Below, piece by piece: positions 1 through 64,000 of a DNA stretch of 64,000 bases. The stretch comes from Thermotoga sp. Mc24 (GTDB lineage: Bacteria; Thermotogota; Thermotogae; Thermotogales; Thermotogaceae): the NCBI RefSeq assembly GCF_000784835.1, contig NZ_JSFH01000012.1:124001-188000 (forward strand), read 5' to 3'. The position numbers and the translations under genes are program-made. Position 1 is the stretch's first letter. Each line of letters starts with the position of its first letter. A model generated the notes under the pieces. That model saw nothing but the letters and a program-made list of their open reading frames with translations, was not told the DNA's origin and ran no database searches.

Positions 1-96
1 TAGAAAATTTGAATTCTGGTGAAAATAGATTGTTTCTACTGATAAACTAAGAAAACTTTGCGGAAGGACAAATATAGCTGGAGCTAACTTCAAAAT

Positions 97-1194
97 ATGA
101 ACACTCTCCTCATCACCAATCTTTTTCCAAAGGTTTCAAATCCAAATTCTGGAATCTTCATTGTCCAAAGATTGAAACATTACAAGACTTATGGTGTGAA
201 CTTCGATGCTGTTTCACCAGCCTATGAGAATAGCAAATTGGTGGTTCTATTGAAGAAACTCTTGAAGAAGCAGAATGGAGAATATCCATTGGAAGAATAT
301 GAGAGAGTGAAGTTCAAACCTGTTCTGATTCACAGAAACTTGCATACAGTACTGATGAACAAAATCTCTCGAAGCTATTTTGTAAAGATTGCGAAGCGAT
401 TTGTCGGAGCGATTGAACAATCGTTCGATTTCAGAGAATACGATCTGATACACGCCCACGGTATGTACAGTGTTCCAGCAGGTTTAATAGCAAAGATCTT
501 AGCGGAAAAGTACGGGAAACCTTTCGTTGTCACCTTACACGGAAGTGATGTTAATATTCTCATGCCACGGAGAAGAGAGATATACGTGTCTATCTTTGAA
601 AGCGCATCGGCAACGATATTTGTTAGTAAGGCGCTTCTTGAAAAAGCAAAATCTTTAGGATTTTCCGGCAAAAACGCTGTTGTGATTCCAAACGGCTACG
701 ACGAGACAATATTCAAACCCATGGACAAAAAAGCTGTAAGAAAAGAACTTGGAATACACAGAGAAGGCTACAAGTACGTGGGCTTTGTAGGAAACCTCAT
801 ACCGATAAAGCGAGCAGATAAACTGGGAGAGATATTCCATCTCATTGCAAAAGAGATACCAGAGATGTTCTTCATCATAGTTGGAGATGGGCCGTTGAGA
901 AAAAAGATCGAAAAAGAAACGAAAGGCTTGAACATCATCTTTACAGGAAGACTTCCACAGAAAGATGTGGCAAAGTACATGAACGCAATGGATGTGATGA
1001 TGCTTCCAAGCAGAGAAGAAGGTTTTGGTGCTGTTGTAATAGAAGCCCAAGCTTGTGGAACATGTGTGATTGGAAGTAGCAACGGAGGAATTCCAGAAGC
1101 GATAGGTTTTCCAGAGTACGTTGTCGAGGAAGGAGATAACTTTGAAGAGATGTTTGTGAAAAGAGCGGTAGAAGTTTTAAGAGTAAGTATATGA
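97..1194 (+). CDS. Glycosyltransferase family 4 (GT-B), C-terminus frameshifted
   Basis: A GT4 enzyme that would transfer a sugar from a nucleotide donor in surface-polysaccharide assembly at the inner membrane; donor and acceptor cannot be read. Visible landmarks are the N-terminal acceptor domain (LLITNLFPK), IHAHGMYSVPAG, TLHGSDVN and PNGYDETIF, the donor domain start (GFVGNLIPIKRADK) and the E-x7-E nucleotide-sugar motif (EEGFGAVVIEAQ). It is closely similar at DNA and protein level to the gene at 7995-9170. That copy has about 30 more C-terminal residues. Here the equivalent residues lie in another frame directly after the stop (1196-1300), so an indel near 1180-1194 has cut off the last helix. 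That helix normally packs back on the N-terminal domain, so activity may be impaired. The RBS is weak (GGAG at 80-83). Confidence 0.85.
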   Translation: MNTLLITNLFPKVSNPNSGIFIVQRLKHYKTYGVNFDAVSPAYENSKLVVLLKKLLKKQNGEYPLEEYERVKFKPVLIHRNLHTVLMNKISRSYFVKIAKRFVGAIEQSFDFREYDLIHAHGMYSVPAGLIAKILAEKYGKPFVVTLHGSDVNILMPRRREIYVSIFESASATIFVSKALLEKAKSLGFSGKNAVVIPNGYDETIFKPMDKKAVRKELGIHREGYKYVGFVGNLIPIKRADKLGEIFHLIAKEIPEMFFIIVGDGPLRKKIEKETKGLNIIFTGRLPQKDVAKYMNAMDVMMLPSREEGFGAVVIEAQACGTCVIGSSNGGIPEAIGFPEYVVEEGDNFEEMFVKRAVEVLRVSI

Positions 1195-1195
1195 T

Positions 1196-1300
1196 ATGAA
1201 CAGACTTCTGGAAAGGGCAAAAGGATTCACATGGGTGAAGGTCGTCGAAAGAGAGACCGAGCTTTACAGACAAATTATACAGGCCGTTCGGCGCGATTGA
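1196..1300 (+). pseudogene. Displaced C-terminal tail of the preceding GT4 gene
   Basis: Reading from 1196 gives 34 residues containing LLERAKGFTWVKVVERE. This matches the C-terminal LIERAKRFTWEEIVKRE of the intact paralogue ending at 9170. The tail is out of frame with the body of the gene that stops at 1194. Comparison with the paralogue suggests a lost A in the TTAAAGAG stretch and/or a small AT insertion in AGTATATGATATG. This is a real lesion or an assembly error, not a separate gene. Confidence 0.75.
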
Positions 1301-1403
1301 ACGGCTGTTCTAAGAGCAAAAGAGTCTTCTGGTTGAGCCTTAAGTAAAATGAGTTCACGGGAGAGATATCAGTAACTAAAGAGAAGAAGAAGGTGTTGAA
1401 TGC

Positions 1404-1463
1404 ATGTTCATAAGCTTCGTAATTCCCGCTTATAAAGGATCAAGAAATACCTTTCATCCGTGA
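1404..1463 (+). pseudogene. N-terminal remnant of a GT2 glycosyltransferase
   Basis: A 19-codon start fragment reads MFISFVIPAYKGSRNTF, which looks like the opening beta strand of a GT-A glycosyltransferase (usually ISFVIPAYN). It stops at once and nothing downstream continues a GT2 fold in any frame before the next GT4 fragment. It is one piece of a run of broken transferases between 1196 and 2128. Confidence 0.45.
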
Positions 1464-1505
1464 TCCGGCACTGGTGTAAGAAGATCGAAACGGTTCTTCC
1501 GCAGG

Positions 1506-1952
1506 ATGACAGCGGGAAGCAGTCGGGATGATAAAATTGTTCCGTGTGGTTCCCCTGCCGCAGGTGGTGTCGAAAAGTTAGTGACTGATCTGGCAGGGTT
1601 CTCAGATCGATCGAAATTTGAAGTCAGCGTGCTAAATGTCATCCAGGACACGTACTGGCCAGAGGAAGAGATGCTCACTGAAACAAGTATCAAGGTTTAC
1701 ACAACCGATATGACACTATCCGAATGCGTGGAAACTGATAGGTGGAAACGCTACTTGTATTACATCAAAACCATGTCACGGATCTGGAAAATTATCAAAA
1801 ATCTGAAGCCATCAATTATACACACGCATGGCTATGTACAGCATCTCGTATTGATTCCGGCTGTTCTTCAAAATATTCCCGTGAGAATTCACACTATTCG
1901 CGGTGTTGTTGAGGAGGCTGGACTGCCTGGTAAGAATGGCTCTCAAGTTTAA
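1506..1952 (+). pseudogene. N-terminal fragment of a GT4 glycosyltransferase
   Basis: The 148-residue reading frame contains the glycine-rich start of a GT4 acceptor domain (AAGGVEKLVTDLAGF), a middle region (IIKNLKPSIIHTHGYVQ) and PVRIHTIRGVVEEAG. It ends about where the inter-domain linker should begin. The whole donor-binding domain, with the E-x7-E motif, is absent. The first 15 residues do not look like a normal GT4 start. Most likely it is a decayed gene; a short stable protein cannot be excluded. Confidence 0.6.
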
Positions 1953-1981
1953 AGTAAAAATAACCCGGGAGGAGGTTCCGT

Positions 1982-2104
1982 ATGAAGGTGGCATTCGTTG
2001 TATTGAACTGGAACAAATCAGATATGTCCATAGACTGTGTGGAGAACGTAAGAAAAGTGGAGGGTGATGAACAAAAAGTGGTAAAACCAATTGGTATGTT
2101 TTAA
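1982..2104 (+). pseudogene. N-terminal remnant of a GT2 glycosyltransferase (rhamnosyltransferase-like)
   Basis: A strong RBS (GGGAGGAGG, 1969-1977) precedes a 40-codon frame starting MKVAFVVLNWNKSDMSIDCV, the typical first strand and helix of dTDP-rhamnosyltransferase-like GT2 proteins. It stops at 2102-2104. The frame of the next GT2 gene opens at 2071 inside it, so two different GT2 genes appear to have been joined out of frame near 2071. Confidence 0.55.
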
Positions 2105-2127
2105 AACAAAAGAACAAAGGTGTTTCC

Positions 2128-2979
2128 GTGGCAAGAAACGTTGGGATTTTAAAAGCTTCTGGGGATTACATTGTATTTGTCGATAGTGATGATACAGTAT
2201 CTCCATATTTGGTTCAGCGGATAAAGGAAGTGTTAAGAAAATCAGAATATGAAATCATTGCATGGAAGTATGCTCGAAAAGATCATCGAGGAACAGAGCT
2301 AGTAGATACTGCTCAATTCCTAAGATTATATGATGATATTGAAACTACAGGTGTTGAATTTCTTCAGAGTATCTTATCAGGAAAAATGAATTCTTATGTT
2401 TGTACGGTTGCTATTAAAAGGTCTTTTGTTGTTAAAAATAACATACTTTTCACACCAGGAGCAAAGTATGGCGAAGATTTGGAGTTCTTGTACAAATGTT
2501 TTTTGCTTGCCAACAAAGTTTATTTCGTGAATGATTATCTTTATTACTATTTCATAAATACTGACTCCGTAACTAATCGACCGGCCGATCTTAGTATCTT
2601 ACATCTATACGGCAGTACTAAAAGACTCGTTAGATTTATCAAAGGAATCGAGAAAATTAAAAATATTGGTGAGCAAAAAGAAACGTTGATCAGAATATTC
2701 GAATCGAAAGCTTATGAATCACTCATATTCTCTGTTTTCCGTATTTATATAAGCAATAAAGTGAACAACAATATAATGTTGCAAATTCTTAGTAACAATC
2801 GTATTCGCAATTATTTCCGAAACGCTAATTTAATGTATGCTAGCAGAGCCGTACGACTATTTAGAACTTTTGTGTTATTATTTCCACCACATTTGGCAAT
2901 ATTCTTAAGGCCCGCTCTACGAAGTTTTATGAAGAGTTTATATAGGGCGTACAAAAAAAAGAAATTGGTAATACCATAG
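2128..2979 (+). CDS. Glycosyltransferase family 2 lacking its N-terminus
   Basis: GT-A fold transferase. The first recognisable motif is NKGVSVARNVG, then ASGDYIVFVDSDD with the donor/metal-binding DSDD. In intact relatives these lie about 75-90 residues from the start, so the first Rossmann strands, including the usual SIIIPVYN, are missing. The frame is open back to 2071 without a good start; GTG 2128 is the first usable one and lacks an RBS. The C-terminal part (GAKYGEDLEFLYKCFLL onward) is intact. Very AT-rich codon use suggests recent transfer. It is probably an inactive remnant unless translation is coupled from the 1982 RBS with a frameshift. Confidence 0.6.
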   Translation: MARNVGILKASGDYIVFVDSDDTVSPYLVQRIKEVLRKSEYEIIAWKYARKDHRGTELVDTAQFLRLYDDIETTGVEFLQSILSGKMNSYVCTVAIKRSFVVKNNILFTPGAKYGEDLEFLYKCFLLANKVYFVNDYLYYYFINTDSVTNRPADLSILHLYGSTKRLVRFIKGIEKIKNIGEQKETLIRIFESKAYESLIFSVFRIYISNKVNNNIMLQILSNNRIRNYFRNANLMYASRAVRLFRTFVLLFPPHLAIFLRPALRSFMKSLYRAYKKKKLVIP

Positions 2980-2988
2980 GGAGGTAAT

Positions 2989-4206
2989 ATGATGCGATGT
3001 GGAATTTTATCGTTAGTTGGCAGGAAATACAACAACAATTACGGTGCTGTTTTGCAAGCTTTTGCCTTACAAACTTTTTTAAAGAAAATGGGAATAAAAC
3101 CCGAGTACATCGATTATCACCCTAATGTTAAACCGCGGTCAAGCATAATTAAATATCGGTTAAATAAACTTGTGAAGCGTTTTCGAAACGATGGGGTGAA
3201 AGTTGCTCTCAAAAGTATTTTCGAATATATACAAATAAGAGTTAATAAACAAATTTTCAGAAATTTAGAAAAAATAAGACAACAAAAATTCGACAATTTT
3301 AGAGAGAAGTACTTGTCCTTCAGTGAGAAATCTTATACAAACATCGATGATCTACAAATTTCCATGGAAAAACTAACTGGATATCACTATCATTTTCTTC
3401 TAGTAGGATCTGATCAGGTTTGGAATCCTGCGATAGTTTCAACTAATGCACTTCGGGCTTACCTATTAGACTTTAAGATAAAGGTACCCAAAATTTCTTA
3501 CGCATCAAGTGTGGGGCACCAGATCCCAACTACTCTCGAGGATTACTATAAAAAGTGCCTCAAAGATTTTGACTTTATCTCAGTTAGAGAGAAACAAAGT
3601 GCTCAGGAAATAGAGAAAATACTTGGTTACAGTCCTAAGATAGTAGTTGATCCGACGCTGTTACTGACTTCAGAAGAGTGGGCGAAAATCATCTCACCTC
3701 CAAATTTTCAGGTTAGAAGACCATATATATTTGTTTATGACATTTACAGATCAAAGGATATACTTGACGCTATGGAAGATTTGAAAACAGAATACGTAAA
3801 TTATACGCCTATCATTCGACTTAAAAAACTTAGATATAGAAATTGCTCTTATACCTACTACACAGAGGGTCCGTCAGAGTTCCTCTGGTTTGTAAAGAAC
3901 TCTGACTTTGTAGTGACATCTTCGTTCCACGGAACAGCATTTGCGATTATTTTCAAAAAGCCTTTTTACTCTATTCTTTGGGATAAACCAGAAAAACAAG
4001 GTCAAAATGGTAGAATTACCTATCTTTTAGATGAATTAGGATTGTCAGATCGTTACTTTGTAGATCCAAAAGAAATACTGAGAAGGGGTTTAGATACCGA
4101 TATAGACTGGAACAAAGTACATGAAAAGCTAAATGCAATGAGAAGAGACTCTGTTAAATGGCTGCTAAATGCTCTTGAAAACATAAGGGAGAGAATAGTT
4201 CAATGA
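2989..4206 (+). CDS. Polysaccharide pyruvyl transferase family protein
   Basis: Belongs to the CsaB/WcaK pyruvyltransferase family, which moves pyruvate from phosphoenolpyruvate onto a sugar as a ketal. Visible: the N-terminal NNYGAVLQAFALQTFLK (17-33), VGSDQVWNPAIV (139-150), VVDPTLLL (219-226) and the C-terminal TSSFHGTAFAIIFKKP (310-325), which is the family's conserved SxRFHG-type signature. The RBS GGGAGGT (2979-2985) serves ATG 2989 or ATG 2992. The 405-residue length is usual. It overlaps the next gene by 4 bases, a common pairing in capsule clusters. Codon use is AT-rich like the neighbouring genes. The sugar acceptor is unknown. Confidence 0.88.
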   Translation: MMRCGILSLVGRKYNNNYGAVLQAFALQTFLKKMGIKPEYIDYHPNVKPRSSIIKYRLNKLVKRFRNDGVKVALKSIFEYIQIRVNKQIFRNLEKIRQQKFDNFREKYLSFSEKSYTNIDDLQISMEKLTGYHYHFLLVGSDQVWNPAIVSTNALRAYLLDFKIKVPKISYASSVGHQIPTTLEDYYKKCLKDFDFISVREKQSAQEIEKILGYSPKIVVDPTLLLTSEEWAKIISPPNFQVRRPYIFVYDIYRSKDILDAMEDLKTEYVNYTPIIRLKKLRYRNCSYTYYTEGPSEFLWFVKNSDFVVTSSFHGTAFAIIFKKPFYSILWDKPEKQGQNGRITYLLDELGLSDRYFVDPKEILRRGLDTDIDWNKVHEKLNAMRRDSVKWLLNALENIRERIVQ

Positions 4207-5402
4207 AATATTACCAAAAGAATGTATCATTGGTTGTTAATGAGGGCAAATGTGCTGGCTGTTATGCATGCTATAACATATGCCCTTTGAAAGCAATAGA
4301 AATGCGTTTGTCAGATGAGGGATTCTATGTACCTAATATTAATGATACTTTATGTTCCGAATGTGGTCTATGTTTAAACGTTTGTCCAGTTGTTAACATA
4401 CCTTCTGGCAACAGATTTCCAAGTCCAATAGCATACACTGCTTGGTCTTTGAATGAAACAACGCGAATAAGTTCATCATCTGGGGGTATATATCCTGAAC
4501 TTGCAAGAATGGTATTGGAAAAGAAGGGTGTAGTATTCGCAGTTGGGTGGAGTAAAGAATGGTTTGCTGAGCACAAGGAAGTTACTGATACTCAGAAAAT
4601 TCCAGAAACGCTAGGCTCTAAATACGTCCAAAGTAAAGTTGGAGACTCGTACGAGAAAGTAATTGGATACATCAGCGGAGGGAAACAAGTTCTTTTTGTT
4701 GGAACGCCGTGCCAGATTGCTGGTTTAAGGAATGTTATCAAACAAGAGCGAATAACCGAAAACGATGTCATACTTGTGGATCTTGTATGCCACGGCGTAC
4801 CATCGTTATTTGCTTTTAAGAAGTATCTCAAAGAGCATTTTGAGACGGACAAGATTGAATCCATACAATTTCGAAACAAAAGCAAAGGATGGACAAGGTT
4901 TCAAATCGTAATAGAGACAATAGACGGTAAGAAATATGAAGCTGTATATTACAAAGATTCTTTTTTCTATGGATTTTTAATAAATTTATATCTTGCGAGC
5001 ATATGCTACAATTGTCCATTTTCAAAGATCCCTCGTCAAGGCGACATCACGTTAGGTGATTTCTGGGGAGTTCCAAAAGAGTACAAAGATGAGAGGGGAG
5101 TTTCTGTAGTACTTGTAAATTCGGAAAAAGGGAATGAATTTTTCTCCGAACTTATAGAAGGAAAAAGGATTTTCGCAGAACAGGTTCCTTTGGAGATAGC
5201 CGCCAAATCTAATCCAAGAATAATATCCGGCAGGCTGGAAATCCCAAAAGAAAGAGAACAAATCTTGAAGGCACTGAATAACAAAAGTTGGAAATATATA
5301 GCACGAAAATATATCAAACCACCTGTTGGTTTAAGAAGTATTATAATAAGAAGAGGTTTGAGCTTTGCAAAACGTATGATCAAAAAGATTTTTAAGGAGT
5401 GA
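4203..5402 (+). CDS. Coenzyme F420 hydrogenase/dehydrogenase beta-subunit-like, 2x[4Fe-4S] protein
   Basis: The N-terminus carries two ferredoxin clusters: cysteines 17, 20, 23, 27 (CAGCYACYNIC) and 51, 54, 57, 61 (CSECGLCLNVC). The rest is the FrhB-type domain, with FVGTPCQIAGLRNVI, VDLVCHGVPS, CYNCPFSKIPRQGDITLGDFWG and further cysteines for a third cluster. FrhB normally carries flavin and reduces F420, but Thermotoga is not known to make F420. In polysaccharide loci this domain is often coupled to a pyruvyl transferase, as here (ATGA overlap), so a redox or cofactor role in sugar modification is an inference. The start is fixed by the overlap. Soluble cytoplasmic. Confidence 0.85.
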   Translation: MKYYQKNVSLVVNEGKCAGCYACYNICPLKAIEMRLSDEGFYVPNINDTLCSECGLCLNVCPVVNIPSGNRFPSPIAYTAWSLNETTRISSSSGGIYPELARMVLEKKGVVFAVGWSKEWFAEHKEVTDTQKIPETLGSKYVQSKVGDSYEKVIGYISGGKQVLFVGTPCQIAGLRNVIKQERITENDVILVDLVCHGVPSLFAFKKYLKEHFETDKIESIQFRNKSKGWTRFQIVIETIDGKKYEAVYYKDSFFYGFLINLYLASICYNCPFSKIPRQGDITLGDFWGVPKEYKDERGVSVVLVNSEKGNEFFSELIEGKRIFAEQVPLEIAAKSNPRIISGRLEIPKEREQILKALNNKSWKYIARKYIKPPVGLRSIIIRRGLSFAKRMIKKIFKE

Positions 5403-5408
5403 AAAACA

Positions 5409-6827
5409 TTGAGACAATACAAGAAACTGGCAGTGAATACTTTTCTTTTTGCTATAGGAAATATCGGTTCACAAAGTATAATTTTTTTGATGTTACCAAT
5501 TTTTACCAGATACATGATCCCAGAGGATTTTGGTAAACTAGATGTCATAAATACAACTGTTTCACTACTAGCCCCAATTCTTTCACTCCAGATCATCGAA
5601 GCGGTTTTCAGGTTCACTGTTGAGTTTCGCAAAGAACAAAAAAGTGAAGATCTTCTATCTTCTGCTCTCCTTTTTTCAACAATTGCAATCGTTTTTTCTT
5701 TGTCTCTTCATCCAATTCTTACAAAAATAAGCATTTTCTCGAAGTACAGTACGTATTTCTACGCAATTTTCTATCTTACAATTCTCGGGGGAATTGTAAG
5801 ACAGTACATCCGTGGCATCGCAAAAATAAAATTGTATGTAACCAGTGATATTCTTTATTCTATCATTTTTTTCACAAGTAATTTGATACTCCTTGTTGGA
5901 CTTAAACTCGGAGTGGAAGCATATCTTCTGTCAAATATTTTGGCTTTGCTGATTTCTTCACTGTTCATAATAATATTTGCTGGTTTGCACAAGCAGATTC
6001 GTTTGAAATTGAACAAAAATCTTCTGAAAGAGATGCTCATCTACTCTGTCCCATTAATACCCAATGGCATTATGTGGTGGATCATTTCCGCAGCAGACAG
6101 ATACATAATTGCGTATTTCCTCGGCTACGAATCGATAGGTATTTATTCTGTAGCAGCAAAATTTCCAGGTTTACTGACTGTGCTGTACAGAATCTTCTTT
6201 CAAGCTTGGCAACTTTCATCAATTGAAGAATATGGTAAAGAAAGCTATGGTGTCTTTTTCGGAAGGGTCTTTGGTGTAATTTCAAGTATCATGTTTCTCC
6301 TATCTTCGCTGTTCTTTTTGATTGTTAAGCCCTTCATGAACATGTTTGTTGGTGAAGCTTTCGTAGAAAGCTGGAAATATGTACCATTTCTTTTCCTTGG
6401 GGCAGTGTTTCACACTTTTGCTTCATTTTACAGTGTAAACTACACGGTATCAAAGAAAACTATTGGAGCCTTTTCAACTTCAGCTATTGCGGCAGGAGTA
6501 AAACTCACATCTATACTTACGTTGATAAGATTCCTCGACATCCAAGCGGCTTCTGTCTCTTCCTTTCTAGCGTATCTTTCCATGTGGATTGTAAGGGTTT
6601 TTCACACAAGGAAAATTGTAAAAGTGGAACTTGATGTAAAACATGTTGTAATCTCTTCTACTATAGTGCTTTCACAGGCGATCCTTCTACTGATGATCAA
6701 AAACACCTTTTTATTGTACGCTCTTCAAGCAGTTCTTTTGACAATCCTTCTATGGAATCAAAAAAAGTACATATCAAAAGTCGTCAGATTTGGCCGATCA
6801 TTCGTTGAATCAAAAGCAAATAAATAA
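5409..6827 (+). CDS. Wzx-type polysaccharide flippase (MOP superfamily)
   Basis: Membrane protein of 472 residues with about 12-14 hydrophobic segments and the polysaccharide-synthase profile: N-terminal FAIGNIGSQSIIFLMLPIFTRYM, a central IYSVPLIPNGIMWWIISAADRYII and YESIGIYSVAAKFPGLL. It would flip undecaprenyl-linked repeat units across the inner membrane. Starts at TTG 5409 with AAGGAG (5394-5399) in good position, six bases after the previous stop, so it is the last gene of the cluster starting at 2989. A second flippase lies at 9172-10575. The two are family relatives but clearly different proteins. Confidence 0.88.
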   Translation: MRQYKKLAVNTFLFAIGNIGSQSIIFLMLPIFTRYMIPEDFGKLDVINTTVSLLAPILSLQIIEAVFRFTVEFRKEQKSEDLLSSALLFSTIAIVFSLSLHPILTKISIFSKYSTYFYAIFYLTILGGIVRQYIRGIAKIKLYVTSDILYSIIFFTSNLILLVGLKLGVEAYLLSNILALLISSLFIIIFAGLHKQIRLKLNKNLLKEMLIYSVPLIPNGIMWWIISAADRYIIAYFLGYESIGIYSVAAKFPGLLTVLYRIFFQAWQLSSIEEYGKESYGVFFGRVFGVISSIMFLLSSLFFLIVKPFMNMFVGEAFVESWKYVPFLFLGAVFHTFASFYSVNYTVSKKTIGAFSTSAIAAGVKLTSILTLIRFLDIQAASVSSFLAYLSMWIVRVFHTRKIVKVELDVKHVVISSTIVLSQAILLLMIKNTFLLYALQAVLLTILLWNQKKYISKVVRFGRSFVESKANK

Positions 6828-7023
6828 ACCGAAAAGATTGAAATATACAAAATTCAAAGTTGGTCTCACAACCATTTTCACCGGTGTTCAGGGATAAATG
6901 TTTTTCTTTGTTGTTCAGAAATTTGGCAAATGAACTTATTTCGAATTTATAACAATGATTTTTCCAGAACTCTTTACAAATCTTTTTTAGCAAAGCTTGG
7001 TATTTTTCAAATACTCTTCAAAA
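6828..7023. other. Gap between the first flippase and a bidirectional terminator
   Basis: No convincing gene on either strand. Short open frames here (for example one on the plus strand from 6930) have no RBS and no recognisable protein character, and run through the hairpin at 7024-7044. Confidence 0.5.
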
Positions 7024-7044
7024 GAGGAGGGATGATCCTTCCTC
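7024..7044. terminator. Bidirectional hairpin terminator
   Basis: Inverted repeat GAGGAGGGAT / ATCCTTCCTC, followed by TTTTT on the plus strand (7046-7050) and by CTTTT on the minus strand. It sits four bases past the last small minus-strand ORF (7049-7174), which supports that ORF being the end of a transcribed cassette. Confidence 0.65.
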
Positions 7045-7048
7045 GTTT

Positions 7049-7174
7049 TTATGCTGTCTGCTTTTTCCATAAAGTTTGGTTCAGAAAATCTACTAAATTG
7101 TCGATCATGAAATTAAGGACAATGGCTGGTATAGGCAGCCTTATGTTGAAATCATTCAGAAAATCGAAAATCAT
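7049..7174 (-). CDS. Small 41-residue hydrophobic protein, fourth gene of the small-gene cassette
   Basis: Not recognised. Its ATG overlaps the stop of the upstream small ORF in the ATGA form (7171-7174), which argues for translational coupling. The sequence begins MIFDFLNDFNIRLPIPAIVL and continues with a mixed hydrophobic/acidic stretch ending WKKQTA, compatible with a short membrane-associated or amphipathic peptide. A hairpin terminator follows directly. Holin-like small proteins are one possibility, but nothing specific supports it. Confidence 0.4.
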   Translation of the reverse strand: MIFDFLNDFNIRLPIPAIVLNFMIDNLVDFLNQTLWKKQTA

Positions 7175-7281
7175 TTTTTGGCTTTCTCTTTCTTGTTCAC
7201 CTCATCCTTAGGTCTTTCCACAAAAAATACACCCAATGCCACGATTCTTCCAATAACTTGAAAAGTCTCAAACAGATTCAT
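7171..7281 (-). CDS. Small 36-residue protein, possibly YvrJ-like
   Basis: Begins MNLFETFQVIGRIVALGVFF and ends in a charged Lys/Glu-rich tail: one short hydrophobic segment and a polar C-terminus. A GAGGAAG RBS lies just upstream (about 7290-7296). It follows the DUF2922-like gene by 12 bases. In Firmicutes the tiny YvrJ membrane protein often follows DUF1659 and DUF2922 genes. Position and architecture fit that, but the sequence similarity is too weak to be sure. Confidence 0.4.
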   Translation of the reverse strand: MNLFETFQVIGRIVALGVFFVERPKDEVNKKEKAKK

Positions 7282-7293
7282 TCAATCACTTCC

Positions 7294-7511
7294 TCAGAGT
7301 AAGTTGAAAAATTCATAAGAGGTTGTTTCTACTATCGCTGTTCTGTCTTTTACATAAGTACCTGAGTACCTGGCACTACTTCTAGGCTTATGAACACATC
7401 CATTGCATTTGAAACTTGCCGGCTTGTTGGATCTTCTTTCGTTGATTGAATAGTTATCCTTCTTCTTTTACCTCCCACTTGATTCACAAAATCAAGAAAC
7501 AACCTTTTCAT
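7294..7511 (-). pseudogene. DUF2922-like gene frameshifted by an 8-bp tandem duplication
   Basis: From ATG 7511 the frame reads MKRLFLDFVNQVGGKRRRIT, then STKEDPTSRQVSNAMDVFI and SLEVVPGT, and stops at 7350. The next frame continues GTYVKDRTAIVETTSYEFF NLL and stops at 7294-7296. The shift lies exactly at two adjacent copies of AGTACCTG (plus strand 7357-7364 and 7365-7372). Removing one copy restores a single 69-residue frame, the usual DUF2922 length. Family features seen: a short beta-rich start, the (K/R)xDxT...V..AMD..I block and the (V/A)(K/R)DRT near the end. Function of the family is unknown. RBS GTGGAAGTGGG upstream. Confidence 0.55.
7357..7372. repeat. Perfect 8-bp tandem duplication (AGTACCTG x2)
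   Basis: AGTACCTG at 7357-7364 is repeated without spacer at 7365-7372, inside the DUF2922-like gene. Eight bases are not a multiple of three, and the reading frame changes precisely here. Confidence 0.9.
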
Positions 7512-7530
7512 TTCCCACTTCCACACCTTC

Positions 7531-7722
7531 TTACATAACCTGCGTGGTGACTATCAAGTAAACTTCCTGGACAGTGTAGTTTGTAAGAGTAGCTATAATC
7601 TGAGCTATTTGCGTAGTCTTTGTAGAATCTACAGTCTATATCGATGTTGTTTCTGTTTATGACAGGACTACCTGTTTGTGACAGTTCACCAGTGTTGTAA
7701 ACAATTCTGAGTCGACTACCAT
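7531..7722 (-). pseudogene. DUF1659-like gene with two compensating frame shifts
   Basis: A good RBS (AAGGAGG, plus-strand 7727-7733) precedes ATG 7722, which reads MVVDS. A different frame then reads RLRIVYNTGELSQTGSPVIN followed by RNNIDID. The original frame resumes with VDSTKTTQIAQIIATLTNYT and VQEVYLIVTTQVM, ending at 7531. The pieces in order match the DUF1659 pattern: (V)DS(R/K)LR(I/V)x(Y/F)xTGxxxxGxPxxxxxxxxI, then a helix xxxIAxxIAxLxxYxxxEVY. Total span is 192 bases (63 codons), divisible by three, so about one deleted base near codon 6 and one extra base near codon 27 would explain it. Family function unknown. Confidence 0.5.
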
Positions 7723-7994
7723 AACACCTCCTTAAATTTTTTGGAGCACCCGGGTTTTTCTCCCAATAATGCATTATGTAGAATGCCCTTTCCTTTGAAC
7801 ATCACAGTAAAAATGACGTTTTTCTGGGGAAAATCCCTTGTTAAAGCTTGTTCTGGAACTTAGTTTAGACTAATAAAAGGTAATGATGTATTTGTTCTTT
7901 ACTCATGCCTGTTTCAGCAAACGCACCAACTTGTGTTATCTATGTAGTAGAATTTATCCGGTAAATTTAATTCAAGTCTTGTTGGGGGGAAAAG
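7723..7994. other. Divergent gap between the small-gene cassette and the second GT4
   Basis: Holds the RBS of the DUF1659-like gene (7727-7733) on the minus strand and the GGGGGG-rich RBS (7983-7989) of the plus-strand GT4. No gene seen. Promoters for both directions must lie here or nearby, but I see no convincing paired -35/-10 elements. Confidence 0.4.
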
Positions 7995-9170
7995 ATGAAA
8001 ATTTTAGTGATCACAAACCTTGCACCAACCAATAGTAACCCTATGGCCGGGATATTTGTGGTGAAAAGGCTTGAGCAATTTATAAAATTTGGTGTTGATT
8101 ATTTTGCCGTATCGCTTGGTTTTGAAGATGATTGGCCTGCAAAGCTGACAAGGAAAATACTGAGGAAAAATCCTGTCACACCTTTGAATCGAATGGGAAA
8201 AGTGGAATTTACACCAATTTTGATTCGGCGCAGCCTTGCAAAAACGATTTTGTTCAAAACAGGCTTGATATCCTATTATGGATTGAAATATTCAAATAGA
8301 ATAAAATCACTCCTTGAAATTAGCAAATTCGACCTCATACATGCTCATGGTATGTACTCAATTCCTGCCGGAGAGATTGCGTATCTTCTAGCAAAAGAAT
8401 ACAACAAGCCTTTTGTAATAACATTGCACGGCAGTGATGTGAATTTGCTAATGCCAAAAAGAAAAGAAAGATACATTGAGATCCTTGAAAATGCCTCAAG
8501 ATGTATCTTTGTAAGCAGAGCACTCCTTGAAAAGGCAAAATCTTTTGGATACTCTGGACAGAACGCTGTTGTGATACCAAATGGGTACGATCCAGATGTG
8601 TTCAAACCCATGGACAAAAATGCCGTGAGAAAAGAACTTGGAATATACAAAGAAAACACACACTACGTGGGCTTTGTTGGAAATCTTATCCCCATAAAAA
8701 GGGCAGATAAACTTCCTGAGATATTTGGGAAAATAGCGAAGGAACTTCCCAACACCAGATTTTTGATCGTTGGAGATGGAGTGTTGAAAGATAAAATACT
8801 AAAAGAGATGAAAGGACTCGATGTTGTCTTTACTGGAAGGGTGGTGCAGACAAAGGTTGCAAAATATATGAACGCAATGGACGTGATGGTGCTTCCAAGC
8901 AGAAATGAAGGCTGGCCTTGTGTTGTCCTTGAAGCCCAAGCTTGTGGAACGTGTGTGATAGGAAGCAGCAATGGAGGAATTCCAGAAGCAATAGGCTTCG
9001 AAGAGTATGTGGTGGAAGAGGGAGAAAACTTCGAGGACAGATTTGCCAGAAAAATGGTTGATGTTCTAAAGAGTGGCTACGACAGAAACAAATTGATAGA
9101 AAGAGCAAAGAGATTCACATGGGAAGAGATTGTGAAAAGGGAAATAAAAATTTACAACCAGGTGGGATGA
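7995..9170 (+). CDS. Glycosyltransferase family 4 (intact copy)
   Basis: Complete 391-residue GT-B enzyme. Visible: FDLIHAHGMYSIPAG (112-126), VITLHGSDVNLL (141-152), IPNGYDPDVF (194-203), the donor-domain start VGFVGNLIPIKRADK (225-239) and the E-x7-E motif with Glu305 and Glu313, followed by CGTCVIGSSNGGIPEAIG. It is a close paralogue of the gene at 97-1194, including near-identical DNA in the donor-binding region. It abuts the second flippase (stop at 9170, next ATG 9172), so the two form a module. Likely adds one sugar to a lipid-linked repeat unit on the cytoplasmic face; specificity unknown. Confidence 0.9.
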   Translation: MKILVITNLAPTNSNPMAGIFVVKRLEQFIKFGVDYFAVSLGFEDDWPAKLTRKILRKNPVTPLNRMGKVEFTPILIRRSLAKTILFKTGLISYYGLKYSNRIKSLLEISKFDLIHAHGMYSIPAGEIAYLLAKEYNKPFVITLHGSDVNLLMPKRKERYIEILENASRCIFVSRALLEKAKSFGYSGQNAVVIPNGYDPDVFKPMDKNAVRKELGIYKENTHYVGFVGNLIPIKRADKLPEIFGKIAKELPNTRFLIVGDGVLKDKILKEMKGLDVVFTGRVVQTKVAKYMNAMDVMVLPSRNEGWPCVVLEAQACGTCVIGSSNGGIPEAIGFEEYVVEEGENFEDRFARKMVDVLKSGYDRNKLIERAKRFTWEEIVKREIKIYNQVG

Positions 9171-9171
9171 A

Positions 9172-10575
9172 ATGAAACAGTATATAAAGGGATTCCTTTC
9201 GTTTTCTGCTGGCACATGGATCCGTGCTATTGTTAGCTTTTTTTCTACTCCCGTCATAAGTTATCTGATTGTTCCTGAAGAGTTCGGAAAAGCAGCCATG
9301 TTCACACTCGTTTATAACATCGCTCTTCTTGTTTCTCTAACAGGGCTCGATCAGAGTTTTGTGAGATATTATTACCAAGAAGAGAAAAGGAATGAGTTGT
9401 TCTGGAGTTGTGTATTTTTACCTTTTACTTTTGGTATTTCTGTATCCCTTATTTTCATTCTTTTCGAGTCTCATCTTAGTCTGATTCTTTTCGGAAAAGA
9501 CTATCAAGGAATAGGACTTATTTTCTCCATCTCTCTTATGACGGGCATCTTCCAGAGGTTCAACCAACTCTCTATCAGAATGCAAAAGAGAGGAGTTCTC
9601 TATTCTATACTTGATGTAGTGAATTCTCTTGGAAACGTGGGAGGAACCATAGTTTTTGCTCTGACTGTTTCAAAAAGTTTTTATGCTGTTGTCTGGGGAC
9701 AGATCTGTGGAAACGTATCAGCTCTGGTTTTGGGTTTTATCACCGACAGAGAGTCACGGAAGTTCGCGAAGGTAAATTTCAAAAAAATAGGAGAGTTCCT
9801 AAAGTACGGTTTGCCGCTTCTTCCGAATTCTCTCCTATTCTGGCTTTTTTCTTCAATAGACAGAATTTCCCTGAGACAGTACTCAAATTTCACAGAGATA
9901 GGACTCTACAGTGCGGCTTTCAAGATAGTCTCTGTGATGCAGCTGTTTCAGGCAGGTTTTACCACATTTTGGGTACCACTTGCTTATGAAAAATATGAAT
10001 CCCAGCCCGATTCCAGAGAATTCTTTAAAAAGGCAAATCAAATGGTGAGCCTCACCATATTTTTATTTGGTCTTCTTGTTCTTTCCTTCAAGGATGTGAT
10101 CTTCTTGCTCTTTGCCAGAAGTTACAGAAATGCATCTTTCATTGCTCCTTTTTTGATTCTACAGCCGATCATGTACGTTATATCGGAGACAACGGTTCTT
10201 GGGATAAACTTCACAAAAAGGACATACTGGCACATCGTTGTGACCGGACTTTCTGCCCTGGCCAATTTTGCAGGAAACCAGCTTCTTGTTCCATACCTTG
10301 GTGCAAAAGGTGCCGCCATATCCACAGGTCTTTCATATGTTCTTTTCTTCACCCTCAGAACACTCATAGCCGAGAAACTTTATCCGATCGGTTTTAACCT
10401 GAAGAAGATCTACGCTGGTGTCCTTGTTGTCTTACTGATAGCATTTTTTGGAACTTTCCTGCAAAATTCCCTGATCTTTCCTCTTTTATCCGTCGCAGGG
10501 ATGTTTCTTATCTTGCTTCTGTACAGAGACGAGATGATCTATCTGAAAAACCATTTCAAAAACCTGCACAGGTAA
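9172..10575 (+). CDS. Wzx-type polysaccharide flippase (second copy)
   Basis: Membrane protein of 467 residues with about 12-14 hydrophobic helices: N-terminal FLSFSAGTWIRAIVSFFSTP, FGKAAMFTLVYNIALL, and a central FLKYGLPLLPNSLLFWLFSSIDRISL that mirrors the PLIPNG...DRYII block of the first flippase. RBS GGTGGGATG precedes ATG 9172. Base composition is nearer to the chromosome average than that of the 2-7 kb part, so this GT4-Wzx module may be the older resident one. Function inferred: export of lipid-linked oligosaccharide. Confidence 0.88.
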   Translation: MKQYIKGFLSFSAGTWIRAIVSFFSTPVISYLIVPEEFGKAAMFTLVYNIALLVSLTGLDQSFVRYYYQEEKRNELFWSCVFLPFTFGISVSLIFILFESHLSLILFGKDYQGIGLIFSISLMTGIFQRFNQLSIRMQKRGVLYSILDVVNSLGNVGGTIVFALTVSKSFYAVVWGQICGNVSALVLGFITDRESRKFAKVNFKKIGEFLKYGLPLLPNSLLFWLFSSIDRISLRQYSNFTEIGLYSAAFKIVSVMQLFQAGFTTFWVPLAYEKYESQPDSREFFKKANQMVSLTIFLFGLLVLSFKDVIFLLFARSYRNASFIAPFLILQPIMYVISETTVLGINFTKRTYWHIVVTGLSALANFAGNQLLVPYLGAKGAAISTGLSYVLFFTLRTLIAEKLYPIGFNLKKIYAGVLVVLLIAFFGTFLQNSLIFPLLSVAGMFLILLLYRDEMIYLKNHFKNLHR

Positions 10576-10581
10576 AAAATC

Positions 10582-10682
10582 TCAATCAGCCTCCACCAGG
10601 GCCAGAAACAGCCATGCGGGAATACCTACGATACCTTCGTCTTTGAAGATGGTATCCTGGGTGATGAGAATTTCCCTTCAAC
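10582..10682 (-). pseudogene. C-terminal remnant of an unidentified gene
   Basis: On the minus strand a 30-odd codon frame ends at TGA (10582-10584). It contains ILITQDTIFKDEGIVGIPAW then LFLALVEAD, which is protein-like in composition and codon use. A stop lies just upstream in frame and no start is present. I do not recognise the family. Confidence 0.35.
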
Positions 10683-10700
10683 TATACCAAACCGTTCGAA

Positions 10701-10722
10701 TTTATCGAACACATTCGATAAA
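10701..10722. promoter_or_regulatory. Palindromic operator-like site 1
   Basis: TTTATCGA-N6-TCGATAAA, perfect 8-bp arms, dyad centre 10711.5. The flanks CGAA (left) and CTCG (right) extend the resemblance to site 2. Lies about 150 bp upstream of the ATPase TATAAT box. Confidence 0.6.
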
Positions 10723-10732
10723 CTCGTACGAA

Positions 10733-10754
10733 TTTATCGATTACGATCGATAAA
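10733..10754. promoter_or_regulatory. Palindromic operator-like site 2
   Basis: A second TTTATCGA-N6-TCGATAAA with the same arm and spacer length as site 1, dyad centre 10743.5, exactly 32 bp (about three helical turns) from site 1. Two identical dyads on one face of the helix suggest cooperative binding of a dimeric regulator. Confidence 0.6.
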
Positions 10755-10804
10755 TATCTACAGGTTAAAACCAGTCCGAGCATCGAAAGTGTTTTCTGAA
10801 GTCT

Positions 10805-10849
10805 GTCGAACCTGTCCGGTGTCTGTCGAGTTTGTCGAGGGTGTCGAGA
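10805..10849. repeat. 45-bp direct repeat, left copy
   Basis: Begins GTCGAACCTGTCCGG and ends TTGTCGAGGGTGTCGAGA; rich in TGTCGA. Matches 12074-12118 at 40 of 45 positions by eye, in the same orientation, so the two copies bracket the AAA ATPase gene and its promoter. Confidence 0.75.
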
Positions 10850-10868
10850 CGGTAACAGGAATTTGTAG

Positions 10869-10874
10869 TATAAT
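10869..10874 (+). promoter_or_regulatory. -10 box (TATAAT) of the AAA ATPase gene
   Basis: Perfect TATAAT 36 bases before the GTG start. At 17-bp spacing the -35 position falls in the end of the left direct repeat (CGAGAC), which is not a consensus -35; activation may be needed. Confidence 0.5.
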
Positions 10875-10909
10875 CTAAACAAAACAGAAAATAACACAGG
10901 GGTGATTTT

Positions 10910-12067
10910 GTGAAGCAAACAGTGGCCGATCTTTTGAGTGTTCTGGTGGACAGACCGCTCAGAGAAGGCGAATCAGAATATCTGGTGGACAGGGCCAGGG
11001 AGATAAACTATCTGAACTCAATAGCACTCCACCAACCTTTTGGGATCGTGGGTGTTTCTGGAGAAACGGGCATTGGAAAAACGACGGTACTCAACTTCGT
11101 GAACCCGGAAGGAGTCTTCACGGTCAGGGTGAACATCTCGCTCAGAGACTCCATGGAGAGTATACTCTACGATCTTCTGCACAGTCTGGCGCTTTCCCTG
11201 GAGAAGGTGGAGGGAGTGTCGGATCTTGCAAAAGAGGTTAGAAAGTGGATAACGGATGAAGTTTCAACCATAAAAGGCTTTTCCCTCGGTGTTTCCTTTG
11301 GTGTGAACGCCAGCCTGACACATGAAAAATCGATCAGACCGAGGTTCAATTTCTTCAAAGCCAGAGAAAAGCTCGGAGAACTGATAAAACAGACGGTTCA
11401 GAGAAAAGGAAAATTCCTTCTGATCATAGACGAACTGGACAAGGAAAAGAAAGAAGACGTTCTCAGGGTGATAGATTCGATAAAGAACTTCATCATCATG
11501 GAGGACTTTGTCGTCATACTTTCTCTTCCCTTTTCTATATACCGAGAGTACGCTGCCGACAGACTGAGATGGAACGAAGCAGGAAATCTGGAAAACATAT
11601 TCACAGACATCGTTTTTGTTGAGCCTCTGAAGAAACTTGAGATCAAAGAGTTGATCATCAAAAGGCTTGGATCTTACATTGAACTCATCGAAGACGGAGT
11701 GCTCGATATAGTGGCCGATTTTTCCGATGGAAACCCAAGAGACGGCCTGTGGATACTGACAAAGGCGATCTACGACAACATTCACAAGGAACTGTTGAGT
11801 AAAGAGGATCTGATCAACACGATCAACAGGACGATATCAGAGTACACCGGGCTGACTCTGAACCTGACAGAAAACCAGAAAAAGGCCATTCGAATCCTGA
11901 GAGGTTCTGTCTACACCAGAGAAAAGATCATAGAAACACTTCAGAAAGAGGGCTTCAAGCGAACAACGGCGTACTCAGTCATGGATCAACTCATTCAAAA
12001 GCGAATACTCCTTGTTGAAAAAGAAGGCTACAGGATCTCTGGAAAGTTCAGTTACATGGAGATCTGA
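10910..12067 (+). CDS. AAA+ ATPase with C-terminal winged helix (STAND/ORC-like), function unknown
   Basis: 385 residues. Walker A GETGIGKT (51-58), Walker B FLLIIDELDK (169-178), a sensor region (FVVILSLPFSIYREY), a lid domain (EPLKKLEIKELIIKRLGSY, FSDGNPRDGLWIL) and a C-terminal winged-helix DNA-binding domain (NLTENQKKAIRILRG, EGFKRTTAYSVMDQLIQKR). This order is that of ORC/Cdc6-like and archaeal STAND ATPases found in mobile islands. GTG start with GGGGTGA upstream; the TATAAT box is 36 bases before it. The gene is bracketed by 45-bp direct repeats and preceded by twin palindromes, so it looks like a self-contained, regulated insertion. Role could be defence, replication or regulation; not decidable here. 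Confidence 0.75.
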   Translation: MKQTVADLLSVLVDRPLREGESEYLVDRAREINYLNSIALHQPFGIVGVSGETGIGKTTVLNFVNPEGVFTVRVNISLRDSMESILYDLLHSLALSLEKVEGVSDLAKEVRKWITDEVSTIKGFSLGVSFGVNASLTHEKSIRPRFNFFKAREKLGELIKQTVQRKGKFLLIIDELDKEKKEDVLRVIDSIKNFIIMEDFVVILSLPFSIYREYAADRLRWNEAGNLENIFTDIVFVEPLKKLEIKELIIKRLGSYIELIEDGVLDIVADFSDGNPRDGLWILTKAIYDNIHKELLSKEDLINTINRTISEYTGLTLNLTENQKKAIRILRGSVYTREKIIETLQKEGFKRTTAYSVMDQLIQKRILLVEKEGYRISGKFSYMEI

Positions 12068-12073
12068 CGGTTC

Positions 12074-12118
12074 GTCGAACCCGTTCGGCGTCTGTCGAGC
12101 CTGTCGAGGGTGTCGAGA
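12074..12118. repeat. 45-bp direct repeat, right copy
   Basis: Begins GTCGAACCCGTTCGG and ends CCTGTCGAGGGTGTCGAGA; same orientation as 10805-10849. It starts 7 bases after the ATPase stop codon and ends just before the 3' end of the MNT gene. Confidence 0.75.
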
Positions 12119-12121
12119 TTT

Positions 12122-12472
12122 CTATAACGCTTTATAAACAACCACTCCACCCTCGATCATCTTCGAGATGGTCTTTTCCATCTGTTTGTATTCACTCAGA
12201 GAGTAGACGTGCGGTTCCAGTCCTTTCAATTTGATGGTCCTTTTCACTATTTTATAAGCGTCTTCTCTGAACGGGTCTTCGTACACGACAAGAAGATCGA
12301 CATCGCTGAAGACGGTGAAATTTCCCTTCGCATAAGAGCCGAAAAGTACCACAAGTCTCACAGGAAGTTTCTTCAGGAGTTGTGGAAGGGAATTCCTGAT
12401 GATTCCCAGGACCTTTTCCCTTTTATATTCTGGATAGAAGATCTTCGCAGAATCGGATGATCTTTTCAGCAT
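12122..12472 (-). CDS. MNT-type nucleotidyltransferase (HEPN/MNT module)
   Basis: Minimal nucleotidyltransferase of 116 residues. The signature G-S-x10-D-x-D is present: Gly45-Ser46, Asp57 and Asp59 (FGSYAKGNFTVFSDVDLLV). In HEPN/MNT toxin-antitoxin pairs the MNT enzyme neutralises the HEPN RNase, in known cases by adding AMP to it. The gene overlaps the HEPN gene by 50 bases; no usable start exists closer to its stop, so ATG 12472 is kept. Same operon as HEPN, with MNT second. Confidence 0.8.
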   Translation of the reverse strand: MLKRSSDSAKIFYPEYKREKVLGIIRNSLPQLLKKLPVRLVVLFGSYAKGNFTVFSDVDLLVVYEDPFREDAYKIVKRTIKLKGLEPHVYSLSEYKQMEKTISKMIEGGVVVYKAL

Positions 12473-12683
12473 AGTTCACCAGCCTTTCGGCTTCAATTCT
12501 GGAATACCTGTTTCTGGGGGAGCCGGAAGGAAGGGCATCCGGATACCTTGTGGGGATACAAGCTTTGTCCAGTTCAAGGGCATGGTCCATGAGTTCTTCA
12601 GGGATTTCAAAGTGTCTGGAAAGTTCTTCGAGCAGATCTGCTATGGAACGTTCCCATGCCTGTGCTCCCATTTTCTGGAACAC
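12423..12683 (-). CDS. HEPN domain protein, N-terminally truncated
   Basis: C-terminal two thirds of a HEPN protein: KMGAQAWERSIADLLEEL, IPEELMDHALELDK, the conserved TRYPDALPSGSPRNRYSR and a final helix. It is close to T. maritima TM0613, a HEPN protein of known structure. In that family a first helix and SQQAAEKAVKA precede this. Here SSQQAAEKAVKAVFQKMG is still encoded in frame upstream of GTG 12683, but the first helix is gone and no ATG/GTG/TTG precedes it before an in-frame stop near 12760. So about 30 N-terminal residues have been deleted. The product may be inactive, or start from a rare codon. Confidence 0.7.
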   Translation of the reverse strand: MFQKMGAQAWERSIADLLEELSRHFEIPEELMDHALELDKACIPTRYPDALPSGSPRNRYSRIEAERLVNYAEKIIRFCEDLLSRI

Positions 12684-12746
12684 GGCTTTTACGGCTTTTT
12701 CTGCTGCCTGTTGTGAAGAAAAGTAAGTAGAGATTTTCTCGTGATT

Positions 12747-12752
12747 ATTATA
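12747..12752 (-). promoter_or_regulatory. -10 box (TATAAT) for the HEPN/MNT pair
   Basis: Perfect TATAAT on the minus strand. The matching -35 position falls within the first palindrome (12771-12794), so a protein bound there would block or tune this promoter. Confidence 0.4.
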
Positions 12753-12770
12753 ACCCCACTAGTTTGGAGA

Positions 12771-12794
12771 TTTTGACCTATATGTAGGTCAAAA
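12771..12794. promoter_or_regulatory. Palindromic operator-like site 1 upstream of HEPN
   Basis: TTTTGACCTA-TATG-TAGGTCAAAA, perfect 10-bp arms, dyad centre 12782.5. Located where the -35 element for the HEPN/MNT promoter would be. Confidence 0.6.
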
Positions 12795-12804
12795 TTGGGA
12801 AGAT

Positions 12805-12824
12805 TTGACCTTTTGATAGGTCAA
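12805..12824. promoter_or_regulatory. Palindromic operator-like site 2 upstream of HEPN
   Basis: TTGACCT-N6-AGGTCAA, sharing the TTGACCT half-site with site 1; dyad centre 12814.5, again 32 bp from its partner, as in the pair at 10701-10754. The half-sites of the two systems differ. Confidence 0.55.
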
Positions 12825-12869
12825 TATGTGTTATAAAGCGGGAAAAGAAATACCCAGGGGTTGTTTCGG

Positions 12870-12977
12870 ATGCCCGAAAGATATCTTATAACCTGGGATT
12901 TGCACACCGAACTCTCCCTGGATGGTGTGAAAATAAAAGTTCTGCCTGCCTATCTCTTTTTGCTCGACGCGGTTTGA
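12870..12977 (+). other. Short unidentified open frame (35 codons)
   Basis: ATG 12870 to TGA 12977 reads MPERYLITWDLHTELSLDGV, KIKVLPAYLFLLDAV. Composition is protein-like and the end is abrupt, so it may be the N-terminal remnant of a lost gene. No clear RBS and no family recognised. The rest of 12684-13072 shows only the promoter and palindromes listed separately. Confidence 0.25.
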
Positions 12978-13072
12978 TGTTTGTTTCAATATCTTTCAAA
13001 TAGGTAATATACGTTGAGATGTCAGTGTTTTTACTTTTACACATTGTAAAATAAAATTTTCCGTTAATTAAA

Positions 13073-13603
13073 GTGAGAACTGTTGTTTTAATGCTCTTCG
13101 GGGTGGCTCTTCTGGGAAACGAAGTGTGGTTTTTCTTCGATCCTGTATTTTCTGTCCTTCCATGAATCATTGAAGGAAGTGGTGGTTTCACCGGCGGTGT
13201 GGAGTTCTCTGTGTCAAACACGGACACTGTTCTCATCCGCGGAATTGGATACACAGCGTCTATGTCTGATCCTTCGAACATCGAAATCTTGGCTTTTGGA
13301 GGGGAGATTTCGTACAATCGATATTTCAAAGAAGTTTTCAACGGAGGATATGTTGGTGTGTCACTTGGTTATTCTTTGATAACATACAAACTCAACGACA
13401 CATCTCTTAACATTCACGCGCCTGTTTTTGGTGGATCACTTGGTTACAAAATAAGATTCAACCATGTGTACATCAACCCTTACATCGATTATAGTTACTA
13501 CTTCCTCATCTGGAATGAATCAGACCTGGAAGAAGACATTTCTCTTCCAAATATTTTCATGGAAGGCTTTGGATTTGGTATAAACCTGGGAGTACAATTT
13601 TGA
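13073..13603 (+). pseudogene. Outer-membrane beta-barrel-like protein interrupted by an in-frame TGA
   Basis: From GTG 13073 the frame reads a signal-peptide-like VRTVVLMLFGVALLGNEVW and FFFDPVFSVLP, then TGA at 13163-13165. The same frame continues IIEGSGGFTGGVEFSVSNTD and on to a typical barrel C-terminus: alternating aromatic/glycine strands (YVGVSLGYSLITYKL, GGSLGYKIRF, YINPYIDYSYYFLIW) and a final FGFGINLGVQF ending in Phe, as outer-membrane barrels do. One C-to-T change (CGA to TGA) would explain it. Without readthrough, the 134-residue part from GTG 13199 has no signal peptide and should not be exported. A terminator follows. Confidence 0.6.
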
Positions 13604-13655
13604 AGGTTAGATCAGTATCCTTCGCCTCTGTCTGAATTAAACATAGGGCATTCGA

Positions 13656-13682
13656 CCCCCTGGCATCTGTCAGGGGGTTTTT
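13656..13682 (+). terminator. Rho-independent terminator
   Basis: CCCCCTG (13656-13662), loop GCATCTGT, CAGGGGG (13671-13677), then TTTTT. Ends the barrel-gene transcript. Confidence 0.8.
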
Positions 13683-13746
13683 GTTTACCTGGAGATGGGC
13701 TTTTCACAGTGGACGGTGAAGATCCAGAGCGTTTCTCATGCCAGCA

Positions 13747-13807
13747 GGGTACGCTAAAGACCCAACCACCAGATCTCTTCCCGCATTTCTCGTCACCTAG
13801 CAAGCAT
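13747..13807. repeat. Degenerate direct repeat, left copy
   Basis: Starts GGGTACGCTAAA and ends CAAGCAT. Aligns over about 60 bases with 15709-15768 (roughly 60 percent identity by eye, shared ends). Read on the minus strand, both copies encode LG..E...R...(V/A)FSVP, so they may be copies of the end of a coding element. Together they bracket the ATPase/TOPRIM pair. Confidence 0.4.
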
Positions 13808-13954
13808 GAAACTGCTACTTCAGCCTGATTACTCTGAAAGGTTATAGTTCAGACTATTATATTTTGAACTATAATTCCTATAAGTTGAGTTCTGCGGTTT
13901 GTTTTACCGACAATTGATTTATGTAGTAATATAGTGTTGAAGGGAGGAGGAAAT

Positions 13955-15172
13955 ATGTTTATTGAAAAGATAGAGGGGAAAAACTTCAAGAGTTTTGATG
14001 AACTAAAAGTCGATCTTGGGAATTTCAATGTTGTGATTGGCCCTAACGCTTCAGGAAAGTCAAATTTCATTCGCATTTTTGAGTTTCTAAGAGATATTGC
14101 CAACTTTGGCCTGGATAACGCAATATCCCTGCAGGGAGGGCATGAGTACATAAGAAACATGAAAATAGGTTCAACCCAGGATCTATCGCTAAAGGTAACT
14201 TCTTCTGAATCACAGTCGCAAAACAAAGAAATACCATCTTTTCTAGGGAACGGAGAAGTTTTAAAGATAGTAAAGATTGAGTACGAATTTTGCTTGCGGT
14301 TTGACCAAAAGACATGGTGTAGAGTAACAAAAGAAGAATTGAAACAAGATCTTAAAATTTTTACAAGAAAAGATCAGACAGATGTTTTTTTAAAAGTTCT
14401 TCGGAAAAACGGAAAATTGAACTACCAGATAGAGGTACCAGATTCTAATTACAAAAAGATGGTCGAAAATACGCTCTTTTTATTGAAAGAAAATATACCA
14501 GAAAATTCTCTTTTGATGGAAACTCCTTTATTCAGGTTCCTGACCCCACTTGGTGATATATTCAGAGAGATCGCAATTTACGACTTCGATCCAAAACTGT
14601 CAAAAAAGGCTATTCCTATTACAGGGAAAGCCGAACTGGAAGAGAATGGCCAGAACTTACCAATAGTGGTTAAGAAAATACTGGAAAACGAAGAAAGCCG
14701 AAAAAAGTTTTTCAATCTTGTAAAAGACCTTCTTCCTTTTGTGGAAAGCCTTGATATAGAGAAACTTGTAGATAAATCTCTGCTGTTCAAGATACGAGAA
14801 AATTACTTTGAAGACTACATACCGGCACCTTTGATTTCTGATGGGACAATCAATATAATTGCCCTTGTTCTCGTTTTGTATTTCGAAAAGAAACGTGTGG
14901 TGATCATAGAAGAGCCAGAAAGAAACATTCACCCCTACCTTGTTTCCAAGATAGTAGATATGATGAAAGATGCTTCTCGTCAAAAGCAGATAATAATCAC
15001 CACACACAATCCGGAGTTTGTGAAGTATGCAGGTCTAGAAAACTTGCTCTTTGTCTTTCGTGATGAAAAGGGTTTTTCGAGGATTGAAAGACCCGCAAAT
15101 AAAAAAGAGGTAGAGGTATTTCTCAAGAACGAAATAGGTATAGATGAACTCTATGTCCAGAATTTACTGTGA
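13955..15172 (+). CDS. AAA/ABC-type ATPase of an OLD/RloA/AriA-like pair
   Basis: 405 residues. N-terminal EGKNFKSFDELKVDLGNFNV and Walker A GPNASGKSN (29-37). C-terminal SDGTINIIALVLVLYF (signature region), Walker B VVIIEEPERNIHP with catalytic Glu, and the H-switch ITTHNPEFV. This is the SMC-like AAA_21 architecture with a helical/strand insert in the middle. It usually works with a TOPRIM nuclease, and one follows 9 bases downstream. The start is placed at ATG 13955 because GGGAGGAGG lies 4 bases upstream and the conserved MxIEKIEGKNFKSF begins there; an upstream in-frame start at 13934 lies in front of the RBS. AT-rich codon use marks it as acquired. Anti-phage or anti-plasmid role is inferred. 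Confidence 0.8.
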   Translation: MFIEKIEGKNFKSFDELKVDLGNFNVVIGPNASGKSNFIRIFEFLRDIANFGLDNAISLQGGHEYIRNMKIGSTQDLSLKVTSSESQSQNKEIPSFLGNGEVLKIVKIEYEFCLRFDQKTWCRVTKEELKQDLKIFTRKDQTDVFLKVLRKNGKLNYQIEVPDSNYKKMVENTLFLLKENIPENSLLMETPLFRFLTPLGDIFREIAIYDFDPKLSKKAIPITGKAELEENGQNLPIVVKKILENEESRKKFFNLVKDLLPFVESLDIEKLVDKSLLFKIRENYFEDYIPAPLISDGTINIIALVLVLYFEKKRVVIIEEPERNIHPYLVSKIVDMMKDASRQKQIIITTHNPEFVKYAGLENLLFVFRDEKGFSRIERPANKKEVEVFLKNEIGIDELYVQNLL

Positions 15173-15181
15173 GGTTCAAGC

Positions 15182-15700
15182 ATGCTCCTGATCATATTTG
15201 TTGAAGGAAATGATGATGAAAGATTCTTTGAAAGAATTGTGGTGCCAGTTTTGAAGAAAAAATTTGATAGTGTGAAATTGGTAAAATACGCTCAGATGAA
15301 AAAAGAGCGGCTTGAGAGTTATATACGTTCCATCACAAGTGCTGGATGGGATTACATTTATGTAACTGATATGGACGATTCACCATGTGTAACTGCGAGA
15401 AAGCAACAAATACAGAATTATTTGCCCAATATAGATCCAAAAAGGGTTGTCGTTGTTATCAGAGAGATAGAAAGCTGGTATCTTGCTGGATTGAACAAAG
15501 ACAAATCTCGAGATTTAAAAATCAAAGAAAGAAAATTAAAAAACACCGAAAATATAACAAAGGAACAATTCAACCGTTTGATCCCAGAGAAATATTCTAG
15601 AATAAACTTTATGATCGAATTGCTTGAAAACTTTTCCATAGAAACAGCCAAACAAAAAAACAGATCTTTCAAGTATTTTGTCGAAAAATTCTGTTCCTAA
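15182..15700 (+). CDS. TOPRIM-domain protein, partner of the upstream ATPase
   Basis: 172 residues starting with the TOPRIM glutamate motif IIFVEGNDDERFFER (4-18), then WDYIYVTDMDDSPCVTAR with the DxD acid pair, and REIESWYLAG near residue 100. These are the catalytic landmarks of OLD-type nucleases and of the DUF4276/RloB/AriB-like effectors that pair with AAA_21 ATPases. It is shorter than AriB or RloB and ends soon after the TOPRIM core with a lysine-rich tail. Neighbour and order (ATPase then TOPRIM, 9-base gap) fit a two-gene toxin/defence module. The exact family cannot be fixed without profile searches. Confidence 0.7.
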   Translation: MLLIIFVEGNDDERFFERIVVPVLKKKFDSVKLVKYAQMKKERLESYIRSITSAGWDYIYVTDMDDSPCVTARKQQIQNYLPNIDPKRVVVVIREIESWYLAGLNKDKSRDLKIKERKLKNTENITKEQFNRLIPEKYSRINFMIELLENFSIETAKQKNRSFKYFVEKFCS

Positions 15701-16051
15701 CACCTATGGGGTACACTAAAAGCCAGGTCATCAGGTTTTCGTTCATATATTTCCCATCGCCCAAGCATATTGTGTATCGTTGTTTCATAACAGTATCCCG
15801 ACAGAGTGGATGATTGGACTCTGCAACACGGTCATTGAATAGCAGCACTAACTTTTTCCGTTTTCAAGCGTTTTGATTCATTCTTCTCCAACAACTGTGC
15901 TGATATTTTCTAGCTTTCAAGGCCGATGGCTTCAAGGTTGGAGAGATCCTCTTTTAAGTCCTTAAACTGGATCGAAGGGTGGTCGAAACACTGAAACTCC
16001 TTGTGGAAAGGAAAGATATCGTTTCCCGGTTGAGAGAACTGGCTTTTGTAG
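15701..16051. other. Gap after the ATPase/TOPRIM pair, with gene debris
   Basis: Begins with the right degenerate repeat (15709-15768). Near the end, a plus-strand frame from about 15958 to TGA 16068 reads VLKLDRRVVETLKLLVERKD and IVSRLRELAFVVRETL, a plausible helical C-terminal fragment of a lost gene that runs into the 3' end of the convergent glycosyltransferase. No start and no family recognised. Confidence 0.35.
15709..15768. repeat. Degenerate direct repeat, right copy
   Basis: Starts GGGTACACTAAA and ends CAAGCAT; same orientation as 13747-13807. It begins 8 bases after the TOPRIM gene stop. Confidence 0.4.
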
Positions 16052-17452
16052 TCAGAGAAACTCTATGAATTCTTCGAATTTCTCTGTCTGATGTTCCAGT
16101 GTCCAGTTTCTTTTTAAGACGTATTCTCTGTACTTTCTGGAGTCATAATCATCGCTGATGATTTTTTCTACGGCCTCTTCAACACTTGTAAAAAGAAACT
16201 CCTCATCGTAGAACTCCTCTGCACCTGGAAAATGATGGATCACAGGCTTGATCCCTTTTGCCATGGCTTCAACGATGCTGTAGCCGAAACTTTCGTGAAT
16301 GCTGGTGGAGAGAATATAATTTTTGTCTTCCCACCATTCGTCCATATCGTCCACCCAGCCATAGAAGATCACGTTCTTCTCCAATCCCATTTTTTTCACC
16401 AGATGTTTTATATAAATCTCATAGAGATCATCTTTGAACTCCCCTGCCACGTGGAGTGTGTATCTGGAATCGATCTGAACGAGTCGTTTCATGACTTCCA
16501 GTGCCAGATGAAGATTTTTTCTTGGAATGATCCCGGCCACCCATCCGATGTCGAAGCCCTTTGATCTCTCTTTCAGAATGAATCTTTTAAGATTCAAACC
16601 GTTGTGAATCACCACTGTTTTCTCCGGAAGTTTCACTCCCCTTCCTTCCACAACCTTCTTAACAAACTCTGAAACAAAAATGGCTCCATCTAGGTTTTGC
16701 CAGTTTATCAGGGAACTGTACTCTCTCAAAAAATGGTACTCTCTGAAAGCCTCGTATCTGTGAAGTCTGACGAACATCCTTTTCTTTCTCCTTAAGAGGC
16801 TGGCCACCACAGCCACTGGGGATGCCCACTCTATCCAGACGATGTCAGCCCATCTCATCGCTCTCTTGAGGGTGTTGGGAAAAAGAGAACAAACGATCCT
16901 GACAACCCATGGTCTTGCGATGCCTTTATCGTAAAGGATGGTAAGAACACTGAAGAAAAAGTAGTACTCTCTTCTGGGAACAAGGAATTTTCTCACCCAG
17001 AACTTCTTCGAAAGTCTTTCAATCAGATCATCGGTGAAACTGTCCGCTCCTTCTGCAACAACCAGAGCCAGTTTTTTCCTGCTCACACACTCTCTGAGTT
17101 TTTTCATCGCACTCTTGATTTTTCCCTGAACACGCTCACTATCTTCCAGTTGAGCGTTCTTGAGAGATCTCCTGTACCACTTCAATGCTGCCTTGAAATC
17201 TCCCTCGAAGAACAGAACATCCCCGAGGATTTCTTCCATGGAAGAATCCGGTCCGAAGAGTTTGAGATAGCGAAGTGCGAATTCTTTTGCACTCCTCCAT
17301 CTTCCAAGCCGATGCAGAACAACAGCGGAGTTATAGATGGATTCTGCATCTTCCGGGTTTTCAGAGAGGATTTTTCTGAACAATCCAAGTGCCTTGTTGT
17401 AGTTTCCCTTATTCATATGTTCCATCGCTTCTTTTTTCAGGTCTGATACCAT
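16052..17452 (-). CDS. TPR-GT4 glycosyltransferase fusion
   Basis: 466 residues. Residues 1-110 are tetratricopeptide repeats (AMEHMNKGNYNKALGLFRK, PEDAESIYNSAVVLHRLGRW, GDVLFFEGDFKAALKWYRRS). The rest is a GT-B glycosyltransferase: FVRLHRYEAFREYHFL, GAIFVSEFVKK, VVIHNGLNLKRF, donor domain GWVAGIIPRKNLHLALEVM, a family-like STSIHESFGYSIVEAMAKG (E-x7-E) and a C-terminal helix. The TPR part could dock the enzyme to other glycan-assembly proteins. The start overlaps the stop of the epimerase gene by 16 bases, and it is the last gene of the operon that begins at 21260. Confidence 0.82.
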   Translation of the reverse strand: MVSDLKKEAMEHMNKGNYNKALGLFRKILSENPEDAESIYNSAVVLHRLGRWRSAKEFALRYLKLFGPDSSMEEILGDVLFFEGDFKAALKWYRRSLKNAQLEDSERVQGKIKSAMKKLRECVSRKKLALVVAEGADSFTDDLIERLSKKFWVRKFLVPRREYYFFFSVLTILYDKGIARPWVVRIVCSLFPNTLKRAMRWADIVWIEWASPVAVVASLLRRKKRMFVRLHRYEAFREYHFLREYSSLINWQNLDGAIFVSEFVKKVVEGRGVKLPEKTVVIHNGLNLKRFILKERSKGFDIGWVAGIIPRKNLHLALEVMKRLVQIDSRYTLHVAGEFKDDLYEIYIKHLVKKMGLEKNVIFYGWVDDMDEWWEDKNYILSTSIHESFGYSIVEAMAKGIKPVIHHFPGAEEFYDEEFLFTSVEEAVEKIISDDYDSRKYREYVLKRNWTLEHQTEKFEEFIEFL

Positions 17453-18501
17453 CTTTCTATCACCTCAACGATCCTTCCGGCAGCGTTTCCGTCACCGTAC
17501 AGTCCATCTGGATAGTCAGGTTCGTCTTCTTGCATCAGTACGTCAGAGAGGTTTTCTTCACTTGCCAGTTTGTTCCAGCCTGCCTCGACGAGTTCCCTCC
17601 AGCCTGTGTCTGGCATCACCACAACCGCCTGTTTTCTTGCAAAGTACGCCTCCTTCTGAAGACCGCCGCTGTCTGTCACAACCTTCCAGCACTTCTTCAC
17701 AAGGCCCATCAGGTTCAGATAATCCACAGGATCTATCACTTCGATCCCTTCAAGAAGTCCTTCCAGTCCGAATTCTTTCACCCTCTTCTTCGTTCTGGGA
17801 TGTATCGGAAAAACGACTCTCTTTTCTCTGGAGACTTCTTTCAGATGAGAGAGGATCTTTTTCAGTTTCACGGGATCGTCCACGTTGAAATCTCTGTGGA
17901 GTGTGACAAGAACGTAGTCGTTTTCCTTCAGGTTCAACTCTTCAAACACGTCGTATCTGAACCTGTTTTCCATCTCAAGAAAGAGGTCGTACATCACATC
18001 ACCGGTGAAATAAACACCTTCTGTAATGCCTTCTTTTCTCAGGTTCTCCACGGCAAGTTCACTGGGACAGAAAAGGATCTGAGAGACATGGTCTGTGACC
18101 ACCCTGTTGATCTCTTCTGGCATGTCCTTTGGTTTCTGTCTGATACCTGCCTCAACGTGGGCAACGGGTATCTTCAGTTTTGCAGAAACAAGAGCACCAG
18201 CAAGTGTTGTGTTCGTGTCACCGTACACGAGAACAAGATCTGGCCTTTCCTTCAAAAGGACCTTTTCGAACTCTATCATGATCTTTCCGGTCATTTCACC
18301 GTGGGTTCCGGATCCCACGTTGAGGTTGTAGTCTGGCTTTCTGATTTGAAGGACCTCGAAGAACACGTCAGACATGTTGTAGTCGTAGTGCTGTCCGGAG
18401 TGAACGAGTACTTCCTTGATCCCCTTTTCTTTGAACCTTCTGTGAAGCACTGCTTCTTTTATGATCTGAGGCCTTGCACCAACCAGTGAGAGTACTTTCA
18501 T
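17437..18501 (-). CDS. wecB: UDP-N-acetylglucosamine 2-epimerase (non-hydrolysing)
   Basis: Interconverts UDP-GlcNAc and UDP-ManNAc in the cytoplasm, supplying ManNAc-type sugars for surface glycans. Family landmarks: VGARPQIIKEAVL (7-19), SGQHYDYNMSDVFF, LVYGDTNTTLAGAL, VAHVEAGIRQ, MPEEINRVVTDHVSQILFCPS, VTLHRDFNVDD and TDSGGLQKEAYFARK in the UDP site. Length 354 is normal. GAGGTGATCGA RBS before ATG 18501. Lies between two glycosyltransferases in one operon. The product could feed the nucleotide-sugar dehydrogenase at 42970-44274, though that gene is far away. Confidence 0.9.
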   Translation of the reverse strand: MKVLSLVGARPQIIKEAVLHRRFKEKGIKEVLVHSGQHYDYNMSDVFFEVLQIRKPDYNLNVGSGTHGEMTGKIMIEFEKVLLKERPDLVLVYGDTNTTLAGALVSAKLKIPVAHVEAGIRQKPKDMPEEINRVVTDHVSQILFCPSELAVENLRKEGITEGVYFTGDVMYDLFLEMENRFRYDVFEELNLKENDYVLVTLHRDFNVDDPVKLKKILSHLKEVSREKRVVFPIHPRTKKRVKEFGLEGLLEGIEVIDPVDYLNLMGLVKKCWKVVTDSGGLQKEAYFARKQAVVVMPDTGWRELVEAGWNKLASEENLSDVLMQEDEPDYPDGLYGDGNAAGRIVEVIERWYQT

Positions 18502-18505
18502 TCGA

Positions 18506-19663
18506 TCACCTCATCTCCATGATCCTTTCAACAAGTGGTTTCATTTTGATTTCCCAACTGAGGTGCTCTTCCGCGTATTTTCTCATCAAAAGAGGATAGT
18601 CAGGATGTGTCTTTTTCAACTCTTCGTAGAAGGATATCACTTTCTGGATATCAACGGGTGACTCATCCGAAGGAATTCTCAGCAAGAATGGAAAATCTTC
18701 GGGAAAGTCCACATCTTTGTATCCAACGACGAATGGAATCCCCCTCGCACAATACTCTCTCACCTTGAGAGTGCTTCCTGTTTTCAAATTTGAACGGTGC
18801 ATGCCAAGGCTTGCCACTGCAACGTGCGATGAATCAAACAACCTGTCCAGTTCCCCACCGTGTTTTGGTCCATGGAAAACAACGTACTCTTCCAGTTCCA
18901 GTTTTTTGGTGAGTTTCTTCAGCCTGGGAAGTTCCGGCCCGTCACCTACGATGTGAAAGTACACCTTCCTTTCAGGGGTTCTCCTATAATATTCCCAAAG
19001 CCCTCTTACCACCCGATCGTATCCGTGCCAGTATCTAAGTCTTGCCACACCGATAAGATTCAAAACATTTTCGTCAGGAACAGGCTTTCTTAAGGTCACG
19101 TCTGATGGATCTATTCCGTTGGAAATCGTGATCAACTTCCTTCCAGAGAGCTCTTTTTCACCGAAGACCACAACAAGATCAACAAGATCGTTTATTCGTC
19201 TGTATCGAGGGTAATACACTAGAAAAAACAGGGGCCCGTAAGTTCTGAAAAACTCGTACCTGAAAGGATAGGTCGGATATTCAAGGATTATCTTTGTGTT
19301 TTTTCGTCTGATTTCTTCCAGAAATTTGATCGATTCTTTCACGGGAAGAAATGCTCTGGTGTATACAACATCAAAATCCTTCAATTCTTCACCTGTGGTT
19401 TTAAAGAACCACTTCGTCCTTCTGAGTACTCTGATGGCTTTCACCATGAAGTTGTCAGAATCGGTGAACAGGAACTCTTCTGACAACGGTATGCGTTTTT
19501 CAACCTTCCATTCCTTACCGTTATAGAGAACAACATCGTTTCCTTCCAGCGTGAGGAGGTATGAGTCAAAATATCTGGAAAAAACCTTCATCTGTGCTAT
19601 GAGTTTTTTTCTAACACCGAGGTTTCTATCAAAAAAGACGTACGCTACGTAAACGAGTTTCAT
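18506..19663 (-). CDS. Glycosyltransferase (GT4-like)
   Basis: 385 residues. N-terminal VYVAYVFFDRNLGVRKKLI, acceptor domain FDVVYTRAFLPVKESIKFL, IILEYPTYPFRYEFF, and donor domain NLIGVARLRYWHGYDRVVRG, FHIVGDGPELPRLK, FHGPKHGGELDRLFDSSHVAV and VREYCARGIPFV. The usual E-x7-E motif is replaced by a looser GSTLKVREYCARG arrangement, so it is a divergent GT4. Its ATG overlaps the TGA of the upstream transporter by 4 bases (19660-19663). Function in surface-glycan synthesis is inferred from context. Confidence 0.82.
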   Translation of the reverse strand: MKLVYVAYVFFDRNLGVRKKLIAQMKVFSRYFDSYLLTLEGNDVVLYNGKEWKVEKRIPLSEEFLFTDSDNFMVKAIRVLRRTKWFFKTTGEELKDFDVVYTRAFLPVKESIKFLEEIRRKNTKIILEYPTYPFRYEFFRTYGPLFFLVYYPRYRRINDLVDLVVVFGEKELSGRKLITISNGIDPSDVTLRKPVPDENVLNLIGVARLRYWHGYDRVVRGLWEYYRRTPERKVYFHIVGDGPELPRLKKLTKKLELEEYVVFHGPKHGGELDRLFDSSHVAVASLGMHRSNLKTGSTLKVREYCARGIPFVVGYKDVDFPEDFPFLLRIPSDESPVDIQKVISFYEELKKTHPDYPLLMRKYAEEHLSWEIKMKPLVERIMEMR

Positions 19664-20385
19664 GACTCATCCCCCAGATAAGAGAGTTCTTGAGGGTGAT
19701 CTTTTTCCATCATCCACCTCACACCCTTCACTACGACCCAGGTGTCCAGATAGTCGAAGAGCCATTCAAAGAGCGTTGTCCAGATGAGAAAAACGGTGAT
19801 TGTTCTCAGGGAGAAGTACCCGGTGAGGGCACCGTAGAAGAAGATCACGTTGTCCACAAGTTGAGCGAGTTTCGTCGCTGCGTTGTCACGGAGCCACAGG
19901 TGTTTTCCAAAAAGACCTTCTGTTCTCTTCAGAAAATCCTGAAAGCGCGCCTTGAAGACACCGGACACAACGAAGGCAATCCAGCTGAAGATCGTGGTCC
20001 TCCAGACGGGAAGAAAGAGAGCCTTCATGTGTTCGTGCGCCCAATCTTCGCTGGAAGGGATGTAACCAAGCGCGATCAGCATCCCCACCAGAAACACGAC
20101 CTGGGCAAAGAAACCCACCGCCACCAGCTTCTGCGCCTCTCTGTACCCGTACACTTCGGTTACGATGGCGATCAACGTGACAAAGAAAGGTCCAAGGAAA
20201 ACCCCGGCATACAGTTGGACACCCGGAAGCAATTCGTAAGCCTTCAAAACGGCGACGTTCATGTAGAGAACAAGAATCGCCCCAAGGGCGTACATTCCTT
20301 TCAGATCGAAAAAACGTATCGCAAAGAAAACAAGGAGAACTCCCACGAGATACTCGAGCCCAAGAAATACCCAGTTCACCAGCAT
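19660..20385 (-). CDS. VUT family queuosine-precursor transporter
   Basis: Integral membrane protein of about 241 residues with 6-7 hydrophobic segments. The VUT/YhhQ signature is visible: FVTLIAIVTEVYGYREAQKL, ATKLAQLVDNVIFFYGALTG and the intervening WRTTIFSWIAFVVSG. Relatives import queuine or preQ precursors. A tRNA-queuosine enzyme, queA, is elsewhere in the window (55392-56399). ATG 20385 is chosen because it overlaps the upstream TGA (TGATG) with GGAGGCGG just before it; an in-frame GTG at 20400 would lie in that RBS. Confidence 0.85.
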   Translation of the reverse strand: MLVNWVFLGLEYLVGVLLVFFAIRFFDLKGMYALGAILVLYMNVAVLKAYELLPGVQLYAGVFLGPFFVTLIAIVTEVYGYREAQKLVAVGFFAQVVFLVGMLIALGYIPSSEDWAHEHMKALFLPVWRTTIFSWIAFVVSGVFKARFQDFLKRTEGLFGKHLWLRDNAATKLAQLVDNVIFFYGALTGYFSLRTITVFLIWTTLFEWLFDYLDTWVVVKGVRWMMEKDHPQELSYLGDES

Positions 20386-21260
20386 CAGCACCGCCTCCAC
20401 ACAAGAACGTTGTCTCTGAATTCTCTTTCAATCTCTTTCCTATCCAGGAGAAAGCTGAGGTACGCGTGAACGGTGGATCTGTAGAGTACGTACTGAGTAA
20501 GGTTTTCCAGAGTGATTTCGAATCTGTTGAAGAGCTGTTTCATCAGTTCGTCTGTGCTCACAGGATTTACTGTGATTTCCAGAACAGCGTTGATGATGTT
20601 CTCCACCGTCTTTCTGTTTTTCTCCACAAGTTCACCGATATCTCGAGTCACCTCTCCATGAGACGGAACGTAGCAGCTGTAGTTTGTCTTTTCAAGAAAG
20701 TCGAGCGTTTCAAGGAACTTCTCCACGCTGTAGATGACGAATATTCTGTGTTTTCTCAGTGTTTCTTCAGAAAACACGGCGTCTGCACAGAAAAGGACAC
20801 CATCCACAGCCACTCCGATCTGGTTCGGTGAGTGTCCAGAAAGAGGTACTATCTCAAGATCCACGCTCTCAATCGTGATGGTTCCCTCTTCGATCGCCTC
20901 ATCGACAGCGGAGGGGTCTGCCATGAGAAACTTGTTTCTGAGTTCACCTGGAGGATGAGCACCGTACAGGTAGAAAGGCTCAAAGACGGTGTTTTCTATG
21001 ATCTCTTTTTCCATCTTTGGGGCGAACACGCGGGTGGAGAAGCGCTTTTTCAGAAAGGCGTTCCCACCGCAGTGGTCGGCGTGAGAGTGGGTGTTTATGA
21101 GATACAAAGGAGGCTTTTCCAGAAGTCGAGAAATCTTTCTTGGCACGCTCTCATCGAGCCCGCTGTCCACGAGAACGGCGGTGCTTTCTGTGTACACAAC
21201 ACCTATGTTCACCGGATTTGGAACGTAGGCCACTCTCTCTGTGAGACGCTTTATTTCCAC
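20385..21260 (-). CDS. Metallo-beta-lactamase fold hydrolase
   Basis: About 291 residues. The zinc motif is THSHADH (57-63), preceded by VLVDSGLDESVP and followed by VPLSGHSPNQIGVAVDGVLFCADAVF (second His and bridging Asp) and VPSHGEVTRD. C-terminal helical domain (LMKQLFNRFEITLENLTQYV, a wHTH-like region) as in the glyoxalase-II-like/ST7 group. The substrate cannot be read. GTG 21260 is chosen because GGGAGGT lies 9 bases upstream; longer frames run into the divergent gene at 21378. First gene of the minus-strand operon that ends at 16052. Confidence 0.8.
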   Translation of the reverse strand: MEIKRLTERVAYVPNPVNIGVVYTESTAVLVDSGLDESVPRKISRLLEKPPLYLINTHSHADHCGGNAFLKKRFSTRVFAPKMEKEIIENTVFEPFYLYGAHPPGELRNKFLMADPSAVDEAIEEGTITIESVDLEIVPLSGHSPNQIGVAVDGVLFCADAVFSEETLRKHRIFVIYSVEKFLETLDFLEKTNYSCYVPSHGEVTRDIGELVEKNRKTVENIINAVLEITVNPVSTDELMKQLFNRFEITLENLTQYVLYRSTVHAYLSFLLDRKEIEREFRDNVLVWRRC

Positions 21261-21310
21261 GGTTTCAGGACCTCCCGAAGATCGAGTCTTTGGAAGACCA
21301 TACCGGCTAC

Positions 21311-21339
21311 TTGATTTTATCCTCCACAAATGGTAGTAT
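21311..21339 (+). promoter_or_regulatory. Promoter of the His-rich DUF1292-like gene
   Basis: TTGATT (21311-21316), 17-bp spacer, TAGTAT (21334-21339), about 39 bases before the start. Confidence 0.5.
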
Positions 21340-21377
21340 TTCTCAGAGCCCAGTTTTTTGTCAAGGAGGTTTTTATT

Positions 21378-21725
21378 ATGAGTATGCACGAACATGAGCA
21401 TGAACATGAACACGAACACACAACGGAAGTTTTCAGCCTGATCGATCAGGATGGAAACGAAGTCTTCTTCCACAAGCTGGGAGAAGTGGAGGACGAAGGA
21501 AATCTCTTCTGGGTCTGCGAAGAGGTCTTTCTGAACGACGCAAGAGACATGATCGAAGACCTCGGTGAAGTCTACATCTTCAAAGCGGAAGAAACCCCCG
21601 AGGGTGTTATGCTTGAAGGAGTAGAATACGCAACGGCTCAGAAAGTCTTCGAAAAGTGGCAGAACAGCATACCCGATATCGAAGAGATCTTCTTCGAAGA
21701 AGACACTGAAGAGGACGGAGAATGA
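21378..21725 (+). CDS. His/Glu-repeat protein with a DUF1292-like domain
   Basis: 115 residues. The start MSMHEHEHEHEHEHTT has alternating His-Glu, a likely metal-binding tail. The body (VFSLIDQDGNEVFFHKLGEVE, LFWVCEEVF, VYIFKAEE) resembles the small beta-rich DUF1292 domain, usually written (I)xLxDExGxExxFxxL. The C-terminus is strongly acidic. AAGGAGG (21363-21369) 8 bases before ATG 21378 fixes the start. Monocistronic, between its own promoter and a hairpin terminator. Role unknown; metal storage or sensing is only a guess from the tail. Confidence 0.7.
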   Translation: MSMHEHEHEHEHEHTTEVFSLIDQDGNEVFFHKLGEVEDEGNLFWVCEEVFLNDARDMIEDLGEVYIFKAEETPEGVMLEGVEYATAQKVFEKWQNSIPDIEEIFFEEDTEEDGE

Positions 21726-21727
21726 AG

Positions 21728-21747
21728 AAGGGCGCTTCAGCGCCCTT
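21728..21747. terminator. Bidirectional terminator between the His-rich gene and rpsR
   Basis: AAGGGCGC-TTCA-GCGCCCTT, perfect 8-bp stem, followed by CTTTC on the plus strand and CTTC on the minus strand. Shared by two convergent genes. Confidence 0.75.
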
Positions 21748-21750
21748 CTT

Positions 21751-21978
21751 TCATATCTTCAGGTATGGAAGGAGTCCCATCTGTCTTGCCCTCTTGATAG
21801 CTACCTTCACCATTCTCTGGTGCTTTGAACAGTTTCCGGTGAGCCTCTTTGGTATGATCTTTCCCTTGTCGGTGAGAAATTCACTGAGAAGCCTTGTGTC
21901 TTTATAATCAACGTAGTCCAATTCCATTTCACAGAGTCTGCACTTCTTGACCTTCTTTCTTTTTCTCTTGTAAGCCAT
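21751..21978 (-). CDS. rpsR: 30S ribosomal protein S18
   Basis: 75 residues: [20 protein letters not shown] with the CRLC motif, then the conserved [40 protein letters not shown] and GLLPYL. Binds next to S6 on the 16S rRNA platform. ATG 21978 has GGGAGGT upstream; an upstream in-frame start (21996) lies before the RBS. Last gene of rpsF-ssb-rpsR, the usual bacterial order. The cysteine pair is of the kind that binds zinc in some S18 proteins, but only CxxC plus a later Cys is seen. Confidence 0.95.
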
Positions 21979-21992
21979 CAAACACACCTCCC

Positions 21993-22418
21993 TCAAAATG
22001 GTGGTTCATCTTCACTGAAAGTATCGCTGGAAAAGTCTTCCTCCGGTATCTCCAGTTCCTCTTCAGTCTCGTTGACCGTTTCAGCAGGTTTTCTGTCCAT
22101 GAATCTAACAACGTTTGCGACAACCTCCGGAGATACCCTTTTTTCTCCAGACGGTGTTTCCCATCTTCTCATTCTCATTTCACCTTCGATGAGAACAAGC
22201 CTTCCCTTGGTGAGATAGGTTCCCGTGAATTCTGCGAGTCTTCCAAAGGTAACAACATTGAAGAAATCCGTTGTCTGAGCATCGTCCGGCGCGTTCTTTC
22301 TGGGAACCCTGTCCACCGCTATCGTGAAGGTGGTGACGGGAGTTCCGCTGAGCGTGTATCTCTTTTCAGGATCTCTCACGAGTCTTCCTATGAGTATGAT
22401 CTTGTTGAAGAAAGACAT
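21993..22418 (-). CDS. ssb: Single-stranded DNA-binding protein
   Basis: 141 residues. OB fold at residues 1-105 ([62 protein letters not shown]). An acidic tail ends in DEPPF, the conserved tip that recruits repair and replication proteins. Its start overlaps the last base of rpsF (22418) and it ends 14 bases before rpsR. Homotetramer in other bacteria. Confidence 0.95.
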
Positions 22419-22804
22419 TAAGCTTCGGATCCTCCTTCACCTGTCTCGACAGCTTCAGCAGCTGCCTTTTCTCTCTGCGCCTTTCTCTCTTTCTTTTCCA
22501 GATCGAACCTTCTGAAGGTCTGCCATCTGATGATTTCGGGTGTCACTCTGTAGAAATTCTCCAGCTCCTGAAGGTTCTGACCATCGCACCTGAAGTAAAT
22601 CACCGTGTAATCTCCTTCGCTGAACTTCTTGATCTCGTAGGCGAACTTTCTCATACCCATCCTTTCCACTTTTTCGATCTTTCCCTTGACTCTTTCTTCG
22701 ATGATCTTCTTGACTCTTTCGACGAGATTTTCTCTCTCTTCCTCTGGAACGTTCGGTGCGATGATGAACATGCTCTCGTAGATCCTCTCTTTCACGTAAG
22801 CCAC
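22418..22804 (-). CDS. rpsF: 30S ribosomal protein S6
   Basis: 128 residues, the same length as the T. maritima protein. It reads (V)AYVKERIYESMFIIAPNV and MGMRKFAYEIKKF, with a Lys/Glu/Ala-rich C-terminal tail. GTG 22804 is the start, with GAGGGAGGT 6-7 bases upstream. Longer in-frame starts would place the RBS inside the gene and cross the promoter. Forms a heterodimer with S18 on the ribosome. A structured leader precedes it and may be the autoregulatory site. Confidence 0.95.
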   Translation of the reverse strand: MAYVKERIYESMFIIAPNVPEEERENLVERVKKIIEERVKGKIEKVERMGMRKFAYEIKKFSEGDYTVIYFRCDGQNLQELENFYRVTPEIIRWQTFRRFDLEKKERKAQREKAAAEAVETGEGGSEA

Positions 22805-22866
22805 AGAAACCCACCTCCCTCGGACGTTCGGCCCCACCTCCGGATGGGTGGAGCGGGATTTCACTT
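22805..22866 (-). promoter_or_regulatory. rpsF leader, candidate S6:S18 binding RNA
   Basis: The 60-base leader contains a hairpin with stem CCACC / GGTGG around CATCCGGA, followed by GCCGAACGTCCGAGGG close to the RBS. The known S6:S18 autoregulatory leader motif has a hairpin next to an unpaired CCG. The CCG-containing stretch and position fit, but I cannot fold or compare it here. Confidence 0.35.
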
Positions 22867-22871
22867 TCACG

Positions 22872-22899
22872 ATTATACCATCATCTTCTGAGTCTGCAA
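22872..22899 (-). promoter_or_regulatory. Promoter of rpsF-ssb-rpsR
   Basis: Minus-strand TTGCAG (22894-22899), 16-bp spacer, TATAAT (22872-22877). The -35 and spacer lie within the last codons of the upstream regulator gene (stop at 22881). Confidence 0.65.
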
Positions 22900-23336
22900 A
22901 GAGTCGGAAACTTTCCTGTTTCCAGATATTCTTTGAAGCCTTTTATGCATATCGGAGTTATTTGCGGACAGTATGTGAGAAAGTTCATGAAATCGACGAC
23001 CCTGTCGGCGATGCTCTCCTCGAGGTTGAAAAAGATCTCCCAGGCACCTTTTTCTGCCTCTTCTTCGTTGAGGAAGAGGATCTTCTTCAGAAATTCTTTC
23101 AGGTTGTTGAATCGCTCCATTTCTTTTTGAGCGAGCTCCATTCCCTTTTTCGTCAAAGAGATAGGGCCTCTTCTCACGTAATTTATGAACTTTTTGGTTG
23201 CGAGGTCCTCCAGAATCTGCTTTGCGGAGGGCATTTTCACTTTCAGGAAGTCCGATACTTTCTTCAGTCTCGTGCTTCCCTCTTCAGTTGTTAAAAGAAC
23301 AGCGAGGAGATACCTTTTTTCGGTTGGTGACAACAT
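22881..23336 (-). CDS. DtxR/MntR-family metal-dependent transcription regulator
   Basis: 151 residues. N-terminal winged helix: MLSPTEKRYLLAVLLTTEEG, then STRLKKVSDFLKVKMPSAKQ, ILEDLATKKFINYVRRGPIS and LTKKGMELAQ. The dimerisation domain follows (FLKKILFLNEEEAEKGAWEI, ESIADRVVDFMNFLTYCPQ). The usual second-domain motif HxxxE/ExxDH is only partly visible, and metal ligands differ from classical MntR. No SH3 domain, so it is the short form. RBS GGGAGGT before ATG 23336. Could respond to Fe or Mn. Its 3' end carries the promoter of rpsF. Confidence 0.8.
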   Translation of the reverse strand: MLSPTEKRYLLAVLLTTEEGSTRLKKVSDFLKVKMPSAKQILEDLATKKFINYVRRGPISLTKKGMELAQKEMERFNNLKEFLKKILFLNEEEAEKGAWEIFFNLEESIADRVVDFMNFLTYCPQITPICIKGFKEYLETGKFPTLCRLRR

Positions 23337-23419
23337 ATTTCTACCTCCCTTTAAGGTTATTCTAACACAGATTTTAAAGTGGTAGAATATTCTCGAGTTC
23401 GGATGAGGGAGGGATAGAC

Positions 23420-23728
23420 TTGAGATTCTTCGGAATGGTTCTGATACTTCTCGGTGTGCTCATCCTTCTTTCCGTCTTCAACGTGTTCGATGTCTCGTTC
23501 GGAAAGTTTCTTGGAATCGCCTTCGCTGCTCTCTTCGGGTACGCGGGGGTCAATGCGCTCGTGAAAAAAGGCTTTCCAAACGGCCTCGTCTCCTGTGCCA
23601 TAGCTACCGTTCTGTTTCTTCACGTCTTCAACGTGCACAGGTTCACCTTCTGGGAAGGTTTCGTCGTTTTCTTCTCCGTTCTTCTCATAGAGTGGGGCTT
23701 TTTCGCTATCCTGTCTCACAGGGATTGA
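23420..23728 (+). CDS. Small four-helix membrane protein
   Basis: 102 residues with four hydrophobic stretches (MVLILLGVLILLSVFNVF, LGIAFAALFGYAGV, LVSCAIATVLFLHVF, GFVVFFSVLLIEWGFFAI). Resembles the LiaF-type/DUF5668 transmembrane region found in cell-envelope stress proteins, without the cytoplasmic domain. TTG 23420 has GGGAGGG close upstream. It overlaps the 3' end of the convergent FAD protein by 13 bases. Role unknown. Confidence 0.65.
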   Translation: MRFFGMVLILLGVLILLSVFNVFDVSFGKFLGIAFAALFGYAGVNALVKKGFPNGLVSCAIATVLFLHVFNVHRFTFWEGFVVFFSVLLIEWGFFAILSHRD

Positions 23729-25059
23729 ATCTTCATTCCGAGAGCTCTCATGTACCCCATCGAGGTGGCGTACTGGATCGATCTGGTCCATCCGGAACAG
23801 TCTCCCACCACGTGTAGTCCTTCCACGATGTCGTTCAGGAACTTGTTCGTGTAGAACTTCACCTCGACGGCGTAGAGCAGGTTGTCGAAGTAGGAAGCCC
23901 CCGGTATGACCTTCTCTAAGTTCTCAATGAAATCCACAAGGGATTCTCTGATCTTCGATGGAAAGACGAGGTTCGCGTCTCCCAAAATGTAACTTTCGGG
24001 ATCCAGAGTGGGATGAACCCTTCCGAGCCTCTTCGTCCTTCTGAACTCTTTGAAATCCCCGTACGTCTGCAGAATCACCTTCTCTCTGTCGCCGGCTAAG
24101 ATGTTCGCGAGTTTTGCGAGGTTAACACCGTATCCCGTGGGATCCCTGAACGGCTCTGTGAAACGTGTCGTGACGAGAATAGCGAAGTTCGTATTCTCCG
24201 TTTTGTGAAGGCTGTCAGAATAGCCATTCACCGTTGTGAAGTCTTCGTACTTTTCCAAGGTCACTTTTCCCGCCGGATTCTGGCAGAAGATTCTGCAGAT
24301 GTAACCAGTTTTAGTTCTGTACCGAACCTTCACCTCGTACATATCGGAGAACGGATCCATCACGTGGTTTGGAAGTTCGTACCTGACACCGATGTCGACG
24401 AACTGGTTCGGTCTGACAAGCTGTGGATACTTCTCTTTGAGGCGCTCCATGAGTCTGTGCCCGCTTCTTCCAACGGCGATCACAAGCTCATCGAACTCGT
24501 ATTCTCCCCTGTTCGTGTGCACCCTGTGGGGAGGACCGAACTCCACGTCCTCCACGGTGGTTCCAAAGAGAAACTCTATGTTCTCGAAGGAAGAGAAGTA
24601 CTTGTATATGTTTTTGTTGGTCTCCTTCAGGATGTCCGTTCCCAGATGGAAGAAATAAGATTTCACCGGCTCGAAGCCGTGGTGATAGAAACGCTTGTAG
24701 ATATCCTCGTCCGAGAAGGACTCTCCGAACTCTATCTTTTTGCCATCCCTTTCGAAAGACTTCAGGTAGCTCACGATGCCCTCTCTTTTATCGGCGGTGG
24801 GAGTGTAGCCGGAGAACTTCAGATAGAACTCCACTGTCTTTGCCTGTATCTCAAGGGGAATGTAGATCTCCCCTCCCATGCCGTGGGAGATGAAGATCTT
24901 CCCGTCCATTCTCACACCGGAGATGGTGTTGTAGGAGTAATCTTTTCCTCTTTCTAGAACTGTGATCCTGTAGTCTTTCACCCTTCCGCTCTCTATGAGT
25001 CCGTTGATGAACCCGATAGCGCTCGCTCCAAAGCCGACTATTCCGAGTCTCTTCAACAT
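23716..25059 (-). CDS. FAD-dependent oxidoreductase
   Basis: 447 residues. Dinucleotide-binding GFGASAIGF near residue 9 with acidic VLERG at the end of the second strand. Further landmarks are GVRMDGKIFISHGMGGEIYI, LVIAVGRSGHRLM, and a C-terminal LHVVGDCSGWTRSIQYATSMG typical of the FAD-binding closing motif. Belongs to the COG2509-like group of uncharacterised flavoproteins. It follows the PHP gene by only 3 bases, last of an operon with the sugar permeases. Substrate unknown. Confidence 0.8.
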   Translation of the reverse strand: MLKRLGIVGFGASAIGFINGLIESGRVKDYRITVLERGKDYSYNTISGVRMDGKIFISHGMGGEIYIPLEIQAKTVEFYLKFSGYTPTADKREGIVSYLKSFERDGKKIEFGESFSDEDIYKRFYHHGFEPVKSYFFHLGTDILKETNKNIYKYFSSFENIEFLFGTTVEDVEFGPPHRVHTNRGEYEFDELVIAVGRSGHRLMERLKEKYPQLVRPNQFVDIGVRYELPNHVMDPFSDMYEVKVRYRTKTGYICRIFCQNPAGKVTLEKYEDFTTVNGYSDSLHKTENTNFAILVTTRFTEPFRDPTGYGVNLAKLANILAGDREKVILQTYGDFKEFRRTKRLGRVHPTLDPESYILGDANLVFPSKIRESLVDFIENLEKVIPGASYFDNLLYAVEVKFYTNKFLNDIVEGLHVVGDCSGWTRSIQYATSMGYMRALGMKIQSL

Positions 25060-25062
25060 CCA

Positions 25063-26703
25063 TCACTCCTCGAGCAGTTTCTTTCTCAATTCTTCGAGTG
25101 TGACAACCTCCCCTTTTATCTTCTCCAGATAGATCTTCCTGTACTCCTCGTCACCACCCGGGACGATGTATATCTTGCCCTTGAAATTCTCAATGGCCTC
25201 GATCTCTTTGTCCGAAAGCTTCTTTGCAAAGCTCAATCCACCTTCTTTGGGAGTTGAGACGATGAGGATGTCCACACCCTCCAGGTCTTTCAGCATCACT
25301 TTCGGGTACTTCACGTTGTATCCTCTCTTTTCCAGTTCTCCCGCGAGCGCTTTGAGTTCCTCCAGATAGTCGTTCTCGTGAAGGGTGTCGATCATGATCA
25401 CACCCTTCAGCTTTTCTTTCACGAAGAAAACGCTCGACTGAACGAGTTTCCCGTCCACAAGGAAAGAAACACGATGGTAGCCTTTCTCCAGCGATCCTGT
25501 GGGAACGACGAATCTTTTCACCTGGTACGGTGAGAACTTCAGCTCTACCTCTCTCAACGAATTCCCATCGAGAAGAACGGAAAGCTTCACATTCTGGTCT
25601 TCACCGGTCACGTTGTAGATCTCGAAGTAGACCTTCGCCGATTCACCGTCGTGTATCTCTTCTGGAGAGATCCTCACACTGTTCACGTAGACAGAAGAAG
25701 GAATCTGAAACCAGATCGGTGAGGTGACTATCTCGTCACCGTCGAACTGTTTCATGTAAACGAAGTACCACTCGTATCCATCGGGAGGTATGACTGAGAG
25801 AGTCAGATTCAATCTCTCTGTGTTCGGTCTGAGTTCCAAAACGGTCCCGCTCTGAGAGATGACGGCAAGGTAGAGGAGTTTTTCTGTGTCTTCGTACTCG
25901 AGGTTGATCTTCTGGGGAGAGAGATCTTCCACAAAAACGATGTCTCCCATCAGATGGGTATCGCTCTTCAAAAGAACTTTGACGTTCTTGTCTTCGCTTC
26001 CGAAGGTGTGCCTCTTCCAGAGGGCGTCCATTATGTCGTCGTAGGTCAGAGCGTCCGCCACGATGCCGGTTCTTCCCTCGTTCGCGCTTCCCCAGTTGGG
26101 CTTGTGGTTGTCCTGTCCCACGGTGGCACCGAGGTGCCATCCTTTGTTCAGCGCGAGGATGTAGTTTCCGAACATCTCCTCGTTTATCACGTCTCCTGAG
26201 GCCCAGTTCCCGTTTCCTACCTCGATCAGGTTCACGTACTGGTCCGCTTCCGGGAAGTACCGGAACGAATCGAAGGTCCCAAAGGTGCTTATGGGATGGT
26301 TGAACTGGGCGAGCTTTTTGTGTTCGGCGAGCCACCTGTAGAAACCTTCGAGGGAACTTTCCTGGTTTCTGTCGATCCACTCGAGAGACTCGTACACGTT
26401 TATGTGTCCCACTCCCGCGATCCACTCGAAACCCTGAAGTGCGACGAACTCACCGTCTTTTGTGTGCCTCTCCGCGGCAAGCTTCGTCAGATAAGGCTTC
26501 GTATTTCCATCGATCTTCTGGGTGAAGTAGTAGGCGTGGTCCGTTATTGCGAGAACGTCGAGATAACTCTTCGCATACTCGTAGGCCTGGTCTGGTGTTC
26601 CAGAACCATCTGAATAGGAGGTGTGTGAGTGAAGGTTTCCATAGTATATCCCTCCAAAGACCACACAGGAGAGAACGAGCAACAAGAGAACGAGCTTTTT
26701 CAT
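25063..26703 (-). CDS. Secreted PHP-domain hydrolase (CehA/McbA-like)
   Basis: 546 residues. A signal peptide (MKKLVLLLLVLSCVVFG) is followed directly by the PHP motif NLHSHTSYSDGSGTPDQAY (His25, His27, Asp32) and LAITDHAYYF (54-56), with further metal ligands (FEWIAGVGHINVY, FNHP, GATVGQDNH). PHP enzymes are metal-dependent phosphoesterases; CehA/McbA members cleave esters and sometimes phosphodiesters outside the cell. The C-terminal part has an Ig-like region (KINLEYEDTEKLLYLAVI onward) and a final Rossmann-like domain. Same operon as the UgpB-like permeases, so it may process a compound that the transporter then imports. Confidence 0.8.
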   Translation of the reverse strand: MKKLVLLLLVLSCVVFGGIYYGNLHSHTSYSDGSGTPDQAYEYAKSYLDVLAITDHAYYFTQKIDGNTKPYLTKLAAERHTKDGEFVALQGFEWIAGVGHINVYESLEWIDRNQESSLEGFYRWLAEHKKLAQFNHPISTFGTFDSFRYFPEADQYVNLIEVGNGNWASGDVINEEMFGNYILALNKGWHLGATVGQDNHKPNWGSANEGRTGIVADALTYDDIMDALWKRHTFGSEDKNVKVLLKSDTHLMGDIVFVEDLSPQKINLEYEDTEKLLYLAVISQSGTVLELRPNTERLNLTLSVIPPDGYEWYFVYMKQFDGDEIVTSPIWFQIPSSVYVNSVRISPEEIHDGESAKVYFEIYNVTGEDQNVKLSVLLDGNSLREVELKFSPYQVKRFVVPTGSLEKGYHRVSFLVDGKLVQSSVFFVKEKLKGVIMIDTLHENDYLEELKALAGELEKRGYNVKYPKVMLKDLEGVDILIVSTPKEGGLSFAKKLSDKEIEAIENFKGKIYIVPGGDEEYRKIYLEKIKGEVVTLEELRKKLLEE

Positions 26704-26716
26704 GCTATCACCTCTT

Positions 26717-28822
26717 TCATTTCAATCCGGTCCTCGCGATTCCCTGGATGAAGTACTTCTGGGTGAAGATGAAGAGTATCACCACGGGAAGAATCGAGAA
26801 CGTAGCGGCCGCCATGAGCAGGTTGTACTGTGTTCCAACATCGGAACTGAACGCCTGAAGTCCCACGGGCAGTGTTCTGTACTTTTCGCTGTTTGTGACG
26901 ATGAGGACCCACAGGAACGCGTTCCAGCTTCCGACGAATTTGAGAAGTGCAGAGGTGATGACGGCAGGCCTGCTGAGAGGCACCACCATCTGCCAGAGAA
27001 ACCTCCAGTGAGAACATCCGTCTATCTTTGCAGCATCGAAGAGTTCCCTTGGTATGGTCAGAAAGTGCTGCCTCAGAAGGAATATCGCGAAGACACTGAC
27101 GATCCAAGGAATTATGAGGGCGTAGTAGGTGTCAATCCAGCCGAGTTTCGAGATCGTGATGAAGTTGGGAACGAGGAGCACCTCTCCCGGGATCATCATG
27201 GTCGCAAGGAAGAGACCGAAGATGAAGTCTCTTCCGGGAAAGACCATCCAGGAGAAGGCGTACGCGGCGAGAGATGCGGTAACCACCTCGAGCAGAGTGG
27301 TTATCGTCGCCACAAAAAACGTGTTGAAGTAGTACCTTGGGAAGGGTGCTGCGTTCCAGGCATCAACGTAGTTCTGGAAGATGTTAGCCAGCACTTCGGA
27401 GAACGAAAATCTGAGTTTCACAGAGTCGATGGGTTCATCACTCAGGAAAACGGAAGGGACACCCTCCAGAAGGATTTCTATCACTTCGCCACCCTTCACA
27501 CGGACTTCCTTCACAAAATCAGGAGCGTCCACAATCTTCCAGGAGCTCATCGCGTCTTCGTAGGCTTTTCTGAGGATCGCAACGCTTTTGAGATAACTGG
27601 CCACTTCGTTGAGAAGGTTTTCATCCAGATCGAGTTGAGAGAGTTTCGACTTCAACACTCTGTAGGTGCTGCTTTCAGCGAGTTTGATGTCCATCTCAGC
27701 GACCATTTGAGAGAAATTTTCTGTTTCGATCCCGTTTTCCTGTGCGAGAGAGATCAGAGAAGAGACAACCGGCTTCGTCGAAGCGATGGTGAGGAGATCC
27801 ACTTGGTACTTCTCCGAGAGCTCTTTCTCCTTCAAAGAGACATAGCTTTCAACGGGATTTTTTGACTCTCTCAGTAGTCTTTTTACAAGCTCTCTGTCAG
27901 GGAAGTCTTCGATCTTTTTCAAAAAGAGCGCTTCTCTTTCATCCTTTTTCATCGAGCGGGCGACGATGTCTTTTTCCACGGTGAGGTTCTGAACACTCTG
28001 GAAGAAGTCGCTGACCTCGAGATAGTAAGAAACGTTTCTCTTCACCTCTTCGAAAGGAGAGACTACGTTCTTTCTGTAGACAGGAACGAGCGGATTGTCT
28101 CCAGAGTATTCGAGCCGTAAACCATCGAGAAGCTCATAGAGTTTCTCCACTTCTTCGTCGGAGAGAACGAGAGTGGTACCCGATTTCATGCTGAGCACTT
28201 CATTCTGGAAAGAAGAAAGATCTCCACTCACGGTCTCGAGAAACGAGAGATATCTTTTCCTTTCTTCCTCATCTTTTATCCTGACGTCCGCAAATCGATT
28301 CATCTGAGAGATGGTCCGCAGAGCACCCTCTACTGAACTCAGAATTTCGTTCACCAGTTTTGCACGTTGAAGGTACGGATCCGCACCGCTCTTGTAGTAG
28401 ATGAAGAACTGCTCGAAGAATTCTTCCGGGGTGTTCCAGGAGAATTCCACCGGGGATTTCGAGGAGAGTTCTTTGACTTTTTCAACATCTACCCCCGTTG
28501 TGTATCTTGCCCCTTTGAGAGGGATCACCATCGTTCCTCTTTGGAACGGGTCGTCGTTCACCGTGATGGTGAGCAGATTTTTTTCGGCCGTTTTCAAAGC
28601 GTACGCTTCTCTCAGGCTGACTCCCTTTGCGACCCTCTGAACACCAGGTTTCAGGATCGTTTTCACGTCGCGCGAAAAAGCGAAGTTCTTCGTGTAGAAG
28701 CTCGGGGGCCATTGCTGAACCTCCGAAGGTGCTTTGAAGGAGGTGAGCAGCATCCAGATGAAAGGTCCCAGCATGACAACGGCACCGAATACGAGGAGAA
28801 TGTATATGACCAGCTTCTTCAC
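26717..28822 (-). CDS. Sugar ABC permease (MalG type) with a large extracytoplasmic insert
   Basis: 701 residues, more than twice the usual 280. TM1 at about 5-27 (VIYILLVFGAVVMLGPFIWM) is followed by a 430-residue soluble region (about 30-465), largely helical and charged (LSSFQNEVLSMKSGT, EEVEKLYELLDGL, KKDEREALFLKKIEDF). The normal MalG core follows: YYFNTFFVATITTLLEVVTA, FLATMMIPGEVLLVPNF, the EAA loop ELFDAAKIDGCSHWRFLWQ and GIARTGLK at the end. The insert should face the outside, where it could bind the substrate protein. Starts 9 bases after the partner permease stops. No ATPase gene in this cluster. Confidence 0.85.
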   Translation of the reverse strand: MKKLVIYILLVFGAVVMLGPFIWMLLTSFKAPSEVQQWPPSFYTKNFAFSRDVKTILKPGVQRVAKGVSLREAYALKTAEKNLLTITVNDDPFQRGTMVIPLKGARYTTGVDVEKVKELSSKSPVEFSWNTPEEFFEQFFIYYKSGADPYLQRAKLVNEILSSVEGALRTISQMNRFADVRIKDEEERKRYLSFLETVSGDLSSFQNEVLSMKSGTTLVLSDEEVEKLYELLDGLRLEYSGDNPLVPVYRKNVVSPFEEVKRNVSYYLEVSDFFQSVQNLTVEKDIVARSMKKDEREALFLKKIEDFPDRELVKRLLRESKNPVESYVSLKEKELSEKYQVDLLTIASTKPVVSSLISLAQENGIETENFSQMVAEMDIKLAESSTYRVLKSKLSQLDLDENLLNEVASYLKSVAILRKAYEDAMSSWKIVDAPDFVKEVRVKGGEVIEILLEGVPSVFLSDEPIDSVKLRFSFSEVLANIFQNYVDAWNAAPFPRYYFNTFFVATITTLLEVVTASLAAYAFSWMVFPGRDFIFGLFLATMMIPGEVLLVPNFITISKLGWIDTYYALIIPWIVSVFAIFLLRQHFLTIPRELFDAAKIDGCSHWRFLWQMVVPLSRPAVITSALLKFVGSWNAFLWVLIVTNSEKYRTLPVGLQAFSSDVGTQYNLLMAAATFSILPVVILFIFTQKYFIQGIARTGLK

Positions 28823-28831
28823 ACTATCACC

Positions 28832-30094
28832 TCACGAAACATATTCGACCGCTCTTTTTCCAACCCTGTACTGGATGAAGGTGAAGATCAGAATGATCGC
28901 AAAAAGAATATAGGCTGCCGCCGAAGCAATTCCCATTCTCTGTTGTCTGTAGAACAGATCGAACACGTAGTAAACGAGCGTCATTCCGCTGTTGTTGTAC
29001 GGTCCCGGAAGCCCATCGTAGAGGACGTAGACTTCCGCGAAGACCTTGAAGGCTCCTATCAGGGAAACGATGAGCAGAAAGAAGGTCGTCGGTGACAAAA
29101 GCGGCCAGGTGATGTAGAAGAACTTCTGGAAAGAATTTGCGCCATCCACTTCTGCCGCCTCGTAGTAGGACCTGTCTATGTTCTGGAGTCCCGCGAGGAA
29201 GATCACTGCATCGTACCCTACGGTCTTCCAGACGGAGACGATGGCTATCGTGGGAATAGTCCATCTTTCGTCTTTCAACCAGGAGATGGGCTCCATGTTG
29301 AACAGAGAGAGGATGTAGTTCAAGAGACCGAATTCGTCGTTGAAGATCCACTTCCAGACAAGAGAGATTGCAACAACTGATGTGACGAAGGGTATGAAGT
29401 AGGCGGTCCTGAAGAACACCCTGAACTTCACGTTGCTGTTCAGAAGAAGGGCGATCACGAGAGAAAGGAAAATCTGCGAAGGAACGCTCAGTATCACGTA
29501 GTACAGTGTGTTGGTGAGCGACTTCAGGAAGAGATTCTTGTCCTTCGCGTCGAGCAGGAAGTTCACCAGCCCAGGAAGAGACGAGCTCAGCTCCACGAAA
29601 ACGAAGACCGCAAGAAACAGAATGAACCAAAGCCAGGTGTTCTTGAGTTCCACCCGTTTGAAGTCGTACAACAGCCAGCTCCAGGAGATAGCCGCAGCCA
29701 GAAAAGAGAGGATGGGATTTTCCGCGTTGAAGAGGTTCAAAACGATGTAAATCAATACAATGAGAGTGTTGGAAACGATGCCTGAGAGGGTTCTTTTCCT
29801 GATCAGATGGACGATCAGCATCACAATCGCACCGGCAACCGCGAGATGAAAGAAGGTGTTCAGAACGGTGAAAACGAAAGAGTACTTCGGAGGATAATCA
29901 AACTTGAAGATCTCGACATAGTTTTCAAGCCCTGTGAAATAGGGATTCTTCATGTTTCTGAAATCCCACTTGAAGAAGCTCAGAACGAAAGAGAATCCAA
30001 CCGGCCAGAAGACGAACATTCCGAGGATCACGAGTGATGGAAGAAGAAAGAGGTACGCAAGAACTGCTTCTCTCAGCTTCTTCGATGGTTTCAT
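28832..30094 (-). CDS. Sugar ABC permease (MalF type)
   Basis: 420 residues. N-terminal AYLFLLPSLVILGMFVFWPV as in UgpA/MalF, an enlarged region with four or five extra hydrophobic helices (about 75-190), then the permease core: LKSLTNTLYYVILSVPSQIF, FRTAYFIPFVTSVVAISLVW, the EAA loop SYYEAAEVDGANSFQKFFYI and a last helix ending in GKRAVEYVS. Forms a heterodimer with the 701-residue protein and works with the binding protein encoded divergently at 30189. First gene of the minus-strand operon running to 23716. Confidence 0.88.
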   Translation of the reverse strand: MKPSKKLREAVLAYLFLLPSLVILGMFVFWPVGFSFVLSFFKWDFRNMKNPYFTGLENYVEIFKFDYPPKYSFVFTVLNTFFHLAVAGAIVMLIVHLIRKRTLSGIVSNTLIVLIYIVLNLFNAENPILSFLAAAISWSWLLYDFKRVELKNTWLWFILFLAVFVFVELSSSLPGLVNFLLDAKDKNLFLKSLTNTLYYVILSVPSQIFLSLVIALLLNSNVKFRVFFRTAYFIPFVTSVVAISLVWKWIFNDEFGLLNYILSLFNMEPISWLKDERWTIPTIAIVSVWKTVGYDAVIFLAGLQNIDRSYYEAAEVDGANSFQKFFYITWPLLSPTTFFLLIVSLIGAFKVFAEVYVLYDGLPGPYNNSGMTLVYYVFDLFYRQQRMGIASAAAYILFAIILIFTFIQYRVGKRAVEYVS

Positions 30095-30132
30095 ACTCAG
30101 ACCTCTCTTTCCTTGAGTTTCTTCACATTCAA

Positions 30133-30154
30133 ATTATAACCTATGCGGTATAAT
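30133..30154. promoter_or_regulatory. Overlapping divergent -10 boxes
   Basis: TATAAT on the plus strand at 30149-30154 for the binding-protein gene and TATAAT on the minus strand at 30133-30138 for the permease operon, facing away from each other within 22 bp. Polymerases probably exclude each other here. Flanking TTCAAA and TTGAAT may be the -35 elements, but spacings (15 and 14) are short. Confidence 0.5.
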
Positions 30155-30188
30155 TCAAGGGGAAATCATTGAGAAAGGAGGGATTCCT

Positions 30189-31448
30189 GTGAAGAAATTT
30201 CTCGTTGCTCTCATGGTGGTTCTCAGTGTTTTTGCCCTCGCGAAGGTGAAAGTCACGTTCTGGCACGCCATGGGCGGGGGACACGGCAAAACTCTCCAAG
30301 AGATAGTGAACACCTTCAACGAACTTCACCCGGATATCGAGGTCGAAGCGGTCTATGTTGGAAACTACGGTGCACTCTCTCAGAAGCTCCTCGCAGCAGC
30401 GCAGGCAGGAGAACTTCCCACGATCGCACAGTCTTATTCCAACTGGACGGCAAAACTCATCCAGAGCGGTGTCGTGCAGCCTCTGAACGAGTTCGTGAAC
30501 GATCCGAAGATAGGGCTGACCAGGGAAGAGTGGGAAGATGTCTTCAAACCTCTGAGAGACAACTGTATGTGGGGAGACACCGTCTACGCGGTTCCGTTCA
30601 ACAAGAGTCTCTACATACTCTACTACAACGCGGACGCCTTTGCAATGTACGGTGTGGATGTGCCCAAAACGATCGATGAACTCTACGAGGCGGCTCGAAT
30701 CATGACTGAAGACCTCGACGGAGATGGGAAGATCGACCAGTACGGTTTTGGCTTCAGGACGACCGTTGACTTCTTCCAGATACTCCTCACCCTCCGCGGT
30801 GGTTCCATCCTGAAACAGGTCGACGGAAAGTGGGTCTCAAACATCGACAGCCAGGAAACAAGAGAGGTCCTTGCCTTCGTGAAGAAGATGGTGGACGATG
30901 GTATCGCGTACTTCCAAGGTGGATACCTCAACGATATCTTCGGTCAGCAGAAGATCATGATGTACATCGACACAATAGCGGGAAGGCCCTACGTGGAAAG
31001 CTCCACAAAGGGTAAGTTCACCTGGAGCTGGGCGCCCGTTCCCACCTGGGTGACGAACAAGGTGCCGTTCGCCGGAACGGACATCATCATGTTCAACACG
31101 GCGAGTGAAGAGGAGAAGAAAGCAGCCTGGGAGTTCATGAAGTACCTCATCTCTCCTGAGGTGACCGCCTACTGGGCGATCAACACAGGGTACATACCTG
31201 TGAGAAGAAGCGCCCTCGAAACGTCGATCTGGAAGGAAGCGGCAAAATCCGATCCTCTGCTCGAAATACCGCTGAAACAGATAGACAACGCCGTGTTCGA
31301 TCCGCAGATCGGTGTATGGTACGAGATCAGAACGGTGGTTGGAAACATGTTCTCTGATTTCATCAACGGAAAGGTGGATATGGAAACGGCGATAAAGACG
31401 GCGGATCAGAAGATAAGGGAGTATCTAATGGAAGAGTACGGCGAATGA
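30189..31448 (+). CDS. UgpB-like sugar/glycerophosphate ABC substrate-binding protein
   Basis: 419 residues. Signal peptide MKKFLVALMVVLSVFALAKV; mature part begins KVTFWHAMGGGHGKTLQEIV, and VEAVYVGNYGALSQKLLAAA and VVQPLNEF are strongly UgpB-like. C-terminal WEFMKYLISPEVTAYWAINTG YIPVRRSALE is typical of the family. GTG 30189 with AAAGGAGG upstream. UgpB binds sn-glycerol-3-phosphate and its diesters. Similarity, plus a secreted PHP hydrolase in the divergent operon, hints at a phosphorylated polyol or glycerol derivative, but other sugars are possible. Terminator directly downstream. Confidence 0.88.
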   Translation: MKKFLVALMVVLSVFALAKVKVTFWHAMGGGHGKTLQEIVNTFNELHPDIEVEAVYVGNYGALSQKLLAAAQAGELPTIAQSYSNWTAKLIQSGVVQPLNEFVNDPKIGLTREEWEDVFKPLRDNCMWGDTVYAVPFNKSLYILYYNADAFAMYGVDVPKTIDELYEAARIMTEDLDGDGKIDQYGFGFRTTVDFFQILLTLRGGSILKQVDGKWVSNIDSQETREVLAFVKKMVDDGIAYFQGGYLNDIFGQQKIMMYIDTIAGRPYVESSTKGKFTWSWAPVPTWVTNKVPFAGTDIIMFNTASEEEKKAAWEFMKYLISPEVTAYWAINTGYIPVRRSALETSIWKEAAKSDPLLEIPLKQIDNAVFDPQIGVWYEIRTVVGNMFSDFINGKVDMETAIKTADQKIREYLMEEYGE

Positions 31449-31478
31449 GCGGGAGGCTGTTCCTCCCGCTTTTCTTTT
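31449..31478 (+). terminator. Terminator after the UgpB-like gene
   Basis: GCGGGAGG (31449-31456), loop CTGTT, CCTCCCGC (31462-31469), then TTTTCTTTTG. Confidence 0.85.
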
Positions 31479-31525
31479 GTTTAAAACTCCTTTAAAGAAA
31501 ACATGAGAAAATCAAAACAAAGTAC

Positions 31526-31541
31526 GGGATCCAACGATCCC
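31526..31541 (+). promoter_or_regulatory. Small hairpin in the leader of the purine permease gene
   Basis: GGGATC-CAAC-GATCCC followed by a weak T-rich tract (TTAAATTTTTTAT), 31 bases before the start. It could be a weak terminator/attenuator. No purine-riboswitch core is present. Confidence 0.35.
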
Positions 31542-31571
31542 CTTAAATTTTTTATATCGGAGGTGAGCTGT

Positions 31572-32888
31572 GTGTTCCGTCTCAAAGAGAACGGGACGAA
31601 CGTGAAAACGGAGATTTTCGCGGGTATCGCAACTTTCCTCACCATGGCCTACATAGTTTTTGTGAATCCTTCCATCCTCGTTCAGGCGGTCGGTGTGGAC
31701 GCGAGCAGTCCCCTGTACCAACAGTTCTTCGGCGCCTTCATGGTCGCGACGATACTGGGATCCGCCACAGCCACTCTCGTCATGGCCTTCTTTGCGAACT
31801 ATCCTTTCGCACTCGCACCCGGCATGGGATTGAACGCGTACTTCACCTACACCGTGTGTCTCGGCATGGGAATAGATTGGAAAGTAGCCCTCGCTGCCGT
31901 GTTCGTTGAAGGTCTGATCTTCATAGGACTGACACTCGTTGGATTCAGAAAGTTCGTCGCCGGGATCATACCCGAGTCCATAAAAGTGGCCATCTCTGCG
32001 GGTATTGGTTTCTTCATCGCGTTCATAGGGCTGAGGAGCGCGGGAATCGTCGTGTCCAATCCCGCCACTTCCGTTGCCCTCGGCGATCTCACGAATCCCG
32101 GTGTGCTCGTGACGGTCGTGGGGCTCCTCGTGATCGTGGCGTTCTACCACAGGAAGATCCCGGGAGCGGTGATGATAGGGATTCTCGTGGCCACACTCGT
32201 GGGTGCCATCCCCGGCATAGGAGTCACGAAGTACCAGGGAATCGTCGGTCCCGTTCCGGATATATCTCCGACGTTCATGAAGCTCGACTTTTCTGGATTT
32301 TTGAACCTTGACTTCTGGATCGTTGTTCTTACCTTCTTCTTCGTTGACTTCTTCGACACACTCGGTACCATCACAGGACTCGCTCAAAGTGCTGGTTTTG
32401 CGAAGAACGGAGAGCTTCCGAGGGCAAACAGGGCGTTCCTCGCAGATGCGATAGGAACCTCTGTAGGAGCGCTCTTCGGAACTTCGACGGTGACCACGTA
32501 CATTGAAAGCGGTGCTGGAATTGCGGAAGGAGGAAGAACTGGACTCACGGCCCTCGTCGTTGCCCTCTGTATGCTCGCCATGCTCTTCTTCGCCCCTCTT
32601 GCCCAGACGGTTCCTGGATACGCAACCGCTCCCGCTCTGATCTTCGTTGGAGCGCTCATGATCGGAAACCTTGGAAGAGTGAAATGGGACGACATCACAG
32701 AAGCGCTCCCTGCGTTCATCACCGTCATAACTATGCCACTCACATACTCCATAGCCAACGGAATAGCACTCGGTATCATTTCCTATGCACTGGTGAAGTT
32801 CTTCTCTGGAAAATCAAAAGAAGTACACTGGTTCACCTGGATCCTTGCTCTTGCTTTCGCCCTGTGGCTGCTCTTCATAAAGCATTGA
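31572..32888 (+). CDS. NCS2-family purine permease (AzgA-like)
   Basis: 438 residues, about 12-14 membrane segments. Family landmarks: NVKTEIFAGIATFLTMAYIV, FVNPSIL, ALAPGMGLNAYFTYTV, AAVFVEGLIFIGLT, SIKVAISAGIGFFIAFIGL, VDFFDTLGTITGLAQSAGF, GTSTVTTYIESGAGIAEGGR TGLTALV. These are the AzgA hypoxanthine/guanine/adenine permease motifs (proton symport). GTG 31572 is chosen, with GGAGGTGA 5 bases upstream; a longer frame from 31503 lacks an RBS and would run through the hairpin. Stands alone between a terminator and the next promoter. Confidence 0.88.
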   Translation: MFRLKENGTNVKTEIFAGIATFLTMAYIVFVNPSILVQAVGVDASSPLYQQFFGAFMVATILGSATATLVMAFFANYPFALAPGMGLNAYFTYTVCLGMGIDWKVALAAVFVEGLIFIGLTLVGFRKFVAGIIPESIKVAISAGIGFFIAFIGLRSAGIVVSNPATSVALGDLTNPGVLVTVVGLLVIVAFYHRKIPGAVMIGILVATLVGAIPGIGVTKYQGIVGPVPDISPTFMKLDFSGFLNLDFWIVVLTFFFVDFFDTLGTITGLAQSAGFAKNGELPRANRAFLADAIGTSVGALFGTSTVTTYIESGAGIAEGGRTGLTALVVALCMLAMLFFAPLAQTVPGYATAPALIFVGALMIGNLGRVKWDDITEALPAFITVITMPLTYSIANGIALGIISYALVKFFSGKSKEVHWFTWILALAFALWLLFIKH

Positions 32889-32903
32889 TATGCAGAACTG
32901 TGT

Positions 32904-32909
32904 TATAAT
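32904..32909 (+). promoter_or_regulatory. -10 box for the arginine ABC operon
   Basis: TATAAT 18 bases before ATG 32927, in the 38-base gap after the permease stop. TTGATA lies 13 bases upstream, too close for a normal -35. Confidence 0.4.
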
Positions 32910-32926
32910 AAATCGGAGGTGATAAT

Positions 32927-33667
32927 ATGAAAAAATTACTCGTGGTTTCGATTCTTCTGGTTTCGATCGTGATCTTTTCTGGAGTCATCGACGAGATCAA
33001 GAGCAGAGGATATCTGCTCGTTGGACTCTCCGCGGATTTTCCTCCGTTCGAATTCGTTGATGAAAGCGGCAACATCGCGGGTTTCGACGTCGATCTTGCA
33101 AAGGAAATCGCGAGAAGACTCGGTGTTGAGCTGAAGATCGTCGATATGACCTTTGACGGACTCATTCCGAGCTTGCTCACAAAGAAGATCGACGTGATCA
33201 TCTCCGGTATGACGATCACAGAGGAGAGAAAGAAGGTCGTGGCCTTCTCCGATCCGTACTTCGACGCGGGACAAGTCATCGTGGTGAGAAAGGACAGCGA
33301 CTTCCGACCGAAGACCTACGAAGACCTCATAGGGAAAACCGTGGCCGTTCAGATCGGTACCACCGGAGACATAGAGGTTTCAAAGTACGAAGGCATCAAG
33401 GTCGTCAGGTTCGATAAATTCACGGACGCGTTCCTCGAACTGAAGAGAAACCGAGCAGACGCGGTGGTGCTGGACTCTGCCACGGCAAGGGCCTTTGTGG
33501 CGAAGAATCCGGATCTTGTCATCTCGAGTGGAGTGCTCTCCAGCGAGCAGTACGGCATCGCCGTGAGGAAAGAGGACACGGATCTTCTCGAGTTCATCAA
33601 CGGCGTGTTGAGAGAACTCAAAAAGAGCCCGTACGACGTGCTCATAGAAAAATGGTTCTCAGAGTGA
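32927..33667 (+). CDS. Arginine-type amino-acid ABC substrate-binding protein
   Basis: 246 residues with a signal peptide (MKKLLVVSILLVSIVIFSG). Type II binding protein: LLVGLSADFPPFEFVDESG, IAGFDVDLAKEIARRLGVEL, DGLIPSLLTKKIDVIISGMT (ligand-binding Ser/Gly/Met), GKTVAVQIGTTGD and RADAVVLDSATARAF. It corresponds to the T. maritima arginine-binding protein TmArgBP (TM0593), which I recall being 246 residues as well. RBS GGAGGTGAT. First gene of a three-gene operon with its own permease and ATPase. Confidence 0.92.
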   Translation: MKKLLVVSILLVSIVIFSGVIDEIKSRGYLLVGLSADFPPFEFVDESGNIAGFDVDLAKEIARRLGVELKIVDMTFDGLIPSLLTKKIDVIISGMTITEERKKVVAFSDPYFDAGQVIVVRKDSDFRPKTYEDLIGKTVAVQIGTTGDIEVSKYEGIKVVRFDKFTDAFLELKRNRADAVVLDSATARAFVAKNPDLVISSGVLSSEQYGIAVRKEDTDLLEFINGVLRELKKSPYDVLIEKWFSE

Positions 33668-33681
33668 TGGAGGAATGAAGG

Positions 33682-34332
33682 ATGCCAGAATGGTTGAGAG
33701 TGATTGTGGATAATCTGCCGCTCCTTCTGAAGGGTGCCCTGCGCACCCTTCAGCTCACTTCTCTGGCCGTCCTCATGGGACTAGCCATAGGGATCTTCGT
33801 CGGCATGGGAAGACTCTCGAAGTACCGGATCATTAGGTATCCGTCTTCTGTCTACGTGGAGTTTCTCAGGGGAACACCCCTGATGGTCCAGCTGTTTCTC
33901 GTGTACTTTGGACTTCCCGAGCTGGGACTCGAGTTCGACAGGTTCACAGCCGCTGTCGTTGCGCTCGGAATAAACAGCGGTGCGTACGTCGCCGAGATCG
34001 TGAGGGCGGGGATACAATCCGTTCCAAAAGGACAGTACGAGGCGGCGAGATCTCTCGGTATGTCACACGCACAGGCGATGATCTATGTGATTCTTCCTCA
34101 GGCTTTCCGGCACATACTTCCAGCCCTCGGAAACGAATTCATCGCCCTCGCAAAGGACAGTTCCCTCGCCATGGTGATAGGAACCGTGGAACTCATGAGA
34201 AGCGCTCAATACATCGTGAGCAGAACCTTCATGAGTTTCCCCATATACGGTGGTGTCGCGCTGATCTACTTTGCCATAACTTTCTCCGTTTCCAGACTGG
34301 TGAAGTTCGTGGAAGGAAGGTTGAAAGTATGA
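33682..34332 (+). CDS. Amino-acid ABC transporter permease
   Basis: 216 residues, HisM/GlnP type. [40 protein letters not shown] (family signature), [29 protein letters not shown] (EAA loop contacting the ATPase) and [20 protein letters not shown]. Five transmembrane helices. Probably a homodimer, as only one permease gene is present. Ends 4 bases inside the ATPase gene. Confidence 0.92.
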
Positions 34333-35057
34333 CCGTTTTAAAAGTCGAAGGTCTTCACAAGTACTTCGGAAAACTCTACGTGCTCAAGGGAATAGATCTC
34401 GAGGTGAAAAAGGGTGAAGTGATCTCCATCATCGGCCCGAGCGGCAGCGGAAAGAGCACCCTTCTTCGCTGTATAAACCTGCTCGAGGAGTATCAACAGG
34501 GGAAGATCTATTTCAAAGGTGAACTCATCACCCACAGGAACATAAACAGGATAAGGAGTTCCATAGGTATGGTCTTTCAGCAGTTCAACCTGTTTCCGCA
34601 CCTTTCCGTCCTGAACAACCTCATACTCGCTCCGATGAAGGTGAAGAACATGCCGAAAGATGAAGCTGTAGAAAAAGCGAGAAAGCTCCTGGAAAGGGTG
34701 GGTCTCATCGAAAAGATAAACGAAAAGCCCGGAAACCTCTCCGGTGGACAGCAACAGAGGGTGGCCATAGCGAGGGCCCTCATGATGGACCCGGAGCTCA
34801 TGCTCTTCGACGAACCCACCTCCGCTCTCGATCCTGAGCTCGTGAAAGAGGTGCTCGACGTCATAAAGGACCTGGCCCAATCGGGTATGACCATGCTGAT
34901 CGTGACACACGAAATGAGATTCGCCCGTGACGTCTCCGACAGGGTAGTTTTCATGGACGATGGACGAATCGTCGAGATGGGACCTCCCGAGAAGATCTTC
35001 TCTAATCCTGAGAACGAGAGGACGCGGGAGTTTCTTGAGCACTTTCTTTCAGTTTGA
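34329..35057 (+). CDS. Amino-acid ABC transporter ATP-binding protein
   Basis: 242 residues, GlnQ/HisP type. Walker [17 protein letters not shown]-loop [12 protein letters not shown], signature [15 protein letters not shown], Walker [16 protein letters not shown] and switch [15 protein letters not shown]. Overlaps the permease gene by 4 bases. Its last 56 bases overlap the convergent PBP2 gene, so there is no room for a terminator between the two. Confidence 0.93.
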
Positions 35058-36675
35058 AGTATTCTTCCAGAACCTCTCTTGCTATCTGGGACGCTACACC
35101 GGAACCGTATCCCCCGTGTTCCACCATCACCACGATTGCAACTTCTGGATTTTCCGCGGGAGCAAAACCTATGAACCACGAGTGAGGAGCACCGCTCCCG
35201 GTCTCGGCGGTACCCGTTTTCCCAGCCACTCTGTACGGAAAGTCTCCGAACACGTGGTATGCCGTTCCGGGGTCTTCCTCCTCGTTTCCTTTGAAGGACG
35301 TCACGTCGACCATGGCGTTCCTGAGAAAGGTCCATATCTTCTCATCGATCTGAACCTGTGTTTCAATCTCCGGTTTCATCACCTTTGAACCGATCTTTTT
35401 CACCACGTGTGGTCTGTAGAATATTCCTTCGTTTGCCACAAGTGAAACAAGCTTCAAAAGCTCCAAAGGAGTCACTGTGAGATATCCTTGGCCGATGGAC
35501 ATCAGGATGGTGTCACCAGGATACCAGGGTTCTCCTATCTTGGACATCTTCCACTCGGGGGTTGGAAATGTACCGCTCTTCTCACCTGGAAGGTCTATTC
35601 CTGTCTTTTCGAAGATACCCAGTTTCCTTGCAACCTCCGCCATTTTGTCCACACCGATCTTCAGTCCCAGCTGATAGAAGTAGACGTTGCAGGAGACCCT
35701 GATCGCCTTTCTAAGATCGGTGAGGCCGTGACCTTCCTCTTTCCAGTCCTTGTATCTTGCCACCACTTCTCCCTTGCTGTTTCTGTAATCGAACACTCCA
35801 CGGCAGTTGATCTTCTCTTCTGGATCGACTCCGTTCAGCAAAGCAGCTATGGCCCAAAGGACCTTTATGGAAGATCCCGGGCTGTACGCGGACGATATCG
35901 CTCTGTTGACCAGAGGAGAAGGTGAATTTCTGGCGAGCCTTTCCCACTCTCTTTTTGTGAAGCCCTCGTAAAAATCCTGGGGATTGTATCCTGGAAACGA
36001 TGCGAGAACGAGGATTTCTCCTGTTCTGACATCAGAGAGGATCACAGAGCCCGGATTTCCAGTTTTTTCAAGAGATTCTTCGGCGACTTTCTGTATCCTG
36101 GAATCGATCGTGAGTGTTACGTCTTCGCCGGGTTTCGGAGGACTTCGAAGGACTTCGGAAGATATCGCGCCAGACGGCTCCACGAAGACCATCTTCATGC
36201 CGTCCGTTCCCGTCAGCAATTCGTCGTACACACTCTCCACACCGTACACTCCCGTCCTGTCGGCGTTCACGTAGCCAACCACATGTGGTGCGAGTGGTTC
36301 GTACTTTCTCCTGTAATCCATGACAACTCGCACCCCAGCCTTCGAAAGCACATCCGCTCTCGCTTTGTCGATGACTATGGATTCGCCTTTGACGAGTGAA
36401 AGAATCTCCTCGGAAGTGAAGAGCTCTGTCTTTTTCAATTCATCTATGCTGTTCAGCCACGGATCGAGAACGTACACCACTTCATCCTTCGCAAGTACTT
36501 TTCCATCACTGGAGATGATCCTTCCCCGTGGAGCTGGGATCTTCACGAGCCTTGTCTGGAGAAGGTCTATGTATTTTTTGTGTTTCTCGTGTTCGAGGAT
36601 CTGCACCTGAAAGGCTTTCATGATGATCAAAACAAACGATAGGGCCATCAGGATCAGAATCAACCTGTTCTTCAC
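35002..36675 (-). CDS. mrdA: Penicillin-binding protein 2 (class B transpeptidase)
   Basis: 557 residues. One N-terminal membrane anchor ([19 protein letters not shown]), a pedestal domain ([20 protein letters not shown]), then the transpeptidase: SSIK catalytic serine/lysine in [19 protein letters not shown] in [13 protein letters not shown], and KTG in [13 protein letters not shown]. Cross-links peptidoglycan during cell elongation with MreBCD, whose genes lie directly upstream (4-base overlap with mreD). The C-terminal tail [17 protein letters not shown] extends into the convergent ABC ATPase gene. RodA is not adjacent. Confidence 0.9.
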
Positions 36676-37012
36676 CGCTTAGATCCTCCCAGAATGAACA
36701 CAATGCCAGCAGTGGTGGAGAGCAAAATCGGCAGTATCTGGATCTCACCGACAAGACAGCCGACGGCCACGAGAACAACAGCGGGGAGCATCACCGAAGA
36801 GAAATGTTCTCTCAGGGCGTCAAAGATCAAAAATACGATCAAAACAAAGATATACCAGTATCCTGGAAGCGCAAAGAGCCTGATCAAAAGCACAAGAAAC
36901 AAAAGGGGAATGTTTCTCCTGTAGAAGGCAAGCCCCAGAAAGGCGGGAAAGAAACTCAAAACGTCCTGAAAGACGTAGTCCCAGAAGACGCTGAGAAAGG
37001 CAAGAGCGTAAA

Positions 37013-37016
<4 letters not shown>
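36672..37016 (-). CDS. mreD: Rod-shape protein MreD
   Basis: 114 residues, shorter than the 160-170 typical of MreD, with four or five hydrophobic helices (ALAFLSVFWDYVFQDVLSFF, IPLLFLVLLIRLFALPG, YIFVLIVFLIFDALREHF, LPAVVLVAVGCLVGEIQIL). Identified mainly by position between mreC and pbp2, with 4-base overlaps on both sides, and by membrane character. Inner-membrane partner of MreC and PBP2. Confidence 0.75.
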
Positions 37017-38700
<1,684 letters not shown>

Positions 38701-38727
38701 ATCTTTTTAGTAGTGGAGGTGAAAGCA

Positions 38728-40365
38728 TTGGAAAGAGTGTACGTGATAGGCCACAAAAACCCGGATACCGATAGCGTGTGCTCTGCAATAGGGTACGCAC
38801 ACTTCAAAAACAATGTGGAAAAGGGAAAAACATTCATTCCAGCTCGGAGCGGCGATCTCACGAACGAGTCCCTCTTCGTGCTCAAATATTTCGGAATGAA
38901 TCCACCCCTCCTCATTGAAACGCTCGAACCTACCGTTGAAGATCTCGAGCTGAAAAATCCCATTTTCGTCCCTCCGGACACTTCCGTCTACGACGTGGCC
39001 ATGCTCATGGAAAGCAAAGGAATAAAGAACGTCCCGGTGGTTTCAGAAGAGAAAATGATAGGGGTGGTCACCGAGAGTAACCTCGCCAGGGTTTATGTGA
39101 GGAGGTTGAAAATCGAACCACTGGTTATTCATCCTGTTCCATTCGATCAGCTCGTCAGGGTGTTGAAAGCAGAGGTCGTGTGTGACTACATGAAGGAAAA
39201 AATCGTGGCCGGAAAGGTTCACATAGCGGTGGATGCACTTCACGTACTCCTGGGAAAAGTGGAGATAGGTGACGTGGTGATCGTGGGAGACAATGAACCA
39301 GCCCAGATCGCACTCCTGGAAAAGGGAGCGAGACTCATGATAGTCGTGAACAACGCTCCAGTATCAAACAGGGTGCTTGAAATAGCAAAGGAAAAGAACG
39401 CTGCCATTGTGAGAGTAAAATTCGACGCGTTCGGCGCGGCAAAGCTCATAAACCTTTCACTTCCTGTGACCCTCGTGATGAGCAAGAAATTCCCCACAGT
39501 GACGAAAAAAGACACGCTTGAGGAAGTAAAAGAGATCGTCTTCACCTCGAAGATAAGAGCAGCGTTCGTAGAAGACGAGAAAGGGAAACTCTGTGGTGTT
39601 ATAACGAGGACGGATCTGCTCAAAGATGTGAAGAAAAAGGTGATTCTCGTGGACCACAACGAGATCACCCAGGCACCCGAAGGAGTCGAGAAAGCGGAAA
39701 TCCTCGAGATCATAGACCATCACAGACTCGGTGGTCTGAGCACGCTGAATCCTGTGTTTTTCTACAACGAACCCGTCGGAAGCACTTCAACAATAGTGGC
39801 AGAGTTCTTCTTGAAAAACGGTGCGAAGATGGAGAGGGAGATAGCCGGAATTCTGCTTTCAGGCATAGTCTCCGATACGCTCTTCTTCAAACTTTCCACG
39901 ACTACAGAGAAAGACAAGAAGATGGCGAATTTCTTAGCTGACGTTGCCAAGCTCGATCTGGAAAAATTCGCGAAGAAATTACTGAAAGAAGGGATGAAAA
40001 TACCGGAAGACGTCGACCCTGTTGAACTCTTGAAACGCGATGTGAAAGTTTACGAGATAGGCGAAGAATCCTTCGCCGTCTCTCAAATAATGACGTCGGA
40101 CTTTTCAACGCTTTTGAAAGAAAGAGAACGTTTCATGAACGCTTTGAAATCTCTCAAGGGAGAATTCGGTGTTAATCACTTCTTTGTGCTCTTCACGAAT
40201 CCAGTGGAAGAAGCAAGCCTTGTTATGGTGGAGGGAGATCAAAAACTCGTGGAAAAAGCCTTCAACGTGGAAAGAAAAGACGACCTCTTTCTTTTGAAGG
40301 GGGTTATGTCCAGAAAAAAGGACTTCGTTCCCAAGATCGGTGAGGTGCTGAGAAAGGAGAGATGA
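38728..40365 (+). CDS. DHH-family manganese-dependent inorganic pyrophosphatase with CBS/DRTGG insert
   Basis: 545 residues. N-terminal DHH motifs VYVIGHKNPDTDSVCSAIGY (metal-binding His/Asp), later ILVDHNEITQAPEG and EILEIIDHHRLGGL, and the C-terminal DHHA2-type GVNHFFVLFTNPVEEASLV. Between them lie two CBS motifs (VPPDTSVYDVAMLMESKGIK, VTESNLARVYV; later LCGVITRTDLLKD) and a DRTGG-like stretch, the arrangement of adenine-nucleotide-regulated family II pyrophosphatases. Hydrolyses pyrophosphate to phosphate. TTG 38728 is chosen, with GGAGGTGA just upstream; longer frames lack an RBS. Confidence 0.88.
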   Translation: MERVYVIGHKNPDTDSVCSAIGYAHFKNNVEKGKTFIPARSGDLTNESLFVLKYFGMNPPLLIETLEPTVEDLELKNPIFVPPDTSVYDVAMLMESKGIKNVPVVSEEKMIGVVTESNLARVYVRRLKIEPLVIHPVPFDQLVRVLKAEVVCDYMKEKIVAGKVHIAVDALHVLLGKVEIGDVVIVGDNEPAQIALLEKGARLMIVVNNAPVSNRVLEIAKEKNAAIVRVKFDAFGAAKLINLSLPVTLVMSKKFPTVTKKDTLEEVKEIVFTSKIRAAFVEDEKGKLCGVITRTDLLKDVKKKVILVDHNEITQAPEGVEKAEILEIIDHHRLGGLSTLNPVFFYNEPVGSTSTIVAEFFLKNGAKMEREIAGILLSGIVSDTLFFKLSTTTEKDKKMANFLADVAKLDLEKFAKKLLKEGMKIPEDVDPVELLKRDVKVYEIGEESFAVSQIMTSDFSTLLKERERFMNALKSLKGEFGVNHFFVLFTNPVEEASLVMVEGDQKLVEKAFNVERKDDLFLLKGVMSRKKDFVPKIGEVLRKER

Positions 40366-41267
40366 CCTTGGAAAGACTCTTCGCGTGGCTCGTGGTGGTG
40401 TTCTGGGGGATCTCTTTTCTTGCCACTAAAGTGGTTGTTCAGGTTCTGGATCCGTTCTTTGCGGGTTTTCTGAGGTTCAGCCTTGCCTTTTTCTTTCTTT
40501 TTTTCATATCAGGTGGAAAACCGAGGCTTTTCAATCGAAATATCGTGATGGCTGGTTTCTGGGGAGTGTTCAGTTACTTTGCGTTTGAAAATTCCGCTCT
40601 CATGTTCACAGAGCCCACCAACGCAGCGATCATAGTGTCTTCAGCTCCTGTATTCTTTCTCCTTTTCTCGCATCTCGTTCAGAAAAAGAAAACCACTTCG
40701 AAGATGTACCTGGGTGTGATCCTGTCCTTTCTCGGGGTGGCCCTCGTCGTTTTGAACGGCAGGTTCGTTCTGAAACTGAATCCCCTCGGAGACCTTCTCG
40801 CTTTCGGTGCAGCTCTGTCGTGGGTTTTCTACACTCACCACATAGAAAGACTCGGAAGTCTCTCTTTCAGAGAAAACGCGGGGATCATGTTCTGGGGTGT
40901 TGTGTTCTTTCTTCCCTTCTCAGTCGGGAAGTTCTGGCGGATAAACGAGATGGACCTTTCCGTTGCGATTTCACTTCTGTATCTGGGACTCGTCTGCTCG
41001 GGCCTTGCTTACTTTCTCTGGAACAGAGCCATAGAGAGATTGGGAAGCAGAACGACAACGAACATGATATACTACATACCAGTTGTAACGGCCGTGGCGG
41101 AACACCTGTTGAAACTGAAACTTCCCTCCGCTCTCCTTGTGGGAGGAGTTGTGTTTGTAATAATTGGTCTTTTGATCTTCGAAAGGGAGGTTCAGTATGA
41201 AACTGAGAATAGCGCTCGTGGGATGCGGAAGAATCGGGCAGAAGAAACACGTCCCAGCGTTGATTGA
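40362..41267 (+). CDS. EamA/DMT-family transporter
   Basis: 301 residues with about ten transmembrane helices in two EamA repeats (WLVVVFWGISFLATKVVVQ, FLRFSLAFFFLFFISGG; AALSWVFYTHHIERLGSLSF, IAISLLYLGLVCSGLAYFLW). Probably exports or imports a metabolite. ATG 40362 overlaps the previous TGA. Unusually, its 3' end runs 71 bases into the next gene in another frame; the extra tail is charged and probably dispensable. Confidence 0.82.
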   Translation: MTLERLFAWLVVVFWGISFLATKVVVQVLDPFFAGFLRFSLAFFFLFFISGGKPRLFNRNIVMAGFWGVFSYFAFENSALMFTEPTNAAIIVSSAPVFFLLFSHLVQKKKTTSKMYLGVILSFLGVALVVLNGRFVLKLNPLGDLLAFGAALSWVFYTHHIERLGSLSFRENAGIMFWGVVFFLPFSVGKFWRINEMDLSVAISLLYLGLVCSGLAYFLWNRAIERLGSRTTTNMIYYIPVVTAVAEHLLKLKLPSALLVGGVVFVIIGLLIFEREVQYETENSARGMRKNRAEETRPSVD

Positions 41268-42276
41268 AGCACGAGATCTGTTCGAAACGGTGGTGGTGTG
41301 TGATCTTGTGGAAGAAAGGGCAAACCGCGCCGCTGAACAGTTCGAAAGATCGGGCTTGAGAAGACCCGAGACAACGACGAATTACAGAGAGCTCCTCAAA
41401 AGAGAAGACGTAGACGTGATCTCCATAGCCACCGAGAGTGGAAAACACTACCAGATCACCATGGAGGCGCTCGAAGCCGGAAAACACGTCCTCGTGGAAA
41501 AACCCATGGCCCTTTCGACAAAGCACATGAACGAGATGGTAGAACTCTCGAAGCGAAAGAATCTAAAACTCGGTGTTTTCTTCCAGAACAGATTCAATCC
41601 ACCCGTTCAGGAAGTGAGGAAAAAACTCGATTCGGGGGCGTTTGGAAAGATCTTCTACGCGTCTGTCGCCGTGAGGTGGAACAGAAACGAGGATTACTAC
41701 AAACAGGCGAGCTGGAGAGGTACCTGGGAGATGGACGGCGGGGTCCTGATGAACCAGTCCACGCACGCCATAGATCTTCTTCAGTGGTTCCTCGGAGGAG
41801 AGATAGAGGAGATCTACGGGCACATAGCGAACACGAATCACCCGTACATAGAGGCGGAAGACGAAGGTTTCGCCATCGTGAAGTTCAAAGGCGGGAAGAC
41901 GGGCCTGATAGAAGCAACGAGCAACGTGTTTCCGAGAAACCTAGAAGAGACACTCGCTATCTTCGGTGAGAAAGGAACGGTGGTCATCGGCGGACTCGCC
42001 GTCAACAGGATCCTCACCTGGAGATTCGAAGGGGAAGAGGGTCATCCGTTCATGAATCTACCGGATCCGGACACGGTGTACGGAGACAGTCACAAGTACG
42101 TGTACAGAGATTTCTACGAGGCCGTGACGAACGACAGGAAGCCTTACATCTCTGGAGAAGACGGCAAAAAAGCGGTGGAGATAGTCCTTGGAATATACAG
42201 GTCTTTCCTGGAAGGAAGACCGGTGAAGTACCCCTTCGACTTCTCCACAGAAGAGATGAAAGGAGTAAAGCTTTGA
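41197..42276 (+). CDS. Gfo/Idh/MocA-family oxidoreductase
   Basis: 359 residues. N-terminal NAD(P) fold: IALVGCGRIGQKKHVPALI (GxGxxG), VVVCDLVEERANRAAEQF, IATESGKHYQITMEALEAGK, HVLVEKPMALS with the catalytic-site Lys of EKP. The C-terminal substrate domain has WRGTWEMDGGVLMNQSTHAI DLLQWFLGG. Sequence is close to WbpB-type UDP-GlcNAcA oxidases and other sugar dehydrogenases of surface-glycan pathways. A nucleotide-sugar dehydrogenase lies nearby (42970-44274, opposite strand), which fits such a pathway but does not prove it. RBS AAAGGGAGG before ATG 41197. Confidence 0.82.
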   Translation: MKLRIALVGCGRIGQKKHVPALIEARDLFETVVVCDLVEERANRAAEQFERSGLRRPETTTNYRELLKREDVDVISIATESGKHYQITMEALEAGKHVLVEKPMALSTKHMNEMVELSKRKNLKLGVFFQNRFNPPVQEVRKKLDSGAFGKIFYASVAVRWNRNEDYYKQASWRGTWEMDGGVLMNQSTHAIDLLQWFLGGEIEEIYGHIANTNHPYIEAEDEGFAIVKFKGGKTGLIEATSNVFPRNLEETLAIFGEKGTVVIGGLAVNRILTWRFEGEEGHPFMNLPDPDTVYGDSHKYVYRDFYEAVTNDRKPYISGEDGKKAVEIVLGIYRSFLEGRPVKYPFDFSTEEMKGVKL

Positions 42277-42983
42277 TGAGAAAACGGGCTGTCTATTTCA
42301 TTCTGCTCTTCAACGCGTTCATATTCGTGATGATGACTTTCTCTGGTGTTTTCTCAAACAGGGATCCTATCCTTCAGATGCTTCTTCTGTTGAGATACGG
42401 GGCCCAGTACGGTCCCAGAGTCGATGCGGGAGACTGGTTCAGGTTGATCACCGCCCTGTTCGTCCACGGAGGAATACTCCACATACTGTTCAATTCATAC
42501 GCGCTTTACTACTTTGGCCTGATCGTGGAGGATATATACGGAACGGAGAAGTTCCTGGTCGGTTATTTCTTCACCGGAATCGTGGGTAATCTGGCAACGC
42601 ACGTGTTCTACCACGACACAATCTCCGTCGGGGCTAGTGGTGCCATCTTTGGCCTCATCGGAATACTCTTCGCGGCGGGTTTTCGAAAGGACACACCCTT
42701 CTTCATGAAACCTGTGACCGGCATGTCGCTTCTTCCCATCATTCTGATCAACGTTGTGTACGGATTTCTCCCGGGCACGAACATCAACAACGCGGCTCAT
42801 CTTGGAGGTTTCCTGTCTGGAATGCTTCTTGGATACACGATGAGACCCTTCTCGTGGAAAAGGAGGACCCTCTGGAGGGTCCTCGCGATAGTCGTCGTTT
42901 CGCTCGTCGTTCTCTCTTACGTTTTCCTGATTAGACAGATCCCGGAGATCGACGAAGCGATCAGAAGGTTCAAAGCAGGATGA
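42276..42983 (+). CDS. Rhomboid-family intramembrane serine protease
   Basis: 235 residues with six or seven membrane helices. HGGILHILFNSYALYYFG (conserved HxxxN region), catalytic serine in SVGASGAIFGLIGILF (GASGA) and catalytic histidine in NNAAHLGGFLSGMLLGY. Cleaves membrane proteins within the bilayer. ATG 42276 overlaps the previous TGA (TGATG). The last 14 bases overlap the convergent dehydrogenase gene. A perfect 10-bp hairpin (42863-42884) lies in the coding region. Confidence 0.9.
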   Translation: MRKRAVYFILLFNAFIFVMMTFSGVFSNRDPILQMLLLLRYGAQYGPRVDAGDWFRLITALFVHGGILHILFNSYALYYFGLIVEDIYGTEKFLVGYFFTGIVGNLATHVFYHDTISVGASGAIFGLIGILFAAGFRKDTPFFMKPVTGMSLLPIILINVVYGFLPGTNINNAAHLGGFLSGMLLGYTMRPFSWKRRTLWRVLAIVVVSLVVLSYVFLIRQIPEIDEAIRRFKAG

Positions 42984-44267
42984 TCTTGTCTCTGTTTTCT
43001 TTCACGTCTTTTGTGATGTTTTTGGTGTCGAAGACCACGGGCGCGTTCTTCACAACGAAGTCGTAATCAACTCCGTTCTTGTGGGCGGTCGTGATCACCA
43101 CGATGTCCACGCCTTTCAGGTACTCTTCAGTGAGTTCGACCCGTCGGTGAATCCTGTCTCCTCTCTTCACTTCCGGAACGTAAGGATCGAAGAATTCAAC
43201 TACCGCTTTCTTCTTTTCGAGGTGGTCCCAGACCTTCAGCGCAGGCGACTCCCTCGTGTCGTCTATATCACCCTTGTACGCGACTCCAAGAAGAAGCACT
43301 TTCGAGCCGTTCAAAGGTTTCTTTCTCTCGTTCAGGATGTCCTGAACTCTCATCACCACGTACTCGGGCATGAAGTCGTTTATTTCACCGGCCATCTCCA
43401 CGAGGTCGAGCCTCACGTCGTACTCCTTCGCTTTGTAAGCGAGGTAGAAGGGATCTATCGGGATGCAGTGCCCTCCCGCACCAGGTCCGGGATAGAAGGG
43501 CATGAATCCAAAGGGCTTTGTTGCAGCAGCGTCTATCACTTCCCAGATGTTGATTCCCATTCTTCGCGCGACGATGGCCACTTCGTTTATGAGGGAGATG
43601 TTGACCAGTCTGAAGGTGTTCTCGAGCACCTTCGCCATCTCCGCCGCCCTCGGTGAAGAGACGGTGTGAACGGGTGCCTCGAGTACGTTTTCATAGAGGA
43701 TCTTCGCAAGCTCCGTGCATTTTTCCGTCACACCACCGACCACCTTCGGTGTGTTCTTCGTTTTGTAAATTTTGTTTCCGGGATCCACCCTTTCAGGACT
43801 GAAGGCGAGATAGAAATCCTTCCCGACTTTCAGCCCGGTGGATTCCAGTATGGGCAAGACGACTTCTTCGGTGGTTCCCGGGTAGGTGGTGCTCTCCAGA
43901 ACGACCAGCATTTCTCTGTGGAGGTACTTTGCAATCTCCTTTGCAGTATTTATGACGTAGGTGAGGTCGGGTTCCTTGTACTTCCCGAGCGGTGTTGGAA
44001 CGCATATCGTGACGACGTCGCAGTTCTTCATCTCGGAAAAATCTGTGGTGGCCCTGATCATACCTTTTTCCACGAGATCTTTGAGGTCTTCGTCGACCAC
44101 GTCTCCTATGTAGTTTTCCCCGCGGTTCACCATGTCGACCCTCTTCTTCTGTATGTCGAATCCAAGCACTCTGTACCCCGCTTTTGCCTTTTCAACGGCG
44201 AGCGGGAGTCCCACGTACCCGAGGCCGATCACTCCGAGAAGGGCCGTTTTGCTCAGAAGTTTTTCTT

Positions 44268-44274
<7 letters not shown>
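42970..44274 (-). CDS. Nucleotide-sugar dehydrogenase (WecC/WbpA-like)
   Basis: 434 residues. NAD fold GVIGLGYVGLPLAVEKAKAG (GxGxVG), CDVVTICVPTPLGKYKEPDL, LESTTYPGTTEEVVLP, the catalytic loop FMPFYPGPGAGGHCIPIDPF with active-site Cys, and the UDP-binding C-terminal domain VLLLGVAYKGDIDDTRESPA. Oxidises a UDP-hexose C6 alcohol to the uronic acid in two NAD steps. The CVPTPLGKYKEPDL form is typical of UDP-HexNAc dehydrogenases, so UDP-GlcNAc or UDP-ManNAc is more likely than UDP-glucose. Starts 7 bases inside the upstream radical SAM gene. Confidence 0.88.
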
Positions 44275-47928
<3,654 letters not shown>

Positions 47929-47942
<14 letters not shown>

Positions 47943-49188
47943 AATACGTACCTCCTTTCACATAACCGACAGGGTATTCCAGGAGTTCCACAACCACATC
48001 TTCTGGCAAAAAGTCTGATCGGGCGATTCCCGGGACCCAGAGAATCCGATCTCTTTCATCGACGAGGAGAGGAACCCTGTCTCTGTAGAAAGTTGGGACT
48101 TTCTTCTCGATGAAAACATCTTTCAATTTTCTCTCTCTGCCGTTGACTATTATTCTATCACCTTCTTTTCTGTTTCTGACCCAAAATTTCATAGTGTCTC
48201 TGTTCTTCACCACTCTTATTTTAAACCCTTCTATCTCCAGCGATTCATCTTTCACCTCAACCCGGTATTTTTTCCTGAAAACGGTCTTCCCTACGGCCGT
48301 ATAACCGAAAGATCGCTCGACGAAAGTCCCGCTCCAGAGATCCACTCTCTTCGATTTCAAAGTTTCGATCAGCTTTTCATATTCCGGAATTCTTCCGTAC
48401 ATCTCTTTCAACACCCATCTTGTGACTTCGAGGAAGAGAAAAGGATCTTCCGGTTCATTGAATACAGCGTAATCTTCGTAGAAACAGACATTTTTTTCGA
48501 CAAAATCCTGCACGGTTCTTTCAACGAAATTTCTCAGCAAATGGGTGACAGAAACCAGTCTATAGACAGCATCCTCCACGGTGGGGTTCAATTCTTTCAT
48601 GAGGGGAATTATTCTGTGCCTGATGAAGTTTCTCGTGTATTTGACATCGTAGTTGGTTTCGTCAACGACGTATGGAACACCGTTCTTCCTGGCGTACTCT
48701 TCTATTTCAGACCTCTTGAAGACAAGAAGAGGTCTGATGAACTCTTCTCTTTTTGGAGAAATGCAGGCAAGACCGAGAGGGCCTGTTCCTCTTACCAGCC
48801 TGTGGACGACCGTTTCCAGAAGATCGTTCTTGTGATGTGCGAGGGCGATCTTCGTGGCACCGACTTTCTCTGCTGTTTTCTTCAGAAAATCATATCTTAT
48901 CTCTCTTGCGATCTCTTCCAGTGTCTTACCCGAATCTCTCCAGAGGGAAGGAACATCCACCTCTGCTATTTCTACAGGAACGTTCCACTGGCGACAGATC
49001 TTTTCCACAAACTCCCTGTCCCTTTTGGAAGACTCTCTTATCCTGTGATCGAGGTGAGCCGCTGTGACCGTTATTTTCAAAGGGAGGGAGAATTTTTTCA
49101 GAACGTACAGGAGGGTCATCGAATCTATTCCGCCGGAGACTGCTACCAACACGTGTTCTCCTTCTTCAAGCAGCTTTTCTTCCTTCAA
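47929..49188 (-). CDS. tilS: tRNA(Ile)-lysidine synthase
   Basis: 419 residues from the first common start codon. PP-loop LVAVSGGIDSMTLLYVLKKF, VTAAHLDHRIRESSKRDREF, LAHHKNDLLETVVHRLVRGT, and the C-terminal KVPTFYRDRVPLLVDERDRI and LWVPGIARSD. Converts C34 of tRNA-Ile(CAU) to lysidine. The family's N-terminal helix (DEFEERFLNFLKEEKLLEEG) is encoded in frame upstream, but only rare start codons exist there: ATT at about 49226 has GGAGGGG eight bases before it. The true start is therefore probably further out than 49188. The tRNA-Thr gene lies just upstream on the same strand. Confidence 0.88.
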
Positions 49189-49251
49189 AAAATTCAGAAA
49201 TCTTTCTTCAAATTCGTCGGAAATGTTTCACACCCCTCCATTAAAAAGAAA

Positions 49252-49327
49252 TGGAGCCAGCGGTGGGACTCGAACCCACAACCTGCGCATTACGAATGCG
49301 CCGCTCTGCCGGTTGAGCTACGCTGGC
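49252..49327 (-). tRNA. tRNA-Thr (anticodon CGT)
   Basis: 76 bases including an encoded 3' CCA. Acceptor stem GCCAGCG / CGCTGGC, D-arm with TAGCTCAACCGGCAGAGC, anticodon stem GCGCA-TTCGTAA-TGCGC (anticodon CGT, reads ACG), T-arm GTGGG-TTCGAGT-CCCAC. TTTCTTTTT follows the CCA and may end transcription or merge into tilS. Confidence 0.93.
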
Positions 49328-49342
49328 CTCCCTCTGGTTTCT

Positions 49343-49370
49343 ATTTTACCAGTCACACAGGAATTTTCAA
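49343..49370 (-). promoter_or_regulatory. Promoter of tRNA-Thr
   Basis: Minus-strand TTGAAA (49365-49370), 16-bp spacer, TAAAAT (49343-49348), 16 bases before the tRNA 5' end. The same -35 region overlaps the upstream region of the divergent proC promoter. Confidence 0.65.
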
Positions 49371-49385
49371 GACCTCTTCAGGTTG

Positions 49386-49391
49386 TATAAT
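49386..49391 (+). promoter_or_regulatory. -10 box (TATAAT) for proC
   Basis: TATAAT 27 bases before ATG 49418. TTTCAA at 49365-49370 may be its -35 (15-bp spacing). Confidence 0.45.
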
Positions 49392-49417
49392 ATCCAAAAA
49401 GACCGGGAGGGAAGATC

Positions 49418-50185
49418 ATGACGATCGGTATCGTCGGTGTTGGAAACATGGGTTCAATCTTCGCAGAGAAATTCTCGAAAGAGGCTGAAAGGATTTTCCT
49501 TGTTGAAAAAGACAGAGAAAAACTCTCCCGATTCAATGCGTTTCCATACGAAGTTGCCGATCTGGAAAAAGTTCGTGAGGCAGATCTGATAGTTCTCGCG
49601 GTCAAACCTCAGGATTCCCACATTGCGCTCAGTACACTGAAGGGTTTCGACGGAATTTTTCTTTCGATAGTTGCCGGCCTGAGAATCGAAGAGATAAGAA
49701 AGTACGATATTCAAAAGGTGGCAAGGGTTATGCCGAACGTCGCTGTGAGAGTGGGAGAAGGTGTGCTCGCCGCAGCCTTCAGCACCGACATGAGCCTTGA
49801 AGAAAGAAATCTCGTCAAATCACTCCTTGAAAAACTCGGTTTCGTCGTTGAAATAGAGGAGAAACTTTTCTCAGCCATCACCGCTCTAACCGGAAGTGGC
49901 CCGGCCTTCATCTTCGTCATGGTGGAGGCATTCCTCGATGCTGCACTGAAGATGGGGATCCCATTTGATACGGCAAAAAAACTCGTTTACAGGCTCTTCA
50001 GAGGTTCCGCGGAGCTTTTAATAGAGACGGACGAACATCCGGCTCTGTGGAAACACAGGGTGAGCTCTCCGGCCGGAACAACCATAGAAGGACTCATCAC
50101 AATGGAGAGGTTCGCCGTGAGAAGTGGTGTTATAGAGTCTCTGGTGTCTTCTTACAAAAGGGCACTCGAACTGGAGGAAAAGTGA
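49418..50185 (+). CDS. proC: Pyrroline-5-carboxylate reductase
   Basis: 255 residues, last step of proline synthesis (P5C to proline with NAD(P)H). N-terminal GIVGVGNMGSIFAEKFSKEA, LIVLAVKPQDSHIALS, VARVMPNVAVRVGEGVLAAA, LTGSGPAFIFVMVEAFLDAA, and the signature WKHRVSSPAGTTIEGLITME R. RBS GGGAGGGAAG. The next gene starts on the base after its stop codon. Confidence 0.93.
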   Translation: MTIGIVGVGNMGSIFAEKFSKEAERIFLVEKDREKLSRFNAFPYEVADLEKVREADLIVLAVKPQDSHIALSTLKGFDGIFLSIVAGLRIEEIRKYDIQKVARVMPNVAVRVGEGVLAAAFSTDMSLEERNLVKSLLEKLGFVVEIEEKLFSAITALTGSGPAFIFVMVEAFLDAALKMGIPFDTAKKLVYRLFRGSAELLIETDEHPALWKHRVSSPAGTTIEGLITMERFAVRSGVIESLVSSYKRALELEEK

Positions 50186-50725
50186 ATGTTTCCACGAAAG
50201 GAACTCCTGAAAGACGGTTCTCTGCTCCTGATAAGAGAAGCCAGCATCTGGGACGCGAAAAGAATCGTGGAGTACATGAAAGAAGTAACATCGGAAACGG
50301 ATTTTCTGATCACCCGACCGGATGAGGTTTACGATGTTTCCACGGAAAGAAACTACATAAGAATGTACAGAAACAACCCCGGAAAACTCATGATAGTGGG
50401 AGAGATAAACCGAGAAATCGTTTCCCTGCTGACCTTCACAGGATTCGGAAGAAAGAGGACGAAGCACGTTGGAGAAATAGGCATAAGTGTGAAAAAGAGA
50501 TACTGGGGTATTGGAATCGGCACCAGAATGATCACGAGCGCTATAGAATGGGCACGCAAGAACGGTTTCGTAAGGATCCAGCTCGAAGTTCTGAAATCGA
50601 ACGAAAGAGCCATAAGTCTCTACAGAAAACTCGGCTTCGAACTCGAGGGAATAAAGAGAAAAGCCGTCAGAAGGGACGACGGCTCTTTTGAAGATGTGCT
50701 TGTCATGGCGCTTCTTCTGGATTAG
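50186..50725 (+). CDS. GNAT-family N-acetyltransferase (RimJ/RimL-like)
   Basis: 179 residues: SLLLIREASIWDAKRIVEYM, MIVGEINREIVSLLTFTGFG, VGEIGISVKKRYWGIGIGTR MI (acetyl-CoA loop Q/RxxGxG/A as RYWGIGIGTRM), FVRIQLEVLKSNERAISLYR KLGFELEGIKRKAVRRDDGS. These are the features of spermidine/ribosomal-protein type acetyltransferases. Directly follows proC. Acceptor unknown. Confidence 0.85.
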   Translation: MFPRKELLKDGSLLLIREASIWDAKRIVEYMKEVTSETDFLITRPDEVYDVSTERNYIRMYRNNPGKLMIVGEINREIVSLLTFTGFGRKRTKHVGEIGISVKKRYWGIGIGTRMITSAIEWARKNGFVRIQLEVLKSNERAISLYRKLGFELEGIKRKAVRRDDGSFEDVLVMALLLD

Positions 50726-53700
50726 AAAAGTGTGAACTGTTCCGTTTCTGGAAGGTCTCTGAGAACCCCCAAACTCTTCATCAGCTCTATGTGATTTTTG
50801 TTGACTTTGGTTCTCTTCATGAGGTCTTCCACCGAAGTGAACGGTTTTTCTTCCCTGGCTCTGACGATCGATTCGGCCACACTGTCACCCAGTCCTGGAA
50901 GTTTGTTGAAGGGAATCCTCAACGAGTTTCCTTCTATCAGAAATTTTTTCGCGTCGGATTTGAAGATGTCGGGTGGCAGGAAGGAAAAACCTCTCAGTAT
51001 CATTTCCAGAGCAACTTCCAGAACGCTCTCTTCGTTCTTCTTCTGAGCGTCTTTACCGGGCATCGCTTTGAGTTCTCTCAAGCGCCTCTTTATGGCGTCC
51101 TTTCCTTTAAGGACGAGAACCGGATCGAACTGATCACCCTTTATCGTGAAGTAAGCCGCGTAAAACTGAAGAGGGTAGTGAACCTTGAAGTAAGCGATCC
51201 TGAAGGCCATGCTCACATAAGCCACAGCGTGAGCCTTCGGGAAGAGATATTTGATCCTCTTACATGATTCGATGAACCAATCTGGAACCTTCAGCCTTCT
51301 CATTTCACTCTCCATTTCTTCCGTGATACCCTTTCCCTTTCTGACGTTTTCCATGATCTTGAAGGCGAGGGACGGTTCCATTCCCTTGTGTATGAGGAAG
51401 TTCATGATGTCGTCTCTACACGAGATAACCTCGGAGAGCTTGGCGTAGCCGAGGTTTATCCAGTCACGCGCGTTGTTCAACCAGACGTCTGTACCGTGTG
51501 ACAGTCCTGAGATCCTCACAAGTTCTGCAAAGCTCTTTGGCCTCGTTTCAACGAGCATGCCCCTCACAAATTCGGTTCCAAACTCTGGAATACCGTACGT
51601 TCCCACATCGCTTTCCAGCTCAACTGGATCCACACCGAGGGGCTTCACAGAACTGAATATGGCGAGCGTGTCGGGGTCATCCATGGGAATCGTCATAGGG
51701 TCAATTCCGGTGAGGTCTTTTAGCATCTTGATGAAAGTAGGATCATCGTGACCGAGTGCATCTATCTTCACCAGATCGTCGTGGATCGTTTCGTACGCGA
51801 AGTGCGTGGTGAACACTCCCGCGTTTCTATCGTTGGCTGGATACTGTATCGGAGTGAAATCGTAGACTTCTTTGTCCTTAGGTATGATCATGAGACCGCC
51901 CGGATGTTGGCCCGTCGTTCTCTTCACACCAGTGATCATGGAAGCGAGCCTTTCCATCTCTGCTTTTCTGAGCTTCTTTCCAGTTTTTTCTTCGTAGCTT
52001 CTCACGTAACCCACCGCACTTCTTTCCGCGATGGTGTTTATGGTTCCTGCCCTGTAGACGTGGTCTTTCCCGAAGAGTTCTTCCACGAAACGATGAGCTC
52101 GTTCCTGATACTCTCCCGAGAAGTTGAGATCGATGTCGGGAACCTTGTCACCCTCGAACCCCATGAACGTTTCAAACGGTATGTCGTGACCGTCTTTTTT
52201 GAGAGGAACACCGCACACTGGACAGTTTTTGTCGGGAAGGTCGTAACCCGCTCCGTACCTGTCGTCTTCGACAACCTCGAAGTATTTGCACTCCGGACAC
52301 CGGTAGTGTGGTGGTAGAGGATTCACCTCGGTTATTCCGAGGAGATTGGCCACGAGTGAAGATCCAACGGATCCTCTGGATCCAACCACGTAACCATCGC
52401 TCAGAGATTTCTGAACAAGCTCTTGAGCGATGAGATAGAGAACGGCGTACCCGTGATCTATGATGGCACTCAGTTCTCTTTCCACACGCTTTTGAACGAT
52501 TTCGGGAAGTGGATCACCGTAGATCTCGTACGCCCTCTTCATGGTGAGGTTCCTCACTATTTCGTCGGCGTTCTCTATGATTGGCGGATGGAGCTTCTTC
52601 TCAAGAGGTTGCACTTCTTCGATCGTATCGGCTATTCTGTTGGGATTCTCTATTACCACTTCCCTTGCGATCTCTTCATCTTCGAATATCTCCATCGCTT
52701 TCTCGAGCATCTCTTCGGTCGTTCTGAGGTAGAGTGCGGGCTGGTTTTCAAAGTTCCTGTTCCCCTGAGGTGCCAGAAGCGCTGCTCTGCCTTTGGCGTC
52801 TTCTGGATCTAAGAAGTGAACATCACCGGTCATGACGACGAACTTGTTCAGCTTTTTCGCTATTCTATAGAGCCTTCGGTACACTTCTTTGAGTCTTTCT
52901 CTGTCCAGGTCCTCCTCGTCCTCTGCTACAACGTCGAGTGGCATGACTTCTATGTAATCGTAGAACTTTGCGATCTCCTCGAGTTCTGAATCGCTCGCTC
53001 CTTCGAGGGCGGCACGTCCGAGTTCACCGGAAATACACGCACTTCCCACAAGCAGCCCCTCTCTGTTTTCGATGAGATCACTCTTGAGGATCCTCGGAAC
53101 ACCGTAGAAGTACTTTATATAGGAGTCAGAAACCAGCTTGTAGAGGTTTTTCAATCCCTTTTTGTTCTGAACAAGGATCGTGCAGTGGAAAGGTTTCAAC
53201 GCGGTGTAATCTATCGTATCTTTCAACTTTTCCATTTCTGAAAGCTTCGTGATTCCGATCTTCTTCATCATCTCAACGAACCTGAGGAAAACCTGAGCGG
53301 TGACCCTCGCGTCATCCAGGGCCCTGTGGTGCCGGAAAGGACCCAGTCCGAGCTTTTCCACAACGGAATCCAGAGAGTAGCTTCTCAGTTTTAGAAGGGA
53401 TTTCGCGAGGGCGAGCGTATCTATGTAGGGTCTTTCCCAGTTCAACCCCATCACTTTTTTGATCCACAGCCTCAGAAATCTGTAGTCGAAGTTGGCGTTG
53501 TGGGCAACGATGATGGAATTTTCCAGAAAACCAAGGAATTCCGGCAGAACTTCCTCGATGCTTCTTTTGTTTTCCAGCATCTCTTGAGTGATTCCGGTGA
53601 TCTCCGAGCTCCTTCTTGAAATCTCCCTGGAAGGCTTTATGAGAGTGTGGTACTCATCCACTATCTGCCCACCCTGTATCTTCACTGCTCCTATCTCGAT

Positions 53701-54825
53701 GATCTCATCCACCTGGGGGTCGAGACCCGTCGTTTCGAAGTCGAGAACAACGAACGTGGCATTTTCGAACGATGAATCGTCGGAAAGATTCCGTATGACG
53801 GGTTCTACATCACTCACCAGATACGCTTCGATACCGAAGATGGGTTTTATTCCAGCTTCTTTCGCCGCGTCGTAGAAATAAGGTATCGCCTGAACGTTCC
53901 CATGATCCGTGAGGGCTACTGCGGGGAATCCCCATTCCTTGGCTCGTTTCACATATTCGTTCACATCCGTTATCGCGTCCTGATCGCTGAACTTGGTGTG
54001 GGCGTGGAGTTCTACCCTCTTAACCGGGGAGTTGTCCATCCTCTTCGCTTCGGGAAGCTTTGTGATTCCCTTCACGTAAAGGGCGGGCTCCCCGTTTTCG
54101 AGAAGGAGGTCTCCTGTAGCAACGATGACGTCCCCAACCGATACCTTCCCCTCGACCCTTTCAACGTCGTTGAAAACTTTGCAGATCAGAGAATCCTCTC
54201 CGTCCGTCAGATAAATCAGAAGGACCGCCTTTTTACCCTCAACTTTTTCTATTTTGAAGACCTTGCCCTTCACCGATGTCTTTTTGTTGTACTCGAAAAC
54301 TTTCGAGGGAGTGAAGACGATCTTTCTGGGCTTCTGTCCAAAGATGTGGTTTTCGTCCTCGATCTTCACTTCTTCACCCTTTGGTTCTTCTCCCTTTTCT
54401 GGTTGTGGTAATTCTTTTTTCAAGAGATCTTCTGGAAGTTCCACGACTTCAAGCATGATCTCCGTTCCGGGAGGCAGCAATTCATCGAGCTGTTTTTTCG
54501 TACTCCTGAGTTTGGAGGCGATCCTGTCCCGTGCGAAATCTCCTAGTACCTTCAGAATCAATCTGTTTCCCTCGAAAACAACATCCTTTATGTAAGGGAC
54601 GTTACCGTTGAGGAGGGAGAGTATCTTCTCTTTTAGATTCCCGTTGTTTTTTTGTACACCGTTCACGATGACTCGAAACCGCGTTTCCTTCTCAAGTAAA
54701 CGAACAAGATTCTCCACTTCGGTGGAAAATTTTCCTACAGAAACGAGAACCACACCAGCGTCGGGATCTATCTCTATACTCTCGAGTGTTACATCTTTCC
54801 ATTTCAGATTTTCAATTTTCTCCAT
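50722..54825 (-). CDS. polC: DNA polymerase III alpha subunit, PolC type
   Basis: 1367 residues. Order of domains: N-terminal domain, OB fold ([20 protein letters not shown]), PHP ([20 protein letters not shown]) split by a DEDD proofreading exonuclease ([20 protein letters not shown] ... [10 protein letters not shown]), then polymerase core ([20 protein letters not shown], zinc-finger-like [10 protein letters not shown] / [12 protein letters not shown], catalytic [19 protein letters not shown]) and C-terminal helix-hairpin-helix ([20 protein letters not shown]). Replicative polymerase of Thermotoga and Firmicutes. Overlaps ruvC by 14 bases. Its 3' end overlaps the convergent acetyltransferase by 4. 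Confidence 0.95.
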
Positions 54826-55318
54826 GTGTTACCCTCCTTGTTCTGCTCTGAAGGGCGTGACACCAAGCTATGGCGAGTGCGTCCGCCGCATCGTCGGGTC
54901 TGGGAATTTCCGAAAGGTTCAGAAAACGCTTTATATTTTCCTGAATCTGCTTCTTACTTGCCCTTCCATATCCCGACAGCGAAACCTTCACTTCGTTCGG
55001 TGCGTATTCAAAGACAGGTATGTTTTTTTCCGCGAGAGCGAGAAGAAGTACACCACGTGCCTCCCCCACACCTATGGCAGTGGTAACGTTCTTCACAAAG
55101 AACAGCTTTTCCATGGCGCATTCGTCTGGAGAGAAGCGCTCAAGAACTTTCAAAAATTCTTCGTATATTCGCTTCAGTCTCTTTTCTCCTGGGAAATCTT
55201 TGGGAGTCTCTATCGTTCCGTGGAAAACGTGAGAGATCCTGTTTCCAGACACTTCAATGATGCCTATTCCCACAATTCCATAGCCGGGATCTACCCCAAG
55301 GATCCTCAAGGAACCCAA
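54812..55318 (-). CDS. ruvC: Holliday-junction resolvase RuvC
   Basis: 168 residues. Acidic residues in [59 protein letters not shown] and [20 protein letters not shown]. Dimeric nuclease that resolves Holliday junctions. Upstream of polC with overlap; ruvA and ruvB are not in this window. Confidence 0.93.
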
Positions 55319-55391
55319 CCTCCATTATACTGTTCACATATTTTCGTTTTCTATACCTTGTGTTTAAGAGAAGGGTGTTTTTTCCAAACCG

Positions 55392-56399
55392 TTACAGAAT
55401 CAGCATCGCATCGCCGAAAGAGAAGAATCTGTATCTTCTTTTCACGGCTTCTCTGTAGGCTTCCATGACGAACTCCTTCCCCGCGAACGCTGCAACCAAC
55501 ATGAGAAGGGTGGAACGAGGAAGATGGAAGTTTGTAACCAGGGCGTCGACGAGTTTGAACTCGAAGGGTGGATATATGAAGAGATCGGTTTTTCCCACGT
55601 ATTCTTCCTGCTCGGGAAGTCTGGCGATTGTCTCCAAGGTTCTCACCGTTGTTGTTCCAACCGCTACAATTCTGTTTCCCCTTTCTCTCGTCTCCCTGAG
55701 TTTTTTGACCGTCTCTTTTGGAACCTGGTAGAATTCCTCGTGCATCTTGTGTTTCTCCACTTCCTCAACCTTCACGGGCCTGAAAGTCCCTATTCCCACG
55801 TGCAAAACAACTTCGGCGAATTGGATTCCTTTTTCCTTCAACTTCTCTATGAGCTCAGGTGTGAAATGAAGCCCTGCGGTTGGCGCTGCGACGGAACCTT
55901 CTTCTTTCGCGTACACGGTTTGATACCTCTCGAGGGGAACCTCGTTTTTTATGTACGGCGGGAGAGGTGTCCTGCCCTTCTCGAAGATCAATCTGTCGTC
56001 CTGCGGCTGAAACTTCAGAATCCTCGTTCCATCTTCACCACGGCCGAGGCAGACAACGGACAGTTCGTCATCGATCACGAGTTCCGTTCCCTTTTTCACC
56101 TTCTGACCCGGTCTCACAAGGCACTTCCAGATACCTTCCTCTAAGCGTTCTATCAAAAGAATTTCAATGCTGGCACCCGTTTTCTTCTTCGCGTGAAGAC
56201 GGGCGGGTATCACCTTCGACACGTTCAGAACGAGCAGATCGCCAGGTTCAAGGTACTCTATTATCTCCCGAAATATGCGGTGTTCTATTCGCCACGTCCT
56301 TCTGTGGAGTACCATGAGGCGAGAAGCGTCCCGCGGTTCCACGGGTTCCTGCGCTATGAGTTCTGGTGGAAGTTCATAATCGAATTCCGATACCTTCAT
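55392..56399 (-). CDS. queA: S-adenosylmethionine:tRNA ribosyltransferase-isomerase
   Basis: 335 residues, same length as the T. maritima enzyme of known structure. MKVSEFDYELPPELIAQEPV, SRLMVLHRRTWRIEHRIFRE, TPLPPYIKNEVPLERYQTVY, GSVAAPTAGLHFTPELIEKL and LVDALVTNFHLPRSTLLMLV. Transfers the ribose of SAM to preQ1 in tRNA to make epoxyqueuosine. ATG 56399 has GAGGTGAAAGG upstream; a longer frame (56432) lies inside lnt. Pathway link to the VUT transporter at 19660-20385. Confidence 0.95.
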   Translation of the reverse strand: MKVSEFDYELPPELIAQEPVEPRDASRLMVLHRRTWRIEHRIFREIIEYLEPGDLLVLNVSKVIPARLHAKKKTGASIEILLIERLEEGIWKCLVRPGQKVKKGTELVIDDELSVVCLGRGEDGTRILKFQPQDDRLIFEKGRTPLPPYIKNEVPLERYQTVYAKEEGSVAAPTAGLHFTPELIEKLKEKGIQFAEVVLHVGIGTFRPVKVEEVEKHKMHEEFYQVPKETVKKLRETRERGNRIVAVGTTTVRTLETIARLPEQEEYVGKTDLFIYPPFEFKLVDALVTNFHLPRSTLLMLVAAFAGKEFVMEAYREAVKRRYRFFSFGDAMLIL

Positions 56400-57837
56400 C
56401 CCTTTCACCTCGCAGTCTGGAAATGAAAACACTGACTCCTGCCAGAATCACAGAGAGGTAAAAGAACCAGTCTCCGTATCTGACGTAGAACGTTTCACCT
56501 TTTCTTGCTTTGATGTGGAACTCTCCTGCCAATCTCACCTGCGGAGGAATAGCATCTACTATTCTACCGTACTCGTCAACGAGACCCGTGATCCCGGTGT
56601 TCGCCACCTGAAGGAACTGTCTCCTCGTTTCAACGGCCCTGAACACTCCCTGGACGAAGTGATTCAACAGCGCCGCTTTATAGTGAAACCACCCATCGTT
56701 CGTCACAACGATGAGGAGTTCGCTCCCGTTTTTCACGAAAGCGCGTGATACCTCCGGAAAGTAACTTTCAAAACAGATCTGAACAGAGAGTGGGGGACTC
56801 TCCCCAACGTTGAAGACGGAAAAATTCCGTCCGGGCTCATAGTAGGACAATCCTCTCAAGAAACGGAAAACTCCAAAGACCTTTGGGTACGGCAGTTTCT
56901 CCACAAAGGGAAAGAGTTTCACCTTGGAATAGACCTTTCTGAATCTTCCATCTTCCAGAACGAAAACGCTGTTCTGGTTGTCTGCAGGAAATCCTATCAC
57001 GAAGGTGTTCTCCTTCGAGAGCTCTCTTAATTTCTGTGAGTACCGCACGTCCTCCAGAAAGAACGCTTCAGGAGTGATCACAATACTTCCATGAAAGTTC
57101 TTTGTCATCGACTCGAAAAGCTCATGCATCTCTCCACTCGACACAGAATACTTCAAAGAAGTGGGAACATTTGGTTGGAGCGCAACCATCTCGAAAGAAC
57201 CGCGTTCAGGAACGGGAAGAAGATGCACAACAGAAGAGTTCAGCAGATAGACGAAGAAAATCACAGGAAAGATGAGAAAGCCCTTTCTTTTCTTCAAGAA
57301 CTCATAGAAGAGGACGTTCAGGAAAACTATCAAGAAAACGAGGCCCAGTGTTCCCGTGATGGAAGCGATCTGTATCAGCCCGGTGTGGTTGTAAAGCGCT
57401 TCTGAGATTCTTCCTCCGGTGAATCCGAGTTCTCCCACACCGCGGAGATACTCGAAGATAGTATAGACGGAGGCAAGGTAGAGAGTTTTCAAAACGATCG
57501 ATCGCGGTGCAAAGTACGAGAGAAATCCAAAACCAAGAAATGGGACAGCTTCAATGATTCCCATCAGCACAAACACCACGATTCCAAGCCAGGAAGGGTA
57601 TCTTCCAAAGACGAGGGGCATGTTTTCCGTCAGAGTTGGAAGCACCCAGAAAAAGGTCACCAGTATGTGGATGAAAAAGTAAACGAAAGAAAGAAGCGCC
57701 CTTTTCCACACACCCCTGCCTTCCATCGCGTACAGGAGTGGAATCAAAGAGAACCAGATCAAAGCTCCGGAGAGGAATCCCGGCATTGAAAGAGCGGTAA
57801 GAAGGCCGGAGAGAACGCTGAGAAGAAGGCTAACCAA
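56374..57837 (-). CDS. lnt: Apolipoprotein N-acyltransferase
   Basis: About 487 residues. Six to eight N-terminal membrane helices, then a nitrilase-like periplasmic domain with the triad Glu (IVITPEAFFLEDV), Lys (VYSKVKLFPFVEKLPYPKVF) and Cys (LSVQICFESYFPEVSRAFV). Adds the third acyl chain to lipoproteins; a lipoprotein gene is at 62084-63748. TTG 57837 is preferred because GGTGGAG lies close upstream. A frame from 57867 would be longer but has no RBS. Overlaps the aminotransferase by 8 bases and queA by 26. Confidence 0.88.
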   Translation of the reverse strand: MVSLLLSVLSGLLTALSMPGFLSGALIWFSLIPLLYAMEGRGVWKRALLSFVYFFIHILVTFFWVLPTLTENMPLVFGRYPSWLGIVVFVLMGIIEAVPFLGFGFLSYFAPRSIVLKTLYLASVYTIFEYLRGVGELGFTGGRISEALYNHTGLIQIASITGTLGLVFLIVFLNVLFYEFLKKRKGFLIFPVIFFVYLLNSSVVHLLPVPERGSFEMVALQPNVPTSLKYSVSSGEMHELFESMTKNFHGSIVITPEAFFLEDVRYSQKLRELSKENTFVIGFPADNQNSVFVLEDGRFRKVYSKVKLFPFVEKLPYPKVFGVFRFLRGLSYYEPGRNFSVFNVGESPPLSVQICFESYFPEVSRAFVKNGSELLIVVTNDGWFHYKAALLNHFVQGVFRAVETRRQFLQVANTGITGLVDEYGRIVDAIPPQVRLAGEFHIKARKGETFYVRYGDWFFYLSVILAGVSVFISRLRGERDEGIGIRL

Positions 57838-58981
57838 CCTTCTCCACCGCCTCTCTGAGGATCTCAACTACCGTCTTCTGTTCACTTTCTGTGATGCTCG
57901 TGAAGAACGGAATGGCGAGTGTCTTCTCAGATTCCCTCTCTGTCACGGGAAGCAATCCTCTCATGGTGCCGAAGAGTTTTTCGTAGAAGGGCTGAAAGTG
58001 GACGGGATAGAAGTAGTTTCTAACCTGGACTCCCTTTTCTTCCATGTACCTCATCACACGGTTTCTATCTGGACCTTCCAGTCTCACGACATAGACAAAC
58101 CAGCTCATCTTAGTGACGTAATCTTCCACAACGGGTACCTTCACCCAAGAAAATTCTTTCAACATCTTTGAATATCTCTCCGCCGCTTCTGCGCGTTTTT
58201 CCACGATCTCCTCGATTCTTTCCATCTGAGAACATCCAAGTGCAGCCGACATCTCATCGATTCTGTAGTTGTAACCGAAACGCACATGGTAGAGCCATTC
58301 GTTCCCCTCACCTCTCCCCTGGTTGCTCATGCTCTTCACGACGGTGTGTATCTTTTCGTCGTTTGTCACAACAACGCCGCCTTCTCCCGTTGTGATCTGC
58401 TTGTTCGGATAAAAAGCAAAGGCACCGGCTATCCCAAAAGTACCCACCTTTTTTCCTCTGTACTCGGATCCGAGAGCCTCACAGGAGTCTTCCACCACCG
58501 TGATGCCGTACCTCCGACAGACGTCGAGAATCCCATCCCAGTCGAGGGGATGGCCAAAGACATCAACGGCCATGAAAAGTCGGGGGGGTCCTTTTATCTC
58601 AAAGTTTCCCTGTTTGAATCCTTTGAGACACCTTCTCACCGTCTCCTCCAGTGTTTCTGGAGAAACGTTCAGAGTTCTCTCGTCCACATCCACGAAAACG
58701 GGAACTGCCTTTTTCATGAGGATCACGTTGACAGAAGCGATGAAGGTGAAGGAAGGCACAAGGATCAGATCTCCCTCGTCAATATCGAGACTCTCCAGGA
58801 TGAGGTGGAGCGCAGCCGTTCCACTGCTCACCGCCCAACCGAATCTGGTGCCCGTGTATTCGGCCACCATCTCTCCGAAACGCTTTGTGTACTCGCCGAG
58901 ACTGAGCCTTCCGCTTTTTAAAACTTCCACTACTCTTTCGATATCCTGATCGTTTATATCCGGTCTTGATAACGGGATCAT
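57830..58981 (-). CDS. DegT/DnrJ/EryC1/StrS-family PLP aminotransferase
   Basis: 383 residues. MIPLSRPDINDQDIERVVEV, WAVSSGTAALHLILESLDI, VPSFTFIASVNVILMKKAVP VFVDV, VEDSCEALGSEYRGKKVG, the PLP lysine in FAFYPNKQITTGEGGVVVTN, and GYNYRIDEMSAALGCSQME. Transfers an amino group to a keto-sugar nucleotide, giving amino sugars for surface glycans. ATG 58981 with GAGGTGAT upstream; a GTG at 58990 would lie in the RBS. No sugar partner gene adjacent. Confidence 0.9.
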   Translation of the reverse strand: MIPLSRPDINDQDIERVVEVLKSGRLSLGEYTKRFGEMVAEYTGTRFGWAVSSGTAALHLILESLDIDEGDLILVPSFTFIASVNVILMKKAVPVFVDVDERTLNVSPETLEETVRRCLKGFKQGNFEIKGPPRLFMAVDVFGHPLDWDGILDVCRRYGITVVEDSCEALGSEYRGKKVGTFGIAGAFAFYPNKQITTGEGGVVVTNDEKIHTVVKSMSNQGRGEGNEWLYHVRFGYNYRIDEMSAALGCSQMERIEEIVEKRAEAAERYSKMLKEFSWVKVPVVEDYVTKMSWFVYVVRLEGPDRNRVMRYMEEKGVQVRNYFYPVHFQPFYEKLFGTMRGLLPVTERESEKTLAIPFFTSITESEQKTVVEILREAVEKVG

Positions 58982-59014
58982 CGATATCACCTCGTCTCAA
59001 TGATATCAAAAAAT

Positions 59015-59039
59015 CCCCCTCCATCGGAGGGGGAAAGAT
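59015..59039 (-). terminator. Terminator of htrA
   Basis: CCCCCTCC (59015-59022), ATC loop, GGAGGGGG (59026-59033). On the minus strand the hairpin is followed by ATTTTTTG, as expected for a terminator downstream of htrA (stop at 59078). Confidence 0.8.
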
Positions 59040-59077
59040 CACCAAAGGGGGCTGTATTAACATTGAGGGGAGGTTCT

Positions 59078-60457
59078 CTATCTCTGGTATATGAAACTCA
59101 CGAAGACTTTCGCTCCATTCCTATAAATGTAAAGGGCGATGTAGTCACCTTTCTCAGCAGAGGCTATAACTTTCTTAAAATCCTCTACAGAATTTATATC
59201 ATACCTTTTGCCGTTCACGTACACAGTGGTGATGACATCCCCATTCTGGAGACCGAACTTCCCGCTGCTCTCCTTTACTATGACTCCGTTTATCTCTTCT
59301 GGGATCGAATAAGTTTCTCTGTCGGCCGGCGTGATGTTTGACACTGTGATGCCAAGAATATCGATTTTTTCTTCACCGGTCGTTGTTTTCTCTTCTTCAG
59401 ATGAGGAACCGAACGTCACTTGAACCTTCATGATCTTTCCTTTTCTCTCTATGGTGAGAACGGCTGTGTCGCCCGGTTTGTAAGTGTGAATGATGGAGAT
59501 CAGTTCTTCGTGACTTCTCACGTCCTGATCGTCAACTTTGAGGATCACGTCCCCTTCCTTGAGTCCGGCTTTTTCAGCGGGAGATCCTTTCTGAACGCTC
59601 GTTATCAGAGCACCGCTTGTAGATTCAAGCCCCAGAGCTTTTGCTGTTTCTTCGGTGAGGGTCATGACCGTCACACCGAGATAGGCTTTCTCAATTTTCT
59701 TCTGGGTGAGTATGGTGTCGAGGAATTTTTTCACTGTGTTGATCGGGATGGCAAAACCAAGGTTCACGGCTTCTTGAGGATTGACGATGGCGGTGTTTAT
59801 ACCTATCACTTCACCGTGTATGTTCAAAAGGGGTCCGCCACTGTTCCCCGGGTTGATCGCCGCGTCGGTCTGAATGAGCCCCACGTAGTAGCCATTCCCG
59901 TCCGGTTTTGGAATTCTCCTGCTGGTGGCACTGACCACCCCTACTGTCACCGTGTGTTGGAAACCGAGGGGATTTCCTATGGCTATCGCCCATTCACCGA
60001 TCTTCACCTTGTCAGAGTCTCCGAATTCCAAATAGGGGAATTTCTTATCACTGGCTCTGATCTTTATGACCGCGATATCGAGTTCTTCATCTCCTCCTAT
60101 GTATTCCGCATCGTATTTGCTTCCATCGAGCATGGTCACGGTGATGTTGTCCGCTCCACCGACCACGTGGTAGTTGGTGAGAACGTAACCTTCTGGGTCG
60201 AAGATGAAGCCTGATCCAAGGCTGGTAACCTGTCTTTCGAAACCGGGAGGAAGTTCACCGAACCATTTTTTGAAGAACTGTTCAAAATAAGGATCGAAGA
60301 AAGAAGTCTTCACCGTCTTCACAACGTCTATCTTCACAACGGCCGGTGCACACGCTTCGACCACGTTAACGATGGGACTCTCATAGTCGGGGTTGACGTA
60401 TGGGAAAACACTGGTAAGTATCAGTGCTACAGCGATGGTCAGAAAGAGTTTCTTCAT
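59078..60457 (-). CDS. htrA: HtrA/DegP-family periplasmic serine protease
   Basis: 459 residues. Signal peptide MKKLFLTIAVALILTSVFPY. Trypsin-like domain with catalytic His (VLTNYHVVGGADN), Asp (DEELDIAVIKIRASD) and Ser (INPGNSGGPLLNIHGEVIGI). Two PDZ domains: AYLGVTVMTLTEETAKALGL / SPAEKAGLKEGDVILKVDD, and ITPADRETYSIPEEINGVIV / FGLQNGDVITTVYVNGK. Protein quality control and chaperone outside the inner membrane. RBS GGGAGGGG before ATG 60457. Monocistronic. Confidence 0.95.
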   Translation of the reverse strand: MKKLFLTIAVALILTSVFPYVNPDYESPIVNVVEACAPAVVKIDVVKTVKTSFFDPYFEQFFKKWFGELPPGFERQVTSLGSGFIFDPEGYVLTNYHVVGGADNITVTMLDGSKYDAEYIGGDEELDIAVIKIRASDKKFPYLEFGDSDKVKIGEWAIAIGNPLGFQHTVTVGVVSATSRRIPKPDGNGYYVGLIQTDAAINPGNSGGPLLNIHGEVIGINTAIVNPQEAVNLGFAIPINTVKKFLDTILTQKKIEKAYLGVTVMTLTEETAKALGLESTSGALITSVQKGSPAEKAGLKEGDVILKVDDQDVRSHEELISIIHTYKPGDTAVLTIERKGKIMKVQVTFGSSSEEEKTTTGEEKIDILGITVSNITPADRETYSIPEEINGVIVKESSGKFGLQNGDVITTVYVNGKRYDINSVEDFKKVIASAEKGDYIALYIYRNGAKVFVSFIYQR

Positions 60458-60570
60458 CTCCTACCCCTCCCTTCGAAAGGTTTCCGGTTTCTTAGACATA
60501 CACCCTGAAAGACTGGTTCAAAAACGTGTGGTATGCTTAATATTAGTCGGGAAATCGGGAGGTAAAAAGG

Positions 60571-61455
60571 ATGGGACTCTTTGACTTTCTGAAAAAGGGA
60601 CTTCAAAAGACGAAAGAAACGTTTTTCGGGCGAGTGGTGAAGCTCCTCAAGGGAAGAAAGCTGGACGATGAAACCCGCGAGGAACTGGAAGAGCTTCTCA
60701 TTCAGGCGGATGTGGGAGTCGAGACAACGGAGTACATCCTGGAGAGACTGGAAGAGAAAAACGGGGACGCTCTCGAGTCCCTCAAGGAGATCCTTCTGGA
60801 AATCCTGAACTTCGACACGAAACTGAACGTTCCTACCAAGCCACCGTTCGTGATCATGGTCGTCGGTGTTAACGGAACGGGAAAGACCACCTCCTGTGGA
60901 AAGCTCGCGAAGGTGTTTGCTGATGAAGGAAAGAGTGTGGTACTCGCCGCAGCGGATACTTTCAGAGCGGCCGCCATAGAACAGCTGAAGATATGGGGAG
61001 AACGTGTCGGTGCCACGGTGATAGCCCACTCGGAAGGGGCTGATCCGGCCGCCGTTGCTTTTGACGCGGTGGCTCACGCTCTCGCCAGAAACAAAGATGT
61101 GGTCATAATAGACACCGCAGGGAGACTTCACACGAAAAAGAATCTCATGGAGGAACTGCGAAAGGTTCACAGGGTTGTCAAAAAGAAGATCCCCGATGCC
61201 CCACACGAAACACTTCTCGTGATAGACGCCACCACTGGTCAAAACGGACTCGTTCAAGCAAAGATCTTCAAAGAAGCGGTGGATGTCACCGGTATAATTC
61301 TCACAAAGCTCGACGGAACCGCAAAGGGTGGAATAACCCTGGCCATCGCTCGAGAATTGGGGATTCCCATAAAGTTCATTGGTGTCGGTGAAAAAGCGGA
61401 AGACCTGAGACCTTTCGATCCTGAAACCTTCGTGGAGGTATTGCTTTCAGAATGA
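60571..61455 (+). CDS. ftsY: Signal recognition particle receptor FtsY
   Basis: 294 residues, a minimal FtsY without the long acidic A domain. N domain ([20 protein letters not shown]), G domain with G1 [40 protein letters not shown]3 [21 protein letters not shown]4 [20 protein letters not shown] and [17 protein letters not shown]. GTPase that docks SRP-ribosome complexes to the translocon. RBS GGGAGGT. Overlaps the next gene by 4 bases. Confidence 0.95.
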
Positions 61456-62108
61456 GCAAGTTCTGGGAAAAAGAATTCACCTGTCCTTTCTGTGGAACGA
61501 AGTTCAAAAAGAAGATGGTCTTCTTCGACTCCATAAAGATCAAAGCCAGGGATATCGACTTAAAACCTGTTTTTGAGGATGTCAACCCGATGTTTTACGA
61601 AGTGGTGACCTGTCCGAACTGTTATTTTTCCGCGTTCGATAAAGATTTCGAGACCATTACCATAAAAGGAGAAGAGACGGAAAGAAAGTTGAAAGAACTG
61701 CTCGAAGAAGCCCAGAGAAAAGTAGAGTTGAAAAACATGGAGAACCACACAGAAGCGATCAAGCGCTATGCTTTGAGTGGAATAGTGTATTCCGTTTTGA
61801 ACCAGAGAAAAAAGGTTGCGATCTCTTATCTCAAGATCGCCTGGCTGTTCAGAGAATTGGGAAAAGCAGAAGAGGAAAAGCGCTATCTCGAAAGAGCTTT
61901 GAAGGAATTCGAAAGCCACTACAAGTACGACTATTACGAAGAATCGGACGAACCCATGATACTTTTCTATCTGGGTGTTTTGAACCAAATCTTGGGCAAA
62001 AGGAAAGAAGCCGCAAGGTGGTACGAACTCCTCCTGAGAAAGTACGACAGCAAATCCCTTTACGCGAAGGTGGGGAGAGAAAGATGGCTGGAATTAAGAA
62101 GATCCTAA
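61452..62108 (+). CDS. DUF2225 protein with TPR-like helices
   Basis: 218 residues. Two zinc-ribbon CxxC pairs: CPFCGTKFKKKMVFFDS near residue 11 and VTCPNCYFSAFDKDFE near 52. Then a helical region in TPR register (IKRYALSGIVYSVLNQRKKV, SYLKIAWLFRELGKAEEEKR, YLERALKEFESHY, GVLNQILGKRKEAARWYELL). Function of the family is unknown. Translationally coupled to ftsY and overlapping the lipoprotein gene by 25 bases. Confidence 0.8.
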   Translation: MSKFWEKEFTCPFCGTKFKKKMVFFDSIKIKARDIDLKPVFEDVNPMFYEVVTCPNCYFSAFDKDFETITIKGEETERKLKELLEEAQRKVELKNMENHTEAIKRYALSGIVYSVLNQRKKVAISYLKIAWLFRELGKAEEEKRYLERALKEFESHYKYDYYEESDEPMILFYLGVLNQILGKRKEAARWYELLLRKYDSKSLYAKVGRERWLELRRS

Positions 62109-63748
62109 TGTTTTCTCTGATGCTGGTATTTCTTGCAGCCTGCGTTTCTCCTGAACTGAAGGAAAAATTGGACAATTTAGAAAACCAGATAAAACAGCTG
62201 AACGCTCAGATAGACTCCATTGAAAAGAAGATGCTGGACTTGGAAAATAAGGTGAAGGCACAGGAAAGTTCTCAGGAAGAACTGGAAGCGCTGAAAAGAG
62301 ATGTGACATATCTCAAAGAGGATCTATCTTCCCTGCAAGAAGAGTTTTCCAGCAAAATAAGCGATCTCGAGAACAATTACTACTCCATCTCCATGAAACT
62401 TCCCGCTGTGGAAAAAGCCGTTTCCATCTTCTCCGAGATAGAAAACATAAAATCGAAGATCTCAGAATTAGAAAGAAAAGTGAGTATTGTTTCACTCGGA
62501 AGTTCTCCGGAAGTCTCAGAAGATCTGAAACACATCCTTCTTGATCTCGAAGAAAGGGTTTCCAATTTGGAAAAGAACGTTTCGGTGGTGGATCGAATAG
62601 AAGAGAGGCTGGAAAGTACTGAGAAACTTCTCTCCAAAGTGGCCTTGCGCGTTCTTTCACAGGGCGAAACGGAAGCGAAAGTGGTGAACGTTTCAAACGA
62701 TGAGCTGGAAAGTAGAATTTCTGATATCGAGAAAAAGCTCTCCTATCTCGAAACAAATCAGAAAAATCTGGAACAGATCGTTCAAAACCTGAAAGAGCAG
62801 CAACCTTTCGGTTATGCAAACATAGATGTTGAAAGTTACTCACAGCAGCTGAAAAAGTACCTCGACGAATTCAGAAGACTCGTGAGGAGCTATGAAGTCG
62901 CGAGGATCCTTGGAATCGAGGAAGGATACGTGTTTGTAAGAGTGGAGCGGGGTGACACCCTCGCAAAGATCAGCGAGGCTTTCAACCTGGGTCCCGAAGG
63001 TGTGGAAAGAATCATGAAACTGAACGGTATAGACGATCCGAGGAAACTCGTAGCGGGGAGAATCATAAAGGTTCCCGTTACGAATCTTTCGACGAGTTTT
63101 CCCGTTGGAGAAAAGCCCGATCCAAAGGTGATCGTCTCCGGCTTTGGCCTGAAAACCGACGGAACTTTCTCCACGGGAGTTGAGGTGGAAAGCGATGGGC
63201 AGAAGGTAAAAGCCGCACTTCCAGGGCGAGTGAAGAGTGTGAGCAGTCAAACCGTCGTCATATATCATGGAAACGATGTAGAAACGGTGTACAGGAATCT
63301 CGTCGTAGTTTCGGTGAACACCGGTGATTGGGTGAAAGCGGGCGACACCATAGGATACGGTGGAAAGAACGTTGTCTTCGAACTGTATGTGGAAGGAGAA
63401 CCTAAGGACCCCATGCTCCTTTTCTTTTCCAATATGGGAGAGTTCGAAATCAGTTTCTACACGGAGTGGGAAGATGGAAAATTACCGGAACACCCCGCCT
63501 TCAGACTCACAAAATCCGGCAAAATTCCTGAAGATTGGAAAACAGCGGCCGCGGATACCACCATCTTTCCCCTTGGTTCCGTTCTCTACATACCCGAACT
63601 CAGAGACACGCCCAGTGGTGGGGTTTTCGTTGTGGAAGACATCGGCGGGGTGATCAAAGGAAGAAAGATCGATATATACCTGGACAGCATAAGAGAGGCG
63701 CTCCAAAACAGAAAGATCGTATCCAGAGTCTTCGTGTGGAGGGATTGA
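62084..63748 (+). CDS. NlpD-like lipoprotein: coiled coil, LysM, degenerate LytM domain
   Basis: 554 residues. Lipoprotein signal with lipobox (MFSLMLVFLAAC). A long coiled coil (about 30-280: KLDNLENQIKQLNAQIDSIE, LEALKRDVTYLKEDLSSLQE). LysM wall-binding domain (VFVRVERGDTLAKISEAFNL, IMKLNGIDDPRKLVAGRIIK). Then a LytM/M23-like domain (GRVKSVSSQTVVIYHGNDVE TVYRNLVVVSVNTGDWVKAGD) in which the catalytic HxH is replaced by VVFELYV, so it is probably not a peptidase. A 3D-type domain may follow (ADTTIFPLGSVLYIPE, VVEDIGGVIKGRKIDIYL). ATG 62084 has GGAGAG upstream. Likely anchors or regulates wall hydrolases at the envelope. Confidence 0.8.
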   Translation: MAGIKKILMFSLMLVFLAACVSPELKEKLDNLENQIKQLNAQIDSIEKKMLDLENKVKAQESSQEELEALKRDVTYLKEDLSSLQEEFSSKISDLENNYYSISMKLPAVEKAVSIFSEIENIKSKISELERKVSIVSLGSSPEVSEDLKHILLDLEERVSNLEKNVSVVDRIEERLESTEKLLSKVALRVLSQGETEAKVVNVSNDELESRISDIEKKLSYLETNQKNLEQIVQNLKEQQPFGYANIDVESYSQQLKKYLDEFRRLVRSYEVARILGIEEGYVFVRVERGDTLAKISEAFNLGPEGVERIMKLNGIDDPRKLVAGRIIKVPVTNLSTSFPVGEKPDPKVIVSGFGLKTDGTFSTGVEVESDGQKVKAALPGRVKSVSSQTVVIYHGNDVETVYRNLVVVSVNTGDWVKAGDTIGYGGKNVVFELYVEGEPKDPMLLFFSNMGEFEISFYTEWEDGKLPEHPAFRLTKSGKIPEDWKTAAADTTIFPLGSVLYIPELRDTPSGGVFVVEDIGGVIKGRKIDIYLDSIREALQNRKIVSRVFVWRD

Positions 63749-63749
63749 A

Positions 63750-64000
63750 ATGTTCACGATGCGAAGTGAGTACGCGCTCAGGCTCATGATCGTGATGGCA
63801 AAGGAGTACGGACACTACCTTTCGATGACAGAAATACTGGAGAAAGCGAAACAATCAGTCCCGAGAGAATTCGCAGAAAAGATCTTGTACACGCTGAAAA
63901 AAGCTGGACTGGTGAAGACAAGAAGAGGAAAGAGTGGTGGATACATGTTGGCACGTCCGCCAAAAGAAATAAGGGTTTCCGAGGTTGTTTTTCTTCTGGA
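63750..64000 (+). CDS. Rrf2-family transcription regulator (partial, cut by window end)
   Basis: 83 residues visible: MFTMRSEYALRLMIVMAKEY, LSMTEILEKAKQSVPREFAE KILYTLKKAGLVKTRRGKSG GYMLARPPKEIRVSEVVFLL E. This is the typical Rrf2 winged helix with the SGGYxLxxPP wing. Full members may bind an Fe-S cluster through three later cysteines, which lie beyond the window. Starts one base after the lipoprotein stop, so it may be co-transcribed with it. Confidence 0.88.
   Translation, partial: MFTMRSEYALRLMIVMAKEYGHYLSMTEILEKAKQSVPREFAEKILYTLKKAGLVKTRRGKSGGYMLARPPKEIRVSEVVFLL

Follow-up and report, generated by a model that had tools for sequence, protein, structure and literature searches.

A decayed, horizontally acquired copy of a Thermotogota DUF1659-DUF2922 cassette in Thermotoga sp. 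Mc24, 15 kb from an intact resident copy

Which gene set left the run of very short reading frames on the minus strand of a polysaccharide locus in Thermotoga sp. Mc24, and is it still alive? The frames lie in an analyzed stretch of 64,000 nucleotides (the window), and a first-pass annotation had read them as DUF1659, DUF2922, YvrJ and a new 41-residue gene, once a single unit ending at a hairpin terminator. Our analysis identifies the locus as a defunct cassette of the Thermotogota type, gained by horizontal transfer, with the order promoter, palindrome, DUF1659, DUF2922, ORF3 and sigma_r2; the genome's own cassette is intact and lies 15 kb away. We hold this identification with high confidence, which applies to the identity of the cassette alone and does not extend to the mechanism of the living cassette. 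The annotation correctly placed the locus in a polysaccharide setting and related it to the DUF1659-DUF2922 set; the sigma-70 region-2-like fourth gene, the intact own copy and the horizontal transfer of the window copy go beyond it.

Remnants of four cassette genes

The core of the decayed cassette occupies window positions 6947-7722 on the minus strand. Its full extent is approximately 6947-7770. On the downstream side this takes in a truncated sigma-like gene, and on the upstream side a leader whose promoter has been deleted. The reference for the alignments was G076, a Pseudothermotoga-like genome from another family of the same order. The following features were assigned:

7743..7769, minus strand: remnant of the cassette leader, based on the alignment with G076 and the conserved leader
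7748-7755: leader palindrome ACCCGGGT, kept in the window copy
7768/7769: site at which the promoter core TCATTCGTATACTATA (16 nt), present in G076, is absent from the window
7531..7722, minus strand: DUF1659 pseudogene with start codon ATG at 7720-7722 and RBS AAGGAGG at 7727-7733; its intact homologue is G076 C1:1248978-1249172
7294..7511, minus strand: DUF2922 pseudogene (PF11148, 32.3-33.9 bits), with the first 45 profile positions in frame
7171..7281, minus strand: N-terminal half of ORF3 (the annotated 36-aa ORF), A3 profile positions 1-36, E 1.5e-6
7049..7174, minus strand: C-terminal half of ORF3 (the annotated 41-aa ORF), A3 profile positions 32-78, E 2.3e-10
6947..7070, minus strand: what is left of the 5' part of the sigma-70 region-2-like gene, with a frameshift and the remainder deleted; G076 homologue C1:1248150-1248518
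7024..7044, plus strand: hairpin GAGGAAGGATCATCCCTCCTC within the sigma-like coding remnant, terminator-like on the plus strand only
6827..6934: additional collinear G076 match (90%) past the point where a deletion cuts the sigma-like gene short
7995..9170, plus strand: glycosyltransferase gene, intact and part of the same transferred block; its protein is 88% identical to that of G076 (omega 0.12)

The window copy fits the cassette order of the Thermotogota, with all four genes present as remnants, the palindrome kept and the promoter core lost. The DUF1659 and DUF2922 pieces described on the minus strand proved to be real. In the profile searches that had been suggested as a check, the DUF2922 piece scored 33.9 bits against a PF11148 cut-off of 25.5 and YvrJ gave no match, while the DUF1659 piece reached only 15.8 bits over its last 28 positions (PF07872 cut-off 24.1); the latter is identified by its full-length alignment with the intact DUF1659 gene of G076. 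Also present are the RBS AAGGAGG and the two ORFs of 36 and 41 codons, which overlap by ATGA.

Every cassette gene in the window is broken. Alignment with G076 revealed at least six lesions across the four genes in addition to the promoter deletion. The earlier view that a complete unit once existed here and has since decayed was right. The DUF1659 pseudogene has lost 1 nt beside the start codon and a further 5 nt, which broke its frame, and an 8-nt tandem duplication (7355-7370) disrupts DUF2922. ORF3 lacks 1 nt of an A run and, in frame, another 12 nt. In the sigma-like gene, a 1-nt loss is followed by one of about 285 nt. Between the window remnants and G076, omega was 0.35 (Nei-Gojobori), a value that also covers functional time in the donor line, compared to 0.05-0.10 between intact cassettes.

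A search of the source assembly located the genome's own intact cassette at C12:115488-116976, outside the window. It encodes the following proteins:

DUF1659, 64 aa, 47.4 bits
DUF2922, 69 aa, 55.6 bits
Third ORF, 77 aa, without a Pfam family, corresponding to the two annotated tiny ORFs combined
Sigma-like protein, 123 aa, sigma-70 region 2 (PF04542), 29.4 bits (cut-off 24)
Glucosaminidase, 135 aa, 81.7 bits, with a sugar transferase gene next to it

A second cassette copy can thus decay while the resident copy stays intact.

A single third gene and a sigma-like fourth gene

The 36- and 41-codon ORFs had been taken for two separate tiny genes. Profile comparison assigns both to a single 80-aa family (A3 profile: 26 relatives, 80-position model), in which ORF3 reads through as one ORF in all 26 aligned relatives. 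In the window this gene was split by a one-base deletion, and the loss of 1 nt in the A run accounts for the apparent pair of genes with an ATGA junction. Since the two ORFs are halves of one gene, there is no new fourth gene here, and the 41-aa ORF is the C-terminal half of gene 3. YvrJ as the third gene was ruled out by profile as well: neither window ORF and none of the ORF3 family members matched PF12841 (cut-off 29.5 bits), and 0/103 Thermotogota genomes contained a YvrJ over this cut-off. As a positive control, plasmid YvrJ proteins scored 57-62 bits.

ORF3 shares a G-x-x-KK-x-x-V stretch with the LLH holins (superfamily 6, PF09682 / phrog_6918). At E up to 0.5, PF09682 matched 8/26 members (best 0.013) and phrog_6918 matched 13/26 (best 0.0043), but these scores are weak and lie below curated cut-offs. 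Hydropathy is borderline, as only 13 of the 26 members contain a stretch of sufficient hydrophobicity to form a membrane helix, and the combination of a clear PF09682 score and an N-terminal transmembrane helix that would place ORF3 among the LLH holins was not found.

The true fourth gene codes for a sigma-70 region-2-like protein (PF04542) and is truncated in the window. PF04542 was matched by 16/20 relatives at E up to 0.01; region 4 was present in one of the 20 aligned proteins, and the family does not qualify as complete sigma factors. At its C-terminus, the protein at L083 (G027) carries a helix-turn-helix similar to region 4, which most of its relatives lack. The supposed terminator after the cassette lies within the 5' coding part of the sigma-like gene, which is intact in G076, and the hairpin is followed on the cassette strand by TTTTG only.

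A separate protein with sigma region 2 only is also known from SigO-RsoA of B. subtilis, where such a split region-2 protein can act and where the pair transcribes its own operon as well as yvrJ, so that a neighbouring tiny gene is involved there too (PMC8103513). In the Thermotogota cassette, by comparison, the intact loci that were read showed no separate gene for a SigO-like region-4 partner, and the likeness to RsoA consists of the shared region-2-only layout. The annotated alternative sigma factors of T. maritima are RpoE, SigH and FliA (PMC3636130), so the region-2 protein of the cassette is not counted there.

Origin of the window copy

The window cassette came from a Pseudothermotoga-like relative by horizontal transfer, together with an exopolysaccharide segment. 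Window and G076 are collinear over 6827 to 9154. G076 C1:1248394-1249399 matches window 6947-7929 at 84% DNA identity, 1248002-1248109 matches 6827-6934 at 90% identity, and 1250551-1251966, in the region of the neighbouring glycosyltransferase gene, matches 7792-9154 at 85% identity; more pieces up to window position 12119 match at 89-94%. Other Thermotoga genomes carry one DUF2922 copy or none, and the window cassette segment had no match in them except a single one of 36 bases at E 0.003. As judged from the window copy, the cassette travels between genera with exopolysaccharide genes. Part of the stretch is shared with a Thermotoga genome at 94% identity, and therefore inter-genus transfer and exchange within Thermotoga were probably both involved. 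The shared part, window 8465-12723, matches genome G007 in inverted order and sits in a variable polysaccharide island, with conserved backbone flanks near -4900 and 19700 in window coordinates.

Three other explanations of the window copy were considered. That it is a decayed duplicate of the genome's own cassette might be suggested by the location of the copies, since a single polysaccharide region contains both, with about 15 kb between them. However, the DNA identity to the G076 cassette extends to the leader and the neighbouring glycosyltransferase gene, whereas the own cassette is far more diverged from the window copy and differs from it in the leader; the collinear G076 match rules out an origin by duplication, which we consider extremely unlikely. 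Equally hard to sustain is the original reading as DUF1659, DUF2922, YvrJ and a new 41-aa gene ending at the hairpin. Start codons, RBSs and the ATGA overlap do exist, but both tiny ORFs belong to one family, YvrJ is missing over cut-off from all 103 genomes of the phylum and the hairpin falls inside the next gene. Finally, the window copy could still be active via programmed frameshifting at the A run, as AAAAAA beside the stop is a slippery-looking site. The other lesions, at least five in number, the truncated sigma-like gene, the deleted promoter and the raised omega of the remnants speak against this, which makes it very improbable.

The living cassette across Thermotogota

A survey of the phylum for intact cassettes, also proposed in the first-pass annotation, bore out its expectation that other Thermotogae have them: DUF2922 is present in 82/103, ORF3 in 84/103 and both in 78/103 Thermotogota genomes. 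The co-occurrence is significant (Fisher p 3.9e-10), with a p value that overstates independence, as the genomes are related. In 43 loci, we counted 39 DUF1659, 38 ORF3 and 33 sigma-like matches, with a few loci holding two of one kind, and most of them show the order DUF1659-DUF2922-ORF3-sigma. A glucosaminidase adjoins the cassette only in Thermotoga and one related genus among the 43 loci examined. In some genomes the cassette is split. For example, ORF3 and the sigma-like gene lie apart from DUF1659-DUF2922 at L133 (G070:C1:1616569) and L113 (G072:C1:1049941), with promoter and palindrome retained, and in both genomes the two halves have the same kind of leader. In G005 (L047, about 10020-10320 on the cassette strand), DUF1659 of the single resident cassette is apparently split into two ORFs by a frameshift.

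Searches beyond the phylum gave few leads. AlphaFold models of DUF2922 (pLDDT 87.7) and DUF1659 (93.3) had no PDB match at E <=0.001 in a fold search, the Thermotogota DUF2922 query retrieved nothing from viral contigs, phages or plasmids, and PADLOC returned no match for the cassette proteins. Judged by titles and abstracts, no paper describing the cassette was found in the open library searched. Through the Thermotogota version, the functionally uncharacterized families DUF1659 and DUF2922 gain links to a sigma-factor-like regulator and a defined promoter, and in Thermotoga to a cell-wall enzyme as well; together these links open the way to direct functional tests.

Leader, promoter motif and dispersed elements

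Upstream of DUF1659, the leader consists of TATACATYCGTATACTATATATTGG or a lineage variant, followed by a GC-rich palindrome, an A-rich stretch and the RBS. The longest leader palindrome averages 10.5 bases, compared to 5.9 in shuffled sequence, and its core varies by lineage (AGCGCT, GGCGCC, GGCC, TGCGCA, GGCCGC, TCGA, CCCGGG) with the symmetry kept. The palindrome is mostly centred 28-47 bases upstream of the start codon, and its first base follows that of the CGTATACT motif by 13-25 bases. For T. maritima, a 7-bp spacing to the transcription start is reported (PMC3636130); applied here, this would place the palindrome at the beginning of the transcript or close to it.

The promoter motif occurs at 23 sites in G077, with 0 for the reversed pattern, and at 5-9 sites each in G070, G076, G078 and G079. 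The genus Thermotoga has a different motif, and the Thermotoga-type pattern showed no excess over its reversed-pattern control in Thermotoga genomes. In Pseudothermotoga genomes, about 35 dispersed elements share the motif and palindrome of the cassette. These non-cassette sites are mostly elements of about 80 bp with a TGTTA box, CGTATAMTATATWWTGG and one or two perfect palindromes that vary between copies (e.g. L180, L188, L190, L197, L203); in g9 genomes they have a conserved 3' end, CATAGGTCTAATC. Over 42 sites, a few of which are cassette leaders, palindrome content was 598 compared to 61.6 (sd 22.4) in shuffles, a significance that is overstated because copies with common flanks are non-independent. 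Thermotoga genomes contained none of the dispersed elements, and Rfam held no family for the leader or the elements. Small dispersed bacterial repeats of the MITE/RU type (PMC2229807) are likewise short, occur repeatedly within a genome and contain inverted repeats; the Pseudothermotoga elements differ from them in having a cassette-type promoter-like core and palindromes that change from copy to copy.

Possible working of the living cassette

We tentatively propose that the living cassette is a self-regulating unit, a reading that we regard as possible rather than probable. The sigma-70 region-2-like protein would direct RNA polymerase to TGTTA-N13-CGTATAMTATATWWTGG ahead of its own operon, and the transcript would open with the short palindrome, which may act at the level of the transcript. 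The operon would yield two small beta-alpha proteins (DUF1659 and DUF2922), a small amphipathic protein with weak LLH holin likeness and, in Thermotoga, a glucosaminidase. Given these small proteins, the holin-like protein and the glucosaminidase, the site of action is probably the cell envelope, and the surface polysaccharide may be involved. Several points speak against this mechanism: the sigma-like protein has no region 4 in most genomes, the adjoining glucosaminidase is confined to Thermotoga and one related genus, the holin scores are weak, and the genus Thermotoga has a different motif and no dispersed sites. The reader of the motif could also be another sigma factor. By extension, most Thermotogota may have a so far unrecognised alternative-sigma system, in which a region-2-only sigma-like protein reads TGTTA-N13-CGTATAMTATATWWTGG; in Pseudothermotoga, its regulon would include the approximately 35 dispersed elements as short transcription units that each start with one or two perfect palindromes, variable in sequence but constant in pairing. 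This wider proposal is speculative to a similar degree.

An alternative explanation, to which we assign a considerable chance, if somewhat below even, is that CGTATACTATATATTGG is an ordinary housekeeping promoter, that the dispersed elements are unrelated mobile repeats and that the sigma-like protein acts otherwise, e.g. as an inactive or regulatory sigma relative. The -10 of the motif is TATACT-like, the housekeeping motif of T. maritima is sigma-70-like and often has an extended -10 (PMC3636130), and the dispersed elements resemble a repeat family with copied flanks. Against this, the TGTTA box about 13 bases 5' of CGTATA does not fit a 17-bp spacing, the motif is present again where the cassette is split, and its count in G077 exceeds the reversed-pattern control. 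The living cassette might alternatively be a relict phage lysis module of holin and lysin kept by chance, in line with the weak LLH-holin likeness of ORF3 and the adjoining glucosaminidase in Thermotoga. This we find improbable, as purifying selection on intact cassettes is strong, the cassette is found across most of the phylum and no DUF2922 relatives were found in phage records or viral contigs.

Comparable gene sets on Bacillota plasmids

On plasmids of Bacillaceae we found the order DUF1659, DUF2922, YvrJ and peptidoglycan hydrolase (e.g. NZ_CP085722, NZ_CP051164), and in two plasmids the gene before DUF1659 is ComK-like (PF06338, 25-33 bits). These matches are real annotated records, obtained only with a Bacillota-like DUF2922 probe, a generic consensus sequence; matches on Paraclostridium sordellii plasmids were left out of the comparison as possible toxin plasmids. 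As in the Thermotogota, DUF1659 and DUF2922 are adjacent, in that order, and followed by a very small third gene, and genes for a cell-wall hydrolase and a transcription factor lie close by. However, the third gene is YvrJ in Bacillota and an unrelated-looking 80-aa ORF3 in Thermotogota, and the regulator is ComK-like in the former and sigma-70 region-2-like in the latter. The CGTATACTATA leader motif was not seen in the Bacillota plasmid loci. Based on this gene order, DUF1659 and DUF2922 occur alongside a regulator and a wall enzyme in both phyla, while the third genes differ. The Firmicutes plasmids would follow the same logic using other parts, namely a ComK-like regulator, DUF1659, DUF2922, YvrJ and a peptidoglycan hydrolase. 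In the Geobacillus and Parageobacillus plasmids at L157, L159 and L160, a gene related to the ComK-like one lies directly 5' of DUF1659-DUF2922-YvrJ-peptidase, and the copy at L159 looks frameshifted.
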